This document shows positions 1 to 64,000 of a stretch of DNA of 64,000 nucleotides, in pieces. Made by a program: the position numbers and the translations under genes. The notes below the pieces were generated by a model. That model saw nothing but the letters and a program-made list of their open reading frames with translations. It made no database searches and was not told the DNA's origin. The DNA is from Desulfohalovibrio reitneri. GTDB lineage: Bacteria; Desulfobacterota; Desulfovibrionia; Desulfovibrionales; Desulfovibrionaceae. Positions within the stretch are counted from its first letter, which is position 1, and each line of letters starts with the position of its first letter. The stretch is from positions 633,001 through 697,000 of the forward strand of contig NZ_JOMJ01000003.1 of NCBI RefSeq assembly GCF_000711295.1, in the 5' to 3' direction.

Positions 1-716
1 GCCGCGAAGAGGGGGATGTCCGCCTCTTCGCAAATCTTCACGGCCGACTCCAAGGCGGAGATGACGGTGTTGTCCGTGGGGATGGTGATGGCGTCCACCC
101 GGCCAACCAAGCTCTTGGCCGCGGAGTAGACTTCGGCCGAGGTGGAAACGGTGCGCGGCTCGACCTCGATGCCCAGCTTGGCGCATTCTTCCTCGATCAT
201 GTTGTAGGAGACCACGGAGTTGGCCTCGCCCGCGTTGTAGAGCACGCCGATGGTCTCCACGCCGGGCACTATTTCCTTGATCAGCGCCATCTGCCGGTCC
301 ACGGGGCTTTTGTCCGTCATGCCGGAAATGTTGCCGCCCGGTTTTTCCATGTTGTCCACCAGGCCCGCGGCCACGGGGTCGGTCACGGCGCTGATGAGAA
401 TCGGCTTGTTGTGGAGCTTCTGAGCCACGGCCTGGGCGGTGGGCGTGGCGATGGCCAGGATCAGGTCGGGGTCGTCGTCGCGGATCTGGCTGGCGATCTG
501 GATGGCCATGTCCATGCTGCCCTGGGCGGTGTAGACCTTGTACTCGGCCTCGACGCCGTTCTCTTTCAGGTAGTCCTGGAAACCGTTGCGCACGGCGTCC
601 AGGGCGGGGTGCTCCACGACCTGAGTGGAGGAAATCAGGTAGTCGGCGGCTTGGACGGCCGCTGCGGGGGAAATGAGCGCCGCCAGAGTCAGGCAGGCGG
701 TGAGAATCCGTTTCAT
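1..716 (-). CDS. ABC transporter substrate-binding protein (ABC_sub_bind family), partial
   Basis: The gene runs off the left edge, so only the N-terminal ~238 residues are visible. The start ATG at 716 is preceded by GGGAGG. A signal peptide (MKRILTACLTLAALISPAAA) is followed by a fold of the TrpX-like ABC_sub_bind family: the HPALDAVRNGF opening, IATPTAQAVA, AVTDPVAAGLV and the GVLYNAGEANS hinge are typical. Such proteins bind a small organic ligand in the periplasm and deliver it to a two-component permease and ATPase, usually encoded just downstream; here that would lie outside the window. The ligand cannot be read from the sequence. Family members near trp genes bind aromatic amino acids, but no such context is visible. 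It follows the yibQ-like gene on the same strand after a 99-nt gap. Confidence 0.85.
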   Translation of the reverse strand, partial: MKRILTACLTLAALISPAAAVQAADYLISSTQVVEHPALDAVRNGFQDYLKENGVEAEYKVYTAQGSMDMAIQIASQIRDDDPDLILAIATPTAQAVAQKLHNKPILISAVTDPVAAGLVDNMEKPGGNISGMTDKSPVDRQMALIKEIVPGVETIGVLYNAGEANSVVSYNMIEEECAKLGIEVEPRTVSTSAEVYSAAKSLVGRVDAITIPTDNTVISALESAVKICEEADIPLFA

Positions 717-815
717 GGTGGGTTCCTCCCGAAAAGTGTCCATCGCGTTTGGAGGCCGAGCGGGTAAAAGAAATCAATAGACCGGATCGGGGCAAATCTC
801 AAGCCCCCCGGGCGT

Positions 816-2057
816 TCAGCCTTCCCCGTCCGAACCGTGGGAAGTCGTTTTTTTCGCGGTCGTCCGGCGCAGGCGTTCTGCCATGGAGGCGATACCCACC
901 GGAGTTACCGCCGGATCGCGCAGATCCCACCATTGCCGCAGTGCCTCCAGGGTCTCGGGGTGGGGGTGGCCTATGGCCACGGCCTGCCCACGTTTACGAG
1001 CCAGGCGTTCCGCCTTGCGGAGTTGGTGCAGTATGGCCGGGGCCTGGGGAACGTTGTCCAGAAAAACGTCGCGCTCCAGAGGGGCGAGCCCCGCCGCCAC
1101 GGCCGCTTCCTTGCCCTTGCTGCCGCCCACGGTGCGGGAGTCCAGAAAGATGAGGCCGCGTTCGGCGCAAGTCGTGGCCACCAGGTCCATGGCGGCGCGG
1201 TCGGAGGTGTATCGGGACCCCATGTGGTTATTCAACCCAACCACGCCGGGCAGGCCGTCAAGATTCTCCTTCAGTACGCGCCTGGCCTCGGTGGCATTCA
1301 TGGACAGCATGAGCGCGCCGGGCCCTGGGCGCACCTTGGGCCAGCCCCTTGGCTCCATTGGCTGATGCAGGAGCAGATCGAGCCCCTTTTCGCGGGCTGT
1401 CGCCGCGATGCCTCGCGTGTGGGTGGCCTGGGGCCAGACAGCGATGCTTACCGGGAAGGGCAGTTCGGCCAATGACTCGGCGAAGGAAAGGTCTTCGCCC
1501 AGGTCGTCGATGACCACGGCCAGGAGGGCGCCGTCGGGCGGAGGCTCCACCGGCGGCGGCAGGGGCGGGCCCAGCCGGATGATATGCGTGTCGAGGCCCT
1601 TGAGGCTGACGCGCAGTCCGTCCGGAGTGGTGTTCAGGACGGCCTTCGGGGCCCACAGGTCGAGGTGCTTGGCCACCCTGTCGGCCAATTCTTCGGGCGA
1701 CCCGGGAGCGTGCACGGCGATGCGCTGGGTCATGGGCTCGCCACGACCGCCACCTTCCACGGTTTCCAGGGCGTAGTCGCGGCTATTCAACCCCATGTCG
1801 GCGAAAGCCGAGAGCAGGGCGAAATCGACCCTCTTGACCAGTTCGTCCAATCCCGGGCCATCCTCCGGGGGGGGCTCCTCGTAGGCTTGTTCCGGCTGCG
1901 GGGTGGCGGGCGGTTCGGGGCCCTCGCCGGAAGGCAGCAGGGCCATGGCCGCATAGCCAATCAGGGCAAAGAGGATCACCGCCCCGAGCAGGAGCAGCCC
2001 GGTGCGCCTGCTCAGGGGGAAGTGCCCCGGCCCTTCCGGGGGCTGGCGTTCGTCCAT
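816..2057 (-). CDS. yibQ: divergent polysaccharide deacetylase family protein (YibQ-like)
   Basis: 413 residues. There is a single membrane segment at about 20-43, then a Pro/Glu-rich linker to about 70 and a C-terminal divergent polysaccharide deacetylase domain from about residue 175. Visible family motifs are VVIDDLG, HQPMEP, NNHMGS, DSRT, RDVFLDN and IGHPHP. This places it in the cytoplasmic membrane facing the periplasm. The family is often encoded next to EnvC and CtpA, and the order envC-ctpA-yibQ is kept here: the start is 18 nt after the ctpA stop. A role in cell-wall remodelling is inferred from this neighbourhood; the substrate is unknown. The acidic/His residues of the deacetylase core appear present, but activity has not been shown for the divergent family in general. 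Confidence 0.88.
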   Translation of the reverse strand: MDERQPPEGPGHFPLSRRTGLLLLGAVILFALIGYAAMALLPSGEGPEPPATPQPEQAYEEPPPEDGPGLDELVKRVDFALLSAFADMGLNSRDYALETVEGGGRGEPMTQRIAVHAPGSPEELADRVAKHLDLWAPKAVLNTTPDGLRVSLKGLDTHIIRLGPPLPPPVEPPPDGALLAVVIDDLGEDLSFAESLAELPFPVSIAVWPQATHTRGIAATAREKGLDLLLHQPMEPRGWPKVRPGPGALMLSMNATEARRVLKENLDGLPGVVGLNNHMGSRYTSDRAAMDLVATTCAERGLIFLDSRTVGGSKGKEAAVAAGLAPLERDVFLDNVPQAPAILHQLRKAERLARKRGQAVAIGHPHPETLEALRQWWDLRDPAVTPVGIASMAERLRRTTAKKTTSHGSDGEG

Positions 2058-2075
2058 GGTCTCCCGCCGCTCCGG

Positions 2076-3368
2076 CTAGTGGATCTGCTTGATGGTGGGC
2101 AATTTCTTGACCATCTGCAGGGCCAGGCGGAGCTGGTTGTCCTTGGCCAGGAGTTCCATGGCGCGCTCGGACCGCTCGAAGGACTCGTCCTTCTCCGCCT
2201 CGCCGTTTTCCAGGTGGCGGCTGAGGCCCTCCTCGCGAACCACGAAGCCGTTGTCCTTGGACTCCTGGTCCTCGTCGCGCTTTTCAAAGGGCACGACGAT
2301 GTCCGGCTCGATGCCCTCGGCCTGAATGGAGCGGCCGGAGGGGGTGTAGTACAGCGCGGTGGTCAGCTTGATGCCGGAACCGTCTGGCAGGGGGATGACC
2401 GTCTGCACGGAGCCCTTGCCGAAGCTGCGCTCGCCCAGGATGAGGGCCCGCTTGTGGTCCTGCAGCGCTCCGGCCACGATCTCCGAGGCGGAGGCGGAGC
2501 CCGCGTTGATGAGGACGACCACCGGCGCTTTAATATCGCCGGAGTCCTTGGTGGCGGAGTATTCCTTGCGGTTCTTGGGATCCTTGCCCTGGATGTAGGT
2601 CACGAGCCCTTCCTGCAGGAAGAGGTCGGAGACGTTGACGGACTGGCTGAGCAAACCGCCGGGGTTGTTGCGCAGGTCCAGGACGATGCCTTCCAGGCCG
2701 CTTTCCCGGCCGCTGACGTCGTCGATGGCCTTCTTGAGTTCCTCGGTGGTGTTTTCGTTGAAACGGGTCAGGCGCAAGTAGGCCACACCGGGATCGAGGA
2801 TCTCGCTCTTGACGCTGATGATGGGGATGGTGTCGCGGACAATGGTCACTTTCTGGGGCGTGCGGGAATCCTCGTGCAGGATGGTCAACTGGATCTCGCT
2901 GCCCTTCTTGCCCCGGATTTTCTTGACCGCCTCCATGAGGGTGATGTCCTGGGTCGACTCGCCCTCGATTTCCAGGATGACGTCGCCGGAGCGCAGCCCC
3001 GCCTCGAAGGCCGGAGTGTCCTCGATGGGCGAGACCACGGTCAGCCGCCCATCCTCCATGGTGATCTCGATGCCGATGCCCGAGAACTCCCCGGAGGTGG
3101 AGACCTGCATGTCCTTGTATTCCTCGCGGTCCATGAAGGTGGAGTGGGGGTCGAGCTGCTGCAGCATGCCCTTGATGGAGTCGTCGATGAGCTCGGTGCG
3201 GGAAATGTCGCGAACGTAGTAGTCCTCCACCAGGTTGATGACCTGGCTGAACCGCTTCAGCGCGTCGTAGTCGTTGGTCTTGCCCTGTTCCTGGGCGCAC
3301 AGCGTCCCGCCCACGGCGGTGAAGATGAAGATAGTGGACAGGATGACCACGAGCCGGGTGATGCGCAT
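2076..3368 (-). CDS. ctpA: carboxy-terminal processing protease CtpA (S41 family)
   Basis: 430 residues. The ATG at 3368 is chosen because AGGAGG lies at 3373-3378 and a signal peptide follows directly (MRITRLVVILSTIFIF to the LCAQ region). A longer open frame reaching 3686 lies inside envC and has no signal peptide. Domain order: helical N-terminal segment, PDZ domain at about 85-170, then the S41 protease core. The catalytic serine lies in GSASASE (about 291-295) and the lysine in SFGKGS (Lys318). The enzyme cuts periplasmic proteins near their C-termini. It lies 19 nt downstream of the EnvC-like gene. In other bacteria Ctp proteases act together with M23 hydrolases in peptidoglycan turnover, which fits this pairing. 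Confidence 0.95.
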   Translation of the reverse strand: MRITRLVVILSTIFIFTAVGGTLCAQEQGKTNDYDALKRFSQVINLVEDYYVRDISRTELIDDSIKGMLQQLDPHSTFMDREEYKDMQVSTSGEFSGIGIEITMEDGRLTVVSPIEDTPAFEAGLRSGDVILEIEGESTQDITLMEAVKKIRGKKGSEIQLTILHEDSRTPQKVTIVRDTIPIISVKSEILDPGVAYLRLTRFNENTTEELKKAIDDVSGRESGLEGIVLDLRNNPGGLLSQSVNVSDLFLQEGLVTYIQGKDPKNRKEYSATKDSGDIKAPVVVLINAGSASASEIVAGALQDHKRALILGERSFGKGSVQTVIPLPDGSGIKLTTALYYTPSGRSIQAEGIEPDIVVPFEKRDEDQESKDNGFVVREEGLSRHLENGEAEKDESFERSERAMELLAKDNQLRLALQMVKKLPTIKQIH

Positions 3369-3387
3369 ATAACCTCCTGGTGGCCGG

Positions 3388-4518
3388 TCAGCGGTTGGGT
3401 CGCAACCAGCTGACGGGATTGAGGGCGTTTTGTCGGAATCGCAACTCAAAGTAAAGGCCGGGCCCTTCCGCGGCCGGATAGTAGCCGGCCGCTCCAAGGG
3501 GTTCGTCCTTCTCCACTTCCTGGCCCATTCTGACGAAGCTTTGGGAAAGGAAGGCGTAGAGCGTGTAGTATTTCTCGCCGTGGTAGACGATAACCACCTG
3601 ACCGAACCCGCGCAAGACGTCGTTGTGGACCACCTTGCCCCAGGAAACGGCCCGCACCCTGTCACCGGATGACAGGGAAAGCCCAAGGCCCCGCACGGGG
3701 GGCTCGGCGCCGGGTGCGAACTTCGCCACTACCGGGCCGTCCGCTGGCCAGGGCAGGCTGCCCTTGAGCTTGGATATTTTTTTGGTGGTCAACGTCTTGA
3801 GTTTGTATCGCAGCGACTCCACCGTGGCCAGAACACGGTCCAGCTCCTCCTCCCGGCTGATCTTTTCGGCACGGATTTTCTGGATGGAGTGAACCAGCCG
3901 CAGCTTGGCTTCCAGGGCCTGGTCTTTTTTCTCCCGCAACTGTTCCATTTGGCGGCTGATTTCGTTTTCCAGCCGGTCCTGCTCGGCCAGGCTGGCGGCC
4001 AATTCGGAACTCACCCTGGCCAGTTCAGCCAAAGCCCTTCCCCCCTCGCGGTAGAGAGCGGACAGCCAGGTGAAGCGGCGGTCGGCCTTCTCCCAGGTGG
4101 AGAGGCCGCGCAGCTTGCTGACGCGGTTGTCCAGATGGATGGGCCACAAGGAGGCCAGCAGGCCGCCGAGGTCCCGCGCCACGGCCCTGCTCCGCGTTTC
4201 CAGCTTGTCGGAACGGGCCAGGATCTCCCGCTGGGTGCCTTGTACTTCCTCCAGCTTGGCCTCTGCCTCCCAGACCTCGTCCTCCAGCCGGATGACCTTG
4301 TCCTCCAACTCGGCCAAGTTGGTGAACAACTCGCGTTCCTTGTCGCTGAGCCGGTCGATGGCTTGTTTGGCGCTTTGCGCCTCCTTCTTTTGTTCGCGGA
4401 TGGATTCCTGCAGCCGTTTGACCGCGGTGGATTCCGCCGCGGCCGGAGAAGGCCACGCCGCGAGAAGAAGGAGCGGAAGAAGCAGCAGGCTGGCTATGGC
4501 GGCGGGACAGGGCTTCAC
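3388..4518 (-). CDS. envC: murein hydrolase activator EnvC-like protein (M23/LytM domain)
   Basis: 376 residues with a GTG start at 4518, overlapping the upstream stop as GTGA. A signal peptide (to about residue 28) is followed by a long coiled coil (about 30-235) and a C-terminal LytM domain. The LytM domain looks degenerate: the segment ending in GLYFELRFRQ replaces a clean HxH metal site, and I do not see the full HxxxD/HxH set. That is what is expected of EnvC-type activators, which stimulate amidases rather than cut peptidoglycan themselves. It is periplasmic and would act at division or during wall remodelling. It is translationally coupled to the endonuclease gene and sits upstream of ctpA. 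Confidence 0.88.
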   Translation of the reverse strand: MKPCPAAIASLLLLPLLLLAAWPSPAAAESTAVKRLQESIREQKKEAQSAKQAIDRLSDKERELFTNLAELEDKVIRLEDEVWEAEAKLEEVQGTQREILARSDKLETRSRAVARDLGGLLASLWPIHLDNRVSKLRGLSTWEKADRRFTWLSALYREGGRALAELARVSSELAASLAEQDRLENEISRQMEQLREKKDQALEAKLRLVHSIQKIRAEKISREEELDRVLATVESLRYKLKTLTTKKISKLKGSLPWPADGPVVAKFAPGAEPPVRGLGLSLSSGDRVRAVSWGKVVHNDVLRGFGQVVIVYHGEKYYTLYAFLSQSFVRMGQEVEKDEPLGAAGYYPAAEGPGLYFELRFRQNALNPVSWLRPNR

Positions 4519-5183
4519 GCGGCCATGTCCTCCAGGGGGCAGCCCTGGCAGCGTGGATTGGTGCGGCGGCAGCGGTCCGCCCCAAGCCGCACGATCAGGG
4601 CGTGGAATTCGTTGTAGAGAGGAACGTCCTCGGGCAGGGAGTCGTGAAACTGTTCCTGAAGCTGGTGGTAGTCGGACTCCTCCGGGGCCAGCCCGTGCCT
4701 GCTCAGGATGCGGTGGGTGTAGGCGTCCACCACGAAAACCGGCCGGTGCAGGGCATAGAGCAGGATGGAGTCGGCCGTTTCCGGCCCCACGCCCTTGACC
4801 GAGAGCAGCGCCTCGCGGAGGTCGGGGGTCTCCATGGCCTCCAGAAAAGCCAGGTCGTCGCGCTCCAGGTGTTCAGGCTGGTCCGCCAACTCTTCGAATT
4901 TTGCCAGCAGGTTGCCCAGGCGGGTGGCCTTGAGTCGGTAGTATCCAGCAGGGCGGATGCGTTCGGCCAGATCTTCGGCGTGCAGGTCCAGCAAGCGGCG
5001 GGGCACCAGGGGACCGTCTTCCTTGAGGGCTTCCACCGCCCTGGAGGCGTTCCGCCAGGCCGTGTTTTGCCCCAGAATCGCGCCCACGGCTACCTCGAAG
5101 GGGCTGTCCGCGGGCCACCAGCGGCTGGGGCCCAGCGCGTTCAGCAGGGTGCGGTGCATTTCCAGCAATGGATTGAGCTTCAT
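4515..5183 (-). CDS. endonuclease III-like HhH-GPD DNA glycosylase
   Basis: 222 residues from ATG 5183. The HhH-GPD fold is clear: AILGQNTAWRNA near residue 40, the helix-hairpin-helix LLSVKGVGPETADSILLYAL near 130, and VFVDAYTHRILSR with the catalytic Asp just after it. The lysine of the hairpin (SVKGVG) is the expected bifunctional-type residue. At the C-terminus the iron-sulfur pattern C-x6-C-x2-C is present, but the fourth cysteine expected five residues later is Ala and the protein ends. It removes damaged bases from DNA. I cannot tell an Nth-type from a MagIII-type substrate range. It is first in a minus-strand run with envC, ctpA and yibQ, and diverges from the STT3 gene. Confidence 0.85.
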   Translation of the reverse strand: MKLNPLLEMHRTLLNALGPSRWWPADSPFEVAVGAILGQNTAWRNASRAVEALKEDGPLVPRRLLDLHAEDLAERIRPAGYYRLKATRLGNLLAKFEELADQPEHLERDDLAFLEAMETPDLREALLSVKGVGPETADSILLYALHRPVFVVDAYTHRILSRHGLAPEESDYHQLQEQFHDSLPEDVPLYNEFHALIVRLGADRCRRTNPRCQGCPLEDMAA

Positions 5184-5288
5184 GGGCGTGTGCAGTATAC
5201 AGGCCGGGTTTTTCGCGTCAGGCGTTCGGTTATGCTGGCGCGAAGGTACGGCGGAATCCGCCCCCTTGCAAGGGCGAACGGGAGCGAC

Positions 5289-7454
5289 ATGCGACTCGAA
5301 AACGACGCGGCCCGCGCCTGGTGGCGCTGGGCCCTGGCGCTTGGCCTGGCATTCCTGGGCGCGGCATTGTTGCGCGTGTACCAGGCCCCCATGTGGTTGG
5401 ACATGCCGTCCCTCATGGCTGGCGGCGAGCCCATTATGTACACGCACGACGCCTACGGCTGGCTGGCCGGGGCCAAGTTCGAGAATACGTATTTCAACGA
5501 ACCCCTGTCGGTATTCGTGCGCTGGTTGCACCAGGCCGGTGGCTTCGGGCTGGGCTGGCTCGGCTACTGGCTTCCGGCAATCATGGCCCCGCTGGTGGCC
5601 CTGCCGGTCTGCTGGCTGGCCGGGCGCTGGAACAAGCTGGAGTTCGGGCCGGCCGCGGGCATTCTGGCGGCCACCATCCCCGGCTTCTACATCCGCTCCT
5701 CCCTCGGGGAACTGGACACGGACCTCTTTTCCCTGCTGACGGTGACGGTGACGGCGGCCGGTGCGATTTTGCTGGTTGAGCCCACCTGCAACCGGGGCTG
5801 GAGGCTGGAGCGGGGGGCGGAACCGCGTCCTCTCACCGACGTCGAGCGCGGACGGCAGTACGCCTGGGCCTTCGCCCTGGGAATCTGGTCGGCTTTCGGC
5901 GGTATTCTGTACGGCAACTCCCCGCTGCTCTGCCTGCCCCTGTTCGGAGCGGCCGCCGGGCTGGGGGTGCTGCTGGGCCGTCCCGGCACGCGCCTGAGCA
6001 ACGGGGCGGCGGTGGTCTTGGCGGCCCTGCCCATGGTGGCGGGCTGGTGGACCCTGATTCTGCCGCTGGCGGGACTGGCCGCGCTCCGCTTCCGGCCGTC
6101 CCTGTTTCGCAAACCCGTGCCGGACGCTATCCTGCTCGTGGCCGGAGCCGTTCTTTTGTTGTTCGGATCCGATGTGGGCTGGGAGATCATCAACAAGGTC
6201 CTCTACTGGCTGAAGCCGGTTTCGGAAACCGCGGGCGGCGGTGGGGGAGTGCCGGGCCTTAATCTGCCGTCCGTGCTGCAGTCCATCCGCGAGGCCCAGA
6301 CCTTGTCCTGGACAAGGTTGCTGACCACCGTGGCCGGCGGGGCGGTGGTCTTTCCCTTCCTGCTGGCTGGGTATGTCCGCCTGGTGATCGCCCGGCCAAT
6401 GGCGTTGGTTTTTCTGCCGCTCCTGCTGCTCGGCCTGGCGGGTAAGACCCTGGGCATCCGTTTCACCATGTTCGCCGGTCCCGCCATGGGGCTCGGCGTG
6501 GTGGGGCTGGGGATGCTGGCGGATCGGCTACCCGCTCCGGGGCGGTGGCTCAAACCGGGAGCGGTGGTCGCGATGACGGCCCTGGCGCTTGTGCCGCTGG
6601 CGCGTTTCGTGGACGCCCGTCCCGCGTCACCGGTGCTTTCGAGGCCCTACGCCGAGACGCTGCTCGACCTGCGGAGCAAGGCGGACGAACGGGGCTGGCT
6701 GTGGCTGTGGTGGGACTACGGCTACGCCGCCCAGCACTACGCCGAGCGCTACACAGTTGCCGACGGCGCGCGGCACACCGAGAAATGGCTGTATCCTCTG
6801 GCCAAGGTGCATGCCTCCGATTCACCCGCCCAGGCGGCCAACCTCATGCGGTTCGTCGCCTCGGACATGGTCGCCCAGGCCAAGGGGCAGGAAGCGCCCG
6901 AGGTAAACCCTGACCTGGCCTACATGCGGGTCAATCCCATGAAGTCCCTGCGCGAGATGGGCGGCCCGGCGGCCAAGGAGTTTCTCGCGGGACTGGAGGA
7001 CGAGCCGGTTTCCGCGGGCGGCAACGTCCCCGGTCAGTACCTGGTGTTCTCCTGGGACAACATCCGCATCGCCGAGTGGATAGGCAGGTTCGGCAAATGG
7101 GACGTTGCCGACGGCTCCACCGGAAAACCCAACGTGACCTTCGTGCCCGGTCGATTCCGCATCAATCCCCGGGGGGTGCTGGAGAGCCAGCTCGGCAGCA
7201 TCCCACTTTCCAGTGTGGACATCCTGAGTGCGGAGGGCAATCGGTCCAAGGACTGGCCGCGCCTCGGCGGGGTGCATCTGGTGGTCAACGAGGCCACCAG
7301 CGAGGCCTTCATCATGGACAGCCGGGCTTACCGCATGAACATGATGCGGATGCTCTTCAAGAGCCCCGCCCGCTTCAGTGACAATTTCGAGTTGGTGGCC
7401 GAGACGCCGCCCCACACGAGGGTCTACCGGGTCAAGCGTTCGCCCGGTCAATGA
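5289..7454 (+). CDS. pglB: STT3/PglB-type oligosaccharyltransferase
   Basis: 721 residues starting at ATG 5289, with GGGAG a few bases upstream. The N-terminal half has about 11-13 membrane helices, and the C-terminal part is a periplasmic domain. GT-C motifs match bacterial PglB: Asp in MYTHDAYGW (D54), the DxD pair in GELDTDLF (D143/D145), a TIxE-like SIRE (332-335), and the signature WWDYG at 474-478. Such enzymes move a lipid-linked oligosaccharide onto Asn of D/E-x-N-x-S/T or N-x-S/T sequons of periplasmic proteins. No glycan-assembly genes are adjacent, as is usual for lone PglB genes in Desulfovibrio. Its 3' end overlaps the convergent prmA by 23 nt. Confidence 0.92.
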   Translation: MRLENDAARAWWRWALALGLAFLGAALLRVYQAPMWLDMPSLMAGGEPIMYTHDAYGWLAGAKFENTYFNEPLSVFVRWLHQAGGFGLGWLGYWLPAIMAPLVALPVCWLAGRWNKLEFGPAAGILAATIPGFYIRSSLGELDTDLFSLLTVTVTAAGAILLVEPTCNRGWRLERGAEPRPLTDVERGRQYAWAFALGIWSAFGGILYGNSPLLCLPLFGAAAGLGVLLGRPGTRLSNGAAVVLAALPMVAGWWTLILPLAGLAALRFRPSLFRKPVPDAILLVAGAVLLLFGSDVGWEIINKVLYWLKPVSETAGGGGGVPGLNLPSVLQSIREAQTLSWTRLLTTVAGGAVVFPFLLAGYVRLVIARPMALVFLPLLLLGLAGKTLGIRFTMFAGPAMGLGVVGLGMLADRLPAPGRWLKPGAVVAMTALALVPLARFVDARPASPVLSRPYAETLLDLRSKADERGWLWLWWDYGYAAQHYAERYTVADGARHTEKWLYPLAKVHASDSPAQAANLMRFVASDMVAQAKGQEAPEVNPDLAYMRVNPMKSLREMGGPAAKEFLAGLEDEPVSAGGNVPGQYLVFSWDNIRIAEWIGRFGKWDVADGSTGKPNVTFVPGRFRINPRGVLESQLGSIPLSSVDILSAEGNRSKDWPRLGGVHLVVNEATSEAFIMDSRAYRMNMMRMLFKSPARFSDNFELVAETPPHTRVYRVKRSPGQ

Positions 7455-8286
7455 CCAGGGCGGCCCACTCCCCCTGCTCCAGACGGTCGGCTGGCGGCAG
7501 CCCAAGGGCCGTGTAGGCGCTCTCCACCTGCTCGGCCTGCTCGATGAGCAGGCCGGAGAGCAGCAGCACGCCGCCCGGCGAGAGCCGCTGGGTGATGGGC
7601 GAGGCCATGGCGATGAGCGGCTCGGAGAGAATATTGGCCGCGATGACGTCGAAGGAGGCGTCCGGAGAGAGGGCGTCTATGGAGCCGCAGGCCAGTTCCA
7701 CCCTGTCCGCCACCCGGTTGCGCTCCAGGTTCTCCCGGGCGCAGGCCACGGCTTGTGGGTCGATGTCCACTCCGGTGCCGGAAAGTCCCGCCTTGGCCAA
7801 GCCGATGGCCAGGATGCCCGAGCCGCAGCCCAGATCCAGGAATCCCCCGGCGTCGCGCAGCCTTCCCGCAAGCAACAGGTCGCCGATGGCCTGTAAGCAA
7901 AGCGCCGTGGTGGGGTGGTGCCCCGTGCCGAAGGCCATCTTGGGCTCGATGACGATGGTTTCCCGGCCCGGATCGCGCTCGTCCTGCAACCAGGGCGGAA
8001 GAATCTCGAAAACGTCTCCGGCCGCGATGGGCGTGAAAAAGTCCCGCCAGGCCATGGACCAGTCCTCTTCCTCCACCTCCTGCCGCACGATCTCCGCGCC
8101 GGGCAGGACCCGGCTCAGCTCCGAGGCCAGTTCATCGGCCAGGGGGTGGGCGTCGAGATGGATGGTGAAGACGGTGGTGCCGTCCTGTTCCTCGGCCTCC
8201 TGCCAGCCCTGCGGCGCGCGCTCGGCGAGAACGGCAGAGGCTTCGTCCGCCCGCTGGGAGTCAAGACGCATATCCAAACGGATCAT
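7432..8286 (-). CDS. prmA: ribosomal protein L11 methyltransferase
   Basis: 284 residues from ATG 8286 (MIRLDMRL); upstream extension adds a non-conserved segment. A small N-terminal substrate-recognition domain (to about residue 95) precedes a class I SAM methyltransferase domain. The motifs FGTGHHPTT, DLGCGSGILAIGLAK (SAM-binding loop) and ANIL match PrmA, which trimethylates lysines and the N-terminus of L11 in the cytoplasm. It is last in the run dut-argD-prmA, 69 nt after argD. Its stop lies inside the 3' end of the convergent pglB. Confidence 0.94.
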   Translation of the reverse strand: MIRLDMRLDSQRADEASAVLAERAPQGWQEAEEQDGTTVFTIHLDAHPLADELASELSRVLPGAEIVRQEVEEEDWSMAWRDFFTPIAAGDVFEILPPWLQDERDPGRETIVIEPKMAFGTGHHPTTALCLQAIGDLLLAGRLRDAGGFLDLGCGSGILAIGLAKAGLSGTGVDIDPQAVACARENLERNRVADRVELACGSIDALSPDASFDVIAANILSEPLIAMASPITQRLSPGGVLLLSGLLIEQAEQVESAYTALGLPPADRLEQGEWAALVIDRANA

Positions 8287-8355
8287 GCTCCGTCCTTTTC
8301 TTGTGGTTGATTTCGCGGGAGGGGCGGTGCGCACCGCCTCTCCCGGGGAAAGCGT

Positions 8356-9546
8356 TTACAGGATGGTGTCCAGGGCCTCGGCGAAGGCGTCCAGGTCGGC
8401 CGGGTCGATGGTCAGCGCTGGCAGCAGGCGCAGCACGCGGTCCTGGGTCAGGTTGCAGACAAAGCCCTCGTCCAGCAGCCTGCGCCAGACGGACTGGCCG
8501 TTTTCGGCCAGCACGATGCCTAGCATCATGCCCCGGCCGCGCACCTCCTCGATGGCACCGGGGTTGTTCTCGGAGACGTGGCGCAGGTTCTCCTTGAGAC
8601 GGTAGCCCATGTCGCTGGCGCGTTTGTCCAGCCTGTCTCGCCGCATGACGTCCAGCACGGTCAGGGCGGCGCGGGAGAGCAGGGGACCGCCGCCGAAGGT
8701 GGTGGCGTGGCTGCCTGGCTCAAAGCCCCGGGCCACTTCATCCGTGGCCAGGCAGGCGCCCATGGGCAGCCCGTTGGCCATGGCTTTGGCCGAGGTGAAT
8801 ACGTCCGGTTCCAGACCGTATTCCTGGAATGCCCAGAAGGAGCCGGTACGGCACAGGCCGGTCTGGATTTCGTCCACCATGAAGAGGACACCGTTTTCGC
8901 GGCAGAGTTCCTGCACGGAGCGCAGGTATTCCCCATCTAGGGGGTTGACCCCGCCCTCGCCCTGGATGACCTCCACCAGAACAGCTGCGGTCTGCGGGCC
9001 GATGGCCTGTTCCATGGCCTCCAGGTCCCCGGTGGGCACGTGGAGGAAGCCCTCGGGCAGGGGGTCGAAGCCCTGCTTGATCTTTTCCTGGCCGGTGGCC
9101 GCGGCCGTGGCCAGGGTGCGGCCGTGGAAGGATCCCTCCAGGGTGATGACTTGGTGGGCGTCGGTCTCCCGCACCACCCGGTTGTAGCGCCGGGCCAGCT
9201 TCACCGCGGCCTCGTTGGCCTCCGCCCCGGAATTGCAGAAAAAGACCTTGCCGCAGTGGCAGGTTTCCAGAATCCGCTCGGCCAGATCCACTTGCTCCTT
9301 CTGGTAGAAGAGGTTGGAGACGTGGACCAGGGTGCGGGCCTGTTCGGCCACAGCCTCGGCCACCTCGGGGTGGCAGTGTCCCAGGGAGGTCACGGCCAGG
9401 CCGGAGAGCAGGTCGATGTATTCGCCGCCCTCCTGGTCCCACAGGCGAGAGCCGGAGGCTCGGGCCACGGCCAGGGGATAGCGTCCATAGGTGTGGAAGA
9501 GGGCGGCCTCCTCACGGGCCTTGAGGCGTTCCAGCGGGGTGCTCAT
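8356..9546 (-). CDS. argD: acetylornithine aminotransferase (class III PLP aminotransferase)
   Basis: 396 residues. It is a fold-type I class III aminotransferase: the PLP phosphate site is in NSGAEANEAAVKLAR, the ring-stacking Asp in FMVDEIQTG, and the Schiff-base lysine in SAKAMANGLPMG. Start MSTPLERLK and the GRYPLAV segment match ArgD, which converts N-acetylglutamate semialdehyde to N2-acetylornithine in arginine synthesis; many such enzymes also work in lysine synthesis. No other arg genes are adjacent except carA 17 kb away. It lies 14 nt downstream of dut. A related ornithine or succinylornithine aminotransferase cannot be fully excluded, but length and motifs favour ArgD. Confidence 0.9.
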   Translation of the reverse strand: MSTPLERLKAREEAALFHTYGRYPLAVARASGSRLWDQEGGEYIDLLSGLAVTSLGHCHPEVAEAVAEQARTLVHVSNLFYQKEQVDLAERILETCHCGKVFFCNSGAEANEAAVKLARRYNRVVRETDAHQVITLEGSFHGRTLATAAATGQEKIKQGFDPLPEGFLHVPTGDLEAMEQAIGPQTAAVLVEVIQGEGGVNPLDGEYLRSVQELCRENGVLFMVDEIQTGLCRTGSFWAFQEYGLEPDVFTSAKAMANGLPMGACLATDEVARGFEPGSHATTFGGGPLLSRAALTVLDVMRRDRLDKRASDMGYRLKENLRHVSENNPGAIEEVRGRGMMLGIVLAENGQSVWRRLLDEGFVCNLTQDRVLRLLPALTIDPADLDAFAEALDTIL

Positions 9547-9560
9547 TGCGATGGTCCTTT

Positions 9561-10028
9561 CTAGCGTGATCCGGTGTGGCCGAAGCCTCCGGCTCCGCGT
9601 ACGGTCTCCGAGAGATCGTCGCAGGGCACGAGTTCGGCCGGGAAATAGGGCAGGAAGAGAAGCTGGGCTATGCGCTGGCCGCGCGATATGGTCCGCTCCT
9701 CGCCGGAGGTGTTCAGCAGGCCGACCTTGATCTCTCCCCGGTAGTCGGGGTCGATGACCCCCACGCCCTGGGCCACGGTCAGGCCGTGCTTCACCCCGAG
9801 GCCGCTGCGGGAAAAAACGAATCCGGCCACGCCGGGCTGGGCGATGTCGATGGCCAGCCCCGTGGGCACCAGGATTCGCCCCCCAGGCGGCACGGTCCAT
9901 TCCGCGTCGTCCAGGCAGGCGCGCAGATCGGTTCCGGCGCTCTGGTCCGTGGCGGGTTCGAGCTCGAATTCCTCCCACATGGGGTGGAGGAATTTTACGT
10001 TGACTTGAATGCGGTTCGGTTGTGTCAT
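9561..10028 (-). CDS. dut: dUTP diphosphatase
   Basis: 155 residues from ATG 10028. All trimeric dUTPase motifs are visible in order: AGTDLRA (motif 1), SRSGLGVKHGLTV (motif 2), GVGVIDPDYRGE (motif 3), RGQRIAQLLF (motif 4) and a C-terminal RGAGGFGHTG (motif 5). The motif 5 arm closes over the active site and ends in GFGHTGSR rather than the more common GFGSTG. It hydrolyses dUTP to dUMP and PPi, keeping uracil out of DNA. It is the first gene of the run with argD and prmA, divergent from glgP with a 152-nt spacer. Confidence 0.96.
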   Translation of the reverse strand: MTQPNRIQVNVKFLHPMWEEFELEPATDQSAGTDLRACLDDAEWTVPPGGRILVPTGLAIDIAQPGVAGFVFSRSGLGVKHGLTVAQGVGVIDPDYRGEIKVGLLNTSGEERTISRGQRIAQLLFLPYFPAELVPCDDLSETVRGAGGFGHTGSR

Positions 10029-10180
10029 GCTGCTTCCTCTCCAGCGCCGACACGGTAGACGCGGAGGGGCCAAATGGCAATATGTCGGGAGGGGCCGCCC
10101 GGTCCGCGAAAGCGGGGACGGGTTTGGCCCGACACGCCCGATTGCTGGAAATACGCCGGTGAACCCGGTAAGGAGACTCG

Positions 10181-12754
10181 ATGCGTCCAATCCGCAGTTA
10201 TTCCGTTGTCCCCAACATTCCCGATCCGCTGGCGCCCTTGCGCGACCTGGCGGCCAACTACTGGTTTTCCTGGAATGACCAGATCGCGGACCTGTTCAGC
10301 CAGATGGACCCGGACCTGTGGCGTCGGGCCAAGGGGAATCCGGTAGCCTTTCTGAACATGTTCCCCCAGGAAGAATTGTTGCGGCTGGCGGGGGACGAGT
10401 TTTTCCTGGAGCGGCTGCGCGAGGCCCACAAGGCGCTGAAGAACTACCTCGGCAAGACCATGTCGCCGCTGGACCTTGAACCGAGCCGGCCGGGCCAGCC
10501 AGTGGTTGCCTACTTCAGCGCGGAATACGGCATTGACGGCAGCCTGCCCATCTATTCCGGAGGGCTGGGCATCCTGGCGGGCGACCATCTCAAGTCAGCC
10601 TCGGACCTCAACATCCCTCTGGTGGCTGTGGGCTTGGCCTACAAGAAGGGTTACTTTCGCCAGTACCTCACCCCGGACGGCTGGCAGCAGGAGCGCTACC
10701 CCACGGTCGATTTCGAACAACTGCCGGTCTCGCTTGTGCGCGGCGAGGACGGGAGGGAGGTGCGTGTTTCCGTGGACATGGAGGGCCGCGAGTGCCACGC
10801 CCGCATCTGGCGTGTGGACGTTGGCCGGGTGCCCCTGTACCTGCTGGACACCAACATCCCGGAGAACCCGCAGGATCTGCGCGAGACCACGGCTCAACTC
10901 TACGGGGGCGACTGGGAGATGCGTCTGCGGCAGGAAATCCTGCTGGGCATTGGCGGAGTGCGGGCTTTGCGCGCTTTGGGACTGGCTCCGGAGGTCATCC
11001 ACATGAACGAGGGCCACTCCGCCTTCGCCGGAGTGGAACGCATCCGGCTGCTCATGCGGGAGGAGGAGCTTTCCTTCGAAGCGGCCATGGAGCTGGTGGC
11101 CTCATCCTCGGTGTTCACAACGCACACCCCGGTCCCGGCGGGCAACGACCGTTTCGATCCGGACCTGATGCAGCGCTACTTCGAGGGCTACGCCAGGAAT
11201 CTCGGCTTGGCCTTCAAGGTCTTTCTGGCACTGGGGCGGGAAAACCAGCGCGACGACGAGGAGACGTTCTGCATGACCGTGCTGGCCTTGCGGCTCTCCC
11301 GGAACAACAATGGTGTCAGCCGCCTGCACGGCAAGGTTTCACGGGAAATGTGGAAACAGGTCTGGCCCAGCTATCCGGTGGAGGACGTGCCCATCCACGC
11401 CATCACCAACGGCGTGCACCAGCCCACCTTTGTGGCCGAGGACATGGCCGCCCTGTACGACCGCTACCTGGGCGGCAACTGGCGCGAGGATCCGGACTGC
11501 GCCAGGGTCTGGAAACAGGCCGCCAACATCCCGGACGCCGAGTTGTGGCGCACCCATGAACGGCTGCGCGAGCGGCTGGTTGAGTTCGTGCGTTCCAGGC
11601 TGGCCGAAACCCTTGCCCGCAGGGGCGTCCGCTCCAGGGAGGTCGAGGAGGCCCGCGAGGTGCTCGACCCGCAGGTGCTCACGGTCTGCTTCGCCCGCCG
11701 CTTCGCCACGTACAAGCGGGCCAACCTGCTGCTGCGGGACGTGGAGCGCATGCGCCGGCTGGTGACGCACCCGGAGCGACCCATGCAGTTCATTTTCGCG
11801 GGCAAGGCGCATCCCCAGGACCAGGAGGGCAAGAAGCTCATCCAGCAACTGGTGCAGCTGGCCCGCGACCCGGATTTCCGCAAGCGCATGGTCTTTCTCG
11901 AGGACTACGACATGGAGATCGCCCGCTTCATGGTGCAGGGCGGCGATGTCTGGCTGAACACCCCGCGCGTTCCGCTGGAGGCCTGCGGCACTTCGGGCAT
12001 GAAGGCCATGGTCAACGGCGTGCTCAATGTCTCCACCGTGGACGGCTGGTGGGCCGAAGCCTACGAGCCGGGCAACCAGGTGGGCTACGCCATCGGCCGG
12101 GGCGAAATCTACGAGGACTGGGAGTACCAGGACTTCGTGGAGGGCCGTACACTCTACAATGTGCTGGAGAACCATGTTGCCCCGGATTTCTATGAGCGCG
12201 GCCACGACAACATGCCCCGTGGGTGGATCGGCCGCATGCGCAACGCCCTGGAGCGGCTGGGGCCCCGCTTCAGTTCCAACCGCATGGTGGTGGACTACGT
12301 GCAGGAGGCCTACAAACAGGCCGCGGCCAACACCCGCAGGTTGTCCGCCAAGAACTACGCCCCGGCCAAGGAACTGGCCGCTTGGCGGATGGATATGATG
12401 ACCAAGTGGAGCGAGGTGCGCATCCGCGAGATAGAGGCCGGAAAGGGGGAGCGGATCCATGTGGACGAGCCCCTGCCTGTGGAGGCGGAGGTGCACCTCA
12501 ACGGCTTGCGGCCCGAGGATGTGCGGGTGGAGATCTATGCGGGCACCCTCAATGAGGACGGCGAATTCCGGACCAGGTGGACCACTCTCATGTCCCCCTC
12601 GGGCAAGGGGGCGGACGAGGGCTGGGTGCGCTTCGCGGGAGAGGTTCGGCCCTCGGAATCCGGCCGTTTCGGCCTGAGCCTGCGTGTGCTGCCCAACCAC
12701 CCCCTGCTGCATGATCCCCACGCCCTGGGGCTCATCCGCTGGGCTGAGGAGTAA
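10181..12754 (+). CDS. glgP: alpha-glucan (glycogen) phosphorylase, glgP family
   Basis: 857 residues, with TAAGGAG upstream of ATG 10181. The protein has the N-terminal extension of the TIGR02094-type alpha-glucan phosphorylases (PDPLAPLRDLAANYWFSWN), then the GT35 core. The PLP-lysine motif EACGTSGMK is at about 600-608 and STVDGWWAEAY follows. HMNEGHSAF and THTPVPAGNDRF are further active-site markers. It releases glucose-1-phosphate from glycogen or maltodextrin in the cytoplasm. It stands apart from the glgA-glgB group at 21-25 kb, and a PilZ gene follows on the same strand. Confidence 0.94.
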   Translation: MRPIRSYSVVPNIPDPLAPLRDLAANYWFSWNDQIADLFSQMDPDLWRRAKGNPVAFLNMFPQEELLRLAGDEFFLERLREAHKALKNYLGKTMSPLDLEPSRPGQPVVAYFSAEYGIDGSLPIYSGGLGILAGDHLKSASDLNIPLVAVGLAYKKGYFRQYLTPDGWQQERYPTVDFEQLPVSLVRGEDGREVRVSVDMEGRECHARIWRVDVGRVPLYLLDTNIPENPQDLRETTAQLYGGDWEMRLRQEILLGIGGVRALRALGLAPEVIHMNEGHSAFAGVERIRLLMREEELSFEAAMELVASSSVFTTHTPVPAGNDRFDPDLMQRYFEGYARNLGLAFKVFLALGRENQRDDEETFCMTVLALRLSRNNNGVSRLHGKVSREMWKQVWPSYPVEDVPIHAITNGVHQPTFVAEDMAALYDRYLGGNWREDPDCARVWKQAANIPDAELWRTHERLRERLVEFVRSRLAETLARRGVRSREVEEAREVLDPQVLTVCFARRFATYKRANLLLRDVERMRRLVTHPERPMQFIFAGKAHPQDQEGKKLIQQLVQLARDPDFRKRMVFLEDYDMEIARFMVQGGDVWLNTPRVPLEACGTSGMKAMVNGVLNVSTVDGWWAEAYEPGNQVGYAIGRGEIYEDWEYQDFVEGRTLYNVLENHVAPDFYERGHDNMPRGWIGRMRNALERLGPRFSSNRMVVDYVQEAYKQAAANTRRLSAKNYAPAKELAAWRMDMMTKWSEVRIREIEAGKGERIHVDEPLPVEAEVHLNGLRPEDVRVEIYAGTLNEDGEFRTRWTTLMSPSGKGADEGWVRFAGEVRPSESGRFGLSLRVLPNHPLLHDPHALGLIRWAEE

Positions 12755-12843
12755 TTCCGGGGTGATTTGCGCTCGGGGTCCGATTCGGAGTATATGGGCG
12801 GCGTATCCTGGGGAGGGGAGCAAGCAAAGAGGGGGGTGAACCG

Positions 12844-13263
12844 GTGTCGTTCCTCAAGAAACTGCTGCACGTGGCCTCCAGCAAGGGGGGAAGCCAGGAA
12901 CGCCGCCAGGCGTACCGGGTCGAGATACCGAGCCTGCGAGCGAAACTGTCAGGCAAGCCCATTTCCGTGGGGGTGCGCGACATCTCCGCCACCGGCATCT
13001 CCCTGGTCACTGCGGCCAAGGAGTTCAAGCAGGGCAATACCGTTTCCATTAATCTCTTTAAAGGCGCAATCCTGCTGCTGAGTAGTCTCAAGATCGAGGT
13101 CGTGCGCGTGGATACGGGGTATGTCGGAGCGCGGTTTGTCGAACTCACCCCGCAGCAGGACAACTTCCTTCACGCCGTCACCCTCGAGGAGCAGAAAAAG
13201 CAGGCCGAGCGGAAGAAGAAGGCCGGCGAGTCGGCCGCCGCCAGGACCATCAAGCTTGACTGA
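12844..13263 (+). CDS. PilZ domain protein
   Basis: 139 residues from a GTG start with a G-rich ribosome-binding site (GAGGGGGGTG) just upstream. The c-di-GMP motif is present as RRQAYR (about residues 19-24) followed by DISATG about 40 residues later, inside a single PilZ beta barrel. The C-terminal ~25 residues are Lys/Glu/Ala-rich. The protein probably binds cyclic di-GMP and acts by contact with a partner that is not identifiable here. It lies 89 nt downstream of glgP and is convergent with cobI (17-nt gap). Confidence 0.88.
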   Translation: MSFLKKLLHVASSKGGSQERRQAYRVEIPSLRAKLSGKPISVGVRDISATGISLVTAAKEFKQGNTVSINLFKGAILLLSSLKIEVVRVDTGYVGARFVELTPQQDNFLHAVTLEEQKKQAERKKKAGESAAARTIKLD

Positions 13264-13280
13264 TTCCAACGCGGAGATGA

Positions 13281-13991
13281 TCAGCGTTTTCTGGCGATTA
13301 CCAGCAGGGTGAAGTAGGAGGGTTTTTCCTCCGGCGCTTCGGCCAGGGGGCGGATTTCCGGTCCATCCGGCATGCCCAGCCTGGAGACCAGCATGGCCTC
13401 CTCCTCCAACCCCAGTTCGCGCACCACCCGCCGCAGCACCGGCAGATTGCGGTAGGCCTTGAGGATGACCGCGTTGTCCGCTCCGGCCAGGTCGCGCCGC
13501 AGCTTTTCCTCCCCGTCCACCCCGGACAGCACCACTAGGTTTTCGCTCCCCTCCACCAGCACCCGGCCGATGCCGGATGCAGCGGCGTGGTAGGACGTAA
13601 CGCCCGGTACCGAGGCCGTCTCGACGTCCGGAGCGAGCATGGCCAGGGTGCGCCGCAGGTAGCCGAAGGTGCTGTAGGTCAGGGGGTCTCCCAGGGTCAG
13701 AAAGACCCCCTCCCCGCCGCCGGAGAGCCTGTCCGCCACGGTTTCAGCGGCCGTGGCCCAGGCCGCGTCCAGGATGGTCCGGTCACGGGTCATGGGGAAA
13801 TCCAGACGAACCACTTCGGCCTCGGCGGGCAGGTGTTCCCGGGCGATGTTCAGGGCCTGCGAGTAGTCGTTGCGCGGCGAGGCCGCGGTGAATACCAAAC
13901 GTGTGGAGGCCAGCACCCGCGCCGCCTTGAGGGTGAGCAGTTCCGGATCGCCTGGGCCCACGCCGATGGCGGTCAGTTTTCCTCCGCTCAT
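13281..13991 (-). CDS. cobI: precorrin-2 / cobalt-factor II C20-methyltransferase
   Basis: 236 residues. It has the tetrapyrrole methylase fold, with the SAM-binding N-terminal motif AIGVGPGDPELLTLKA and FLTLGDPLTYSTFGYL, plus the VPGVTSYHAAAS segment typical of CobI/CbiL. It adds the C20 methyl to precorrin-2 or, in the anaerobic pathway expected in this organism, to cobalt-factor II. The start overlaps the stop of the upstream substrate-binding gene as ATGA, so translation is coupled. It is the last gene of the riboswitch-led operon, downstream of the chelatase that makes its substrate. Confidence 0.9.
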   Translation of the reverse strand: MSGGKLTAIGVGPGDPELLTLKAARVLASTRLVFTAASPRNDYSQALNIAREHLPAEAEVVRLDFPMTRDRTILDAAWATAAETVADRLSGGGEGVFLTLGDPLTYSTFGYLRRTLAMLAPDVETASVPGVTSYHAAASGIGRVLVEGSENLVVLSGVDGEEKLRRDLAGADNAVILKAYRNLPVLRRVVRELGLEEEAMLVSRLGMPDGPEIRPLAEAPEEKPSYFTLLVIARKR

Positions 13992-14920
13992 GGCGCATTC
14001 TCCCCGGCGAACGCGTCCGGATGCAGGAAGGACGCCAACTTTTCCACCGCGCCAACGCCGCGCGGGCCGGGACGGGAGAAGCGTCGCTCATCAACGGTGA
14101 GAACCTTGCCGGACCGCACGGCGCCCAGCACTGTGAATTGCGGCCGCTCAGCCGGGGGAACGGGGTCGGGATTCATAGGGCCCTTCTGTACCACATAGAC
14201 GTCCGGGTTCAGGTCCAGCAGGGCTTCCTGGCCCAGCCGCACCAGCTTCTTGCCCTGCTCCAGAGCGTTTCGTCCCCCCGCGGCCCGGATGACCGCGTCC
14301 ACCATGGAATGTTTTCCAGCACCCAGCAGATTAGGCCAGCGTACCTCGAAAAACACCGAGGGCCTGCGCCGCTCGCGTATTCGGCTGGCGACCTCCGCCA
14401 GTCTTTCCTTCATGCTCCCGACGAGGTTCCCGGCTTCCAGCTCGGCGTCGCACAATGTTCCCACGCGCTTTAGCGCTGAGAAGAGGCCCGGAAAGTCGTG
14501 CACCGAGAACACGGCCGTGGGGATGCCGTGCTCGCGCAGAAAACGCACAGGCTCCATGGCCGCGTCGCGGCCGGACATCTGCAGGACCAGGTCGGGGCGC
14601 AGGGCCAGGATGCGCTCCAGATTGGGGCGGAGATGGGTGCCGATGGCCGGCAGGGCCGCGACCCGCTTGGGCTCGTGCTCGTTGGCGGTACGGGAGACCA
14701 GCAGATCCAGCCGGTCCATGGCCGCGAGCCATTCGGTGAAGGCGCCGTACAGGCTGACCACCCGCTCGGCCGGGCGTTCCAGCCGGACCTCGTGTCCGGA
14801 GTCGTCCTGTATGGACAGGGCGTGGACTGGCTCACACAGCGTCAGTAGCGGAAGCAGGCACAAAAAGAGCCTGGGGAGCGCCCGTGACGGGATGCGGCGC
14901 CACGCAGACAGGGGTTTCAT
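13988..14920 (-). CDS. ABC transporter substrate-binding protein, BtuF/FepB-like
   Basis: 310 residues from ATG 14920, chosen because GGAG lies 5 nt upstream and the signal peptide follows (hydrophobic LPRLFLCLLPLLTLCEP, cleavage near Ala34). The mature part is a periplasmic-binding protein of the PF01497 class: VSLYGAFTEWLAAM, IGTHLRPNLERILALRPDLVL and the C-terminal lobe with LLDLNPDVYVV. Family members bind cobalamin, haem or ferric siderophores. The cobalamin riboswitch at the head of the operon and flanking cobI and cbiK favour a corrinoid or a metal/tetrapyrrole, but the ligand is inferred. It overlaps cobI by 4 nt. Confidence 0.87.
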   Translation of the reverse strand: MKPLSAWRRIPSRALPRLFLCLLPLLTLCEPVHALSIQDDSGHEVRLERPAERVVSLYGAFTEWLAAMDRLDLLVSRTANEHEPKRVAALPAIGTHLRPNLERILALRPDLVLQMSGRDAAMEPVRFLREHGIPTAVFSVHDFPGLFSALKRVGTLCDAELEAGNLVGSMKERLAEVASRIRERRRPSVFFEVRWPNLLGAGKHSMVDAVIRAAGGRNALEQGKKLVRLGQEALLDLNPDVYVVQKGPMNPDPVPPAERPQFTVLGAVRSGKVLTVDERRFSRPGPRGVGAVEKLASFLHPDAFAGENAP

Positions 14921-15620
14921 ATATCTCCGAAAGGGTTTGTCGGGTGAAGACATCGGCGGTGGGGCCGTCCAGCACAACCCGGCCGCGTTTGAGAAAGACG
15001 AGCCGGTGGCAGAAGAGGGCGGCCAGGTTGAGGTCGTGCATGACCGCCAGGACCAGCGAGCCCTTGGCGGCCTTGGCGGCCATCATTTCGCAGACGGCCA
15101 TCTTGGCGGCCGCGTCCAGCCCGGCTGCGGCTTCGTCAAGCAGCAGGGCGGGCGTGTCCTGGGCCAGGGCGCGGGCGATGAGCACCCGCTTGAATTCGCC
15201 GCCGGAGACCTGATCCAGGCGGCGTTCGGCCAACTCCTCCACTCCGGTCTCGCGCATGGCGGCCACTGCAAGGTCCAGGTCCGCGCGGGTGTAGCCGCCC
15301 CAGAAGGAGAGGTGGGGACGGCGCCCCATGAGCACCACCGAGAGACAGCGTAGGCCGGAACCCGTTTCCGCCTGCTGCGGCACCACGGCAACGGTTTGGG
15401 CGCGGGCGCGAGGAGCGGTTTCGCGCACGGGGCGGCCGTCCAGCAGGGCTTCGCCCCGGCTTGGCCGCAGCAGGCCGGAAAGGGCCAGCAGCAAGGATGT
15501 CTTGCCCGCGCCGTTGGGGCCGAGCAGGCCGACCATCCGGCCGTCCTCGAAGCGCAGGTCCACCCCGCGCAGCACCTCGGTGCGGCCGTGGGCGGCCGAG
15601 AGGTTGCGGGCCTCGATCAC
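14832..15620 (-). CDS. ABC transporter ATP-binding protein, BtuD/FecE-like
   Basis: 262 residues from GTG 15620 with GGGAGG just upstream; the start overlaps the permease stop as GTGA. Walker A is GPNGAGKTS, the signature is VSGGEFKR, Walker B ends LLLDEAAAGLD, and the switch His follows in VMHDLN. It powers the BtuC-type permease encoded just upstream. Its 3' end overlaps the substrate-binding gene by about 89 nt, unusually long but both frames are well supported. The import substrate is probably a corrinoid, based on the riboswitch. Confidence 0.9.
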   Translation of the reverse strand: MIEARNLSAAHGRTEVLRGVDLRFEDGRMVGLLGPNGAGKTSLLLALSGLLRPSRGEALLDGRPVRETAPRARAQTVAVVPQQAETGSGLRCLSVVLMGRRPHLSFWGGYTRADLDLAVAAMRETGVEELAERRLDQVSGGEFKRVLIARALAQDTPALLLDEAAAGLDAAAKMAVCEMMAAKAAKGSLVLAVMHDLNLAALFCHRLVFLKRGRVVLDGPTADVFTRQTLSEIYETPVCVAPHPVTGAPQALFVPASATDAV

Positions 15621-16714
15621 GCCGCCTCCCGTGCACGTTTGAGGAGCAGCAGGCAGAAAAACGGCCCCCCGGCCAGGGCGGTGATGACCCCCACAGGCAG
15701 CTCCTCCCCGCTGGGCAGGATGGAGCGGGCGGCCACATCGGCCCACAGCAGGCCAAGCCCGCCGGTGAGGGAGGACAAGAGCAGGAGCGGCCGGTGTTCA
15801 GAGCCGGCGTAGAGGCGGCAGAGATGCGGGGCCACCAGCCCCACGAATCCGATGACCCCGGCCACGGCCGTGGAGGCGGCGGCCAGCAGGGAGGCGGCGC
15901 AGAGCAGTCCAAGCCTGGAGGCGCGGGCATTGACACCAAGCCACTCGGCCTGCTTGGCACCCAGGGAAAGGGCGTCCAGGTCGCGGGCCATGAGCCAGAT
16001 GACCGCCAGGCCAAGGGCGGCGTAGGGCGCGGCCAGGGCCAACTCCGGCAGTCCCCGGCCCTGGAAGCTGCCCATGATCCAGAAGACGATGCTGGCCACG
16101 GCCTCTTCGTCCAGGGATTTGAGCAGGGAGACCAGGGCGGCCAGGAAGGTGGCCACCACAATGCCCGCCAGGACAACGGTTTCCCGACGCAGCCCCCCGG
16201 CAGCCCGTGCCAGCAGCAACACGCAGGTCAGCGCGCCGCCCGCGCCAAGCAAGGCGGCCAGGGGAATGACCCCCAGGCTCAGCCCGCCCAGGGACAGCAA
16301 GGCATGTCCGGCCAGACCCATGGCGATGGCCAGCGAAGCCCCGAAGGCCGCGCCTGAGGAGACGCCCAGAGTGAAGGGGTCGGCCAGGGGATTGCGCAGC
16401 ACGCCCTGAAAGACCGTGCCCGCCGCCGCCAGGGAGGCTCCGACGACAAAGGCCAGCAGGACCCGCGCAAGGCGCAACTCAAGCACCACGGTGCGCAGCA
16501 CCGGATCGGCCTCGGCTTCGCGCCAGGGCAGCAGGGAGGCCACCACGTCGGCCACCTTCCAGGCGGGGATGTCCATTGGGCCTATGAGGCAGGCCGCGGG
16601 AATGGAGGCCAGGCTGGCCGCTCCCAGAATTCCCAGGGAGACGGCCAGCCGGCCGATTCTGTCGCGCTCGTGGCGGCGGACGCGTTCAAGCAGCTGGCTG
16701 GAGGCCGAGTCCAT
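15617..16714 (-). CDS. FecCD/BtuC-family ABC transporter permease
   Basis: 365 residues with about 9-10 membrane segments, starting MDSASSQLLERVRRHERD. The family-typical LRLARVLLAFVVGASLAAAGTVFQGVLRNPLADPF stretch contains the Q-x-x-x-x-N-P-L-A-x-P motif, and GFVGLVAPHLCRL is the coupling-helix region that meets the ATPase. It forms the inner-membrane channel of the importer with the two downstream genes. It begins only 4 nt after the periplasmic cbiK, so chelatase and transporter are almost surely co-transcribed. Confidence 0.93.
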   Translation of the reverse strand: MDSASSQLLERVRRHERDRIGRLAVSLGILGAASLASIPAACLIGPMDIPAWKVADVVASLLPWREAEADPVLRTVVLELRLARVLLAFVVGASLAAAGTVFQGVLRNPLADPFTLGVSSGAAFGASLAIAMGLAGHALLSLGGLSLGVIPLAALLGAGGALTCVLLLARAAGGLRRETVVLAGIVVATFLAALVSLLKSLDEEAVASIVFWIMGSFQGRGLPELALAAPYAALGLAVIWLMARDLDALSLGAKQAEWLGVNARASRLGLLCAASLLAAASTAVAGVIGFVGLVAPHLCRLYAGSEHRPLLLLSSLTGGLGLLWADVAARSILPSGEELPVGVITALAGGPFFCLLLLKRAREAA

Positions 16715-16718
16715 GGCT

Positions 16719-17609
16719 TTACCTGGGCAGCCGCTCCAGCGCGGTGTGCAGGTGGTCGAGCCAGACGTTTACCACTTGGTCGTAGGCGGCGGTGCCTGTA
16801 AGCACGACCTCCACTTCATAGCCCTTGTCGCGTAGCACGCTCTTCCAGGAGCCGGGCTCGTCACCGGCCATGTCGTTGCGGGCGTGGTCGCCGGCCACGG
16901 ACATGAAGGGAAGCAGCCAGACGCGTTCAACGCCGCGTTCGGCCAGTTTGGTCTCGACTTCGTTAAGCGGAGGGGCGCCCTCGACCACGCCCACGAAGGC
17001 CAGGGGATCCCTCTCCCACAAGTAGTATTGCAGGCCGGGGTAGTAGACGTTGGCGGGGTGGTGGGTGCCGTGCCCCATGAATACCGCCGCCTCCGAACCG
17101 GAGCGTTCACCGGGCAGGTTGGCCAGCAGGGCGTCGGCTACACGGCGCAGGTCGCTGTCGGAGGACAGCAGGGGCATGCCCAGGCTCACATCCTCCAGGC
17201 CGCCGGGCAGGCCGTCGAAGGCCCCGATGGTGGCGCGCAGGTCGTGGAACTCCTGCCCGGGGATGGTGTGCAGGGACTGCACCGCCACGCGGGTGAATCC
17301 CTGGTCCGCCATGTCCGCCAGGGCTTGCTGCACGGAATCCAGATTCTCGCCCTGGGTGCGTTCAATCTTGTCGCGGATGATGGAGGAGGTGAAGGCCCAG
17401 CGCACCGGTGTCCCGGGGTGCGCGTTCCTCACCCGCTGGTCGATGGTGTCGAAGACGGTCTGGGCTTCGGGGATGGATGTGCCGAAGGCCACCAGCAGGA
17501 TGCCGGTCTTGTCGGGCCGATCATGGCCGTGGCCCGCTTGGGCCGGGTGGGCGGCAAGGCAAAGCAGGGCCGCTAGGATAAAAAGGAAGGAACGGGTCCG
17601 GAACAGCAT
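16719..17609 (-). CDS. cbiK: periplasmic sirohydrochlorin cobaltochelatase CbiK (CbiK-P type)
   Basis: 296 residues from ATG 17609, with a signal peptide cleaved near residue 26 (LCLAAHPAQA), then a His-rich start GHGHDRPD. It is a two-lobed CbiK chelatase: GILLVAFGTSIPEA in the N-lobe and metal residues H180 (MGHGTHH), E210 (VVEG) and H242 (AGDH). These sit at a constant offset of 26 from the residues I recall for the mature Desulfovibrio vulgaris periplasmic enzyme (H154, E184, H216). H122 falls at the position of its haem-ligating H96. It inserts Co2+ (or Fe2+ in vitro) into sirohydrochlorin. Why a copy sits in the periplasm is unsettled; a role in tetrapyrrole or metal transport is suggested by the ABC genes that follow. 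It is under the cobalamin riboswitch. Confidence 0.94.
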   Translation of the reverse strand: MLFRTRSFLFILAALLCLAAHPAQAGHGHDRPDKTGILLVAFGTSIPEAQTVFDTIDQRVRNAHPGTPVRWAFTSSIIRDKIERTQGENLDSVQQALADMADQGFTRVAVQSLHTIPGQEFHDLRATIGAFDGLPGGLEDVSLGMPLLSSDSDLRRVADALLANLPGERSGSEAAVFMGHGTHHPANVYYPGLQYYLWERDPLAFVGVVEGAPPLNEVETKLAERGVERVWLLPFMSVAGDHARNDMAGDEPGSWKSVLRDKGYEVEVVLTGTAAYDQVVNVWLDHLHTALERLPR

Positions 17610-17657
17610 GGAGCCTCCATGTGTTTCCGGGGCAAGATGGGAAATTGATGCGTCGCG

Positions 17658-17681
17658 GCCGGCAATTGCCCCGTTGCCGGC
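17658..17681 (-). promoter_or_regulatory. hairpin between riboswitch and cbiK start, possible expression platform
   Basis: A perfect 8-bp inverted repeat (GCCGGCAA / TTGCCGGC) with an 8-nt loop lies 48 nt upstream of the cbiK start codon, just 3' of the aptamer. No U-run follows it, so it does not look like an intrinsic terminator. It could take part in translation control or in an alternative fold with the aptamer. Confidence 0.5.
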
Positions 17682-17700
17682 TGACGGACTGCGATTGGTT

Positions 17701-17870
17701 CCCAGACAGGTCTTCTGGCTTACCCGGGGCTGGCTTCCGCCTTCCCGCCCGGAGGCAGTGGCGATGTGGAAGGGCCTTTTCCCCGCAAGCGGCGGGGCCG
17801 GGATCACAGCGGCGAGGACCGCTCCGGATTCGCACCGGATTCCCTTTGGCAGCGCGTGGGCGCGTCTGGG
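17701..17870 (-). promoter_or_regulatory. cobalamin (adenosylcobalamin-type) riboswitch
   Basis: Read on the minus strand, this leader has the conserved cobalamin aptamer parts. The B12 box AGCCAGAAGACCTGTC is at 17705-17720, the core GCCACTG at 17756-17762, GGGAAGGC at 17739-17746, and the 5' GGGAATCCGGTG element near 17833-17845. The ends pair as P1: CCCAGAC at 17864-17870 with GTCTGGG at 17701-17707. It lies in the 5' leader of cbiK(periplasmic)-permease-ATPase-SBP-cobI, which it should repress when B12 is plentiful. It begins 12 nt after the stop of the cytoplasmic cbiK, so transcripts from that gene could also read into it. Confidence 0.93.
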
Positions 17871-17882
17871 ATGATGGGATGT

Positions 17883-18689
17883 TTAGTCGGCGGACTGCCG
17901 GGTGTCAAGGGAGGCCATGGCCTCCTTGAGATGGTCCAGCCACAGGGTGCGGAAGGGGGGGTGTTCCGATGTGCCGGTGATGCGCGGCAGCGGAGTCAGC
18001 CCCTCCCGGCGGAAGATGCTGGACCAGGACTGCGGGGAGTCCGAGGCCACGTCCACCTGGACGTGGTAGCCGCCCACGCACATGAAAGGCAACAGGTGCG
18101 CCCTGCGCACGCCTTTTTGGCGCAGGGTCCGGGCGATATTCCCGGCCGAGGGGGAGCCCTCCAGCCGGCCGCCGAGGAGCAGCGGGTCGCGCCGGGCCAA
18201 TTCCGCGAACAGCTCGTCCAGCAGGCCGTCGGCCGCGTGGCTCGCCCCGTGGGCCACGAAGACCACGGCCTCGTCCGGGGTTCGGTCAGCGGGAGCGTAG
18301 GAGAGGGAGGCCTCGGCCGCCGCCCGCACGTCGTCGGCCGTGGCCAGCAGCGGACGCCCCACGGCCGCCCGCAGGCCCGGAAATTCCCGCAGCAGCTCGT
18401 CCCTGGCGGCCAGGATGGATTCGTATTCCGAGGCGGCCAGCGTGTGCAGCGACTGGATGACCAGCCGCTGCACACCGTCTTTCGCCAAGCCGCGCAATAC
18501 GTCCACCGGGGAAGGGGCGTCCTCGCCCCGTGCGAGCATCTTGACGCGCACTTTCCGGGAGGTGGGAGTGAGCAGGACGCGCGCTTCGGGATGGGCGGCG
18601 CGCGCGTCGCGGGCCAGCCGCTCGAAACCGAGCCTGGCGTCGGCCACGGCGGTTCCGTGGGGGGCGAGGAGAATGGCGGTGTGGGGCAT
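17883..18689 (-). CDS. cbiK: sirohydrochlorin cobaltochelatase CbiK, cytoplasmic paralogue
   Basis: 268 residues from ATG 18689 (MPHTAILLAPHGT), without a signal peptide. It has the same two-lobe chelatase fold as the neighbour at 16719-17609, and the three metal positions are kept: His in VAHGASH, Glu in RLEGSP and His in GGYHVQ. This matches the second, cytoplasmic CbiK described in Desulfovibrio and is the likely enzyme for cobalamin synthesis inside the cell. It lies upstream of the riboswitch, so it has its own promoter in the 88-nt spacer shared with the divergent trmH; I see no second riboswitch there. Confidence 0.92.
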   Translation of the reverse strand: MPHTAILLAPHGTAVADARLGFERLARDARAAHPEARVLLTPTSRKVRVKMLARGEDAPSPVDVLRGLAKDGVQRLVIQSLHTLAASEYESILAARDELLREFPGLRAAVGRPLLATADDVRAAAEASLSYAPADRTPDEAVVFVAHGASHAADGLLDELFAELARRDPLLLGGRLEGSPSAGNIARTLRQKGVRRAHLLPFMCVGGYHVQVDVASDSPQSWSSIFRREGLTPLPRITGTSEHPPFRTLWLDHLKEAMASLDTRQSAD

Positions 18690-18777
18690 GATGGTGCCGG
18701 AGTCGGTACTGGCGGGAAGGGCCGCTGTCAAGTCGCCGCCTTGCCTGCCGGGCGGGTTTGGGGTAGAGCAACCGCCC

Positions 18778-19368
18778 ATGCCACGCCCCATCACCGAACG
18801 CCGCGCGCAGCGCATCCGCGAGGTTCTGGCCAGGCGGCAGCCCGACCTGACCCTGGTCATGGACAACATTTGGGACCCGCACAACGTTTCGGCCGTACTG
18901 CGTTCCTGCGACGCCTTCGGAGTGGACGAGGTGCAATTGCACTACACCACCTCCGCTTTTCCCGACATTGGGGCCAAATCCTCGGCCTCGGCCAAGAAGT
19001 GGGTCCGCCGCCGGCGCCACTCCGACTCCTCCGCCATGGTGGAGGAACTACACGGGCGGGGATTCAATGTGCTGGCCACCGGTTTTACCCCGGAGTCCAG
19101 ACCTTTGCCGGACTGGGATCTGGTCCGGCCCACCGCCGTCGTGCTGGGCAACGAGCACGACGGGGTCAAGGAGGATATTCTCAAGTTGGCCGATGGCGTG
19201 CTTTACGTGCCCATGGTGGGCATGGTGCAGAGTTTAAACGTGTCAGTGGCCGCCGCTCTCGTCTTGTACGAGGCGTGGAGGCAGCGCAGCCGGGCCGGGC
19301 TCTACGACCAGCCGCGCCTTTCCGCAGAGGAGCTGGAGAGGCGGTTTGCCGAGTGGAGCGGAAAGTAA
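18778..19368 (+). CDS. trmH: tRNA (guanosine(18)-2'-O)-methyltransferase, TrmH/SpoU family
   Basis: 196 residues from ATG 18778. The SPOUT motifs are clear: motif 1 DNIWDPHNVSAVLRSCDAFGV with the catalytic Arg, motif 2 VVLGNEHDGV, and motif 3 VPMVGMVQSLNVSVAAAL, which forms the SAM-binding knot. N-terminal RAQRIREVLARRQPDLTLV and the C-terminal basic tail match TrmH rather than the shorter TrmL. It methylates the ribose of G18 in the tRNA D-loop. The ribosome-binding site is weak. tsaC follows after 38 nt, so the two probably form a tRNA-modification operon. Confidence 0.9.
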   Translation: MPRPITERRAQRIREVLARRQPDLTLVMDNIWDPHNVSAVLRSCDAFGVDEVQLHYTTSAFPDIGAKSSASAKKWVRRRRHSDSSAMVEELHGRGFNVLATGFTPESRPLPDWDLVRPTAVVLGNEHDGVKEDILKLADGVLYVPMVGMVQSLNVSVAAALVLYEAWRQRSRAGLYDQPRLSAEELERRFAEWSGK

Positions 19369-19406
19369 GGATTTCCGGCCGCCAGGGGCTGTGATAGGGA
19401 AGGGGA

Positions 19407-20012
19407 ATGCAGAAAGCCGTGCAAGCCATACGGGACGGCAAACTCGTCATCTACCCCACGGAGACGCTCTACGCCCTGGGGTGTAGCGCCTTCAACGCCG
19501 AAGGGGCGCGGCGTGTCATCGAACTCAAGGCCCGTCCAGCCACCAAGCCCCTGCCCATCATCATCGGGCACATGGACCAGCTTTCCATGGTCACGGGCTG
19601 GTTTTCCAAGGCCTTCGCCAAGCTCACCAGGGAGTTCTGGCCCGGCCCCCTGTCCATTCTGGTGCCCACGGGAAGACGTCTGCCGAGCGAGGTGCGCGAT
19701 CCCAGCGGCTTCACCTCCCTGCGGCTCACCGCCCACCCCCTGGCCGCCAAGCTGTGCATCCAGACCGGTGGTCCCCTGATTTCCACCAGCGCCAACATTT
19801 CCGGCGGCCCGGCTGCGGCCCGTCCCTCGGAAATCGACCCGATGCTCAACGAAAGCGTTGCCGCTACCCTGCGGGAGAAACCCTGGCCCGGCGGCGGCCT
19901 GCCATCCACCGTGGTCAAGTGCCTGGGCACGGACGAACTCGCCGTCATCCGCGAGGGGGCGGTGTCCCTGGCCAAACTGCGGGACGCCGGGTTTACCCTG
20001 CACATGTCGTAA
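19407..20012 (+). CDS. tsaC: L-threonylcarbamoyladenylate synthase (TsaC/Sua5/YrdC)
   Basis: 201 residues made of a single YrdC domain without the Sua5 C-terminal extension. Motifs include IYPTETLYALGC, the Lys/Arg of KARPATKPLPIIIGH, FWPGPLS and STSANISGG. It makes threonylcarbamoyl-AMP from Thr, bicarbonate and ATP for t6A at position 37 of ANN-decoding tRNAs. It probably shares a transcript with trmH. No terminator directly follows its stop; the first clear one is 215 nt downstream at 20227-20268. Confidence 0.93.
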   Translation: MQKAVQAIRDGKLVIYPTETLYALGCSAFNAEGARRVIELKARPATKPLPIIIGHMDQLSMVTGWFSKAFAKLTREFWPGPLSILVPTGRRLPSEVRDPSGFTSLRLTAHPLAAKLCIQTGGPLISTSANISGGPAAARPSEIDPMLNESVAATLREKPWPGGGLPSTVVKCLGTDELAVIREGAVSLAKLRDAGFTLHMS

Positions 20013-20118
20013 AAACTTTTGTACCCGCCTTGCCCGTCATCCCGCCCTTGTGGATTGGTTGGTATAACTTTTTTTACCCTTTGGCGGCCGGTCTGTGAGG
20101 CGAAACGACACTGGTTCC

Positions 20119-20196
20119 ATGTGGATTATCATTTATTTCATGCTCTTATATTCTTCTTCGGCTCGAGCGGCCATGATGGCCCAAGGGTTGCATTAA
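20119..20196 (+). CDS. possible 25-residue hydrophobic micro-ORF
   Basis: ATG at 20119 to TAA at 20196 encodes MWIIIYFMLLYSSSARAAM plus six more residues, which could span a membrane once. It is in the AT-rich gap upstream of a good terminator. The only SD-like sequence (GTGAGGCG) is about 17 nt upstream, too far to be convincing. The same stretch could instead be part of an untranslated small RNA or chance. I list it because it is too short for routine gene calling. Confidence 0.2.
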   Translation: MWIIIYFMLLYSSSARAAMMAQGLH

Positions 20197-20226
20197 ACAA
20201 GATACCTTCCTTCCTTTTTTTGCCGG

Positions 20227-20268
20227 AAACCGCTCGCCTGGTGAATCCAGACGAGCGGTTTCTTTTTG
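20227..20268 (+). terminator. rho-independent terminator
   Basis: A 10-bp stem (AAACCGCTCG / CGAGCGGTTT) with an inner CTGG/CCAG pairing is followed by CTTTTTG. It would end tsaC read-through or a short transcript starting in the AT-rich gap. Confidence 0.88.
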
Positions 20269-20399
20269 AACTTCCCCGGCCGCCGCGGTGTCCCCGCCCT
20301 CGGTACCCCGCCCGCGCTTCGTCTCCGCTGTGGCCGATGCCTGGCAAAAGATTTGAACCGGTTCCGTTTCGCCGCGCGATCGTGAACATTCGCCCGGTC

Positions 20400-20428
20400 T
20401 TGTCACCAAACACCGATTGGTCTAGCCT
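20400..20428 (+). promoter_or_regulatory. putative sigma-70 promoter for the Nudix-glgA group, with internal inverted repeat
   Basis: TTGTCA (5 of 6 matches) and TAGCCT (weak -10) are separated by exactly 17 nt. The spacer carries ACCAA-N7-TTGGT (20405-20421), which would suit a dimeric regulator. No regulator is identifiable nearby. Confidence 0.4.
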
Positions 20429-20488
20429 TGAAAGGCTGGCCGCACTCGGTTCTCCGGGGCGGCCCTTCAGGAGAAAGACGAGAACCGC

Positions 20489-20929
20489 ATGAGCCACCAA
20501 ACCTGTCCCGCTTGCGGTATGCCGCGTAACCCCTACCCCACCGTTGACGTGGTCATATTTGATCCCGTGCGTGGCGTGGTCCTGGTGGAACGGCGCAACG
20601 AGCCGTTGGGCTGGGCTTTGCCAGGCGGATTCGTGGACTACGGCGAAAACGTGGAGCGCGCGGCGGTGCGCGAGGTTCTGGAGGAAACCGGACTGCGCGT
20701 AACGCTGACCGGTCTGCTGGGCGTGTATTCCGCCCCTGACCGCGACCCCCGCATGCACACCATGAGCGTGGTATTCACCGGTGTGGCGGCCAATCCGGAA
20801 GAGGTCAGCGGCGGGGACGACGCCAGATCGGCGGGGTTTTTCCCATTGGACGGGCTGCCGGAACTGGCCTTCGACCACGGACGCATCGTATCCGATTTCG
20901 CGGCCGGACTGGGCCGTTACAACCCCTAG
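20489..20929 (+). CDS. NUDIX hydrolase
   Basis: 146 residues. The N-terminus CPACGMPRNPYP resembles one half of a zinc ribbon. The Nudix box spans about residues 46-68 (GGFVDYGEN then REVLEETGL), giving the metal-binding REXXEE. Many proteins of this small type hydrolyse ADP-ribose or other ADP-sugars, which would make sense directly upstream of glycogen synthase (20-nt gap), whose donor is an ADP-sugar. This is inference from position; the substrate cannot be read. The start follows AGGAG with a rather long 15-nt spacing. Confidence 0.88.
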   Translation: MSHQTCPACGMPRNPYPTVDVVIFDPVRGVVLVERRNEPLGWALPGGFVDYGENVERAAVREVLEETGLRVTLTGLLGVYSAPDRDPRMHTMSVVFTGVAANPEEVSGGDDARSAGFFPLDGLPELAFDHGRIVSDFAAGLGRYNP

Positions 20930-20949
20930 GGCGTTGACGAGGAGGGGAG

Positions 20950-22419
20950 ATGGCTGCCACGCGGGACGACAGGCCGGACGTCGTCTTTATTACGTCGGAG
21001 ATGTTTCCCTTCTCCAAGACGGGCGGTCTGGCCGACGTGCTGGGCGCGTTGCCCACCACTCTGGCCGCGCGAGGGCTGCGGGTGGCCGTGATGACACCCA
21101 TGTACGGGCGCATGAAGGCGGACGAGTTCGCGCCCAGGCTCGTTTCCTCCGACTGCCACGTGGGCTACCCCTGGCCGCCCATCACCGCCGAGGTCTACTA
21201 CACCGAATACCGGGGAGTGGACGTCTACTTCATCGGACGCGACGAGTATTTCGACCGCCGCAGCTACTACAACACTTACAAGGGCGATTATTTCGACAAC
21301 TGCGAGCGCTTCAACTTCTTCTGCCGGGCATGCGTTTCCTGGCTCAAGCAAATGGGGCACTCGCCGCGCGTGGTCAACGCCAACGACTGGCAGTCCGCCC
21401 TGGTCTGCGTCTACCTCAACTACCTGCGCCGCACAGACCCCTTCTTCGCCGACACCAAAACGGTCATGTCCATACACAACCTGGCCTTCCAGGGCCGGTT
21501 TTCCGAGCGGCTGTTCTGGGAGTCAGGGCTGCCCTCCGAGTTCTGGAGCGTGGACGGTTGCGAGTTCTACGGCGACTTCAACATGCTCAAGGCCGGCATT
21601 ACCTCGGCGGACTACATCACCACGGTCAGCCCCTCCTACGCGGAGGAGATCCTCACTCCACGCTTCGGCTGCGGCCTGGAAGGCATCTTGAGCAAACGCG
21701 CGGATAGCTTGCGCGGCATCCTCAACGGGTCGGACTACCAGATTTGGGACCCGCGCAAGGACACCTATCTGCCGTCCTGCTATTCCACCGAGCGCATGAC
21801 AGGCAAGATGTGGTGCAAGAAGAAGCTGCTGCGCGAGTACTACCTTTCAGACATGCTCGAAGACCGCCCCGTTCTGGGGTTCATCGGGCGCCTGCGGCAG
21901 CAGAAGGGCATCGACCTGCTGTTGGATATCCTGCCGCAATTGATGAACCTCAACGTGGGCGTGGTCGTCCTGGGCGAGGGAAATCTGGAGACCGAGGCCC
22001 GGCTTTTGGAGCTGATGGAGGACTATCAGGGCCAGCTGGCGGCCATAATCGGCTACACAGAGGAGTTGGCCCACCGCATCCAGGCGGGCTGCGACATTTT
22101 TCTCATGCCGTCTCGCTACGAGCCCTGCGGCCTGACCCAGATGTATGCCCTGCGTTACGGAACCCCGCCAGTGGCCACGGCGGTCGGAGGCCTGCGCGAC
22201 ACCATTGCGCCCTATCCCAGCGACTACGCCACGGGTTTCACATTTGCAGAACCCGAACCGAACCTCTTTCTTCAGGCCGTCCGCGAGGCGGTCGAAGTCT
22301 GGGAAAACCGCGAGGCATGGGCGGAGATCGTGCACCGGGCCATGACGCAGGATTTTTCCTGGGACCGTTCTGCCGAGGGATATCTGGAACTATACAGGGA
22401 CATGGGCGCGCTGTCCTGA
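20950..22419 (+). CDS. glgA: glycogen/starch synthase (ADP-glucose type)
   Basis: 489 residues, GT5 family. After a short leader the N-terminal Rossmann domain shows [17 protein letters not shown], with the KTGGL motif that binds ADP-glucose. The C-terminal domain shows [15 protein letters not shown] and the [20 protein letters not shown] motif with its catalytic Glu. It elongates alpha-1,4-glucan. GAGGGGAG precedes the start. It is co-directional with the Nudix gene, the CBM48 protein and glgB. Confidence 0.95.
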
Positions 22420-22533
22420 GGATTGTCCCGCCAATCGCCACATCCCCCTTGCGCCGCTTCCGCTCATCGGATATGCAGATACCGTGGAATTGTCAGTTTC
22501 CTGCGGTTTTTCACCAGCGAGGAGGAAATCTTC

Positions 22534-22842
22534 GTGGCTTTGAAAAAGAAGTTTCTCAAGAGCAAGCCCGTCTGCAAGGTCACCTTCACTCTGCCCCCGG
22601 AGGCCGCCCAGGGAGCCAAGAAGGTTTTTCTGGTCGGCGAATTCAATGACTGGAAACTGGACGCCACCCCCATGCGCAAGCTCAAGGACGGCTCCTTCAC
22701 CCGCTCCCTGGACCTGGAAGCCGGCAAGGACTACCATTTCCGCTACCTGGTCGACGGACGCGACTGGGAGAACGACTGGGCCGCCGACCGCTACGAGTTC
22801 AGCCCCTTCGGCAACTGCGAGAACTCGGTAGTCAGCATCTGA
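22534..22842 (+). CDS. stand-alone glycogen-binding (CBM48/AMPK-beta-like) domain protein
   Basis: 102 residues from GTG 22534, supported by AGGAGG 9 nt upstream; an upstream in-frame ATG lacks a site and adds unconserved residues. The whole protein is one early-set/CBM48 domain: KVTFTLPPEAAQGAKKVFLVGEFNDW contains the V-x-GEFNDW signature, followed by LDLEAGKDYHFRYLVDG. No catalytic domain is attached. It may tether an enzyme to glycogen or regulate the neighbouring GlgA or GlgB by binding glucan. Confidence 0.85.
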   Translation: MALKKKFLKSKPVCKVTFTLPPEAAQGAKKVFLVGEFNDWKLDATPMRKLKDGSFTRSLDLEAGKDYHFRYLVDGRDWENDWAADRYEFSPFGNCENSVVSI

Positions 22843-22934
22843 CCGGTGGTTGGGTGGTTCGCGCGAAGGGGCTTCGCGGCGGTGCCCGCGCGGCCTCCCT
22901 CTGCCTTTTCAATGCAACATTCAGGTAGGACGCC

Positions 22935-24860
22935 ATGAACGGGACCCTTCCCGTGGACATCCCCCCTTTCGACCTCTACCTCTTCGGGCGTGGCGAGCAT
23001 TGGGACGTCTACCGCATTCTCGGCGCGCATCCCGCGGAGCAGGATGGTGAGAGCGGCTGGCGTTTCGCTGTCTGGGCGCCCAACGCCCAGGGCGTCTCCG
23101 TGTTGGGGGATTTCAACGGCTGGAACGCGGGGGAGCACAAGCTCCATCCTGTCGGCGTATCCGGCATCTGGGCCGGTTTCATCGCCGGGCTCGGGCAGGG
23201 CGAGAATTACAAGTACGCCGTGCACGGGCACTGGGGCAACACGGTGCTCAAGACCGACCCTTGCGCTTTCCACACCGAACTCCGGCCCGGAAACGCCGCC
23301 AAGCTGTGGCCGCTGGAAAACCACCAGTGGGGGGACCAGGAGTGGATGGATGCCCGCCGGGAAACCGGGCTGCCCTTTGACAAGCCCATCTCCATCTACG
23401 AGATCCATCCCGCCTCCTGGCAGTGGGCTGGGGACGAATACGGCTCTTTCCTCAACTACCGCGAACTGGCCGACCGCCTCATTCCCTATCTCAAGGACCT
23501 GGGCTTCACCCATTTGCAGTTCATGCCTTTGGCGGAGCACCCCCTGGATCAGTCCTGGGGCTACCAGACGTCCCACCTCTACGCCCCCACCTCGCGCTAC
23601 GGACGCCCGGAGGACCTCAAGTATCTTGTGGATCGCTGCCACCAGGAGGGCATCGGCTGCATCCTGGACTGGGTTCCAGGACATTTCCCCAAGGACGAGT
23701 GGTGCCTGGGCCGCTTCGACGGCACCGCCCTGTACGAGCACCAGGATCCTCGCAAGGGCGAGCACCCGGACTGGGGGACCTACATCTTCAATTACGGCCG
23801 CCACGAGGTGCGCAACTTCCTTCTGTCCAACGCCCTGTACTGGCTCAAGGAGTTCCATTTCGACGGCCTGCGCATCGACGCCGTGGCCTCCATGCTCTAC
23901 TTGGACTACTCCCGCGAGGAGGGCGAGTGGGAGCCCAACGTCCACGGCGGCAACGAGAATATCGAGGCTGTGGAGTTTTTGCGCCAGCTAAATACCGTGG
24001 TGCACGACCAGTTTCCCGGCGTAAGCATGATCGCGGAGGAATCGACCGCTTGGCCGGGCGTCTCCCGCCCCACCTACACGGGGGGGCTGGGCTTCACCTT
24101 CAAATGGAACATGGGCTGGATGCACGACATGCTGTCCTATTTCCAGAAGGAGTCTCTGTACCGAGCCTACCACCAGGACATGATCACTTTCTCCATGCTC
24201 TACGCCTTCACGGAGAACTTCGTTCTGCCCATCAGCCACGACGAGGTGGTTCACGGCAAGGGCGCGCTGCTATCCAAGATGCCGGGCGACACTTGGCAGC
24301 AATTCGCCAACCAGCGGCTCTTCTTCAGCTACATGTGGGCCCACCCCGGCAAGAAGCTGATTTTCATGGGCCAGGAGTTCGGCCAGTGGAACGAGTGGGA
24401 CAGCGAAAGCCAGCTTGACTGGATCCTCTACGATTTTCCCGCTCATCAGGGGCTTGCCGATGTGCTGCGCGACCTTAACCGCCTTCTGCGCGAGGAGCCG
24501 CCCATGCACGAGATAGACTTCGAGTGGCAGGGCTTCTCCTGGGTGGACATCAGCGACTACCAAGCCTCGGTCATCAGTTTTCTGCGCAAGGACACGCGCG
24601 GCAATCCTTTGCTGTGGGTATTCAACTTCACCCCCGTGGTGCGCGACACCTACCGCGTGGGCTGCCCCGGCCCGGGACATTGGCGGGAGATATTCAACTC
24701 CGACGCCTCCATCTATGGCGGCTCCAACGTGGGCAACTACTTGGGAGCCACGGCCAAAGAGAATCCCGACCCGGAAGGCTGGTCCCACTACCTGGATCTG
24801 ACCCTGCCGCCGCTTGCGGCCATGTGCTTCAAGCCGGATACCTGGAAAGCCGGAGAATAG
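22935..24860 (+). CDS. glgB: 1,4-alpha-glucan branching enzyme
   Basis: 641 residues, GH13 subfamily 9. An N-terminal CBM48 domain (GEHWDVYRILGAHP to about residue 120) is followed by the (beta/alpha)8 barrel. The nucleophile is D315 (DGLRIDAVAS), the acid E368 (MIAEES), and the third Asp is in SHDEVVHGK. The GWTFKW-like loop reads GFTFKWNMGWMHD. It forms alpha-1,6 branches in glycogen. It is on the short side because the extra N1 domain of E. coli GlgB is missing. Its TAG stop directly abuts the pdxA ATG. Confidence 0.96.
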   Translation: MNGTLPVDIPPFDLYLFGRGEHWDVYRILGAHPAEQDGESGWRFAVWAPNAQGVSVLGDFNGWNAGEHKLHPVGVSGIWAGFIAGLGQGENYKYAVHGHWGNTVLKTDPCAFHTELRPGNAAKLWPLENHQWGDQEWMDARRETGLPFDKPISIYEIHPASWQWAGDEYGSFLNYRELADRLIPYLKDLGFTHLQFMPLAEHPLDQSWGYQTSHLYAPTSRYGRPEDLKYLVDRCHQEGIGCILDWVPGHFPKDEWCLGRFDGTALYEHQDPRKGEHPDWGTYIFNYGRHEVRNFLLSNALYWLKEFHFDGLRIDAVASMLYLDYSREEGEWEPNVHGGNENIEAVEFLRQLNTVVHDQFPGVSMIAEESTAWPGVSRPTYTGGLGFTFKWNMGWMHDMLSYFQKESLYRAYHQDMITFSMLYAFTENFVLPISHDEVVHGKGALLSKMPGDTWQQFANQRLFFSYMWAHPGKKLIFMGQEFGQWNEWDSESQLDWILYDFPAHQGLADVLRDLNRLLREEPPMHEIDFEWQGFSWVDISDYQASVISFLRKDTRGNPLLWVFNFTPVVRDTYRVGCPGPGHWREIFNSDASIYGGSNVGNYLGATAKENPDPEGWSHYLDLTLPPLAAMCFKPDTWKAGE

Positions 24861-25844
24861 ATGACCCGGCCGCTCTTGATTACCCAGGGCGACCCGGCGG
24901 GCCTGGGGCCTGAACTTATTTGCCGTGTGGTCCCGGGGGTGGATGCCCCTGTTTGCCTCATCGGGCCGCCCAAGTCATTGCGGCGGATGGCTGAGGAACT
25001 GGGCATTCCTTCCTTTTGGCGGGAGGTGGACAGCCCGGAGGAGATCGACGAAGGCGTCGGGTTGCTAGTGCCCCAGGGGTGCGCCGACCTCGACCCGACG
25101 CCGGGTCGGGCCACGCGTGAAGGCGGTTTGGCCGCCGGCTTGGCCCTGGAGGAGGCCGCCCGTTTAATGTTGGCCGGACGCGGCCGCGCCCTGGTCACGT
25201 GCCCACTGCACAAGGCCATGCTCCAGGCGGCCGGGTTTCCCTTTCCCGGCCACACCGAGTTTCTGGCCCGGGCAGCCGGACTGGAACCTGAGGACGTGTG
25301 CATGATGCTGGCCGGGCCGAGACTGCGGGTGGGATTGGTGACCACCCATCCCCCCCTGCGGGATGTGCCCTCCCTGGTCACGCGCGAACGGGTGCTGCGT
25401 TGCCTGCGCCTGCTGGCCGAGGCGGTGCGCGGCCTTGGCGCGGAAGGGCCCATAGCCGTCTGCGGCCTCAATCCCCACGCTGGGGAGGGCGGAGCCATCG
25501 GCCGGGAGGATCTGGAAGTGGTTGCCCCGGCGGTTGAAAGCGCCGTGGCCGAGGGTATCGACGCCCAGGGGCCGTTCCCGGCGGATACCATTTTCCGACG
25601 CGCGTTGGACGGCGAGTTCGCAGCAGTTTTGGCCATGTACCACGACCAAGGGCTGGGACCGCTGAAGCTGGTTCACTTCGGCGAAGCGGTCAATGCCACC
25701 CTTGGCCTGCCTTTCGTGCGTACCTCTCCCGACCACGGCACGGGGTTCGACCTGGTGGGCACGGGCAATGCCGATACCGGCGGCCTGCGAGCGGCGGTGG
25801 ATGCCGCCTTGCGCATGTGTGACCGGAACACACGGCTCAGCTGA
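24861..25844 (+). CDS. pdxA: 4-hydroxythreonine-4-phosphate dehydrogenase
   Basis: 327 residues. PdxA features are visible in order: ITQGDPAGLGPEL at the N-terminus, TCPLHKAML, FPGHTEFLA with a zinc-ligand His, GLNPHAGEGG, and AMYHDQGLGPLK. It oxidises 4-phosphohydroxy-L-threonine in the DXP-dependent pyridoxal phosphate route. Its ATG follows the glgB stop without a gap, so translation may be coupled. The last glg-group gene is therefore a vitamin B6 gene, perhaps carried along by operon growth, though glycogen phosphorylase does need PLP. Confidence 0.94.
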   Translation: MTRPLLITQGDPAGLGPELICRVVPGVDAPVCLIGPPKSLRRMAEELGIPSFWREVDSPEEIDEGVGLLVPQGCADLDPTPGRATREGGLAAGLALEEAARLMLAGRGRALVTCPLHKAMLQAAGFPFPGHTEFLARAAGLEPEDVCMMLAGPRLRVGLVTTHPPLRDVPSLVTRERVLRCLRLLAEAVRGLGAEGPIAVCGLNPHAGEGGAIGREDLEVVAPAVESAVAEGIDAQGPFPADTIFRRALDGEFAAVLAMYHDQGLGPLKLVHFGEAVNATLGLPFVRTSPDHGTGFDLVGTGNADTGGLRAAVDAALRMCDRNTRLS

Positions 25845-25875
25845 TTGTTTCGGGCCGCGCCGAGCGAAGCCCGCA

Positions 25876-25920
25876 GCGAAGAAGCCCCGGCGCATGCAGC
25901 ATGCGCCGGGGCTTCTTCGC
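25876..25920. terminator. 22-bp perfect palindrome between convergent pdxA and TPR gene
   Basis: Two 22-nt arms (GCGAAGAAGCCCCGGCGCATGC and its complement) are separated by one base. It probably ends transcription in both directions. No separate U-run follows on either strand; the only T-rich part is TTCTTC inside the stem. Confidence 0.75.
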
Positions 25921-25945
25921 TTGGCCTGGATGCGGGACCGAGAGG

Positions 25946-26749
25946 CTAGTTGCCCAGCTTCTTGTGGGCGAACTGCAACATCTTTTTGGCCTGGGTGAAC
26001 TCAGGGTTGAGTTTCAACGCCCGCTTGGCCATGTCGGCCATTTCGTGCCATTTCTGCCAGTCGTAGTAGAGGCGGCCGATGTTGAAGTAGAGATACTCGT
26101 CGTGCTTGCAGCATTCGAGCGCCTTGCGGTAGTAGCGCTCGGCCGTGTCGAAATCCTTCATCTTGCGCAGGACGATGCCGATGCGGTTGTACAGATGCAC
26201 CGCCTCGGGGTCGTTGCGCAGGGCTTCGTCCAGGTAGTCGAAGGCCTCTTGGTAGAGCCCGGCCTGGAGGAAGCGGTCGGCGATGTCCGCCTTGAGGTCG
26301 GTGTCGTCCTTGAAATCGCGGACGAGATCGTCGGCCAGCTTTTTGGCCTCGTCGTGCTTGCCCGCGTCCAGGTTGGCCTGGACCTTTTCCACACCTTCCT
26401 TCTTGCGCTGCTCCATCATGGCCAGAAGGCCTTGGGCCTCCTCGGTGGTGGAGGCCTGCAACTCTTTCATGACCTCGCCCATCTGGCGGTAGAGCTGCTT
26501 TTCCTTGCCCGGCTCGTACTCCAGCTTGAGGGGATAGGCCTGCTTGAAATTGGGGTCCTGGGTGAGCTGGTAGATGGCCTGCTCGATGAGATCGGAGAAC
26601 TCCGACCGCTCCGACTTCATGAGCTGGGAGGTGAGGATGATGCGCAGGGCCTCATACAGCGCCTGGGCCGCGGGCAGGGTCTTCTGCTGCTTGAGGTGCG
26701 AATGGATTCGCGAGATGTGGCTGCGGGCCTTGGTCAGCTCTGCGGACAT
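25946..26749 (-). CDS. tetratricopeptide repeat protein
   Basis: 267 residues with no signal peptide, so probably cytoplasmic. Residues about 1-60 form a helical segment (KARSHISRIHSHLKQQK); from about 130 on there are at least four TPR-like helical pairs, for example AEDRFLQAGLYQEAFDYLDEAL-type and DFDTAERYYRKALECC. It is likely a scaffold for protein contacts. It lies 40 nt downstream of carA on the same strand but shows no evident metabolic link to it. Function not recognised beyond the repeat. Confidence 0.8.
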   Translation of the reverse strand: MSAELTKARSHISRIHSHLKQQKTLPAAQALYEALRIILTSQLMKSERSEFSDLIEQAIYQLTQDPNFKQAYPLKLEYEPGKEKQLYRQMGEVMKELQASTTEEAQGLLAMMEQRKKEGVEKVQANLDAGKHDEAKKLADDLVRDFKDDTDLKADIADRFLQAGLYQEAFDYLDEALRNDPEAVHLYNRIGIVLRKMKDFDTAERYYRKALECCKHDEYLYFNIGRLYYDWQKWHEMADMAKRALKLNPEFTQAKKMLQFAHKKLGN

Positions 26750-26789
26750 GCAACCCCCTTGGTTGGCCGGACTCTACATGTTCGGTCGG

Positions 26790-27920
26790 CTATTTTCCAG
26801 TAGCCTCGCGGACCAGCCTGCGGAAGCGGCCGAAGAAGAACCGGCTGTCGTGCGGACCTGGGCCCGCTTCCGGATGATACTGCAGGGTGATGACGGGCAG
26901 TTTCTTGTGGCGGAATCCTTCCAATGTGCCGTCGTTGAGGTTGCGGTGGGTGGTTTCCAGAAAGTCCAGCCCGTCGATGTTCACCACGAACCCGTGGTTT
27001 TGGGAGGAGATTTCGATGCGCCCCGTTTCCAGGTCCTTGACAGGGTGATTGCAGCCGTGGTGGCCGAACTTCAGCTTGGACGTGGTGCCGCCGAAGGCGC
27101 TGCCCAAAAGCTGATGCCCCAGGCAGATGCCGCCGGTGGGGTAGGCCTCGGTCAGGGGAAGGATGTTCTCGATGACTTGCGGCAGCGCGGCCGGGTCGCC
27201 GGGTCCGGGGGAGAGGAATACCGCGTCCGGGGCCAGGGCGTCCACCTTGTCCTTGTCGTAGGAGGAGGGGACCATGAGCATGTCGAAGCCCTGGGCGGCC
27301 ATGAGGCGGAGGATGTTCCACTTCACCCCGAAGTCGAAGATAACCAGCCTTGGACCGGGGCCGGGCCAGTCGTAGGAGCCGTTGGCGTTCAGCTCCACTT
27401 CCACGGGGCGGCCGTCACGCCAGGCGTAGGGGGTTTGCGGCGTAACCTTTTCGGCCAGGTTGAGGCCTTCCATGGAGGGAATTTCCCTGGCCCGGGCGGA
27501 GAGGATCGCCGGGTCGGGCTCTCGGGTGGAAAGGATACCGCGCATGGCGCCGTTGAGGCGCAGGTGACGGGTCAGGGCGCGGGTGTCTATGCCTTCAACG
27601 CCCATGACCCCCGCGTCGCGCAGGTAGTCGGGAAGGGTGCTGGTGGCCCGCCAGTTGGAGGGCTCGCGGCAGCATTCCTTGACCAGGAAGGCCTCCACCC
27701 GGATGCGGCCGGACTCCACGTCGTCGAGGTTGACGCCGTAGTTCCCCTGGTGGGGGTAGGTCATGCAGACCATTTGCCCCACGTAGGAGGGATCGGTGAG
27801 CACTTCCTGGTAGCCGGACATGCCGGTGTTGAAGATGGCCTCGCCGGAGGTCTCCCCCTCGCCGGTGAAAGAGCGGCCGCGGAACCAGGTTCCGTCCTCA
27901 AGGGCCAGGATCGCTTCCAT
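26790..27920 (-). CDS. carA: carbamoyl-phosphate synthase small subunit (glutaminase)
   Basis: 376 residues. The N-terminal CPSase small-chain domain ([30 protein letters not shown]) is followed by a class I glutamine amidotransferase domain with nucleophile C266 ([10 protein letters not shown]) and the His/Glu pair in [12 protein letters not shown]. It supplies ammonia to CarB for pyrimidine and arginine synthesis; carB is not in the window. Its start codon overlaps the kdsB stop by one base (TGATG). Confidence 0.96.
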
Positions 27921-28663
27921 CAGATCGACTCCGAGATGAGGCGGCGGACCACGTCCAGGTCTTCGGGCCGGTCCACGCCTCGGCTTGTGTGTCGCGTGGG
28001 CACCACGCGGATGGGAATGCCGTTCTCCAGAAAACGAAGCTGCTCCAGCCGCTCCTTCCTCTCCAGATAGCTGGGCGGCAGGGCGGTGAAGCGCGCCAGG
28101 GCCGGGAGGCGGTAGGCGTACATGCCCACATGCCCCCAGTAGATTTCCTCACCCCCGTCGCGGTGGTGGGGGATGGGCTGGCGGGAAAAATACATCGCGT
28201 CCCCCGAGGCTGTCCAGACGACCTTGACCTGATCCGGGCACTTGGCGCGCTCCGGGTCGACCCGGTGGGCCAGGGTGGTGACCCGCACCTTCGGATCCGC
28301 GAACGGAGCTACCAGTTCGGAGATCATGGCCGGGTTCAGAGCCGGTTCGTCTCCCTGCACGTTGACCACCACGGTTTCCTCGGGAAGCCCCAGCAGACCG
28401 GCCGCCTCCTGGATGCGGTCGGTGCCCGAGGCGTGGTCCGGGGAAGTCATGACGGCCTCCACGCCGTGTTCGGACGCTGCGGCCATGATGCGCTCGTCGT
28501 CCGTGGCCACCACTACCCTGGACAGTTCCGGCGCCCGCGCGGCGCGATCGGCCACGTGCCAGAACATGGGGCGTCCCAGGATGTCCGCCAGTGGCTTGCC
28601 TGGGAACCGGGACGACGCGAAACGGGCGGGCACCACGGCCACGCAGGGAACGGAAGGCTTCAT
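27920..28663 (-). CDS. kdsB: 3-deoxy-manno-octulosonate cytidylyltransferase
   Basis: 247 residues. The nucleotidyltransferase signature [15 protein letters not shown] opens the protein; QGDEPALNP and the Asp-rich metal site [10 protein letters not shown] close it. It activates Kdo as CMP-Kdo for LPS inner-core synthesis. waaA, which uses CMP-Kdo, lies 15 nt upstream, so donor and transferase are co-expressed. Confidence 0.95.
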
Positions 28664-28678
28664 GGCTGGAGGTCGCCT

Positions 28679-29947
28679 TTACGTCATATCCCGCTTGCGC
28701 GCAACCGTATCCAGACGGGACATGATCCGGGCGGCGGCTTGTCGCGCCCCGCCCCTGCGTGCGTCCACGTATTCGGCGAAGTCCCGGCGGATTTCTTCCT
28801 TGGGGGGAGGGGAGTGGAGGGCGGCGGCCATCTCCCTGCCCAACTCTTCGCCGTCGGACACCCGGCGCGCCAGCCCATCGCGGAAAAGCTCCTCGCCCAC
28901 CCAGGCGAAGTTGCTCCAGTGAGGGCCGATGTGGGGAACAACCCCGGCGGCCAGGGGCTCCAGGAAGTTCTGCCCCCCCTTAGGAATCAGGCTGCCGCCC
29001 ACGAAAGCGGTGCTGGACAGATGGTAGGCGTGGCCCAGTTGGCCGAAGACGTCCCAGAGGATGATCTCGCCGGGACCGGCAGGACCATGCATTTCCGAGC
29101 GCAGGCGCACCGGCATCCCGGCCAGGACCCGCAGCCAGCTTTGCGGGTGGCGGCCGTGCACGTGGCGGGGGAACACTCCGGCCACCGCGAGCGGATGTTC
29201 GGCCAGCAGTATCTCCAGGGCGCGGCGCAACTGGGGCGCTTCCGCCGAACGCGCGGAACCGATGACCGCCAGAGGGGTGTCAGCGGGGACGGCGTCGGCC
29301 GCCTTGTTGGGGGAAGGCGGGGAGGAGGTGTCCAGCCGATCGAACTTGATGTTGGGCATGGTCTCCACGTCCGCGTCTGGAAAAAGGGCGCGGTAGCGGG
29401 CGGCGTCCGCCTCGGAGATGGCCAGCACCGCGTCCGGGCCGATGTCCGCCAGCAAACCTTTGGCCAGGGAGTAGTGGGAGAGGCTGCGCGGCGACATGCG
29501 GGCGTTGACCGAGAGCACAGGCGTTCCCCGCGTCTTGGCCGAGGCCAGAAGTCCCGGCCACAATTCGGTCTCCAGCAGGACCACCGCCCCCGGGTCGATC
29601 ATCTTCAAGGCCCGGGCCATGAGATCCGGGCTGTCGAAGGGGCAGTAGGCCGGAGTGAGGCCGTACTCCGCCCCCAAATCGGCCAGGATGTCGTATCCCT
29701 GACGGGTGTTGGTGGTGCAGAGCAGGGGGCCGACGCCGCCTTCGAAGAGAGCGCGGGCCAGTTCCAGGGCCAGGTAGGCCTCTCCGGCGGAGGCGGCTTG
29801 GAGCCAGATCCGGGCGGCGGGCAGGGGGGGTTGTAGCAGCCGCTGGGAAAGTCCGTCCCGCAGGCGGGGGCTGCTTCGCCGCAGGACTGGAATGGCCAGC
29901 CTCCGTTGTACGAGCTGGTAGATTCCCAGCGCCGTGGAGGTATTCAC
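28679..29947 (-). CDS. waaA: 3-deoxy-D-manno-octulosonic acid (Kdo) transferase
   Basis: 422 residues, GT30. Family marks are WLQAASAGEAYLALELARAL near the N-terminus, LLETELWPGLL in the middle, and GGSLIPKGGQNFLEPLAAGV in the C-terminal nucleotide domain. The usual N-terminal anchor helix is weak here (IYQLVQRRLAIPVL). It adds one or two Kdo residues to lipid IVA at the inner membrane; the number cannot be read. It overlaps ddl by 4 nt and is followed by kdsB. Confidence 0.93.
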   Translation of the reverse strand: MNTSTALGIYQLVQRRLAIPVLRRSSPRLRDGLSQRLLQPPLPAARIWLQAASAGEAYLALELARALFEGGVGPLLCTTNTRQGYDILADLGAEYGLTPAYCPFDSPDLMARALKMIDPGAVVLLETELWPGLLASAKTRGTPVLSVNARMSPRSLSHYSLAKGLLADIGPDAVLAISEADAARYRALFPDADVETMPNIKFDRLDTSSPPSPNKAADAVPADTPLAVIGSARSAEAPQLRRALEILLAEHPLAVAGVFPRHVHGRHPQSWLRVLAGMPVRLRSEMHGPAGPGEIILWDVFGQLGHAYHLSSTAFVGGSLIPKGGQNFLEPLAAGVVPHIGPHWSNFAWVGEELFRDGLARRVSDGEELGREMAAALHSPPPKEEIRRDFAEYVDARRGGARQAAARIMSRLDTVARKRDMT

Positions 29948-30855
29948 CGTCCCCGTTCCTCCAGGCCCAGCTCAATGAGCCGCTCCACCAGGGACTCGAA
30001 GTCCATGCCCGCCTCCGCTGCGGATTGCGGCACCAGGGAGGTGCCGGTCATGCCGGGCAGGGTGTTGGTCTCCAGCAGCAAGGGGCCTTCATCGGTGACG
30101 ATGAAGTCCGATCGTGAGTAGCCCGAGCAGCCGAGGGCGCGGTGGGCGGCCAGGGCCAGCTCACGCAATCTGCTTTCGAGTTGCCCGTCAATGGGCGCGG
30201 GGCAAAGCTCTTCGGCTCCGCCCGCCTCGTATTTGCTCTGGTAGTCGAAGAATTCCCCTGAACGCAGCGGCCGGATGAGGATGCAGGGCAATGCCTCGTC
30301 GCCCACCACCGCGCAGGTCAGCTCGTCACCCTTGGCTTCGGCCTCCCATAGCACTTCAACGCCCTGGGTAAGCAGGGAGCGTGTGGCGGCGGCCAGGGCT
30401 TCCGGGCAGTCCGCGCGGGACATGCCCAGGGACGATCCGCCGTTGTTGGGCTTGAGAAAGACCGGGAAACCCAGTCCGGGGTCCGGGGCAGTGCCAGGGT
30501 CCTCGGCCACCAGCCGCCAGTCCGGGGTGGGCAGACCGGCCTTGCGGTAGAGTTGTTTGGCCGCGGCCTTGTGCAGGGCCAGAAAGGAGGCCGCCGGGCC
30601 GGAACCCTGGTAGGGCGTGCCCGAAGCGTCCAGCATGGCCTGGATGAGTCCGTCCTCGCCCGGCGCGCCGTGCAGGTTGAGAAAGGCGAAGTCGTGCTGC
30701 CCGGCCTGGAAGATTAGCTCGTCGAACTCGCTGCTGGGGTCCAGGCGGCGCACCTCGTGGCCCAGGTCCGTGAGGGCGGACTCAATTCGCTCCGCCCCGG
30801 ACAGGGACACGGCCCGCTCATTCGACCAGCCGCCCGCAATCAAAAGGATACGCAT
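29944..30855 (-). CDS. ddl: D-alanine--D-alanine ligase
   Basis: 303 residues, ATP-grasp fold. The N-terminal GG-x-S-x-E-R motif reads GGWSNERAVS, FLNLHGAPGEDG is the substrate region, KPNNGGSSLGM the ATP-grasp loop, and LETNTLPGMT the metal/phosphate site (usually LEVNTxPG or LEINTxPG). It makes the D-Ala-D-Ala dipeptide for peptidoglycan. The first 38 nt overlap the end of the HD-domain gene, an unusually long overlap; the MRILLIAGG start is well conserved, so I keep it. Confidence 0.93.
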   Translation of the reverse strand: MRILLIAGGWSNERAVSLSGAERIESALTDLGHEVRRLDPSSEFDELIFQAGQHDFAFLNLHGAPGEDGLIQAMLDASGTPYQGSGPAASFLALHKAAAKQLYRKAGLPTPDWRLVAEDPGTAPDPGLGFPVFLKPNNGGSSLGMSRADCPEALAAATRSLLTQGVEVLWEAEAKGDELTCAVVGDEALPCILIRPLRSGEFFDYQSKYEAGGAEELCPAPIDGQLESRLRELALAAHRALGCSGYSRSDFIVTDEGPLLLETNTLPGMTGTSLVPQSAAEAGMDFESLVERLIELGLEERGR

Positions 30856-31510
30856 GCAAATCCCGGCCGACCAACTCGCTCAGGCCGCGTTCGACCTCGT
30901 GGGCCTGGAGGGTGGTCCAGCGTATTTTTTTCTGAATTTCAGGTGTTTGCCCGTAACGCTCCAGAAGGTCGTCGAAGCGCGTGTCAATGGATACCAGCCG
31001 GTCGTGCTTGGCCCGCTTGTCCGCGTAGAGCACGCATAGCGGAACCAGGTAGCGCTTGAAGTCAAGCTCGTATGGCCAGTAGACGTGGTGTACGATACCC
31101 TGCGCCAGCACCGGGTTGCCTGTCAGTTCCATCACCCAGGCCCCGCCGATCTGTGAGTGGGAGCCGCCGTACAGGATGGTATAGTGCTTGGCGATGTCGT
31201 GCAGCAGGGCCGAGGCGAGGGCAGCGGGGATGTCAGCGTCCTCCACGCCCGCGACGCGCGCCATGTCGGCAACCTGGGAGGCCACGGCAGCCACCACCCG
31301 GCTGTGGCGGCGGATGTGGCCGGGCATCATGAACCGGTCCCACAGGGACTCGCATTCCGTCACGCTGGGCGAGCGGGGAGGCCGGGACATGGGGCCCGTG
31401 GTCAGGGCCGGGCGTAGCGGCAAGGGGCTCTCCCCGCGCGGACGCCCGGACTGGGCGCAGGTGTCGCGGCCGGGGCCGGTTTGTTCCAGGGGTTTGCGCG
31501 TTTCGCTCAT
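30818..31510 (-). CDS. HD-domain phosphohydrolase
   Basis: 230 residues from ATG 31510, with GGAG 9 nt upstream. The first ~45 residues look disordered and Pro/Arg-rich. An HD domain follows: HSRVVAAVASQVADMA then LLHDIAKHYTI, with a further HH in IVHHVYWPYELD. It probably hydrolyses a phosphate ester of a nucleotide or related compound; the substrate is not readable. Similar HD proteins are often annotated as YqeK-like or HDIG proteins. It leads the minus-strand run HD-ddl-waaA-kdsB-carA. Confidence 0.82.
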   Translation of the reverse strand: MSETRKPLEQTGPGRDTCAQSGRPRGESPLPLRPALTTGPMSRPPRSPSVTECESLWDRFMMPGHIRRHSRVVAAVASQVADMARVAGVEDADIPAALASALLHDIAKHYTILYGGSHSQIGGAWVMELTGNPVLAQGIVHHVYWPYELDFKRYLVPLCVLYADKRAKHDRLVSIDTRFDDLLERYGQTPEIQKKIRWTTLQAHEVERGLSELVGRDLHAYPFDCGRLVE

Positions 31511-31560
31511 TTCTTAACTCCAATCTAAGGCTACCTCCTTTGAAGCCGATTGGCTACGTG

Positions 31561-31589
31561 TTGACACGAGGGGGGCGGGGGTCTAGCAA
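31561..31589 (+). promoter_or_regulatory. putative sigma-70 promoter for hypDE
   Basis: A perfect TTGACA at 31561 is followed after 17 nt by TAGCAA at 31584, a weak -10. Transcription would begin near 31596, about 40 nt before the hypD start. Confidence 0.5.
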
Positions 31590-31634
31590 AGCAGGGGCTT
31601 TCCGACCAAAACCTCCACACATGGAGCGTTGCCA

Positions 31635-32729
31635 GTGGATCTGTTCTCCGATTTCCGCGATCCTGAACTCTGCCGCTCGCTACTGGAGCAGGCGCGCGAG
31701 GCGTGCGCCGACGGCCTGCGCTTCATGGAGGTCTGCGGCACCCATACCGTCTCCATATTCCAAAGCGGCTTGCATTCCCTCCTGCCCGATGGAGTGGTGC
31801 ACCTCACCGGTCCGGGCTGCCCGGTCTGCGTGACCCATGAGTCAGAGGTGGCCGCCTATCTCCAGGCTGCGGGGATGGACGGCGTCATCCTGGCTACCTT
31901 CGGCGATTTGATGAAGGTTCCCGGCCCGGGCGGGGCCTCCCTCAAGTCCGCCCAGGCGGAAGGGGCGAGGGTAAAAGTTGTCTATTCGCCCACCGACGCC
32001 CTGAAGCTGGCCTCGGATAATCCGGACGACACGGTGGTATTCATCGGCGTGGGCTTCGAGACAACCGCGCCGGGCATGGCCGCCACCGTGAAGATGGCTC
32101 GCGCCCAGGGGGTGGAAAATTTCAAGGTGCTGAGCTTCCACAAGCTGGTGCCGCCCGCCCTTCGAGCCCTGCTGGCCGGAGGCGAGGTGGATATCGACGC
32201 CTTCATCCTGCCGGGACACGTCTCCGCTGTCATCGGGGTGGAGCCCTACCGTTTTCTGGCCGACGAGTTCGGTGTCCCCTCCGTGGCGGCCGGATTCGAG
32301 CCCGCAGACATACTGCAGGGGCTGATCATGCTGGCCGGGATGCGCAAGGCGGGCAGGGCGGAAGTGGCCAACCAGTATACCCGGGTGGTGACCGAAACGG
32401 GCAACGCCAAGGCCCTGGCCCTCATGGACGAGGTGTTCGACTCGTCCGATGCCTTGTGGCGCGGCATCGGGGAAATTCCAGGCAGCGGCCTGCGCTTCGC
32501 CGACACATGGGCGGAGTTCGATGCCCTGGCCGCCCTGGGGCTGGAGTTGCCCGAGGCCAAGCCCCTGCCCGGCTGCCGCTGCGGCGAAGTGCTCAAGGGC
32601 CTCATCACCCCCGCGCAGTGCCCGCTGTTCAAGACCAAGTGCACCCCGGCCTCGCCGGTTGGACCCTGCATGGTCTCCAACGAGGGATCCTGCGCGGCCT
32701 ACTTCAAATACGACATGGAGGCTGCATGA
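31635..32729 (+). CDS. hypD: hydrogenase maturation factor HypD
   Basis: 364 residues. I choose GTG 31635 (MDLFSDFRDPEL) because GGAG at 31623-31626 is 8 nt away; the TTG at 31629 would be only 2 nt from it. HypD cysteine motifs are in place: GPGCPVC near residue 65, then CRCGEVLKGL, CPLFKTKC and GSCAAY in the C-terminal iron-sulfur region. HypD with HypC assembles the Fe(CN)2CO unit of [NiFe]-hydrogenases. Its stop overlaps the hypE start as ATGA. No hypA, B, C or F gene is in the window. Confidence 0.95.
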   Translation: MDLFSDFRDPELCRSLLEQAREACADGLRFMEVCGTHTVSIFQSGLHSLLPDGVVHLTGPGCPVCVTHESEVAAYLQAAGMDGVILATFGDLMKVPGPGGASLKSAQAEGARVKVVYSPTDALKLASDNPDDTVVFIGVGFETTAPGMAATVKMARAQGVENFKVLSFHKLVPPALRALLAGGEVDIDAFILPGHVSAVIGVEPYRFLADEFGVPSVAAGFEPADILQGLIMLAGMRKAGRAEVANQYTRVVTETGNAKALALMDEVFDSSDALWRGIGEIPGSGLRFADTWAEFDALAALGLELPEAKPLPGCRCGEVLKGLITPAQCPLFKTKCTPASPVGPCMVSNEGSCAAYFKYDMEAA

Positions 32730-33736
32730 CCAGGCCGGAGCGGGTCCTGCTGGACTATGGAAGCGGAGGCCTGGCCTCCCAGCGGCTGGTCAGCGAACTG
32801 TTCCTGGCGGCCTTCGACAACCCCGAGCTCTCCCGGCTCAACGACGCGGCCGTACTGGACATCTCCGGTCCGGTGGCCGTGAGCACGGACAGCTTCACCG
32901 TGGACCCCATCTTTTTTCCCGGCGGCGACATCGGCTCCCTGGCCGTGCACGGCACGGTCAACGACGTGGCCATGCTGGGGGCGGTGCCCAAATACTTGAC
33001 CTGCGGCTTCATCATCGAGGAAGGGCTGCCCATGGCCGACCTGGAGCGGGTTGTGGCCTCCATGGCCGCCGCCGCCAAACAGGCCGGGGTGGCCGTGGTC
33101 ACGGGCGACACCAAAGTTGTCCCGCGCGGGGCGGCGGACAAACTGTTCATCAATACCACCGGCATCGGTGAGATCGTGGCCCAGCCAGCGCCCTCGGCCG
33201 ACCTGGCCGCGTCCGGCGACGCCGTACTTGTCACTGGCACCATGGGCGATCACGGGCTGACCATCCTTGCCCAGCGGGAGGGGCTTGATTTCCAGGCCCA
33301 GGTCGAGAGCGATTCCGCCGCCCTCAATCATCTCATTCTTCGTCTCATCGAGGAGATTCCCCAGGTGCACGTGCTGCGCGACCCCACCCGGGGCGGGCTC
33401 GCCACCACCCTGGGAGAGATAGCCATCTCCTCCTCCATGGGCATTCTGGTTGAGGAAGCGGACATGCCGGTGCGCGAGGCCGTGCGCTCGGGCTGCTCCT
33501 TTCTTGGGCTGGATCCGCTGTATTTGGCCAACGAGGGCAAGTTCATCTGCATTCTGCCGGAAGAGCACGCCGACAAGGCGCTGGAAATCATGCGCGCCGA
33601 TCCCCTGGGGGCGGAAGCCAGGCGCATCGGCAGCGTGACGGAGGAGCACCCGGGCAAGGTGGTCATGCGCACGCCCATGGGCGGCAAAAGGCTTCTGGGC
33701 ATGCTGGAGGGTGAGCAGTTGCCCCGCATCTGTTGA
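32726..33736 (+). CDS. hypE: hydrogenase maturation factor HypE (carbamoyl dehydratase)
   Basis: 336 residues from ATG 32726, overlapping hypD by 4 nt. It is a PurM/AIR-synthetase-type ATPase: LLDYGSGGLASQRLVSELF, AVSTDSFTVDPIFFPGGDIG and the DPTRGGLATTL segment. The C-terminal PRIC ends in the cysteine that receives the carbamoyl group from HypF and converts it to thiocyanate for cyanide delivery to the hydrogenase iron. Followed by a terminator. Confidence 0.97.
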   Translation: MTRPERVLLDYGSGGLASQRLVSELFLAAFDNPELSRLNDAAVLDISGPVAVSTDSFTVDPIFFPGGDIGSLAVHGTVNDVAMLGAVPKYLTCGFIIEEGLPMADLERVVASMAAAAKQAGVAVVTGDTKVVPRGAADKLFINTTGIGEIVAQPAPSADLAASGDAVLVTGTMGDHGLTILAQREGLDFQAQVESDSAALNHLILRLIEEIPQVHVLRDPTRGGLATTLGEIAISSSMGILVEEADMPVREAVRSGCSFLGLDPLYLANEGKFICILPEEHADKALEIMRADPLGAEARRIGSVTEEHPGKVVMRTPMGGKRLLGMLEGEQLPRIC

Positions 33737-33757
33737 CGCCACGCGGCGCAATCCAAT

Positions 33758-33796
33758 GAAAAATACCCGCTCCGGATTCCGGGGCGGGTTTTTTGC
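33758..33796. terminator. bidirectional terminator between hypE and cheV
   Basis: A GC-rich stem (ACCCGCTCCGG / CCGGGGCGGGT, one mismatch) is flanked by AAAAA on the left and TTTTTT on the right, so it has a U-run for both hypE (plus) and cheV (minus). Confidence 0.88.
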
Positions 33797-33815
33797 GGCC
33801 GTGTGGCGCGGGGCT

Positions 33816-34817
33816 TCAGCGCTCTTGCAAGGGGCTGGTGCGCAGGTCCTCGCGCTTGAGTCCGAGGTTCTCCTCGATGAGTCCCTTGGCGCGGTGGGCC
33901 AGCTGGCCGACCTCCGGCTTTGATATCTGGTCGTCCGCCCCCACGGCCTCGCCCTTGTGGCGGAGCTTGTCGGTGATGAGGGAGGAGAAGAGGATGACCG
34001 GCAGCTTGGAAAGCACCGGGTCGTCCTTGATGCGCTTGGTCAGGTGGTGGCCGTCCATGGAGGGCATCTCGATGTCTGCGATGACCACTTGCAGATAGTC
34101 CGAGATGTCGCGCTCCTCTTCCTGGGCCCGTTGCTTGATGGCCTCCAGGCGATCCCAGCAGTCCTGGCCGTTGGTGGTGGCCTCCACGTCGAAGTTGGCC
34201 TTTTCCAGCAGGTCGCGCAGCATTTCGCGGATAAGCACCGAGTCGTCGGCGATGAGGGCACGGTAGCGTGCTCCCCAGTCGGCGTCCACCCCGGCGTCCA
34301 GGCGCAGGCCCAGGTTGGGGTTGAGTTCGGTGACGATCTTTTCCAGGTCCAGCAGAAAGACGATGCGGTCCTCAATGCGCACAACTCCGGTAATGGAGTC
34401 GGAGGAGAAGCGGGAAACATAGGCGTTGGGCGGCTCCACGTCCTCCCAGGAGACGCGGTGGATGCGGTTGACCCCGGAGACCATGAAGGCGGTCGTGACC
34501 TGGTTGAACTCGGTGACGATGACCTTGGGTGGCTCGCGCTCCTTGCGGTCCTTGCCCAACCACATGGACAGGTCCACCAAGGGGACCACATGCGAGCGAA
34601 GGTTGAAAGTGCCCAGGATGGAGGGATGGTGCACGTGGGGAAGCTTGGTGATTTTGGGCATACGGATGATTTCCAGTACTTTGGCAACGTTCACCCCGTA
34701 GTAGCCCTCGTAGTACTCCCCTTCGGCCTCCTTGTTCCGGCCTGGCTCGTCGATGAAGAACTCGACGATCTCGAGCTCGTTGGTGCCGGATTCCAGCAAT
34801 ATGTTCGTTTGGCTCAT
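33816..34817 (-). CDS. cheV: chemotaxis protein CheV (CheW-REC)
   Basis: 333 residues. A CheW-like domain (about 15-165; YYGVNVAKVLEII, HPSILGTFNLRSHVVPLVDL) is fused to a receiver domain (about 187-310) with phospho-acceptor Asp in VVIADIEMPSMDG. It couples chemoreceptors to CheA and can be tuned by phosphorylation. The end of the receiver has SKPEVGQLAHRAK, with the expected Lys. It is the last gene on the minus strand of the motility block, 28 nt after ispH. Confidence 0.95.
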   Translation of the reverse strand: MSQTNILLESGTNELEIVEFFIDEPGRNKEAEGEYYEGYYGVNVAKVLEIIRMPKITKLPHVHHPSILGTFNLRSHVVPLVDLSMWLGKDRKEREPPKVIVTEFNQVTTAFMVSGVNRIHRVSWEDVEPPNAYVSRFSSDSITGVVRIEDRIVFLLDLEKIVTELNPNLGLRLDAGVDADWGARYRALIADDSVLIREMLRDLLEKANFDVEATTNGQDCWDRLEAIKQRAQEEERDISDYLQVVIADIEMPSMDGHHLTKRIKDDPVLSKLPVILFSSLITDKLRHKGEAVGADDQISKPEVGQLAHRAKGLIEENLGLKREDLRTSPLQER

Positions 34818-34845
34818 GTTCGCTCCTGAACGGGGCGGGACGGAA

Positions 34846-35703
34846 TTACCCCTCCCCGGAAAAATCCTCTAGGACGGCCTGTACTTCGTCAATGAGTTTT
34901 TTGGGCGTGGAGGCCCCGGCCGTCAGACCGACCACGTTGCATTGGAGTAGCTTCTCCGGCTCCAGTTCCTCGGCCGTTTCCACCAGGAAGCAGGGGATGT
35001 CCGCCTGGGAGACGACCTGGGCCAAGCGGCGCGTGTTGCCTGACTGGCGGCCGCCGACGACCACCATGCAGTCAACCTCCTTGGCGATGGTCAGGGCCTC
35101 GCGCTGGCGGTTGCGGGTGGCGTCGCAGATGGTGCGAAGCACGGCGATATCCACGTCCTCCCGCGCCTCCAGTTCCGCGGCCATTTGCTCGAAAGCCTCG
35201 CGGTCCTGGGTGGTTTGGGCGGCCAGGCAGTACCCCTTGTCCCGCTCGAACGGGTAGTCACGCAAAATCTCGGGGTCGTCGAAGACCAGCGGGTCGGGGC
35301 CGGCGTAGCTGACCAGCCCGCGCACCTCGGGGTGGTCCTCCTCGCCGTAGAGGAGCACGGTGCGGCCGTGGCGGGCCATGCGGTGGATGAGCACCTGGGC
35401 CTTCTTCACCTTGGGGCAGGTGGCGTCCTCGATGTGGCACCCCATCTCCTCCAGCCGCGTCTCCACGTTGCGCGGCACGCCGTGGGCGCGGATGACCACG
35501 GTGGAGCCGTGGGGGACGTCGTCCAGCGCGTCGGCCCGGCCGACCCCCTTGGCCTCGTACTCCTGCAGAACCTGCGGGTTGTGAATGATGGGGCCCAGGG
35601 TCAGCAGGGAACCGGGCTGGACCTCGCTGAGCTTGTCCAGCTTGCGCAGGGCCAGATCAACGCCCATGCAGAATCCGGCCGTATCGGCGCGTTTCACTTT
35701 CAT
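34846..35703 (-). CDS. ispH: 4-hydroxy-3-methylbut-2-enyl diphosphate reductase
   Basis: 285 residues from ATG 35703 (MKVKRADTAGFCMGV); upstream in-frame sequence lies inside dusB. The three cluster cysteines are visible: GFCMGV (C12), DATCPKVKKA and TICDATRNRQ. Conserved TAGASTP lies near the C-terminus. It is the last step of the MEP pathway, giving IPP and DMAPP, and uses a [4Fe-4S] cluster. The start overlaps the dusB stop as ATGA. Confidence 0.95.
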   Translation of the reverse strand: MKVKRADTAGFCMGVDLALRKLDKLSEVQPGSLLTLGPIIHNPQVLQEYEAKGVGRADALDDVPHGSTVVIRAHGVPRNVETRLEEMGCHIEDATCPKVKKAQVLIHRMARHGRTVLLYGEEDHPEVRGLVSYAGPDPLVFDDPEILRDYPFERDKGYCLAAQTTQDREAFEQMAAELEAREDVDIAVLRTICDATRNRQREALTIAKEVDCMVVVGGRQSGNTRRLAQVVSQADIPCFLVETAEELEPEKLLQCNVVGLTAGASTPKKLIDEVQAVLEDFSGEG

Positions 35704-36692
35704 GCGGTCTCCTCTTCGCTTGATGCGGGCAAGCGGGCCACCAGCCCTGCGATGCGTTCCACGCCGTCCCAGTCCTGGCAATCCACGGCGCGTCGCCGCA
35801 AGTCCTTGGCCCCTTGCAGAAAGCGCAGATAGCGCGGCAGTATGGTGCGCATTTTCAGCACGTCTCGTCGATCCCCCTCGCCGTGTTCCCGCAGCAGTTC
35901 CGCGTGGCGGCGGATGAGACTGGCCAGGAAGCGGCCGTCGCGTCGCGTTTCCTCCCCACCGCGCAACAGGGCGGCGTGGTCGGCGAACACGGCCGGGTTG
36001 CGCAGCGCGCCACGGGCATACATGACTCCGGAGCAGCCCGTGCTCTTCAGGCAGTCCAGCGCGTCGCGGGCGGAGAACAGATCGCCCGAGGCCAGGATCG
36101 GAACGTCCACGGCCGAGGCCAATTCCTCGATCTTCTCCCAGTGCGCCCGTCCGGCGTAGCCCTGCCTGGCGGTACGGGGATGCAGGGTGAGCCAAGCCGC
36201 GCCCGCATCGGCCAGACGGCGGCCGATCTCCAAATGCACCGGGGCCTCTCCGCCGAAAGCGTGGCGGAACTTGACCCCGACGCGTCCCGCTCCAACCCGT
36301 TCCACCAGAACCGAGGCCAGCTTGGCAAGCCGCTCCGGCTCACGCACCAGGGCGGCTCCAGCCCCGGCCGTGACGACTTTTTTCACCGGGCAGCCCGCGT
36401 TGAGGTCGAAATAGCGGAATCCTTGTTCCAACAGCCGGTCGGCCGCCCTGCCAAGGTACTCAGGGTCGGCCCCGAAGAGCTGCACCACCAGCGGGGAGTC
36501 CTCCGGCATGGTGCGCAGCAGCGGAGCCGTGCCGGGGGAGCCGAAGAGCAGCCCCTTGGCGCTGACCATCTCTGTGACGGAGCAGGCCGCGCCGAATTCG
36601 CGGCAGAGCAGGCGGAAAGACAGGTCGGAGAATCCGGCCAGCGGGGCAAGCCAAGGGTGCTCCGGACCGATGGGGGGAAGGGGCGGATTCAT
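35700..36692 (-). CDS. dusB: tRNA-dihydrouridine synthase
   Basis: 330 residues. The FMN barrel starts PWLAPLAGFSDLSFRLLCREFGA; the catalytic cysteine lies in NAGCPVKKV, and the FMN-phosphate region includes ASGDLFSARDALDCLKSTGCSGVMYARGAL. It reduces uridines of the tRNA D-loop. Which positions it modifies (DusA, B or C type) cannot be settled; DusB is the usual deltaproteobacterial annotation. It sits between the small flagellar-locus genes and ispH. Confidence 0.9.
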   Translation of the reverse strand: MNPPLPPIGPEHPWLAPLAGFSDLSFRLLCREFGAACSVTEMVSAKGLLFGSPGTAPLLRTMPEDSPLVVQLFGADPEYLGRAADRLLEQGFRYFDLNAGCPVKKVVTAGAGAALVREPERLAKLASVLVERVGAGRVGVKFRHAFGGEAPVHLEIGRRLADAGAAWLTLHPRTARQGYAGRAHWEKIEELASAVDVPILASGDLFSARDALDCLKSTGCSGVMYARGALRNPAVFADHAALLRGGEETRRDGRFLASLIRRHAELLREHGEGDRRDVLKMRTILPRYLRFLQGAKDLRRRAVDCQDWDGVERIAGLVARLPASSEEETA

Positions 36693-36725
36693 GGCAAGGG
36701 GGTGATAGCCAGCCTGCGGAAAAAG

Positions 36726-37544
36726 TCAAACCGAGCGGGAGATGAGGCCGCCCTGGGAGCCCGGGGCCGGAGCCAGCAAAAGGCCCAGGATTGTGGGGCG
36801 GCCTTGGCCGAGGCGTTCCACGCGCAGCAATTCGGCCCGCTTGCCGTCCAGGGCGGCTTGCACCAAGCCGGACGCGTCCGGGGCGTGTTCCGGATGGTCG
36901 CACAGCAGTCGGTAGGCGGTGCGTTCCCCGGTCAGCACCAGTTCAATCTGACACTCTCCGGCCTTTGGGTGGTGCAGGTCGATGAGGCCGTGGCCCGCCG
37001 CCGGGGCCAGCAAGGCCTCCACGCCCCGTGCCCGCGGCAAGGCCAGGGGCAGGTACCGGAAATCCGAGCCGGAAAGGGCTTGGTCAAGAGCTTCCACCGC
37101 CTCCATGGTCAGGTCCAGGGCCTCGGCCGCCTGTTCAGCATCGACACCGGCTTGGAGGAGATCATCCCTGGTGGCTTGCTCAGGCAGGGAATCCAGAAGT
37201 TTCGCCGCGGTCTGCTCAAAGGCGCGCCGCAGGGAGAGGTAGCTGCTGGCCAGACCGGGGATGGCCGCGCCGTGGGCCAACTCCGGCGGGACCATCCGCA
37301 GCAGGATTTCCGGTTCAAGTTCCAGAATGAGAAACAGGGAATGGCCGCCGAGGGGGGTGTCCGGCGGCAGGGGGGCAAGCAGCTCGTCGCCGTCCACGTT
37401 GATCCAGAACAGGCCGGAACTGTCGCGGGAGGCAACCCGGCCGCGCACGGTTTGTCCCACCCGGTGTTTGGCCTTGAAAGCCCGCTTGCGGTTGTCCCCC
37501 CCGGGGGGTGGGGAGCCGCCCGAGCCGCGTCCGCCGATACGCAT
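36726..37544 (-). CDS. uncharacterised protein of the flagellar locus (weakly FliK-like N-terminal part)
   Basis: 272 residues, not confidently recognised. It begins with a Gly/Pro-rich basic tail (MRIGGRGSGGSPPPGG), then a small beta-rich part (VGQTVRGRVASRDSSGLFWINVDG, LLAPLP, LFLILELEPEILLRM) whose pattern recalls the N-terminal repeats of FliK hook-length proteins. A helical middle (about 95-165) precedes a second beta-rich part to the end. No signal peptide or membrane segment. It is 6 nt downstream of the membrane coiled-coil gene and 33 nt upstream of dusB, so part of the fliL run. A role in flagellar assembly is inferred from position only. Confidence 0.6.
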   Translation of the reverse strand: MRIGGRGSGGSPPPGGDNRKRAFKAKHRVGQTVRGRVASRDSSGLFWINVDGDELLAPLPPDTPLGGHSLFLILELEPEILLRMVPPELAHGAAIPGLASSYLSLRRAFEQTAAKLLDSLPEQATRDDLLQAGVDAEQAAEALDLTMEAVEALDQALSGSDFRYLPLALPRARGVEALLAPAAGHGLIDLHHPKAGECQIELVLTGERTAYRLLCDHPEHAPDASGLVQAALDGKRAELLRVERLGQGRPTILGLLLAPAPGSQGGLISRSV

Positions 37545-37550
37545 GGGCCG

Positions 37551-37967
37551 TCAGCTGGCCTGGTCGATGATAAGCTCCACCTCTTCCACGGACATGCCCG
37601 TGGAGCGGGCCATCTCCTGCACGCTGCGGCCCTTGCGGTGTCCGGTGAGCACCACTTCGCGCAGGAATTGGGGGGAGCGGGTCAGTTCCTCGGCCTGCTT
37701 GAGGAGCTTCTTCAATTCCTTGGAGCGCCCCTCCAGTGCTTGGTCCAGCTCGGCCAGTTCGGCCTGCCGCTGCTCGAAGCTGGTGACAAGCTCGCGCTCC
37801 ATCTGCGCGTTGAAGCGGAGTTTGTTGAGCAGTTCCTCCTGCTTGTCGCGCAGGCGGGAGAGCACTTCCTCGCTCTTGCGCAGGCGGAAGAAGAAAAAGA
37901 CCACCAGCACAAGGAGAAGGATTTCGGTGGCGCTCAAGAGCGCCAGGAGCCACTGGGGGAGCACCAT
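37551..37967 (-). CDS. membrane-anchored coiled-coil protein, DUF2802-like
   Basis: 138 residues: one N-terminal membrane helix (about 5-28, LLALLSATEILLLVLVVFFFF), a long coiled coil (about 29-95), and a C-terminal helix-turn-helix-like segment (GHRKGRSVQEMARSTGMSVEEVELII). This architecture, especially the last part, resembles DUF2802 proteins that lie near fliA/che genes in many proteobacteria. The function of that family is unknown to me. It lies 6 nt after the next upstream gene, so firmly in the flagellar operon. Confidence 0.65.
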   Translation of the reverse strand: MVLPQWLLALLSATEILLLVLVVFFFFRLRKSEEVLSRLRDKQEELLNKLRFNAQMERELVTSFEQRQAELAELDQALEGRSKELKKLLKQAEELTRSPQFLREVVLTGHRKGRSVQEMARSTGMSVEEVELIIDQAS

Positions 37968-37973
37968 GACCGA

Positions 37974-38297
37974 TCAGATCTCGACGTTGAGGATGTTGCC
38001 AGAGAAGGGGGAGGCGTTGGAGGCGGAGGTCTGGGTCTCCGGCTTCTCCTCCTTGCGCCTGCGGTGGCCCGTGCCCGGATGGCCGCCACCGCCACCCGGG
38101 GTCTCGTCGTCCACCTGCTTGGTGTCGGCACGCTTCTCCACTTCCTGGATCTTCTCCCTGTTCGCTTCCTGCTGCTCCATGGACCGCTCGAAATTGGCCT
38201 CGCGGGAAGCCTCGGGGTGGGTGGCCGTCCCGGTGGCCACCTTGGACAGGTGCGGCAGCACCTGGATGAGGGTCGTCAGATCCACGGAGTAGGGCAT
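37974..38297 (-). CDS. small uncharacterised flagellar-operon protein
   Basis: 107 residues, hydrophilic and probably largely disordered. The N-terminus MPYSVDLTTLIQVLPHLSKV may form a helix; residues 30-60 are Glu/Lys-rich helical; then a Gly run (DDETPGGGGGHPG) and the basic HRRRKEEK. No cysteine, no signal peptide, no membrane segment. One base separates it from fliL upstream, which strongly suggests co-translation. I recognise no family. Confidence 0.6.
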   Translation of the reverse strand: MPYSVDLTTLIQVLPHLSKVATGTATHPEASREANFERSMEQQEANREKIQEVEKRADTKQVDDETPGGGGGHPGTGHRRRKEEKPETQTSASNASPFSGNILNVEI

Positions 38298-38298
38298 G

Positions 38299-39024
38299 TC
38301 ATTGCACCAAGTACTGCTCTATGAGCAAGTTCTCGGGCTGGTTTCCAAGGAACTTGTTGACCACCGAGAGCACGTCCCGCTTGAGCAGCTCCAGATTTTC
38401 CGTATCCGCCAGGAAAGCGAATTCCTTGTTCACCAGATAGTAGTAGACGGCATCGCGGAGGACCAGCTTCTTGTCGCGAATCTCGCGTTCCGCCTCGCCG
38501 CCTTGCACCTCCAATGCGAATTGGATATGCAAGAAGCGGACCTTTCCATTCAGGTCGGTCTTTTCCACCCAGAAGGGCTCCATGCGGACCGTGACCGGCT
38601 CGGGTTCTTCAGGAGCCTTTTCGGCAGGCTCCTCCTGGACGGGCGTTTTTTCGGGCGGCGGGGGCGGCGGCTCCGCGGGACGCAGCAGGAAGTAGAGCAG
38701 GAGGCCGATGACGGCCAGCAGAATGACGGCCAGAAGGATGAGGACCTTCTTGTTGGCCAGAAGGGCTGGCAAGCGCCGCTTCTTCTCTTCCTCCACCCCC
38801 TCCTCGGCGGGGGCTTCGGCCTCCTCCGGTTCCTCTTCTTTTTCCTCTTCCTCCAGGAATGGGGCGTCGTCGAGGTCGAGCTCCACCTTCTGCAGCGCCC
38901 GGGGAACATCTTCCCCGGTGCCGTCCTTGATGTCGCTCTCGTCCAGGGTGGCTTTTTCGCCTTGCTCCTCGGCGACCTCGTCACCTGCGAGGGGATCGTC
39001 CTCGTCAGGAACCCAGAGAACCAT
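38299..39024 (-). CDS. fliL: flagellar basal body-associated protein FliL
   Basis: 241 residues, longer than the usual ~150-180 because of an acidic N-terminal cytoplasmic region (about 1-83, rich in Glu/Asp). A single membrane helix lies at about 93-114, followed by a Pro-rich stretch and the periplasmic FliL domain (RFLHIQFALEVQG, LRDAVYYYLVNKEF, LGNQPENLLIEQYLVQ). FliL surrounds the stator near the motor and supports torque. The long acidic tail is unusual and may contact cytoplasmic partners. 36 nt separate it from cheY. Confidence 0.88.
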   Translation of the reverse strand: MVLWVPDEDDPLAGDEVAEEQGEKATLDESDIKDGTGEDVPRALQKVELDLDDAPFLEEEEKEEEPEEAEAPAEEGVEEEKKRRLPALLANKKVLILLAVILLAVIGLLLYFLLRPAEPPPPPPEKTPVQEEPAEKAPEEPEPVTVRMEPFWVEKTDLNGKVRFLHIQFALEVQGGEAEREIRDKKLVLRDAVYYYLVNKEFAFLADTENLELLKRDVLSVVNKFLGNQPENLLIEQYLVQ

Positions 39025-39060
39025 TGTGCGCGTCCTTCAAGCCGCGCCGAGCAAGGGAGG

Positions 39061-39444
39061 CTACTTTTCGAAGATCTTGTCGATCTTCTGGCTGAGCGTC
39101 TCCGCTGTGAACGGCTTGACGATGTAGTTGGAGACCTTGGCCTGGACGGCCTCGATGATGTTTTCCTGCTGGGCCTCGGCCGTGACCATCAAAAACGGCG
39201 TGTCGGCGAACTCCTCGCTGGCGCGGACCTTCCGCAGCAACTCGATGCCCGACATCTGGGGCATGTTCCAGTCCGACACGATGAAATCGATGTTGTCCTT
39301 GTTCAGCACGTCCCAAGCGGAAGTGCCGTCATCCGCCTCGACGATGTTGGTGAAGCCCAGTTGCCGCAATATGTTGCGAACAATGCGCCGCATGGTCGAG
39401 AAGTCGTCAACCACCAGGACGCGCATGTTCTTGTCGTAGCTCAT
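39061..39444 (-). CDS. cheY: chemotaxis response regulator CheY
   Basis: 127 residues, a single receiver domain. Acidic pocket D13/D14, phospho-acceptor D58 (FIVSDWNMPQMSG), Thr in VTAEAQQ and Lys in YIVKPFTAE match CheY closely. Phospho-CheY binds FliM at the motor switch. It lies between fliA and fliL (17 nt after fliA), the flagellar-type location of a true CheY rather than an output-domain regulator. Confidence 0.95.
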   Translation of the reverse strand: MSYDKNMRVLVVDDFSTMRRIVRNILRQLGFTNIVEADDGTSAWDVLNKDNIDFIVSDWNMPQMSGIELLRKVRASEEFADTPFLMVTAEAQQENIIEAVQAKVSNYIVKPFTAETLSQKIDKIFEK

Positions 39445-39461
39445 TGGTTCCCCCCTGTCGG

Positions 39462-40256
39462 TCAGGCCAGGTCGGCTCCGTATTGGGAGTGGAACATGCC
39501 GCGCAATTTGCCGAGGGCCTGGGAATGGAGCTGGGAGACCCTCCCCTCGGTGATCTCCATGACCTCGGCGGTTTCGCGCATGTTCAGTTCCTCGCCGTAG
39601 TAGAGTGACAATACGAGTTTTTCCCTCGGCGTCAATTCATCAATAAGCCCGGCTATCTTGTCAACGATTTCCTGAAACGAGGCCATCTGAAAGGGGTCGC
39701 TTTCCTGGTTGTCCTGTTTCATGGAAGCCAAGTTTTCGCCCACCGCGTCCAGGCTGACGCACATTTGATTCTGCAGCATTTCCAGGCCAGTATCGACCTC
39801 CTTGAAGGTCAACCCGGTCTCCTCGCTGATCTGCTCCGCCGTGGGCTTGCCGCCGGTTTCATTCTCCAGCTTGTGGACGGCCTCCTCGATCTGGCGCAAC
39901 TTCTGGCGCAGGTTGCGAGAAAACCAGTCCATACGCCGCAGGTCGTCCAGCATGGCGCCCTTGATGCGGTTTTCGGCGTACGTCTCGAACTTGATGCCCA
40001 GGGACGCGTCGAATTTGCGCAGGGCCTCCACCAGGCCGAGTCCTCCCGCGCTGATGAGCTCGGAGAGCTCCACGCTGCGCGGCAGCTTGGCCTTGAGGCG
40101 CAACCCGATGATCTTGATCTTCGGGGCGTAGTGGCGAACCACTTCCTCCTTGTCCCGGCGGTCCAGCTCGTCGAAGGCGAATTCGCCCGACTCCAGCTTA
40201 CGCCACGGACTGTTCCTGGAAGAGGATTCGTTTCCAGAAGAATTTGATGTTTCCAT
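39462..40256 (-). CDS. fliA: flagellar RNA polymerase sigma factor FliA (sigma-28)
   Basis: 264 residues if the ATG at 40256 (METSNSSGNESS) is used; a TTG at 40307 would add 17. Both starts lie inside flhG, so the genes overlap by at least 59 nt. Regions 2 (VVRHYAPKIKIIGLRL, LDDLRRMDWFSRNLR), 3 (ISEETGLTFKEVD) and 4 (LTPREKLVLSLYYGEELNMRETAE, SEGRVSQLH-type helix) are complete. It directs late flagellar gene transcription. No good SD is visible for the ATG, so coupling to flhG translation is likely. Confidence 0.92.
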   Translation of the reverse strand: METSNSSGNESSSRNSPWRKLESGEFAFDELDRRDKEEVVRHYAPKIKIIGLRLKAKLPRSVELSELISAGGLGLVEALRKFDASLGIKFETYAENRIKGAMLDDLRRMDWFSRNLRQKLRQIEEAVHKLENETGGKPTAEQISEETGLTFKEVDTGLEMLQNQMCVSLDAVGENLASMKQDNQESDPFQMASFQEIVDKIAGLIDELTPREKLVLSLYYGEELNMRETAEVMEITEGRVSQLHSQALGKLRGMFHSQYGADLA

Positions 40257-41025
40257 CGAGCTGCGTGCTGGGTTGCCAGTCGTTGATGCGGCGAGCCACT
40301 GCGTCAATCGCCTTGGAGGCGGGCGCTTCGGGCGCGGCGGCGGAAAAGGGAATCTGGTTCACCACGGCCTGACGGAGTGCGGGATCGGCCGGGAGCGTTC
40401 CGGCCAGGTCCAGTGAGACTCCGTCAAGGAAGTGGTCGCACGCCTTGTAGAGCGTGGCGAATACGTTGCGCCCGGTCTTTTCGTCCGGGACCATGTTCAC
40501 CAGGACGCGGAAGCGGTCAACACCGTGGTTGTTCTTGAGCACCTTGATGAGGGCGTAGGCGTCGGTCAGCGACGTGGGCTCCGGCGTAACCACCAGAAGC
40601 CGCTCCTGCACGGCCAGGTTGAAATAGAGCACGTTGTCATTGATGCCCGCCCCGGTGTCCACCACCAGAAAGTCCACCTCGTTCTCCAGGCTGTCCATGG
40701 CCTCCAAAAGCTCCAGCTTTTGGCCGGTGGACAGGGAGAGCATGTCGGCCACGCCGGAGGCGGCCGGCAGGATGCGGAAGCCGTATTCCGTCTCCAGGAG
40801 GATGCTCTGGATGTCCACCCCTTCGTGGAAAAGGTGGAAGAGGTTGTACATGGGAGCCAGGCCCAGAAGCACGTCCACGTTGGCCAGCCCGAGGTCCGCG
40901 TCAAGCAGGACCACGCGCCGTCCCATGGCGGCCAGCCGGGCGGAGAGGTTCACGGAGACGTTGGTCTTGCCGACTCCTCCCTTGCCCGAAGTGACCGAGA
41001 GAACGAGTGGGTAGGCGCGGGACAC
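40198..41025 (-). CDS. flhG: flagellar number regulator FlhG (MinD/ParA-like ATPase)
   Basis: 275 residues from GTG 41025, chosen because AGGAGG lies 5 nt upstream. Deviant Walker A KGGVGKT is at 15-21, the switch DADLGLANVD near 40-50, and VVDTGAGI follows. It lacks an obvious N-terminal FliA/FleQ-binding extension. FlhG regulates flagellar number and placement with FlhF, the gene just upstream (8-nt gap). Confidence 0.93.
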   Translation of the reverse strand: MSRAYPLVLSVTSGKGGVGKTNVSVNLSARLAAMGRRVVLLDADLGLANVDVLLGLAPMYNLFHLFHEGVDIQSILLETEYGFRILPAASGVADMLSLSTGQKLELLEAMDSLENEVDFLVVDTGAGINDNVLYFNLAVQERLLVVTPEPTSLTDAYALIKVLKNNHGVDRFRVLVNMVPDEKTGRNVFATLYKACDHFLDGVSLDLAGTLPADPALRQAVVNQIPFSAAAPEAPASKAIDAVARRINDWQPSTQLDGNIKFFWKRILFQEQSVA

Positions 41026-41033
41026 GTTTCCTC

Positions 41034-42119
41034 CTAGGCCACCGCTTGCCGCTCGCGCCGGGGAGCGGGCAGTTCGTGCTTGAAGAGCAGCTTCCACAGG
41101 ACCTGGTGCGCTTGGGGAGCGGCCGCGTCCCGCAGTCCCGGACCCTGTGAAAGAACGCTCACGGGCAAGCCTGTGGCCTCACAGACGTTGAGTATCGCCC
41201 CGAACGTACAGGCTTCATCCAGCTTCGTCCAGATGACGGATCTTGTTTTATCCGTGAGGTAGGACTGCAGAAAGGCCGCCACCTGTGCCTTGCCGAAGTG
41301 CGGGGAGAGGACCAGGTGCACGGCCAGATCGGGGGCTTCGGTCATGCCCAGGGACTTCAGCAGGCCGGCCAGTTCGGCGTCGCGGCCCACGGCGGGCAGG
41401 TCGATGAGCACTCTGTCAAATTTTCGTCCCTCGGCCAGGAGGTTCTGGAAATCCTCGGGGGAGTGCAGTTCGCGGTAGGTGCAGCCAAGGAGCTGGGCGA
41501 AGTGCTTCAGCACCAGCCGTCCCTTGCTTCGGGTGGTGTCGCCGTTGGCCAGGCAGATCTTGGCCTTGCCGCCGCGCCGCAGGGTCGAGGCCAGGCGGAT
41601 GAGCTGGGTGGTCTTGCCGCACCCCGCCGGGCCGGAGACGGCCTGAAAGCGCTGGGGGAAGTCCCCGGGGGCGGCCAGGGGGGTCATTTCGCCCAGCTTG
41701 CCAAGCAGGGAGCCGCCGGAATTGGTCAGGGCAGCGTAGAGACGGATGACCACCTGTTTGTCCACCCCCCCCTCTTCGAGACAGCGCAGGGCCTGCTGCT
41801 GCCTTGGCTCCAGGGATGAGAGATCCAGCCGCTCCCCGGCCAGCCCCAGGAGGGCCTGTTTGATGTGGTTCCATTCCCGCCGCCAGCCCGTGGCTTCGTC
41901 CTGAGCGCCGCGTGGGGACGTGGCGTTGGCGCGGGATTCCGTCTCGGGCGCTTCCGGCTCCTCGTCGTTCTTTTCAACCGCGGCCATTATCTCGCAGAAG
42001 CAGACGCCGTCTTCGCGCAGGGTCTGGTTGCTGAGGATGACCGCGTCCGGGCCAAGCTCGCGCTTGACCTGCTCCAGGACCTGGGAAGTGCTTTTGCCTC
42101 GGTAGGTTTTAACCCGCAT
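41034..42119 (-). CDS. flhF: flagellar biosynthesis GTPase FlhF
   Basis: 361 residues. The N-terminal B domain (MRVKTYRGKSTSQVL) leads into N and G domains of the SRP-type GTPase: P-loop GPAGCGKTT at 163-171, VLIDLPAVGR and the specificity region VIWTKLDEA, where TKLD is the classical motif. The first motif reads GPAGCGKT rather than GPTGVGKT. It positions new flagella at the pole. It overlaps flhA by 11 nt. Confidence 0.93.
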   Translation of the reverse strand: MRVKTYRGKSTSQVLEQVKRELGPDAVILSNQTLREDGVCFCEIMAAVEKNDEEPEAPETESRANATSPRGAQDEATGWRREWNHIKQALLGLAGERLDLSSLEPRQQQALRCLEEGGVDKQVVIRLYAALTNSGGSLLGKLGEMTPLAAPGDFPQRFQAVSGPAGCGKTTQLIRLASTLRRGGKAKICLANGDTTRSKGRLVLKHFAQLLGCTYRELHSPEDFQNLLAEGRKFDRVLIDLPAVGRDAELAGLLKSLGMTEAPDLAVHLVLSPHFGKAQVAAFLQSYLTDKTRSVIWTKLDEACTFGAILNVCEATGLPVSVLSQGPGLRDAAAPQAHQVLWKLLFKHELPAPRRERQAVA

Positions 42120-44217
42120 TCTTCAGATCCACCACGGCTAGGGTTTGCAGACGCACGTCGGCCGGAATCTCGGCCTGGGAAACCACCGGCAGGGTTGGGA
42201 TGAACCGGATGACGATCTGTGCCAGGTGCGGCCGGACCATGGGAGAGGTCAGCAGGATGGGCTGGCCGTCGGTGGCCATGGCAGTCTCCGTCACGCGGTT
42301 GATGGACTGGATAATCTGCTGCGCCTTGGCCGGTTCCAGGGCAAGGTAGGCGCCCTGGTCGGTTTGGCGCAGGTTGTCCTGCAGCATTCCCTCGATGGAG
42401 GGATCGAGTGTGATGATGGGCAGCGTGCCGTCCTGGGCCAGGTGTGGCTTGATAATGGTCCGTCCCATGCGGGACCGGACGTACTCGGTGAGCTGGTCCG
42501 GGTCCTTGACCGCCTGGCCGTAGTCCGCCAGCGCCTCCACCACGGTGAGCAGGTCGCGGATGGAGACCCCTTCCTTGACGAGGTTCTGCAGGACCTTCTG
42601 CACGTTGCCCAGCTGCATGATGCCGGGCACCAGGTCCTCCACCGCTTTTGGGGCGCGCTGGGAGAGCTGATCCAGCAACTGCTGGGTTTCCTGCCGCCCC
42701 AGGAACTCGTGGAGGTTGCGCTTGAATACCTCGGTGAGGTGGGTGGCGATGACCGTGGAGGGGTCCACCACGGTGTAGCCCGCCAGCATGGCCTCCTCCT
42801 TCTGCGATTCGGGAATCCACAGGGCGGGGAGGTTGAAGGCGGGTTCGCGCGTTTCCACGCCTTTGATGCGGTGCTTCACGTCGCCGGGGTCCATGGCCAG
42901 CAGGTGATCCACCAGAATCTCGGCGGAAGCCACCTCGTTGCCCTTGATGAGTACGGTGTACTGCCCGGGGTTGAGTTGCAGGTTGTCCCGCAGGTGCAGC
43001 GAGGGGATGACCACGCCCATGTCCAGGGCGAACTGGCGGCGAATGGAGCGGATGCGCGAGAGGAGGTTGCCGTCCTGCTCCTCGTCCACCAAGGGGATGA
43101 GGCCGTAGCCCACTTCCAGCTCCAGGGTGTCCAAGGGCAGCAGGGCCTGCACCTCCTCCGGTGAATCCAGGGCCGGAGCCTGGGTTTCCTCGGGCTGGCT
43201 CAGGGCCTCGGCTTCGGCGCGGTGCTCCGCGGCGAATCGGGAGATGAAGTAGGTGACGATGGCCAGGCCCAGGAAGGGGATGGTGGGCATGCCCGGCACG
43301 ATGCCGAAGATCACCAGGATGCCCGTGACCAGCCGCAGTGCGCGGGGGTGCAGGGTGAGCTGGCCGAGGAATTCCTCGCCCATCTTGGCCTCGGCCGCGG
43401 CGCGGGAAACGATGATGCCGGCGGATGTGGAGATGATGATGGAAGGGATGGTGGAGACCAGACCGTCGCCGATGGTCAGCAGGGTGTAGGTCTCGGCTGC
43501 CTCCATCCAGTCCATGTCCTTCATGAACACGCCCAGCAGGAAGCCGCCCACGATGTTCACCGCGGTGATGACCATGCCCGCCTTGACGTCCCCCTGGACG
43601 AACTTTCCCGCGCCGTCCATGGCGCCGTAGAAGTCCGCCTCCTTGCGGGTCTTCTCGCGCCTTTCGGTGGCTTCCTTCTCGTCGATGAGCCCGGCGTTGA
43701 GGTCCGCCTCGATGGCCATCTGCTTGCCCGGCATGGCGTCCAGGGTAAAGCGGGCGGCCACCTCGGCGATGCGGGTGGTGCCCGTGGTAATGACCATCTT
43801 GTTGAGGACGAACAGGATGAGGAAAATGATGATACCCACAAGGAAACTGCCGCCTACGACGAATTCGCCGAATGACTCGATGACGGATCCGGCCGCGTCG
43901 GTTCCCGTGTCGCCGTGCAGCAGGATGGCGCGTGTGGTGGCCACGTTGATGGCCAGGCGGAGCATGGTTGTAACCAGCAGCAGGGAGGGGAAAATGGAGA
44001 ACTCCATGGGGGAGTTCATGAACATGGAGGTGACGAGCACCACCATGGCCAGGGAGATGTTGATGGTCAGCATGAAGTCCAGGATGATCGTCGGCACCGG
44101 AATGAGCATGACGAACAGAATGACCACCACGCCGCCGGCCAGCATGAGGTCGCCCTGGGAAGCGAACTTCTCGTAATTGATCTTCAGCGGTGCGAACTTG
44201 GCGGAATCCCCGGCCAT
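42109..44217 (-). CDS. flhA: flagellar export gate protein FlhA
   Basis: 702 residues. An N-terminal membrane half with about 8 helices contains the FHIPEP-region equivalents (MNSPMEFSIFPSLLLVTTMLRLAINVATTRAIL, TLDAMPGKQMAIEADLNAG), followed by the soluble C-terminal domain that forms the nonameric ring binding export chaperones (RIRSIRRQFALDMGVVIP). Length matches the family. It is the core of the type III flagellar export apparatus. flhB lies 33 nt upstream. Confidence 0.97.
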   Translation of the reverse strand: MAGDSAKFAPLKINYEKFASQGDLMLAGGVVVILFVMLIPVPTIILDFMLTINISLAMVVLVTSMFMNSPMEFSIFPSLLLVTTMLRLAINVATTRAILLHGDTGTDAAGSVIESFGEFVVGGSFLVGIIIFLILFVLNKMVITTGTTRIAEVAARFTLDAMPGKQMAIEADLNAGLIDEKEATERREKTRKEADFYGAMDGAGKFVQGDVKAGMVITAVNIVGGFLLGVFMKDMDWMEAAETYTLLTIGDGLVSTIPSIIISTSAGIIVSRAAAEAKMGEEFLGQLTLHPRALRLVTGILVIFGIVPGMPTIPFLGLAIVTYFISRFAAEHRAEAEALSQPEETQAPALDSPEEVQALLPLDTLELEVGYGLIPLVDEEQDGNLLSRIRSIRRQFALDMGVVIPSLHLRDNLQLNPGQYTVLIKGNEVASAEILVDHLLAMDPGDVKHRIKGVETREPAFNLPALWIPESQKEEAMLAGYTVVDPSTVIATHLTEVFKRNLHEFLGRQETQQLLDQLSQRAPKAVEDLVPGIMQLGNVQKVLQNLVKEGVSIRDLLTVVEALADYGQAVKDPDQLTEYVRSRMGRTIIKPHLAQDGTLPIITLDPSIEGMLQDNLRQTDQGAYLALEPAKAQQIIQSINRVTETAMATDGQPILLTSPMVRPHLAQIVIRFIPTLPVVSQAEIPADVRLQTLAVVDLKNAG

Positions 44218-44250
44218 CTTTTTGACACCCTTTCAGCTTGCTCGTTCCGG

Positions 44251-45315
44251 TTAGCCGTGCCGCCTGGTATTCCTGATCTTGGCCAGGATGGCGGCCACCG
44301 CTTGGTACATCTCTTCCGGGATCATTTCCCCGATCTCAACCTGCTTATACAAGGCCTGTGCCAGCGGCTTGTTTTCGCGGATGGGCACATTGTTTTCCTG
44401 AGCGACCTCCTTGATGCGCAGGGCCAGCGCGTCCACTCCCTTGGCGACGACGATGGGGGCGGGGGCTTTGAAGGCGTCGTACTGCAGGGCCACGGCGTAG
44501 TGGGTGGGGTTGGTGATAACCACGTCCGCCTTGGGGACGTCCTCCATCATGCGCTGGGCCATGGATTCCATCATTTTCTGGCGCTGTTGCGACTTGACCT
44601 GTGGGTCGCCCTCCATCTGTTTGCGCTCGTCTTTGACCTCGTCCTTGGTCATCTTCAACTGCTCGTTGTAGTCCCAGCGCGCGTAGACCAAGTCCGCCAA
44701 GCCGATGATGATCATGGGGATCAGAGCGTAGATGACCATCTTGTAGGCCAGTTTGAGGATGAAAATGGCGATGCCCTCGGGGCTGGCGTAAAAGAGGGGC
44801 AGGATGTTGGCCGCTTCCTGTTTGAGCACGATGTAGGGAGCGATGCCCACGGCAAAAGCCATGAGCACGTTCTTGCCCAGGTTTATGAATACTTTCGGGG
44901 AGATGAATATTTTCTGCAGGCCGCCGGCGAGGTTGAGAAAATTGAACTTGGGCTGCAGCGCCTTGGTGGTCCACAGAGGGCCCACCTGCAGCCGCTGCAC
45001 CAGAAAGGCGGCCAGGGCCAGGAAGAACATCACCGGAAGCAGTATCCAGGCCAAGCGCTTCACCAGCATCAGGAACAACTCCATGACGTTGACCGGGCTT
45101 GCCCGGAAGGTGATGCCCTCCTCAAATACCCAGGAGAATATCCATTTGATGTGGCCGGAGATGTACCCGACGAGGTAATAGATAGTCACAAGGCCCACCA
45201 GTGTGATGACCGCTTTGGGCAACTCCTGGCTCTTGGGGACGTTGCCCTCGTCCCTGGCTTTGTCCAGTTGTTTTTTAGTCGGGTCTTCTGTTCGTGACGG
45301 GTCAGATTGTGGCAT
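44251..45315 (-). CDS. flhB: flagellar export protein FlhB
   Basis: 354 residues. The N-terminus DPTKKQLDKARDEGNVPKSQEL is typical; four membrane helices follow. The autocleavage site NPTH is present in VITNPTHYAVAL, so it should switch export specificity from hook to filament substrates. The C-terminal cytoplasmic part ends RNTRRHG. It lies 3 nt after fliR on the minus strand. Confidence 0.97.
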   Translation of the reverse strand: MPQSDPSRTEDPTKKQLDKARDEGNVPKSQELPKAVITLVGLVTIYYLVGYISGHIKWIFSWVFEEGITFRASPVNVMELFLMLVKRLAWILLPVMFFLALAAFLVQRLQVGPLWTTKALQPKFNFLNLAGGLQKIFISPKVFINLGKNVLMAFAVGIAPYIVLKQEAANILPLFYASPEGIAIFILKLAYKMVIYALIPMIIIGLADLVYARWDYNEQLKMTKDEVKDERKQMEGDPQVKSQQRQKMMESMAQRMMEDVPKADVVITNPTHYAVALQYDAFKAPAPIVVAKGVDALALRIKEVAQENNVPIRENKPLAQALYKQVEIGEMIPEEMYQAVAAILAKIRNTRRHG

Positions 45316-45318
45316 GGC

Positions 45319-46101
45319 CTATCCCCCGGCCAGCTTGAGCAGGACCTGGAAGGAGGTATCCAGGCCGGCCAAAAATTCGCCAACGAAACGGGACAGATAC
45401 TTGAACATCAAGGCGAGGAAGAAGAACCCGACCATGATTTTCAGGGGAAAGCCGAATACGAGCAGATGCATTTGCGGCGCCACTCGGGAGATGATGGCCA
45501 GGGCCACATCCACCATGATGACGGCCACCGTGACAGGGGCCGAGATTTTGACCGCCAGGATGAACATCTCAGAGGACAGTTCGATGACTTGGTTGGCGAT
45601 GCCCGATTCCAGGACGACGCCGCCGGGGGGAACGAGCTCGAAGCTCTTGGCCAGCCCGCTGAGGAGGTAGAGGTGGCCGTTCATGGAGAGAAACGTCAGC
45701 AGTGTGACCATGTAGAGGAAGTGAGAGGTCACAGGCTCCTGCTGCCCTGTCAGAGGGTCCACGGCGTTGACCATGGTGAAGCCCATCTGGAAGCCCATGA
45801 TGCCGCCGGCGAACTGGGCCGAGGCGAACAGGAAGCGAACCAATAGGCCCATGATGAGCCCCAGGGCGACTTCTCCAAGCAGGACGAGAAAAATGGCCCA
45901 GATGTCGGCGGGCATCTGGCGGCCTGCAAAGCCCAACTGGGGGAATACCGCCAGGGTGAAAACGAGCAGCAGCGCTGCTTTGACAGGCGAGGGAACGGAC
46001 TTTCCACCGAAGAACGGGAGCAGGAAGAGAACCAGGCTGATGCGCATCAGCGTCAGCATAAAGCTGAACATCACCTGGGGATCGAAGTGGAAGATGTCCA
46101 T
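45319..46101 (-). CDS. fliR: flagellar export protein FliR
   Basis: 260 residues with about six membrane helices (MDIFHFDPQVMFSFMLTLMRIS, GGIMGFQMGFTMVNAVDP, APVTVAVIMVDVALAIISRVAPQMHLLVFGFPLKI). It is part of the FliPQR export gate. It is the first gene of the export-gene run; the gap to asnB upstream is 51 nt. Extended read-through of the frameshifted asnB would run into its 5' end. Confidence 0.96.
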   Translation of the reverse strand: MDIFHFDPQVMFSFMLTLMRISLVLFLLPFFGGKSVPSPVKAALLLVFTLAVFPQLGFAGRQMPADIWAIFLVLLGEVALGLIMGLLVRFLFASAQFAGGIMGFQMGFTMVNAVDPLTGQQEPVTSHFLYMVTLLTFLSMNGHLYLLSGLAKSFELVPPGGVVLESGIANQVIELSSEMFILAVKISAPVTVAVIMVDVALAIISRVAPQMHLLVFGFPLKIMVGFFFLALMFKYLSRFVGEFLAGLDTSFQVLLKLAGG

Positions 46102-46152
46102 GGCCGCCCCATTTGCAAGGGGCGGACCAGTCGACCGCCTGCTAGGCCGTTG

Positions 46153-48083
46153 TCAGTCCAAGTGGCGGTTCGCCCAAGCCTGGAACATGAGCACGGGCCA
46201 GAGGCGGTAGCCGTTGTCGCGGTGTCCGGAAAGGTGTTCGCTCCAGACCCGACGCACGGCGGCGGCATTGAAAAGGCCGCGCCGCTGGAGGGCGGATTCG
46301 GCCAGCAGATCCTCGCACCAGGAGCGCAAAGGGCCCCGCAGCCATTGCGCCAGGGGAATGGCGAAGCCTTGCTTGGGCCGGTCGAAATCCACCCCAGGCA
46401 ACAGGCCGCCCAGCAGGTCGCGCAGCACCCGTTTGCCCCCCGGCCGGGCGGCCCTGAGGGGGGCGGCAGCCGCCAGGCCGTCTCGGCCACGCGGTGATCC
46501 AACAGCGGCACCCTCGCTTCCAGGCCCACGGCCATGGAGGCGCGGTCCACCTTGGTTAGCACGTCGTCGGGCAGATAGCCGCACAGATCCTGGAGCATCA
46601 TCCAGGCGTCGAACCCAGCTCGGTCCAGGGGGCGGTAAACGGGAGGCTGGTCCATGGCGCCGGGTACAGCCAGCAACGGGTCCTGCCAAGATGATGTCAG
46701 GGAGCGATACAGAGCCTCTCGGTCCGGAGCGGCCAGGGCCTCGACCGCCTTTTGCAGCTTCAGCCGCACGTCGGTCTCCCGCAAGACGCCGCCGAGCAGC
46801 CCGGCCAGGACCCGCTCCCCGCCGCCTCGCAGCAGGCGGGCGGCCTGCCGCCGCAGGGGGGCTGGCCAGGGGGCCAGCCTGCGCCAGAGGCCAGGGGCGC
46901 GCAGGTGGCGCACGTAGCCGCCAAAGAGCTCGTCCCCGCCGTCTCCGGAAAGGCAGACGGTGACGTGCTCCCTGGCCAGTCGCGAGACCAGATAGGTGGG
47001 GATCTGCGAGGAGTCGGCGAAGGGCTCGTCGTAGAAGTCGGGCAGGTCCGGCACCACGTCCAGGGCGTCTTGAGGAGAAAGGCGGAGTTCTGTGTGCTCC
47101 GCGCCCAGGGCGTCGGCCACCTGGCGGGCATGGGCCGCCTCGTCGAAACCGGCTTCGTCGAAACCGATGGTGAAGGTGCGGATGGGTCCGGAAGCCTCGC
47201 CCGCCATGACCGCGGCCACCAGGGAGGAGTCCACTCCCCCGGAGAGAAAGGCGCCAAGGGGGACGTCGGAAATCAGGCGCAGCCGGACCGCCCGCCGCAG
47301 TTCGTCCTCAACCCGCGCGGCGGCCTCGCCTTCCGGCAGCGGCTCGGCCAGACCGCGGGCCGCCATTTCCTCTGCCCGCCACCAGGCACGGGGCTGGGGA
47401 AGGTCGTGGCGCGCCAGGTCGTCGTGGTCCAGCCGCAACAGGCAGCCCGGGGGCAGCTTGGCGGCGGAGCGGAAAATGGAGCGCGGCGCTGGAATGCAGA
47501 GGTGCCGCAGGAGCAGGGCCAGCGAATCGGGGTCGACGTTCCGTTCGAAGCCGGGCAGAGCCAGCAATGGGGCGAGTTGAGAGCCGAAGGTGAAGCCTTC
47601 TTTGGTCCGGCCGTAATAGAGGGGCTTGATGCCCAGGCGGTCGCGGGCCAGGGTCAGGCTCTGGTCGCGCGCGTCCCACAGCGCCAGGGCGAACATGCCC
47701 ACACAGCGGCGCAGGGTGGCTTCCACACCCCATGTCCCGAACGCCGCCAGCAGCACCTCCGTGTCGCTGTGGCCGCGCCAGCCGCCGTCGGGCGTTGCCC
47801 CGGCCTCGTCGAGTTCGCGGCGGATGTCGAGATAGTTGTAGACCTCGCCGTTGTAGACAAGGCGAAGGCGGCCGTCCGGGGAAGCCATGGGCTGGGCCCC
47901 GGCGGGGGAAAGGTCGAGGATGGCAAGACGGGAGTGAGCCAAGCCGAGACGGTGCTCGGGGAGGTAGTCATGGTCCTGCGCGTCCGGACCGCGCCTGCGG
48001 ATACTTCCCCGCATCTCCCGCAGGACGGCGTCGGGGTCGAAGCCGGGTTCCCGTCGGAGCCAGAATCCGGCTAGGCCGCACAC
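46153..48083 (-). pseudogene. asnB: asparagine synthase (glutamine-hydrolysing) with a C-terminal frameshift
   Basis: The N-terminal glutaminase starts MCGLAGFW with nucleophile Cys2, and the synthase domain carries the PP-loop LSGGVDSSLVAAV. Both are intact. At a run of six Gs (46458-46463, C on the coding strand) the frame shifts: upstream reads ETAWRLPPP, while the conserved continuation (PGGKRVLRDLLGGLLPG, RPKQGFAIPLAQWLRG, LMFQAWANRHLD) is in another frame ending at 46153. The span, 1931 nt, is one short of 644 codons, so one lost base restores a 643-residue protein. As written, the first frame runs on to 46071 inside fliR with unrelated sequence. It may be a real mutation, phase variation or a sequencing error. 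AsnB makes Asn from Asp and Gln; in some genomes such genes modify cell-surface sugars. Confidence 0.85.
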
Positions 48084-48141
48084 GGCGTCCTCCTCGCGGA
48101 GCGATTTGGAGAGTTCTTCGGTTCGGGCCGGGGCTGGTCCG

Positions 48142-49041
48142 TCAATTGAGGATGTAGCGCATGGGGTTCACGGGCACCCCGTTGAGACGGACTTCGTAGT
48201 GCAGGTGTGGTCCGGTGGAGCGGCCCGTGTTGCCCACGTAGCCGATCAGCTCGCCCCGGGCCACTTCCTGGCCGCGCTTGACAGCGGAGCGGTGCAGGTG
48301 TGCGTACTTGGTGACCACCCCGGTGCCGTGATCAACTGCGATGGAGTTGCCGTACGAGCCGTCGCGACCGGTGAAGATGATTTTCCCCTTGGCCGGGGCG
48401 TAGATTGGCGTTCCCATGGGGCTGGAGATGTCCAGGCCCTTGTGGAACTCGCGTTTTCCGGTGAATGGGGAGGTGCGGTAGCCGAACTCCGAAGTGACCC
48501 AGCCCTCGGTGGGCCAAATGGACGGCGTGGCGGCCAGGATGTCGCGCTTGGAGCGGATGGACTGGATGAGCTCCTGCTGGCGGACCTCCTCCAGCCTGGC
48601 CTCGGTGGCCAGCTGCCGCAGGAAATTGTGCATGTTGCGGGCCAGCAATTCCTGGCGGTAGAGGGTCAGGTAGTTCTTGGAAAAGGTGTTGCCCTCGGGA
48701 CCACCAATGGGGCTGCTGTTCTGGTTCTGCTCCAGGTTGATCATCACCCGCAGTTTGGAGTCGAACGCCCGGATGCGGGAGATGTCCTTTTCCATGTGCT
48801 GTATCTTGCCGGCCAGGGAAAGCAGTTGCGTCTTTTGTTCGTGAACGGTTTTTTCGGCGTCGGCCAACTGTTTTTGGAGGCCGTCGTAATCCTGATAGTA
48901 CTGCCACAGATAGACGTTCCCGGCCGCCAGCGCGACGACGAGAAAGAACAACGCCGCGACCATCCAGGCTCTGCAGCGGAACTTGCGGCACTGACCGACC
49001 TCGTCCTTGAAGACGACGACATTGTATTTTTTGAAAAGCAT
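48142..49041 (-). CDS. membrane-anchored M23 family metallopeptidase
   Basis: 299 residues from ATG 49041 (MLFKKYNVVVFKD); a GTG two codons upstream (49047) is also possible and neither has a strong SD. A membrane helix lies at about 30-48, a coiled coil follows (about 50-90), and the C-terminal LytM domain has an apparently complete zinc site: H in FHKGLDISSP and HxH in GPHLHYEV. It probably cuts peptidoglycan cross-bridges in the periplasm. It lies 58 nt upstream of asnB. Confidence 0.9.
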   Translation of the reverse strand: MLFKKYNVVVFKDEVGQCRKFRCRAWMVAALFFLVVALAAGNVYLWQYYQDYDGLQKQLADAEKTVHEQKTQLLSLAGKIQHMEKDISRIRAFDSKLRVMINLEQNQNSSPIGGPEGNTFSKNYLTLYRQELLARNMHNFLRQLATEARLEEVRQQELIQSIRSKRDILAATPSIWPTEGWVTSEFGYRTSPFTGKREFHKGLDISSPMGTPIYAPAKGKIIFTGRDGSYGNSIAVDHGTGVVTKYAHLHRSAVKRGQEVARGELIGYVGNTGRSTGPHLHYEVRLNGVPVNPMRYILN

Positions 49042-49086
49042 AGCCACCCAATTGTGGGCTGAACGTGCGACCTTGCTGAACCGGTC

Positions 49087-49851
49087 TTACTCGGTGCTTG
49101 AGTAGGGCATCGCCGCATCCAAGTCAAGCTGCCAGCCGGTCAGGGCCCGGAAAATCCGCTTCTTGCGCACAGGGTCGCCCAGGAATCCGTCCCGCATCAT
49201 TTCCTCCATCTCGGTGCGTTTGGTCTGTCCGGCGGAGGGGCAGGGATTGGCGAAAACAGGGAGATTCCAGGCTCGTGCGGCCCGTTCCACCCGTTTTTTC
49301 TCCAGCAGCAGCAGGGGGCGGACGAGGGTCAGTTCGCCGCCGAAGTAGTCCGCCTTGGCGGTGAGCCCCTCGACCTTGCCGGTCTGGGTCATGTTCAGAA
49401 AGAAGGTGGATACCAGGTCGTCCGCGGTATGGCCCAGGGCCAGGTGGGTCAGGCCGTAGTGCGAGCACAGTTCGAAGAGCTTTTTGCGGCGGAACCAGGC
49501 GCAGTAGAAACAGGGGGAATTCTTGCGGTTTTCCTCGGAGTGCGCCTTGGGGCCGATGCCCATCATCTCCACGTGCAGGGCCACGCCGTTGTCCGCGCAC
49601 CAGCTGGACAAGGGGCGGTGGTTGTCCGCTTCGAAGCCGGGGTTGACGTGCAGGGCCATGACTTCGAAGGGGAAGGGCACCACTCGCTTGCGCAGCAGAA
49701 GCCCCTGCAGGAGTGTGAAGGAGTCCGCTCCTCCCGAGGCGGCCACGCCGATGCGCGCCCCCGGACGAAGCTGGCCGGTGCGCTGCATGAGCTTGCCCAT
49801 GGTGGAGAGGACGCTCTTCTGGACGAAATTGAATCGCTTGCGGAAACTCAC
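49087..49851 (-). CDS. ttcA: TtcA-like tRNA 2-thiocytidine synthase (PP-loop ATPase)
   Basis: 254 residues from a GTG start at 49851. The PP-loop SGGADS is at 39-44. The three [4Fe-4S] cysteines of TtcA-type enzymes are at C114, C117 (SPCFYC) and C204 (NPCPSAGQ). LGHTADDLVSTFF is the second conserved motif. These features indicate 2-thiolation of tRNA, probably C32. The SD for the GTG is weak and a start at the internal ATG (residue 18) cannot be excluded. It is divergent from the ABC module at 50000. Confidence 0.85.
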   Translation of the reverse strand: MSFRKRFNFVQKSVLSTMGKLMQRTGQLRPGARIGVAASGGADSFTLLQGLLLRKRVVPFPFEVMALHVNPGFEADNHRPLSSWCADNGVALHVEMMGIGPKAHSEENRKNSPCFYCAWFRRKKLFELCSHYGLTHLALGHTADDLVSTFFLNMTQTGKVEGLTAKADYFGGELTLVRPLLLLEKKRVERAARAWNLPVFANPCPSAGQTKRTEMEEMMRDGFLGDPVRKKRIFRALTGWQLDLDAAMPYSSTE

Positions 49852-49892
49852 GCCGGGCTTGTACCCGGACCGGCCCTGGCTTGCAAGCGTCC

Positions 49893-49921
49893 TTGACGCT
49901 TCTTGTCATCAGGTATATGAA
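49893..49921 (+). promoter_or_regulatory. putative sigma-70 promoter for the Gld-like ABC module
   Basis: TTGACG (5 of 6) and TATGAA (4 of 6) are 17 nt apart in a locally AT-rich stretch about 80 nt upstream of the ATPase start. Confidence 0.5.
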
Positions 49922-49999
49922 ATTGTGTTCCTCGCCGTCGGCTGCGGGTAGCTCCCGTGGGACCGGCGGCGTCTCTCGTTTTCTCCACGCGTGGCAACC

Positions 50000-50947
50000 A
50001 TGCTTGAAGTACGCCATCTCAGCCATTCCTTCGGCGAGACGCAGGTGCTCTTCGACCTCTCCTTCACCCTGAGGGAGGGGGAGATCCTTGGATTCCTCGG
50101 CCCAAACGGCGCGGGCAAGTCCACCACCATGCGCATCGTCACCGGCTTTCTCACACCCACCTCGGGAGAGGTGCGCTTCAACGGCCACGACGTAAGGCGC
50201 GAACCCATGGCTCTGCGCCGCCAGCTCGGCTACCTGCCCGAGAATGTGCCCCTGTATCCGGAACTCAAGGTCCGGGAATTCCTGAGTTGGGCCGCGAGGG
50301 TGAAGCAGGCCGCCGACCCTGCGGGACAGGTGGCCGAGGTCGCCGAGCGGTGCGGCCTGGAGCCGGTCATGGGCAAGCTGGTGGGACATCTTTCCCGGGG
50401 GTTTCGGCAGCGGGTGGGGCTGGCTCAGGCCATTCTGGGCGATTCCCGCCTGCTGGTGCTGGACGAGCCCACGGCCGCCATGGACCCGGCCCAGATCGTG
50501 GCCATCCGGCAGCTTATCAAGGATCTTGGCCGCTCCCGCACCATCCTGCTTTCCACCCACATCCTGCCCGAGGTGGAACGCACTTGCGACCGCGTTCTCA
50601 TCCTGGACCAGGGCCGCATTTTGGCCGAGGACACTCCCGCCGGGCTGACAGACCGCTTCGGCGGCCGTGGAGTCTTTCTGCTGCGGGTGGACCCCGGGGT
50701 GGAGACCGCGGCCGAGGTGGAGGCCGCCCTGGCCGAAGCGCCGGGCGTCACCTCGACAAGCCGGCTGGATGACGGGCTTGGAGGTGTGCTCGTGCGTTTG
50801 GAGACGGAGTCCGGCCGGGATCGTCGGGCGGAGTTGACTTCCCTGGCCTTCGGACGTGGGTGGTCCGTACTCGAGTTCCGGCCCGCGCACGCCTCCCTGG
50901 AGGACGCCTTCGTCTCCATCGTCCGCCGTGAGGAGTTTGCGGCGTGA
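50000..50947 (+). CDS. ABC transporter ATP-binding protein (GldA-like)
   Basis: 315 residues from ATG 50000 (MLEVRHLSHSF); a GTG nine bases upstream is possible. Walker A is GPNGAGKSTT, the signature is LSRGFRQRVGLAQ (instead of LSGGQ, as in GldA/NosF-type ATPases), and Walker B is LLVLDEPTAAMDP. A C-terminal ~95-residue extension is typical of ABC-2 exporters. It should power the membrane gene that overlaps it by 4 nt. Substrate unknown. Confidence 0.88.
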   Translation: MLEVRHLSHSFGETQVLFDLSFTLREGEILGFLGPNGAGKSTTMRIVTGFLTPTSGEVRFNGHDVRREPMALRRQLGYLPENVPLYPELKVREFLSWAARVKQAADPAGQVAEVAERCGLEPVMGKLVGHLSRGFRQRVGLAQAILGDSRLLVLDEPTAAMDPAQIVAIRQLIKDLGRSRTILLSTHILPEVERTCDRVLILDQGRILAEDTPAGLTDRFGGRGVFLLRVDPGVETAAEVEAALAEAPGVTSTSRLDDGLGGVLVRLETESGRDRRAELTSLAFGRGWSVLEFRPAHASLEDAFVSIVRREEFAA

Positions 50948-51720
50948 TGCGCCAGATTCTTCTCGTGGCCAGAAAGGACCTGGCCGTCTTTTTCCGATCG
51001 CCCCTTGCCTACGCGGTGCTGACCTGCTTCCTGCTCATCGCCGGGTATATCTTCGCCTCCACCATCAACCTCTATCAACTGGTCAGCGTGCAGCTCATGC
51101 AGTCCCCGAGGGCGGCGGACGTGACCATGCAGGACCTGGTGGTGGCACCCTACCTGCAAAACGCGGCCGTGGTTTTCCTCTTTCTGCTGCCGCTGCTCAC
51201 CATGCGCGGCTACGCCGAGGAAAAACGCAACGGCACCTTCGAACTGCTGCTCAGCTACCCTCTCGGCGAGGGGCGCATCGCCATGGGCAAGCTGCTGGCC
51301 CTGTGCGTCTTTCTGTGGACGGCCATCGCCCTCTCCGCATTCGGCCCGCTGCTGCTCATGGTCTACGCCACTCCGGAGCCGTTGCCCATGCTGGTCGGCT
51401 ATCTGGGGCTGGCCCTGTTGGCCACGGCCTTCGCTTCCCTCGGGCTGTTCATCTCCTCTCTCACCTCGGGGCAGGTGGTGGCCGGGGTGACGACTTTCAT
51501 GATCCTGTTGGTCCTGTGGCTTCTTTCCTGGGTGCGCGAACTGGTGCCCCAGTCGGTTCGTCCGGTGGTTGAGGCCATCTCGCCCATGGACCACTTCAGC
51601 CCCTTCAGCCAAGGCGTGCTGACCCTGCACGACGCCCTCTACTTCCTGCTCTTGGCCGCGGCCTTTTTCTGGCTGACAGTGCTTTCCCTGGAGAACCAGC
51701 GGTGGCGGAGGGCGACATGA
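50944..51720 (+). CDS. ABC-2 type permease (GldF-like)
   Basis: 258 residues with about six membrane helices. It starts at GTG 50944 (8 nt from AGGAG) or the adjoining ATG at 50947. Features are ARKDLAVFFRSPLAYAVL at the N-terminus, TMRGYAEEKRNGTFELLLSYP in the first cytoplasmic loop, and SPFSQGVL near the end. These match GldF, a permease subunit linked to gliding in Bacteroidetes but also found in non-gliding bacteria. It overlaps both neighbours as GTGA/ATGA, so the three genes are a tight unit. Confidence 0.87.
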   Translation: MMRQILLVARKDLAVFFRSPLAYAVLTCFLLIAGYIFASTINLYQLVSVQLMQSPRAADVTMQDLVVAPYLQNAAVVFLFLLPLLTMRGYAEEKRNGTFELLLSYPLGEGRIAMGKLLALCVFLWTAIALSAFGPLLLMVYATPEPLPMLVGYLGLALLATAFASLGLFISSLTSGQVVAGVTTFMILLVLWLLSWVRELVPQSVRPVVEAISPMDHFSPFSQGVLTLHDALYFLLLAAAFFWLTVLSLENQRWRRAT

Positions 51721-53051
51721 AGGGTGGCCGCCTTGCCCTGAGCTTGATAACCGCCCTGGTGGGCTTGGCCCTTTTGGCAGGGCTGTACGTTGCCGGGGAG
51801 CGGCTCGACCTGCGCTGGGACTCGACCCGGGGCAAGCGCCATTCCCTCACGGAGCAAACCGGGCGGGTCCTCCGCGAGATGCCCCGCCCGGTGCACGTGA
51901 CTGCCTTCTACCGCCCCAGTGAACCCGGCAAACAGGCCGCCCAAGACCTGCTGGAACTGTACGCCGGGGCCTCGGACCGCTTCACCTTCGAATTTCTGGA
52001 CCCGGACCGGAGACTGGTGACGGCCCGCGAAATGGGCGTTACCCAGACCGGTACGCTTGTGGTTTCCTCCGGCGGCAAACGGGAGAAAATGGCCACTCCG
52101 GACGAGGAGAGGCTGACCAACGCCGTCATCCGTGTTTCCCAAGCCGGGTCGGTAGTGGTCTACGCTGTCGCCGGGCACGGCGAGGTGGTGCCGGATACGC
52201 CGGGGGAGGACGGCATGGGGCGGCTCGTCCAAGAGTTGTCGGACAAGGAGGTCCTGGTGGAGCCCCTTTTGCTGGGCGAAGCCGGGAAGGTGCCCGACGA
52301 CGCCACGGCGGTACTGGTGCTCGGACCGCGCAGGGATTTTCTGGACAGGGAACTCGCCATCCTTGACGGCTACGTGAAGGAGGGCGGCTCCCTGCTGGCC
52401 GCACTGAGCGCCGAGGGGGCGACCAATTTCTCGGACTGGCTGGAGAACACACTGGGTGTTCGGGCCGTGGACGGCATGGTGGTCGACCCGGTGGGAGAAC
52501 TTCTCGTGGGTGACGCCCTCATGGCCGTTGCCCAGGAGTATCCGGATTTCAAGGTGGCCGAAGAGTTCACCTTCATGACCCTGCTGCCCACCGCCCGGCC
52601 CCTGAGTTGGCGGGCTGGCGGCAAGGGGCTTGCCCGCTTGGCCCAAACAGGACCCGAAGCCTGGGCCGAACGGGACATGGACGCCCTCTCCCGGGCGGAA
52701 GCCGCCTTCGACGAGGGTGCAGACGCGCCCGGACCACTCTGGCTGGCGGCCACTGTGGTCAAGGAGCGGGAAGAGGGCGGCGAAACGCGGGCGGTCGTGG
52801 TTGGCGACCAGGACTTCCTGACCGACCGCTTCATTGGCCTGGGCGGCAACATGGACCTTGCCCTTGCCTCCCTGACCTGGCTCACCTCCAGCGAGAACCT
52901 GGTGCGCATCGAGACCGGCGGCGCGGCTGGCGAATTGGCCATGCTTTCTCCGGGAGCCGGAGACATCCTGACATGGCTGCCCGGAGCGGCCCTGCCCCTG
53001 ATGACGCTCATCGTGGGCGTCCTCGTTGCCTGGCGGCGCAAGAAAGGGTAA
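51717..53051 (+). CDS. GldG-like ABC-associated membrane protein
   Basis: 444 residues from ATG 51717, overlapping the permease stop by 4 nt. N-terminal membrane helix (about 6-28), a large periplasmic domain (about 30-415) with LDLRWDSTRGKRHSLTEQTGRVL typical of GldG, VYAVAGHGE and VLVLGPRRDFLDRELAILDGYVKEGGSLL, then a second helix near the C-terminus (TWLPGAALPLMTLIVGVLVAW). GldG-type proteins are thought to work with GldA and GldF; the cargo is unknown. Confidence 0.85.
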   Translation: MKGGRLALSLITALVGLALLAGLYVAGERLDLRWDSTRGKRHSLTEQTGRVLREMPRPVHVTAFYRPSEPGKQAAQDLLELYAGASDRFTFEFLDPDRRLVTAREMGVTQTGTLVVSSGGKREKMATPDEERLTNAVIRVSQAGSVVVYAVAGHGEVVPDTPGEDGMGRLVQELSDKEVLVEPLLLGEAGKVPDDATAVLVLGPRRDFLDRELAILDGYVKEGGSLLAALSAEGATNFSDWLENTLGVRAVDGMVVDPVGELLVGDALMAVAQEYPDFKVAEEFTFMTLLPTARPLSWRAGGKGLARLAQTGPEAWAERDMDALSRAEAAFDEGADAPGPLWLAATVVKEREEGGETRAVVVGDQDFLTDRFIGLGGNMDLALASLTWLTSSENLVRIETGGAAGELAMLSPGAGDILTWLPGAALPLMTLIVGVLVAWRRKKG

Positions 53052-53078
53052 TCGCCCACGAGACGGAGTTGACTGCGA

Positions 53079-54407
53079 GTGAAACGGCTGGCCCTCTTAT
53101 TTCTTTTGGCGACCCTTGTCTGGATCGGATTATCCGTGTGGCCCCCCCGGCAGGGGGAGCGCGCGGATGACGGTTTCGTCTGGCCCGATCTGAGCGAGGC
53201 CGACCTGTCCGGTTTCGTGGTGGAAAACGCCCGGGGGCGTTTCGAATGCGTCCGACAGGAGGGAGGATGGGCCATCCGTGTTCCCGGAGCGGGAGTCAAG
53301 CCACGGGCCAAGTCCGAGAAGGTTAAGGCGTTGCTGGACTTTTTGACCGAGAACAAGCCGCTGCGCATGGTGGGCACGCTGGGGGAATCCGAGCTTGACG
53401 AGTACGGTCTGCTGGAGCCCAGGGCCACGTTCACGGCGCACTCGCCCCTTTCCTGGGAACTGCGCGTGGGTGAGCGCAACCCCACCAGCGATGGCGTGTA
53501 CGCCCGCTCCAGCAGGGAGCCTGACAGCCTCCTGCTGTTGGACACGGAGTTCGCCATCGTTTTGGGACGCGGGGCGGACCATTATTTCGACAAAAACCTC
53601 TTCGCTTTTGACAGGGAGAAGGTGCGCGCCCTGCGCGGGCGCGGTCCTGACAGCGGGGCCTGGGAGCTGCGTCGCGGCGGGGAGGGCGATGGCTGGGTTT
53701 TTTCCGCGCCTGAAAAGGCCAAGGGGTGGCCCGTCTCCCAAACGGAGGTGGACTATTTTCTGCATACCCTGGGAACCATCAAGGCAGCCGAACTTCTGGT
53801 CGGCCGCGGGGAACCCGCAGGCGACCCCTCGCTGGTGGTGGAAGTGGAGCTGGCCGCCGACGGCGAGGAGGCCGTGCAGCGGCTGACGGCGTATCCCGAT
53901 GGCGGGAATGGGCCTCCCTGGCTTGGGGTCTCCACCAGCCAGCCCGTGCCGGCCGGCCTGGACGAGCAACGCTTCGAGCAGCTCAACCGCAGCGCCTTTT
54001 CCTTGCGCGACCGCAGGGTAATCACCCTGGATTTGTCCAGGGTGCAGCGCATGCGTCTGGATGGCGCCAGGGCGGACCTGCTGGCCCACAAGGGGGACTC
54101 GGTCTGGCGCGACAACCAGGGGGCGGAGATCGTGGGCCTGGACGTGCTCTTGTGGCGGCTGACGGATGTTCGCTACCAGCGCGAGCCGGTGGTTGAACTG
54201 CCGGAAGGTGCGGAGCGGGCCTTGACCTGGGAATTGATGGACGAAGAGGGTGAACGGCTTTTGAAGTTGGCCTTTTTCCGGGACAACGGCCTGGAGGAGG
54301 GCCAATACTGGCTCAAGAACGACAACACAGGAGAATTCTATCCGGTTTGCGGCGGGTTGCTCAAGGACCTCACCGAGAGGCTTCCCTCGCCCGGAACCGG
54401 GGAATGA
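53079..54407 (+). CDS. DUF4340 domain-containing protein
   Basis: 442 residues from a GTG start at 53079. An N-terminal membrane helix (VKRLALLFLLATLVWIGLSV) is followed by repeated beta-rich periplasmic units of the DUF4340 type: KALLDFLTENKPLRMVG, LGESELDEYGLLEP, LLLDTEFAIVLGRGADHYF. It lies 27 nt after the GldG-like gene. DUF4340 proteins often accompany GldFG-like ABC genes, so this is probably the fourth part of the same envelope system. Function unknown. Confidence 0.83.
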   Translation: MKRLALLFLLATLVWIGLSVWPPRQGERADDGFVWPDLSEADLSGFVVENARGRFECVRQEGGWAIRVPGAGVKPRAKSEKVKALLDFLTENKPLRMVGTLGESELDEYGLLEPRATFTAHSPLSWELRVGERNPTSDGVYARSSREPDSLLLLDTEFAIVLGRGADHYFDKNLFAFDREKVRALRGRGPDSGAWELRRGGEGDGWVFSAPEKAKGWPVSQTEVDYFLHTLGTIKAAELLVGRGEPAGDPSLVVEVELAADGEEAVQRLTAYPDGGNGPPWLGVSTSQPVPAGLDEQRFEQLNRSAFSLRDRRVITLDLSRVQRMRLDGARADLLAHKGDSVWRDNQGAEIVGLDVLLWRLTDVRYQREPVVELPEGAERALTWELMDEEGERLLKLAFFRDNGLEEGQYWLKNDNTGEFYPVCGGLLKDLTERLPSPGTGE

Positions 54408-54412
54408 TTCCG

Positions 54413-54447
54413 TCCGCCCTTGTCAGGACGAGAGGGCGGATTATCTT
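54413..54447 (+). terminator. hairpin between the DUF4340 gene and rpoZ, probable terminator
   Basis: A perfect 8-bp stem (TCCGCCCT / AGGGCGGA) with a 12-nt loop is followed by a weak T-rich tail (TTATCTT), six bases after the stop codon of the upstream gene. It may be a partial terminator allowing read-through to rpoZ. Confidence 0.5.
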
Positions 54448-54464
54448 GCCAAAGGAGTTGCATC

Positions 54465-54710
54465 ATGGCGCGCATCACGGTTGAAGATTGCCTGGAGCAG
54501 GTGGACAACCGCTTCCTCATCACGCAGATGGCCATCAAGCGGGTCCAGCAGTACCGCGAGGGGTACACCCCGCTTGTCGAAACCAAGAACAAGGAAGTCG
54601 TGGCCGCCCTGCGCGAGATCGCCTCGCGGAAGGTCTTTCCGGCCAGCGATATCCCGGAGGCGGGCATCTACAGCAGCGCCCCCAAAAAGGAAAACGAAGA
54701 AGCGCAATAA
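54465..54710 (+). CDS. rpoZ: RNA polymerase omega subunit
   Basis: 81 residues from ATG 54465, with AAAGGAG upstream. The family pattern is clear: MARITVEDCLEQVDNRFLIT, AIKRVQQYREG and EVVAALREIA. It helps assemble and stabilise RNA polymerase. The dnaJ start is 6 nt downstream, so the two genes are co-transcribed. Confidence 0.95.
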   Translation: MARITVEDCLEQVDNRFLITQMAIKRVQQYREGYTPLVETKNKEVVAALREIASRKVFPASDIPEAGIYSSAPKKENEEAQ

Positions 54711-54716
54711 TCAAGC

Positions 54717-55838
54717 ATGGCTTCCAAGCGCGACTACTACGAGGTTCTGGGCGTTTCCCGCGACGCGGGGGACGATGAGATCAAGCGGGCCTACCGTAAG
54801 ATGGCCTTCGAGTATCATCCGGACCGCAATCCGGACGATCCCGAGGCGGAGGTCAAGTTCAAGGAGGCGGCCGAGGCCTACGAGGTGCTGCGCGACCCGC
54901 AGAAGCGACAGACCTATGACCGCTTCGGCCACGAGGGCGTCGGCGGCATGGGCGGCGGTTTCCACTCCTCCGAGGACATTTTCAGCACCTTCTCGGACAT
55001 CTTCAGCGAGTTCTTCGGCTTTTCCGGCCGGGGCGGCGGACGCCGGCCCACCGCCGGGGCCGATTTGCGCTACAACCTCCGCCTTTCTTTCCGCGAAGCG
55101 GCCAAGGGTACCGAGGTAACGCTCAAGATACCCAAGAAAGTGGAATGCCCCGAGTGCGAAGGCACCGGCGCTCGCGACGGCGCGGAGCGCCAGACTTGCC
55201 AGCAGTGCGGCGGCGCCGGGGCGGTGCAGCAGGCCCAGGGGTTCTTCCGCATCGCCGTGACCTGCCCCAATTGCCAGGGCGAGGGCTCCATCGTGCGCGA
55301 CCCTTGTCCCAAGTGCATGGGCAGGCGCGTGGTGCAGGAAACTCGCGAACTGCAGGTCACCATCCCGCCGGGCGTGGACACCGGCTCGCGGCTGCGGCTG
55401 CGGGGCGAGGGCGAACCCGGCGAGAACGGAGGTCCTCCGGGCGACCTCTACGTGGTCATGTACGTGGAGGAGGACAAACTCTTCCGCCGCCAGGGTCAGG
55501 ACCTGGTGCTGACCAAGGAGATCGACGTGGTCCAGGCCATCCTGGGCGACAAGATCGACGTGGAGACCCTGGACGGAACAGTGCCCATGGAGATTCCCCG
55601 CGGCACCCAGCCCGGAGAGATCTTCCAACTGCGCGGCCTGGGGCTGCCCCATCCCAGCGGCGGCGGCGACGGCGACCTCCTGGTGGAGGTGGACGTGAGA
55701 ATCCCCAAAAAGATCAACAAGAAGCAGGAAGAGCTGCTGCGCGAGTTCGATCAGCTTGAGGAGGAAAAGCCCATGAGCCGGGTCAAGAAGTTCTTCGGCA
55801 AGAGCCCGAAAAAGGCCGCCGGGAGCGAGGAGGAATAG
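54717..55838 (+). CDS. dnaJ: chaperone protein DnaJ
   Basis: 373 residues. The J domain with YHPDRN (HPD motif) is at about 30-40, a short Gly/Phe region follows, and four zinc-finger repeats read CPECEGTG, CQQCGGAG, CPNCQGEG and CPKCMGRR. The last lacks the full CxGxG tail. Client-binding C-terminal domains follow. It stimulates DnaK; dnaK is not in the window. The upstream region shows no CIRCE-type repeat because the gene is internal to an rpoZ-led unit. Confidence 0.96.
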   Translation: MASKRDYYEVLGVSRDAGDDEIKRAYRKMAFEYHPDRNPDDPEAEVKFKEAAEAYEVLRDPQKRQTYDRFGHEGVGGMGGGFHSSEDIFSTFSDIFSEFFGFSGRGGGRRPTAGADLRYNLRLSFREAAKGTEVTLKIPKKVECPECEGTGARDGAERQTCQQCGGAGAVQQAQGFFRIAVTCPNCQGEGSIVRDPCPKCMGRRVVQETRELQVTIPPGVDTGSRLRLRGEGEPGENGGPPGDLYVVMYVEEDKLFRRQGQDLVLTKEIDVVQAILGDKIDVETLDGTVPMEIPRGTQPGEIFQLRGLGLPHPSGGGDGDLLVEVDVRIPKKINKKQEELLREFDQLEEEKPMSRVKKFFGKSPKKAAGSEEE

Positions 55839-55841
55839 CCC

Positions 55842-56321
55842 ATGAGCTCCGGGTTCACTCACCTGGACAGCGAAGGCCGGGCCCGAATGGTGGACGTGGG
55901 GGCCAAGGACGAAACCGAGCGCAGGGCCGTGGCCCGGGCCGTGGTCCGCATGGACCCGGAGACCTTCGGCCTGCTCTCCCGGCAAGCCCTGCCCAAGGGC
56001 GACGCCTTCAACACCGCTCGGCTTGCGGGCATCCAGGCGGCCAAGAAAACCGCCGACCTCATTCCCCTCTGCCACCCCCTGTCCCTGAGCTACGTGGACG
56101 TACGCTTCGCCCCGGACGAGGAGGCCGCCACCGTGGCCATCGAGGCCGAGGCGCGCCTGCGCGGCCGCACCGGGGTGGAGATGGAGGCCATGACCGCCGC
56201 CTCCGTGGCCGCCCTGGCCCTATATGACATGCTCAAGGCGGTGCAGAAGGACGTGGTCATCGAGCGCGTCCGGCTGGTCTCCAAAAGCGGCGGCAAGAGC
56301 GGCGAATTCACCGCCGAGTGA
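55842..56321 (+). CDS. moaC: cyclic pyranopterin monophosphate synthase
   Basis: 159 residues, 3 nt after dnaJ. Signature segments are [39 protein letters not shown] and [11 protein letters not shown], the last bearing the active-site Glu/Met region. It makes cPMP in the first stage of molybdopterin synthesis. Its coupling to dnaJ has no obvious functional reason. Confidence 0.96.
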
Positions 56322-56393
56322 TTCGGGCTTGCGCGGTTCTTCCCGGGTGGTATGCTGGAACCATTTCCAGTCCACCGCCACCCGGGAGGCCGC

Positions 56394-57161
56394 ATGCCCC
56401 GCTTGCTTTTCGCCGTACTCTGTCTGACCCTTCTTTTGGCTTCGGCGGTCCGCGCCGAAGTCTTGGAAAAGCCCATCGATTACAACGTGGACGGTGAGGT
56501 CCACCAGGGCCTGCTGGCTTACGACGACGCTTTGGGCCGTCCCGCACCCGGCGTGCTGGTGGTGCACGAGTGGAACGGACTGGGCGAGCATCCCCGAGAC
56601 GTGGCTTGGCGGTTGGCTTCCCTGGGCTACGTCGCCTTCGCCCTGGACATGTACGGCAAAGGGGTGCTTGGTTCCAGCCCGGAGGAGAACAAGAAGCTCT
56701 CCGCGCCGTTCTACGAGGACCGTGAGATGATGCGCCGCACCGCCCGGGCCGGGCTGGACGTGCTGCTGGACCAGCCGCAAGTTGCTCCAGGCAAAGTGGC
56801 GGCCATCGGCTTTTGCTTCGGCGGCACGGTGGTGTTGGAGATGGCCCGGGGCGTACAGCCCCTCGCAGGTGTGGTCAGTTTCCACGGCGGGCTGTCCACG
56901 CCGAACCCCGCCGAATCCCTGGACGTTCCCGTCCTGGCCTTGCACGGCGCGGACGATCCCCACGTGGACCATGACGAAGTGGCAGCCTTCATAAAGGAAA
57001 TGCGCCAATCCGGCGCGGACTGGACCCTCATCCAGTACGGCGGCGCTGTGCACAGCTTCACCAACCCAAAAGCTGACTCGGAAAGCGCCCGCTACCACCG
57101 CAAGGCGGCCATGCGCTCCTGGGACCACATGCTGGTCTTTTTCGACGAGGTGCTGCGGTAG
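56394..57161 (+). CDS. secreted dienelactone hydrolase family protein
   Basis: 255 residues from ATG 56394 (GGGAGG just upstream), with a signal peptide to about residue 21 (LCLTLLLASAVRA). Alpha/beta hydrolase fold; the nucleophile is Cys in GFCFGG, with Asp in HGADDPHVD and His in GAVHSFTN, the dienelactone hydrolase triad. PGVLVVHEWNG lies near the oxyanion hole. The true substrate is unknown; a periplasmic location makes catechol-pathway work unlikely. Confidence 0.88.
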   Translation: MPRLLFAVLCLTLLLASAVRAEVLEKPIDYNVDGEVHQGLLAYDDALGRPAPGVLVVHEWNGLGEHPRDVAWRLASLGYVAFALDMYGKGVLGSSPEENKKLSAPFYEDREMMRRTARAGLDVLLDQPQVAPGKVAAIGFCFGGTVVLEMARGVQPLAGVVSFHGGLSTPNPAESLDVPVLALHGADDPHVDHDEVAAFIKEMRQSGADWTLIQYGGAVHSFTNPKADSESARYHRKAAMRSWDHMLVFFDEVLR

Positions 57162-57182
57162 AGCCGAGGCGACACCGCAACG

Positions 57183-57225
57183 AAAAAAGCCCCGGCCAGC
57201 AAGACCGGGGCTTTGTCATTTAGTG
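57183..57225. terminator. bidirectional terminator between the hydrolase gene and hisF
   Basis: Stem AAAGCCCCGG / CCGGGGCTTT is flanked by a six-A run on the left and CTTTGTCATTT on the right. It therefore has a U-run for the minus strand (hisF) and a weaker one for the plus strand. Confidence 0.85.
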
Positions 57226-57237
57226 GCGTCAATCGCG

Positions 57238-58017
57238 CTACCAGACCATGCGCATGGTCACGCCCTGGGCGTGCATGTAGTCCTTGATTTCGGGCACGGT
57301 GAACTGGCCGTAGTGAACGATGGAGGCGATGAGGGCGGCCTGGGCCTTGCCCTCTGTCACGGCGTCCACCATGTGCTGGGGACTGCCGGCCCCGCCCGAG
57401 GCGATGACAGGGATGTTGACCGCATCCACGATGGTCCGGGTGAGGTTCAGTTCGTAGCCGTCCTTGGTGCCGTCGGCGTCGATGGAGTTGACGCACAGTT
57501 CGCCAGCGCCCAGGGACTCGCAGGTCTTGGCCCACTCGATGGCGTCCATGCCCATGTGCTTGCGGCCGCCGTGGATGACGATCTCGTAGCCGGAGGGAAT
57601 GTCCTCGCTGGGCTCCACACGCAGCACGTCCATGCCCACCACGATGGACTGGGAGCCGAACTGCGCCGCGCCCTGCCCGATGATGTCCGGGTTCTTCACC
57701 GCCCCGGAGTTGACAGAGACCTTCTCCGCCCCGGCCTGCAGCACGTCGCGCATGTCCTGCACGGTGTTGATGCCGCCGCCCACGGAGAAGGGGATGAAGA
57801 TGCGTTCGGCCACACGCTCCACCACGTCCAGGAAGATGCCCCGTCCCTCGTGGGAGGCGGTGATGTCGTAGAAGACGATCTCGTCCGCGCCGGACTCGTA
57901 GTACCCGGCCGCGGTTTCCACCGGATCGCCGATGTCCACGTTGCCCTTGAATTTGACGCCCTTGGTCAGCCTGCCGTCGCGCACGTCCAGGCAGGGGATG
58001 ACCCGCTTACTCAACAT
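57238..58017 (-). CDS. hisF: imidazole glycerol phosphate synthase subunit HisF
   Basis: 259 residues. (beta/alpha)8 barrel with catalytic Asp in IPCLDVRDG (D11) and [21 protein letters not shown] is the phosphate-binding loop. It makes IGP and AICAR using ammonia from HisH. It overlaps hisH by 11 nt. Other his genes are not in the window. Confidence 0.97.
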
Positions 58018-58648
58018 GGCCCGCCTCCAGGCAGTAGTCGTGGAAATTGTTCAGGATGCGCAGACCGGGGCGGCCGCTCTTCTCCGGGTGGAACTGGGTG
58101 GCCCACAGCCCGTCGCGGCCGTGCACCGAGCAGAACTCGACCCCGTAGTCGGTGACGGCCAGCACGTACTCCTCGTCCGGCACGGGATAGTAGGAGTGCA
58201 CGAAATAGAAGTTGGCCTCCGGCTCGATGCCTTCCAGCAGCCGGGTTGGACGCTTTATCTCCAGGCTGTTCCAGCCCATGTGAGGCACCCGGATGGGGTC
58301 GCCCTTGGCGTCGGTCAGGGCGCGGTTGAAAAGGTCGCAGCGGCCGGGGACCACGCCCAGGGTTTGGGTGTCGTTTTCCGGCGAATAGTCCAGCAGGACC
58401 TGGCAGCCCACGCAAATGCCCAGCAGCGGCTTTTCCTCCCAGATGAGGGATTTGAGCACGTCGTCCAGGCCGGTGCGCTTGAGCTCGTCCATGGCCTGCC
58501 CGGCCGCGCCCACTCCTGGGAAGATGACCCCGTGGGCCGCGCTCAGGGTGTCGCGGTCCGCGGTGATGACGTTGTCTATGCCGAGGTGGTTGAGGGCGCG
58601 GCTGACAGAAGTCTGGTTGCCCGCCTTGTAGTCCAGGATGGCCAGCAT
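58007..58648 (-). CDS. hisH: imidazole glycerol phosphate synthase subunit HisH
   Basis: 213 residues from ATG 58648, with GGAGGAG just upstream; that site overlaps the stop of the preceding gene. The class I glutaminase nucleophile is C79 in GICVGCQ (usually GICLGMQ), so a second cysteine sits three residues on. The His/Glu pair is in FHPEKSG. It feeds ammonia to HisF. Confidence 0.95.
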
Positions 58649-58649
58649 G

Positions 58650-59462
58650 CTACTCCTCCAGGCAGTCGATGCATTCCTCGCCTTCCACCTGGCCGATGGA
58701 GGCACCTTCCTCGCCGTGGAGAAGGCCGTGCACCTTCTCGAAATGCTCCAGGGATTGCGCGCCCTGGATGGACACCCCGCCCAGGACGAAGCTGGGTGTA
58801 CCCCGGAAGCCGAAGGAATTGCCCTCGGTGGCGTCGGAGCGGATGAATTCAATGAGTTTGGGCTTCTTCAAATCCTTGGCCAGCCGCTCGTTGTCGATGT
58901 CCAACTCGGCCAGGATGGTCGCCAGGGCGACGTCCTTCTTGTTCTCAAGCTCGTCCTGGTTGGCGAAGATCAGGTCGTGAAAGCGCCAAGCCTCTTCCTC
59001 GTCCTGCAGGGCGATTGCCTCGAAATGCTTGGCCAGCTCCAGGGAGAAGGAACTGCGCGGCATGTGCTTGAACTGGAAGCGGACGGAATCGGGATGCTCG
59101 GCCAGGAACTCGTCCACGGTCGCGGCGGCTTCTGAGCAGTAGGGGCAGAGGAAGTCGGAGTAGGCCACCAGGGTGGTTTCCGCGTCCTCCGGGCCACGGA
59201 TGGGCCGCTCGGTGTTGATCGTGGGTTCGAGGGGATTCTCCAGCTCGTTTTCCATCCGCTCGCGCTTTTTGGCGGCCTTTCTGTCGTCCACCCCCTGCTC
59301 CACGATCTCCAGCACCTCGATGCTGTGGTCACGCAGCACGTCCAGAACGATTTCGGGATTCTCCTTCAGCAGCTTCCGCAGCTCCTGGCGAAGGCCGCTG
59401 TCGTCGGCCCGGGCGGTGATGGGCAGCAGCAGGGCGATGCAGACTATGAATACACGGTACAT
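58650..59462 (-). CDS. DsbA/ScsC-like periplasmic thiol-disulfide protein
   Basis: 270 residues with a signal peptide ([19 protein letters not shown]). The N-terminal helical region (about 20-75, [20 protein letters not shown]) resembles the oligomerising segment of ScsC. The thioredoxin fold has the active site CPYC at 106-109 and the cis-Pro in RGTPSFVLG. Unusually, the very C-terminus has a second pair, CIDC (264-267). It could act as oxidase or isomerase of periplasmic disulfides; the direction cannot be told. Its stop abuts the hisH start, so it leads that transcript. Confidence 0.87.
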
Positions 59463-59582
59463 GAAGGACTCCGGTAATGGTTTGGAAGAGGGTTCTTATG
59501 GCAGAAAGCCCGGGCGAAGGCAAACCGCGCACCAACCGCCCGGACCCGTTCGGGCGGACCATCCGAGGCGGGAGGAAGGGTC

Positions 59583-59611
59583 TTGGAAAGCGGTGGCGAA
59601 GAGGCTATGTT
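59583..59611 (+). promoter_or_regulatory. putative sigma-70 promoter for rfaD
   Basis: TTGGAA and TATGTT are 17 nt apart, with the likely start of transcription near 59618, 27 nt upstream of the rfaD ATG. Confidence 0.4.
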
Positions 59612-59644
59612 CCCTCGCCTGAAGCGAACAAGCAAGGAGATCTC

Positions 59645-60640
59645 ATGTATATTGTGACCGGCGGCGCCGGATTCATAGGCAGCGCTTTCGTCTGGAAGTT
59701 GAACAGGATGGGCATCGACGACATCCTGGTGGTGGACAACCTGTCCCGCAGCGAGAAGTGGCGCAACCTGGCCCGGCTGCGCTACGCCGACTACATGCAT
59801 CGCGACGAGTTCATGCGCCGCCTGCGGGCAGGGATGGAGGGCGGCCGCGATCCCTTCGGCGCGCGGGCGGTCATCCACATGGGGGCCTGCTCCGCCACCA
59901 CGGAAACGGACGCGGACTTCCTGATGGAAAACAACTTCCGCTACACCCAGACCCTGGCCCTGTATTGCGAGGCCTTCCGCGCCCGGTTCATCAACGCATC
60001 CAGCGGGGCCACCTACGGGGACGGCTCGCTGGGCTTCTCCGACGACGAGCAGACCATGCTCTCGCTGAAGCCGCTGAATATGTACGGCTACTCCAAGCAG
60101 CTTTTCGACCTCTGGGCGCACCGCACTGGCCGCCTGCGCCGTCTGGCCAGCCTGAAGTTCTTCAACGTGTACGGTCCCAACGAGTATCACAAGGGCGACA
60201 TGATGAGCGTCATCTGCAAGGCCCACAAGCAGATACGCGAGACCGGCAAGCTGAAGCTCTTCAAATCCCACCGGGCCGAGTACGGCCACGGCGAGCAGAT
60301 GCGCGACTTCATCTACGTCAAGGACTGCCTGGACGTGATGTGGTGGCTGCTGGAGAACCCCGCGGTCAACGGGGTCTACAACGTGGGCACGGGCACGGCC
60401 CGCACCTGGAACGATCTGGCCAGGTCCGTTTTCCAGGCCATGGGGCGCGAAGTGGACGTGGAGTACATCGACATCCCCGAGGCCATCCGCGAGAAATACC
60501 AGTACTTCACCGAAGCGCCGGTGGAAAAGCTGCGCCGGGCGGGATACGACAAGGATTTCAACCCGTTGGAGCGGGGGGCGGGGGAATACGTGCGGGAGTA
60601 TCTGGAAAAAGACGACCCCCACCTCGACGCGTTGGCGTAA
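59645..60640 (+). CDS. rfaD: ADP-L-glycero-D-manno-heptose 6-epimerase
   Basis: 331 residues from ATG 59645 with AAGGAG upstream. Extended SDR fold: GGAGFIGSAFVWKLN binds NAD(P), and YxxxK is in YGYSKQLFD. HMGACSATTETDADFLMENNF and YGHGEQMRDFIYVKD are HldD marks. It makes the L-glycero heptose donor for the LPS inner core. Other heptose genes are not in the window. Confidence 0.93.
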   Translation: MYIVTGGAGFIGSAFVWKLNRMGIDDILVVDNLSRSEKWRNLARLRYADYMHRDEFMRRLRAGMEGGRDPFGARAVIHMGACSATTETDADFLMENNFRYTQTLALYCEAFRARFINASSGATYGDGSLGFSDDEQTMLSLKPLNMYGYSKQLFDLWAHRTGRLRRLASLKFFNVYGPNEYHKGDMMSVICKAHKQIRETGKLKLFKSHRAEYGHGEQMRDFIYVKDCLDVMWWLLENPAVNGVYNVGTGTARTWNDLARSVFQAMGREVDVEYIDIPEAIREKYQYFTEAPVEKLRRAGYDKDFNPLERGAGEYVREYLEKDDPHLDALA

Positions 60641-60650
60641 GGCGGGGGTC
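60606..60650 (-). terminator. minus-strand terminator overlapping the rfaD 3' end
   Basis: On the minus strand the stem GACCCCC / GGGGGTC (60644-60650 with 60614-60620) is followed by GTCTTTTTC. It would end the transcript of the 137-residue gene inside the convergent rfaD. Confidence 0.55.
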
Positions 60651-60661
60651 TCCCCCTCCGG

Positions 60662-61075
60662 TCAACTGCGGCTGGAGCTTTTGAGATCGTAGGATTTCTC
60701 GATGAGCTCCAGGATGAGCATGACCAGCGCCATGTCCTCCTTGTTCTCGGCCGTGGTTTCCTCAAAAAGATAGGCCTTGAACATGGAGATGATCTCGCTG
60801 ATGGCCGACGGCCCGCCGCTCGCGGGCGAGCCCAGGTAGGCCATGTCCAGCAACATGAGGATGTAGTGCTTCCAGTCCTCGTGGAAGTGCAGGTGGTGGT
60901 CCAGCAGCCTGCGCACTGTGAGCAGGCCATAGAGCACGTTCTCGAAGGTCGAGAAATCGCGCCGCCAAATGTCGGCCTTGCTGACCTCGGGGCGTCCCGG
61001 TACGCCGTTGTGCGCGGACGACTCTTTCTCGGTCTTGGCCTGAACGTATTCCTGAAGGGAGATGACCCTTCCCAT
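60662..61075 (-). CDS. conserved-looking protein of unknown function
   Basis: 137 residues, no signal peptide or membrane segment. The first 30 residues are polar (MGRVISLQEYVQAKTEKES); the rest looks alpha-helical: FSTFENVLYGLLTVRRLLDHHLHFHEDWKHYILMLLDMAYL and IISMFKAYLFEETTAENKEDMALVMLILELIEKSYDL. It holds clustered His (HHLHFHEDWKH) that could bind metal. No family recognised. It is downstream of mutL (174-nt gap) and convergent with rfaD. Confidence 0.7.
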   Translation of the reverse strand: MGRVISLQEYVQAKTEKESSAHNGVPGRPEVSKADIWRRDFSTFENVLYGLLTVRRLLDHHLHFHEDWKHYILMLLDMAYLGSPASGGPSAISEIISMFKAYLFEETTAENKEDMALVMLILELIEKSYDLKSSSRS

Positions 61076-61249
61076 GCTCGTCTCCTCCCTAAGCGTTGGC
61101 GGCCGGGTGGCCGGCCCGTTCTTCCGCCCCGTCCTGGGGCCTTGCCAACTGTTTCGGCGCTCGGGGAGAAAACTTTACCGTGATTTCGGGAATTCGGGGA
61201 CGATCCCCCGGGGAATCGAAGAGATGTCCCTCGAAGCGGGCAGGGCTGG

Positions 61250-63082
61250 TCAGCGGCGCTTGAAGAGCCGTTCAAGGTCGTGAGCGGAAAGGCGCACAAG
61301 GGCCGGACGGCCGTGGGGGCAGTTGTCGCGGTTGCTGGTGGCGGCCCAGGTCTCCAACAGGGCCAGGGCTTCATCCCGGGCCAGGGATTCGCCCGCCTTG
61401 ACCGCTGAACGGCAGGCCAGCAGAACCCAGATGTCTTCCAGGCTCTTGGCCTGGCCGGAGAGGGCGGCACGCAACAGGTCCACGGCCCTGCCCGGGGTGA
61501 GGTCGGGCGGCAGACCGGTGACACGTAATCCCTCGCGGCCCTGTGTCGCCAGTTCGAAGCCCGCGGCCCGCAGGTCCGGCCACAGTTCCTCCAGCCGGTC
61601 GGCCTCGCTGGGGTGCAGGGCCATGTCCATGGGGATGGCCAGGGGGCGGGAGTTGCCCGAGCGGCCGCGTCGCAGGAAAGCTTCGTACAGCACGCGCTCG
61701 TGGGCCGCGTGCTGGTCCAGGATGCCCAGGGAGCCGTCCGGCAGGGAGAGCAGCAGGTAAGTATTCTCCACTTGGCCCAGGTAGCTGGGCAGGGCTCCGG
61801 CTGGCTTGGCTTCCGGTATATCAGGGATTTGGGCCCGCCCGGAAGGCGTGTTTTCGTCTTCATCATCCCTGGGCAATGGGGCGGCGTATTCAGGCGCGGG
61901 GGGCGCCGCCGGCGTATATGGCCGACCGCTGGGACGACCGCCGGAGGACCAGGTGCGAGAAGAGCGCAGGTCCAGCCTGGATTGGCTGGGCGTGGAGCGA
62001 GGGGAGGGCTCGGCCGAAGGTTCGTTGGCCGTGGACGGACCTGTTGCATCTGGCTTGGCTTCCGGCCAGCTCACCGTCCCCATGCCCTCCAGGGCGCGAA
62101 GCACCACACGCCGCACTAGGCCGAATACCCGTTTCTCGTCGCGGAAGCGCACTTCAAGCTTGGCCGGGTGGACGTTGACGTCCACTTCGTGCAGCGGAAG
62201 CTCCAGGAAAAGAGCGGCCTGGGGGTGTTCCCGGGCAAGCAGCCGTCCCTTGTAGGCCTCGCGCAGCGCGCCTTGCAACAGCTTGTCCTGCACGGGGCGG
62301 CCGTTGACGAAAAAGAGGATGCGGTCGGGCCGCCCCTGGGCCTGGCTGGGGTCGCCGACCAGCCCGGATAACTTGAAGGGACCGTCCTCGCCAGAGGCAT
62401 CGGCCAGGTTGCGGCAGGCAGCCGGGGGCCACAGGGCGTCCAGGCGCTGCCGCAACGTCTGCTCCGGAGGAAAGCGGAACACGTTCCGCCCGCCGGAGGT
62501 GAAGGAAAATCCGCAATGCAGGTTGGCCAGGGCCAGCCGCTGCAGCGATTCCTGGCAGCGCTTGGCTTCAGTGGTCTCCGTCTTGAGGAATTTCAGCCGT
62601 GCCGGGACGTTGGCGAAGAGGTCGCGCACTTCCACACGGGTGCCTTCGGTCGCGGCCGCAGGCATGGGCTCTCCCTGCTCGCCGTGCTCCACGGCGATGC
62701 TGGTGCCCTCTTCAGCGCCGCGCGGCGTGGACGTCACGGTAAGCCGCGCAACCGAGCCGATGGAGGCCATGGCCTCGCCCCTAAAGCCGAAGCTGCCTAT
62801 GGAGGCCAGATCGGTGAGGTCGGCGATCTTGCTGGTGGCGTGGCGGGTGACGACCAGAGGCAGTTCTTCCGGCGGGATGCCCCAGCCGTTGTCCGTAACG
62901 CTGATGCGCCCCTGCCCCCCGCGCTCGATGGCCACCTCGATGCGGTCCGCGCCCGCGTCCAGGGCGTTTTCCACCAGTTCCTTGAGCACGCTGGCGGGGC
63001 GTTCCACCACCTCGCCGGCGGCGATCTGGTTGGCCAGTTCGGGGGAGAGCTCCCGGATGGAGCGGCGGTCGTTCTGCGGCAT
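61250..63082 (-). CDS. mutL: DNA mismatch repair protein MutL
   Basis: 610 residues from ATG 63082 (MPQNDRRSIRELSPEL). N-terminal GHKL ATPase with ENALDAGAD, DNGWGI, TRHATSK and GFRGEA; Pro/Ser-rich linker about 350-430; C-terminal dimerisation/endonuclease domain with DQHAAHERVLYE (about 456-467), the metal-binding endonuclease motif, plus ACRSAVKAGE and CPHGRP. So it should be a nicking MutL, in keeping with bacteria that lack MutH. It lies 17 nt after the lptD stop. Confidence 0.96.
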   Translation of the reverse strand: MPQNDRRSIRELSPELANQIAAGEVVERPASVLKELVENALDAGADRIEVAIERGGQGRISVTDNGWGIPPEELPLVVTRHATSKIADLTDLASIGSFGFRGEAMASIGSVARLTVTSTPRGAEEGTSIAVEHGEQGEPMPAAATEGTRVEVRDLFANVPARLKFLKTETTEAKRCQESLQRLALANLHCGFSFTSGGRNVFRFPPEQTLRQRLDALWPPAACRNLADASGEDGPFKLSGLVGDPSQAQGRPDRILFFVNGRPVQDKLLQGALREAYKGRLLAREHPQAALFLELPLHEVDVNVHPAKLEVRFRDEKRVFGLVRRVVLRALEGMGTVSWPEAKPDATGPSTANEPSAEPSPRSTPSQSRLDLRSSRTWSSGGRPSGRPYTPAAPPAPEYAAPLPRDDEDENTPSGRAQIPDIPEAKPAGALPSYLGQVENTYLLLSLPDGSLGILDQHAAHERVLYEAFLRRGRSGNSRPLAIPMDMALHPSEADRLEELWPDLRAAGFELATQGREGLRVTGLPPDLTPGRAVDLLRAALSGQAKSLEDIWVLLACRSAVKAGESLARDEALALLETWAATSNRDNCPHGRPALVRLSAHDLERLFKRR

Positions 63083-63099
63083 GAAGTCCGTGAGCCCGA

Positions 63100-64000
63100 T
63101 CAGAAGCCCATGCCCACGTGCGGCGTGTCGAAACCGAGGATGGTGAACCAGACGGTGAAGCTGGTGTCGTATTCGGTTTGCTGGAATTCGCCTGTCAGAT
63201 CCCAGCACTGGGCGTGGTAGGTCAGGCCAATCTGACGGAGCACGTCGTTGTTGTTCTCTATATCTCGCTGGTAGCGCCCGGTGAGCTCAAGGGAGGCGGG
63301 CAGCTTGGCAGTGAAATCCGTACGCAGCATGTTCAGGCCGCTCTGGTCCCGGGAGTGGTCCTCAATGTCTCTGTAGTAGGTCCAGCGCGCGCTGAAGCTG
63401 CCCCATTTTTCTTTTTCCATGTTCAGCCCGAGTTCCTGCTGGGTGACACCGTCGCCGTAGACCGAGGTGAAGGTGCGTGAGAAGAGGGAACCCCACTCGT
63501 ACGGGGAAATGGTCAACTCGGCCAGCACGTCGGAGAAGGGGCGGCGCTCGTAGCGGCCGAGCCGGTCGTCCCGGTCCGCCTCCCGCAGGTCGTAGGATTG
63601 CTCCAGGCGCAGCCGCAGGAACTCGCGGCGGGAATACCGCAGTTGCGGCTCCACCCCGCCCTGACCGTCCTCACGCAAGGCCACCTCGGCGCGTTTGCGG
63701 GAGAGCAGGTTGGTCAGGGAGTAGCGCAGTTCGTTTTTGGGGCGAATGCGGTCCTTGCCGTCAAAGCTGGGCAGTTCGTCCTGGTCCTTGTTGGGGGTCC
63801 AGTCGTATTCCACGCGGGGCTGTATGGCATGGCGCAGCTTGACCCAGGTGCCGTTGCCCGCGCCAGAGAGCAACAACTCGGGGTCGTCGTGCACGTCGTA
63901 AACGCCGGAAATTTCGCTGAAGGCGGTCACTCCGGCGCTGGGCAGGCTGCGCGACTGGGAGCTTGAGCCGGATCGGCCGGCGGGGTTGTCCTCGAAATCG
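63100..64000 (-). CDS. lptD: LPS-assembly protein LptD, C-terminal part (cut by window edge)
   Basis: About 300 residues of the C-terminal barrel are visible; the start lies beyond 64000. The sequence is a series of amphipathic beta strands (RHAIQPRVEYDWTPN, ELRYSLTNLLSRKR, WTYYRDIEDHS, LEQSYDLREAD) ending with an aromatic C-terminus, VGMGF, typical of outer-membrane proteins. The order lptD-mutL is common. LptD with LptE inserts LPS into the outer leaflet. Assignment to LptD rests on pattern and context. Confidence 0.78.
   Translation of the reverse strand, partial: DFEDNPAGRSGSSSQSRSLPSAGVTAFSEISGVYDVHDDPELLLSGAGNGTWVKLRHAIQPRVEYDWTPNKDQDELPSFDGKDRIRPKNELRYSLTNLLSRKRAEVALREDGQGGVEPQLRYSRREFLRLRLEQSYDLREADRDDRLGRYERRPFSDVLAELTISPYEWGSLFSRTFTSVYGDGVTQQELGLNMEKEKWGSFSARWTYYRDIEDHSRDQSGLNMLRTDFTAKLPASLELTGRYQRDIENNNDVLRQIGLTYHAQCWDLTGEFQQTEYDTSFTVWFTILGFDTPHVGMGF

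Follow-up and report, generated by a model that had tools for sequence, protein, structure and literature searches.

Gene organization of the locus

The window analysed here, a stretch of 64,000 nucleotides from the genome of Desulfohalovibrio reitneri, hosts four adjacent genes encoding an ABC ATPase, an ABC-2 permease, a GldG-like protein and a DUF4340 protein. All four products exceed the cut-offs of their Pfam families (ABC_tran, ABC2_membrane_2, ABC_transp_aux plus DUF7088, and DUF4340). The module and its surroundings are organized as follows:

48142..49047, minus strand: M23 peptidase, divergent neighbour (PF01551, 1.3e-37)
49087..49851, minus strand: PP-loop (TtcA-like) protein, divergent neighbour marking the locus (PF01171)
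49991..50947, plus strand: GldA-like ABC ATPase, 318 aa (PF00005, ABC_tran, 3.2e-33)
50944..51720, plus strand: GldF-like ABC-2 permease, 258 aa (PF12679, ABC2_membrane_2, 5.1e-10)
51717..53051, plus strand: GldG-like protein (PF09822, ABC_transp_aux, 3.9e-15; PF23357, DUF7088, 4e-11)
53079..54407, plus strand: DUF4340 protein (PF14238, 1.3e-16)
53121..53123, plus strand: codon of Trp15 in the TM helix of the DUF4340 protein (from the sequence)
about 54413..54440, plus strand: hairpin between DUF4340 and rpoZ (z -2.26; no T run)
54465..54710, plus strand: rpoZ, RNA polymerase omega, conserved neighbour adjoining DUF4340 in family loci (PF01192, 5.6e-15)
54717..55838, plus strand: dnaJ, conserved neighbour kept in family loci (PF00226, PF01556)
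55842..56321, plus strand: moaC, neighbour (PF01967)

The four genes and their overlaps, described earlier in a sequence-only reading, are real, as shown by ORF positions and Pfam matches. ATPase and permease genes overlap by GTGA, permease and GldG-like genes by ATGA, and 27 nt separate the GldG-like gene from DUF4340; an alternative GTG start is possible upstream of the GldG-like gene, at 51702. The promoter postulated before the module was not recovered: a consensus scan lists none ahead of the ATPase gene. The hairpin placed after DUF4340 is present but modest (6 of 200 shuffles are equally good), and the list of terminator-like sites does not include it. A promoter-like site found by consensus scan at 54420-54447 overlaps the hairpin, 17 nt in front of rpoZ.

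The ATPase carries Walker A, LSRG signature, Walker B and switch His motifs, as is typical of ABC ATPases. The GldG-like protein (56.3 bits against ABC_transp_aux, gathering cut-off 34.7) is predicted to include a TM helix, a thioredoxin-like DUF7088 domain, a GIFT domain and a C-terminal TM helix (AlphaFold model, pLDDT 89.2). The GIFT region, spanning residues about 145-395, superposes on IFT52 (best match 5fms_B, Z 24.3, rmsd 2.4, 214 residues aligned) and OST48/WBP1 (Z 19-23), and also matches GH42 enzymes by fold at Z about 14. IFT52 and OST48/WBP1 are eukaryotic, and share with the GldG-like protein the fold only; the Pfam IFT52_GIFT profile scores 24.6 bits on the sequence, short of the cut-off of 27.2. 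IFT52 and thioredoxin-like proteins were also matched in a profile search of solved structures, while single-sequence searches with either the GldG-like or the DUF4340 protein returned nothing useful. The CXXC of active thioredoxins is missing; the window protein has no Cys at all, and no column of the 70-row alignment holds more than 4 Cys. The GldG-like protein is plausibly non-catalytic, and part of the arm proposed below.

The DUF4340 protein (61.8 bits against PF14238, gathering cut-off 25) is predicted to consist of an N-terminal TM helix followed by three tandem repeats of ~140 residues (about 40-172, 178-312 and 318-436), in each of which the model (pLDDT 93.3) has its strands and helices in the same order. 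A profile search of solved structures gave no match, and a fold search of PDB and viral models nothing at E 0.001 or better. Likenesses to 4r7r (Z 6.7), 4q0y (Z 4.6) and the YycH model 9a5d (Z 4.1) were discarded, their scores falling within the unspecific range.

Distribution in the phylum and related systems

DUF4340 has been identified in 117 of the 198 sampled genomes of the phylum, and the GldG-like family in 123. Of the 104 DUF4340 loci drawn from the phylum listing, 97 have a GldG-family (PF09822) gene as immediate upstream neighbour in the same orientation, and the window obeys the rule; five of the seven exceptions sit at contig ends. The linkage is seen in 94 of the 117 genomes with a DUF4340 match, and all four genes occur in order at 61 of 80 loci of named genomes. 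Association of the GldG family with DUF4340 is far beyond chance. Random neighbourhoods did not occur in the survey, and the notion of a conserved gene set stands; that the module is special to this organism does not, being widespread in the phylum. The four genes are a real, widespread and uncharacterised transporter set, probably of the cell envelope.

Resemblance to the gliding ABC system of Flavobacterium, already noticed from the sequence, is borne out. Like the module of the window, GldA-GldF-GldG combine an ATPase, an ABC-2 permease and GldG, and are the best NCBIfam matches of genes 1-3. Yet scores are far below the curated gliding cut-offs of these equivalog families: 270.9 bits against 402.6 for the ATPase (TIGR03522, GldA), 104.7 against 288.5 for the permease (TIGR03518, GldF), and 37.9, over residues 16-104 only, against 389.85 for the GldG-like protein (TIGR03521, GldG). 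The genes of the module, moreover, are all adjacent, with DUF4340 added; in F. johnsoniae the locus tag of gldA (Fjoh_1516) is far from those of gldF (Fjoh_2722) and gldG (Fjoh_2721), according to an excerpt of PMC9127263. The GldM profile matched neither the genome of D. reitneri nor any control genome. In line with the earlier remark that the organism looks flagellated, the genome contains five Flagellin_N matches. Mutation of gldG in F. psychrophilum changes the exoproteome and strongly lowers the amounts of GldJ, GldK, GldN and SprT (PMC5682007, excerpts), which points to the upkeep of envelope proteins.

VSP_RS39600 of Verrucomicrobium spinosum reportedly has a DUF4340 domain that is essential (PMC12283558, in part), and PA4040 of P. 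aeruginosa is named DUF4340 (PMC8088628, in part); neither excerpt assigns a function. Both have the Pfam family in common, by name, with the window DUF4340. PA4037-PA4039 of P. aeruginosa are presumably ABC and GldG-like genes. Archaeal arCOG01314 (DUF4350) proteins, predicted to be part of a secretion or membrane-remodelling complex, similarly have a GldG-related ectodomain and a C-terminal helix anchor, but they are paired with an AAA+ ATPase and vWA proteins (PMC5898192, partial text), where the module of the window has an ABC ATPase and DUF4340. In one open-access library, screened mostly by title and the start of the abstract, no work on the function of DUF4340, or on that of any GldG-like system beyond the Bacteroidetes, was recognised.

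DUF4340 genes without a transporter in the Desulfovibrionaceae

Distribution in the family of the organism is uneven. The DUF4340 of this locus is found in 97 of 247 family genomes, that of D. reitneri included, and is missing in 150, being thus dispensable in many. Among the 97, the GldG profile is strong in 8, and the GldF profile exceeds 370 bits in 7; PF09822 matches occur in 9 of the 247 genomes, none of which carries an orphan DUF4340. In turn, 89 of the 97 genomes retain DUF4340 with neither a GldG nor a GldF match, and in these DUF4340 must have a role of its own. Obligate joint action of all four products in one complex is accordingly not supported. The 19 orphan loci examined all share with the window the order DUF4340, then rpoZ-dnaJ, and 18 of them have TtcA and M23 genes on the other side. 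When five orphan proteins were scanned with PF14238, four were over the cut-off, and one (L125) had no match. On a tree of five proteins the presence of the transporter requires four changes, three of them forced by well-supported branches; the tree is unrooted, and by itself cannot separate loss from gain, but we infer that the transporter was lost.

Genomes lacking a match were sampled by taking 20, one per genus. A diverged DUF4340 hidden at the locus was discarded in six, in which TtcA and rpoZ adjoin, with 33-293 nt in between and no ORF >150 aa; the other 14 had no rpoZ match within the stretch examined. Two of the 20 (G249 and G239) carry elsewhere a different ABC-DUF4340 set, partly or wholly fused (L157, L158). 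Since these fused sets were missed by the family profile A1, the figure of 97 counts this locus type only.

Orphan DUF4340 genes are under purifying selection. Frames are full length, and dN is well under dS in all seven orphan pairs measured (NG86; dN/dS 0.058/0.654 and 0.189/1.471 in two of them), with the provisos that dS is high or saturated in many DUF4340 pairs, and that the frames of L030/L133 take in some 37 residues ahead of the probable start. Faster evolution of the orphans was looked for and not seen: identities of DUF4340 are similar in orphan and linked groups at like DnaJ identity.

Two features change with the transporter. A Trp in the TM helix (Trp15 in the window) is found in 11 of 11 transporter-linked proteins, and in none of 87 orphan homologues; the three independent pairs all go in the same direction (sign test on supported branches only, p = 0.25). 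Among the linked pairs, 12 of 45 have repeat 3 better conserved than repeat 1, versus 15/15 and 36/36 pairs within the two large orphan clades. The shift is not seen in orphan clade A (1 of 3 pairs), and may precede the loss of the transporter, since the linked pair L038/L122 already shows repeat 3 conserved far above repeat 1 (53.8 vs 31.6%). Under a looser rule, based on positions conserved in 90% of the linked set, the fractions kept in orphans are 0.53-0.62 for repeat 1, 0.62-0.86 for repeat 2 and 0.72-0.83 for repeat 3, and the contrast among repeats is weaker. The whole picture is only suggestive, because independent comparisons are three or four. It may be that the helix and the first repeat dock on the transporter, and that the last repeat works without it.

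A DUF4340 protein with two proposed roles

In the model proposed, which we hold with about even confidence, the ATP cycle of an ABC-2-type ATPase/permease pair would move a periplasmic arm, made of the non-catalytic GldG-like protein, with its thioredoxin-like and GIFT domains, and of the membrane-anchored repeat protein DUF4340. The machine would serve the assembly or upkeep of envelope components, not gliding. DUF4340 would use its membrane helix (the Trp15 face) and its first repeat to dock on the transporter. The last repeat would have a second job, independent of the transporter. Several lineages of the family would have lost the three transporter genes, and kept DUF4340 in place before rpoZ-dnaJ because of this second job. 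An envelope role, hypothesized earlier from the sequence, is the likeliest one; a single obligatory four-part complex is not supported, given the 89 orphan-bearing genomes.

That this lineage carries a true transporter for gliding or type IX secretion can hardly be right, and is largely refuted: the best matches of genes 1-3 are Gld proteins, but all fall far short of the equivalog cut-offs, DUF4340 is an extra part, and flagellin genes are present. Linkage with the GldG family at 97 of 104 phylum loci would also suit a conventional exporter of four subunits, with DUF4340 obligatory and the orphans decaying remnants, and the 150 family genomes devoid of DUF4340 are expected if the gene is finally lost after the transporter. 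Such a view is nonetheless unlikely, as it conflicts with the 89 genomes retaining DUF4340, in three or four independent lineages, with the full-length frames and low dN, with a divergence no faster than that of linked genes, and with the increased conservation of repeat 3 in the large orphan clades.

Other alternatives concern the substrate, or the partner, of the machine. In family loci the divergent M23 gene is stably kept as a neighbour, and the ABC complex could control this peptidase; FtsEX-EnvC provides a precedent. This is very unlikely, since M23 stays where neither the transporter nor DUF4340 was found (L137, L138, L140, L141, L150); TtcA, rpoZ and dnaJ persist there to about the same degree, and the site may simply be conserved. 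The transporter might instead handle a lipid-linked or surface glycan, with GIFT serving to bind sugar, as has been proposed for WBP1 (review PMC7226087, seen in part). The fold matches to IFT52, OST48/WBP1 and GH42 enzymes speak in its favour. IFT52, however, shares the GIFT fold and works in a protein train, and the profiles used, covering part of the neighbours, mark no glycan gene beside the module. We consider the glycan hypothesis rather unlikely.

Unexpectedly, the fourth protein, DUF4340, appears often to have outlived its transporter in the family, with changes in the membrane anchor that suggest its docking place. On a tentative view, which we rate slightly below an even call, DUF4340 is two-faced: helix and first repeat would make it a subunit of the ABC machine, the last repeat would have a function of its own, important enough to have been kept several times when the machine was lost, and the change of Trp into a small residue would be the trace of release. 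DUF4340 and the GldG-like family each occur in over half of the genomes sampled from the phylum, yet no described function was found. Species with a separated DUF4340 offer a clean handle, since the orphan can be removed without touching a transporter, and one residue, Trp15, marks the suspected contact. If the two-faced reading is true, sequence alone would suffice to recognise the transporter subunits among the DUF4340 proteins of this order.

The module and its linkage to DUF4340

All four open reading frames of the module have been found where the sequence-only reading placed them, and the sequence confirms both overlaps (GTGA, ATGA) as well as the gap of 27 nt.

49991-54407, + strand: genes for a GldA-like ATPase, a GldF-like ABC-2 permease, a GldG-like protein and a DUF4340 protein
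48142-49851, divergent from the module: genes for an M23 peptidase and a PP-loop TtcA-like protein

At the family loci examined, this divergent pair is mostly a stable neighbour of the module. Pfam assigns ABC_tran, ABC2_membrane_2, ABC_transp_aux (PF09822) with DUF7088, and DUF4340, all above cut-off, and the ABC motifs of the ATPase are present. A consensus scan of the window revealed no promoter-like site ahead of the ATPase gene, where a candidate promoter had been proposed. The hairpin reported 3' of the DUF4340 gene does exist, but is modest and without a T run, and it shares its position with a promoter-like site before rpoZ. Downstream of rpoZ come dnaJ and moaC. Resemblance to gliding ABC components holds, GldA, GldF and GldG being the best NCBIfam hits, but every score is below cut-off (270.9, 104.7 and 37.9 bits vs 402.6, 288.5 and 389.85), and a gliding system is very unlikely. 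A GldM search gave no match in the own genome, and control genomes were equally silent. The organism had been described as flagellated in appearance, and its genome indeed has five flagellin matches.

Among 198 sampled genomes of the phylum, DUF4340 occurs in 117 and PF09822 in 123. From the matches listed, 104 DUF4340 gene clusters were taken, covering 94 of the 117 DUF4340 genomes, and at no fewer than 97 of them a listed PF09822 match lies upstream on the same strand, with start-to-start distances of 0.8-1.9 kb. The linkage is conserved, and the random neighbourhoods that would have spoken against a module did not turn up. Five of the seven exceptions are at contig ends (genomes G136, G051, G201, G144 and G146); the other two are interior (G112, and the second DUF4340 copy of G059). 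Outside the family of the window, a long DUF4340 protein (610 aa; locus L159:5942-7774) has no GldG match nearby, and its gene lies a few hundred bases upstream of groES/groEL look-alikes. In a permease-profile scan of named genomes, the best 80 of 541 confirmed relatives came mostly from Acidobacteria and Binatia, also from Nitrospinota, other Deltaproteobacteria and a few Desulfovibrionales. All four genes occur in order at 61 of these 80 loci. Among the remaining 19, 15 are interrupted by a contig end close to the absent gene, three (L040, L046, L057) have neither a GldG nor a DUF4340 match beside the permease, and one (L103) has no DUF4340 match.

DUF4340 without the transporter

Within the family of the window, 247 genomes (own included) were searched with family DUF4340, GldG and GldF profiles and PF09822. 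DUF4340 matches are found in 97. The GldG profile is strong in eight of them (own, G010, G014, G015, G232, G233, G257, and G261, where a contig end truncates the match) and weak in two further family genomes, G239 and G249. GldF scores exceed 370 bits in seven of the 97 and reach 95-111 bits in G239 and G249; among the matches listed all others are at most 45.2 bits, as expected of generic ABC-2 permeases. PF09822 is found in nine of the 247 genomes, the seven with high GldF scores plus G239 and G249. By these three scans, 89 of the 97 DUF4340 genomes have no GldG/GldF match. One stop codon falls inside the profile match in 13 of the 97; it is most likely the gene's own, since reading frames there are still at least 444 residues long. 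A second type of gene set resides elsewhere in G249 (L157:4875-9782) and G239 (L158:6613-11164); in it, GldF and GldG are fused in part or completely, and DUF4340 is shorter.

Profile annotation of 19 loci carrying DUF4340 alone (orphans) revealed rpoZ and dnaJ downstream at all 19, and TtcA and M23 on the opposite side at 18, L124 having no such matches. Loci with the transporter (linked) have these neighbours as well, the three transporter genes lying between TtcA and DUF4340; so do L031 and L032 (family f2) and L039 (titled Desulfonauticus), outside the family. We infer that loci with all four genes show the older arrangement, from which the transporter genes have been lost. TtcA and rpoZ are adjacent at six DUF4340-free loci. 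Inspection of protein starts placed DUF4340 before rpoZ and/or dnaJ at L161, L163 and L165 too, which belong to different families of the phylum, so this neighbourhood seems older than the family of the window.

A tree of M23, TtcA, RpoZ, DnaJ and MoaC from 35 loci, each with a DnaJ match and each entered only once, is unrooted, with deeper forks partly open. Transporter presence requires four changes on it, three forced by well-supported branches, and the orphans are not a single clade. Closest to the window locus on this tree are L137 and L138, with neither transporter nor DUF4340 at the locus, and L128, with DUF4340 alone.

NG86 divergence of DUF4340 gene pairs
L030/L133, orphan: dN 0.058, dS 0.654
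L034/L123, orphan: dN 0.189, dS 1.471
L117/L135, orphan: dN 0.309, dS 2.091
L118/L136, orphan: dN 0.353, dS 0.945
L030/L134, orphan: dN 0.333, dS 1.084
L133/L134, orphan: dN 0.324, dS 1.728
L126/L132, orphan: dN 0.656, dS 2.177
L036/L131, linked: dN 0.322, dS 1.053

dN is well below dS in every pair measured, though several are near saturation. DUF4340 outpaces its neighbours in orphan and linked groups alike, and the two diverge similarly at comparable DnaJ identity. Pfam DUF4340 is above cut-off in four of five orphan proteins scanned. Judged from their sequences, orphan DUF4340 proteins are functional.

Predicted folds and conserved residues

AlphaFold models, built on alignments of 61 (DUF4340) and 70 (GldG) sequences, are confident (pLDDT 93.3 and 89.2). 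DUF4340 is predicted to carry an N-terminal helix and three successions of strands and helices in the same order, at about residues 40-172, 178-312 and 318-436 when divided by hand from the elements listed for the model. In relatives the Pfam domain recurs at ~414-nt spacing (in genome G103, starts 247000, 247414, 247828), consistent with a ~138-residue unit whose copy number varies. No match to PDB or viral models reached E 0.001 in a fold search with DUF4340, and a second look gave only low Z. In GldG, a membrane helix and a C-terminal helix flank a thioredoxin-like domain (matched by profile to a protein disulfide oxidoreductase at 8.5e-9) and a GIFT domain. The modelled GIFT domain resembles IFT52 (Z 24.3) and OST48/WBP1 (Z 19-23). 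The GldG of the window has no cysteine, and thus no thiol chemistry is expected of it.

Residue 15 of the DUF4340 membrane helix is Trp in 10/10 linked loci and 0/19 orphans of the tree set, and in 11/11 vs 0/87 with further genomes added (the 89 minus G384 and G395); the usual residues in orphans are Ala, Gly, Cys and Val. In 60 of the 61 alignment rows, vs 22 of 87 orphans, the most hydrophobic stretch of 17 residues has Trp or Tyr among its final 13. The 61 rows all come from loci with a permease gene, for the most part in other phyla. Supported branches offer only three independent comparisons of Trp with the transporter (four on the best tree), all three in the same direction (p 0.25, significance being unreachable at n=3). 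Orphan clades keep 0.29-0.60 of the linked-invariant residues in repeat 1 and 0.75-1.0 in repeats 2 and 3, a contrast weakened by a looser 90% rule (0.53-0.62 vs 0.62-0.86). Identity is higher in repeat 3 than in repeat 1 in 12/45 linked pairs, 15/15 and 36/36 pairs within large orphan clades, and 108/117 pairs between orphan clades, the pairs not being independent. A simple link between this shift and transporter loss is doubtful, because in orphan clade A repeat 3 prevails in just one of three pairs, and in the linked pair L038/L122 it is already above repeat 1 (53.8 vs 31.6% identity).

A plausible role in the envelope

In one open-access library, which covers few subscription journals, we recognised neither a functional study of DUF4340 nor an earlier account of the protein persisting where the transporter is gone. 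A DUF4340 gene of Verrucomicrobium spinosum figures among those with an essential domain (PMC12283558), PA4040 is labelled DUF4340 (PMC8088628), and archaeal GldG relatives are predicted to belong to a secretion or membrane-remodelling complex (PMC5898192).

The module may be an ATP-driven membrane machine bearing a periplasmic arm. GldG would supply two binding modules without thiol chemistry, and DUF4340 would be a repeat rod, docked via its membrane helix and repeat 1, the Trp confined to linked proteins being a candidate trace of this contact. Repeat 3 might contact another envelope partner, and be useful even without the transporter. In Flavobacterium, GldG loss lowers GldJ and T9SS components (PMC5682007), and stable GldJ and/or GldK depends on GldA and GldF (PMC9127263). 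By analogy with these effects, the upkeep of envelope proteins may be the nearest known role.
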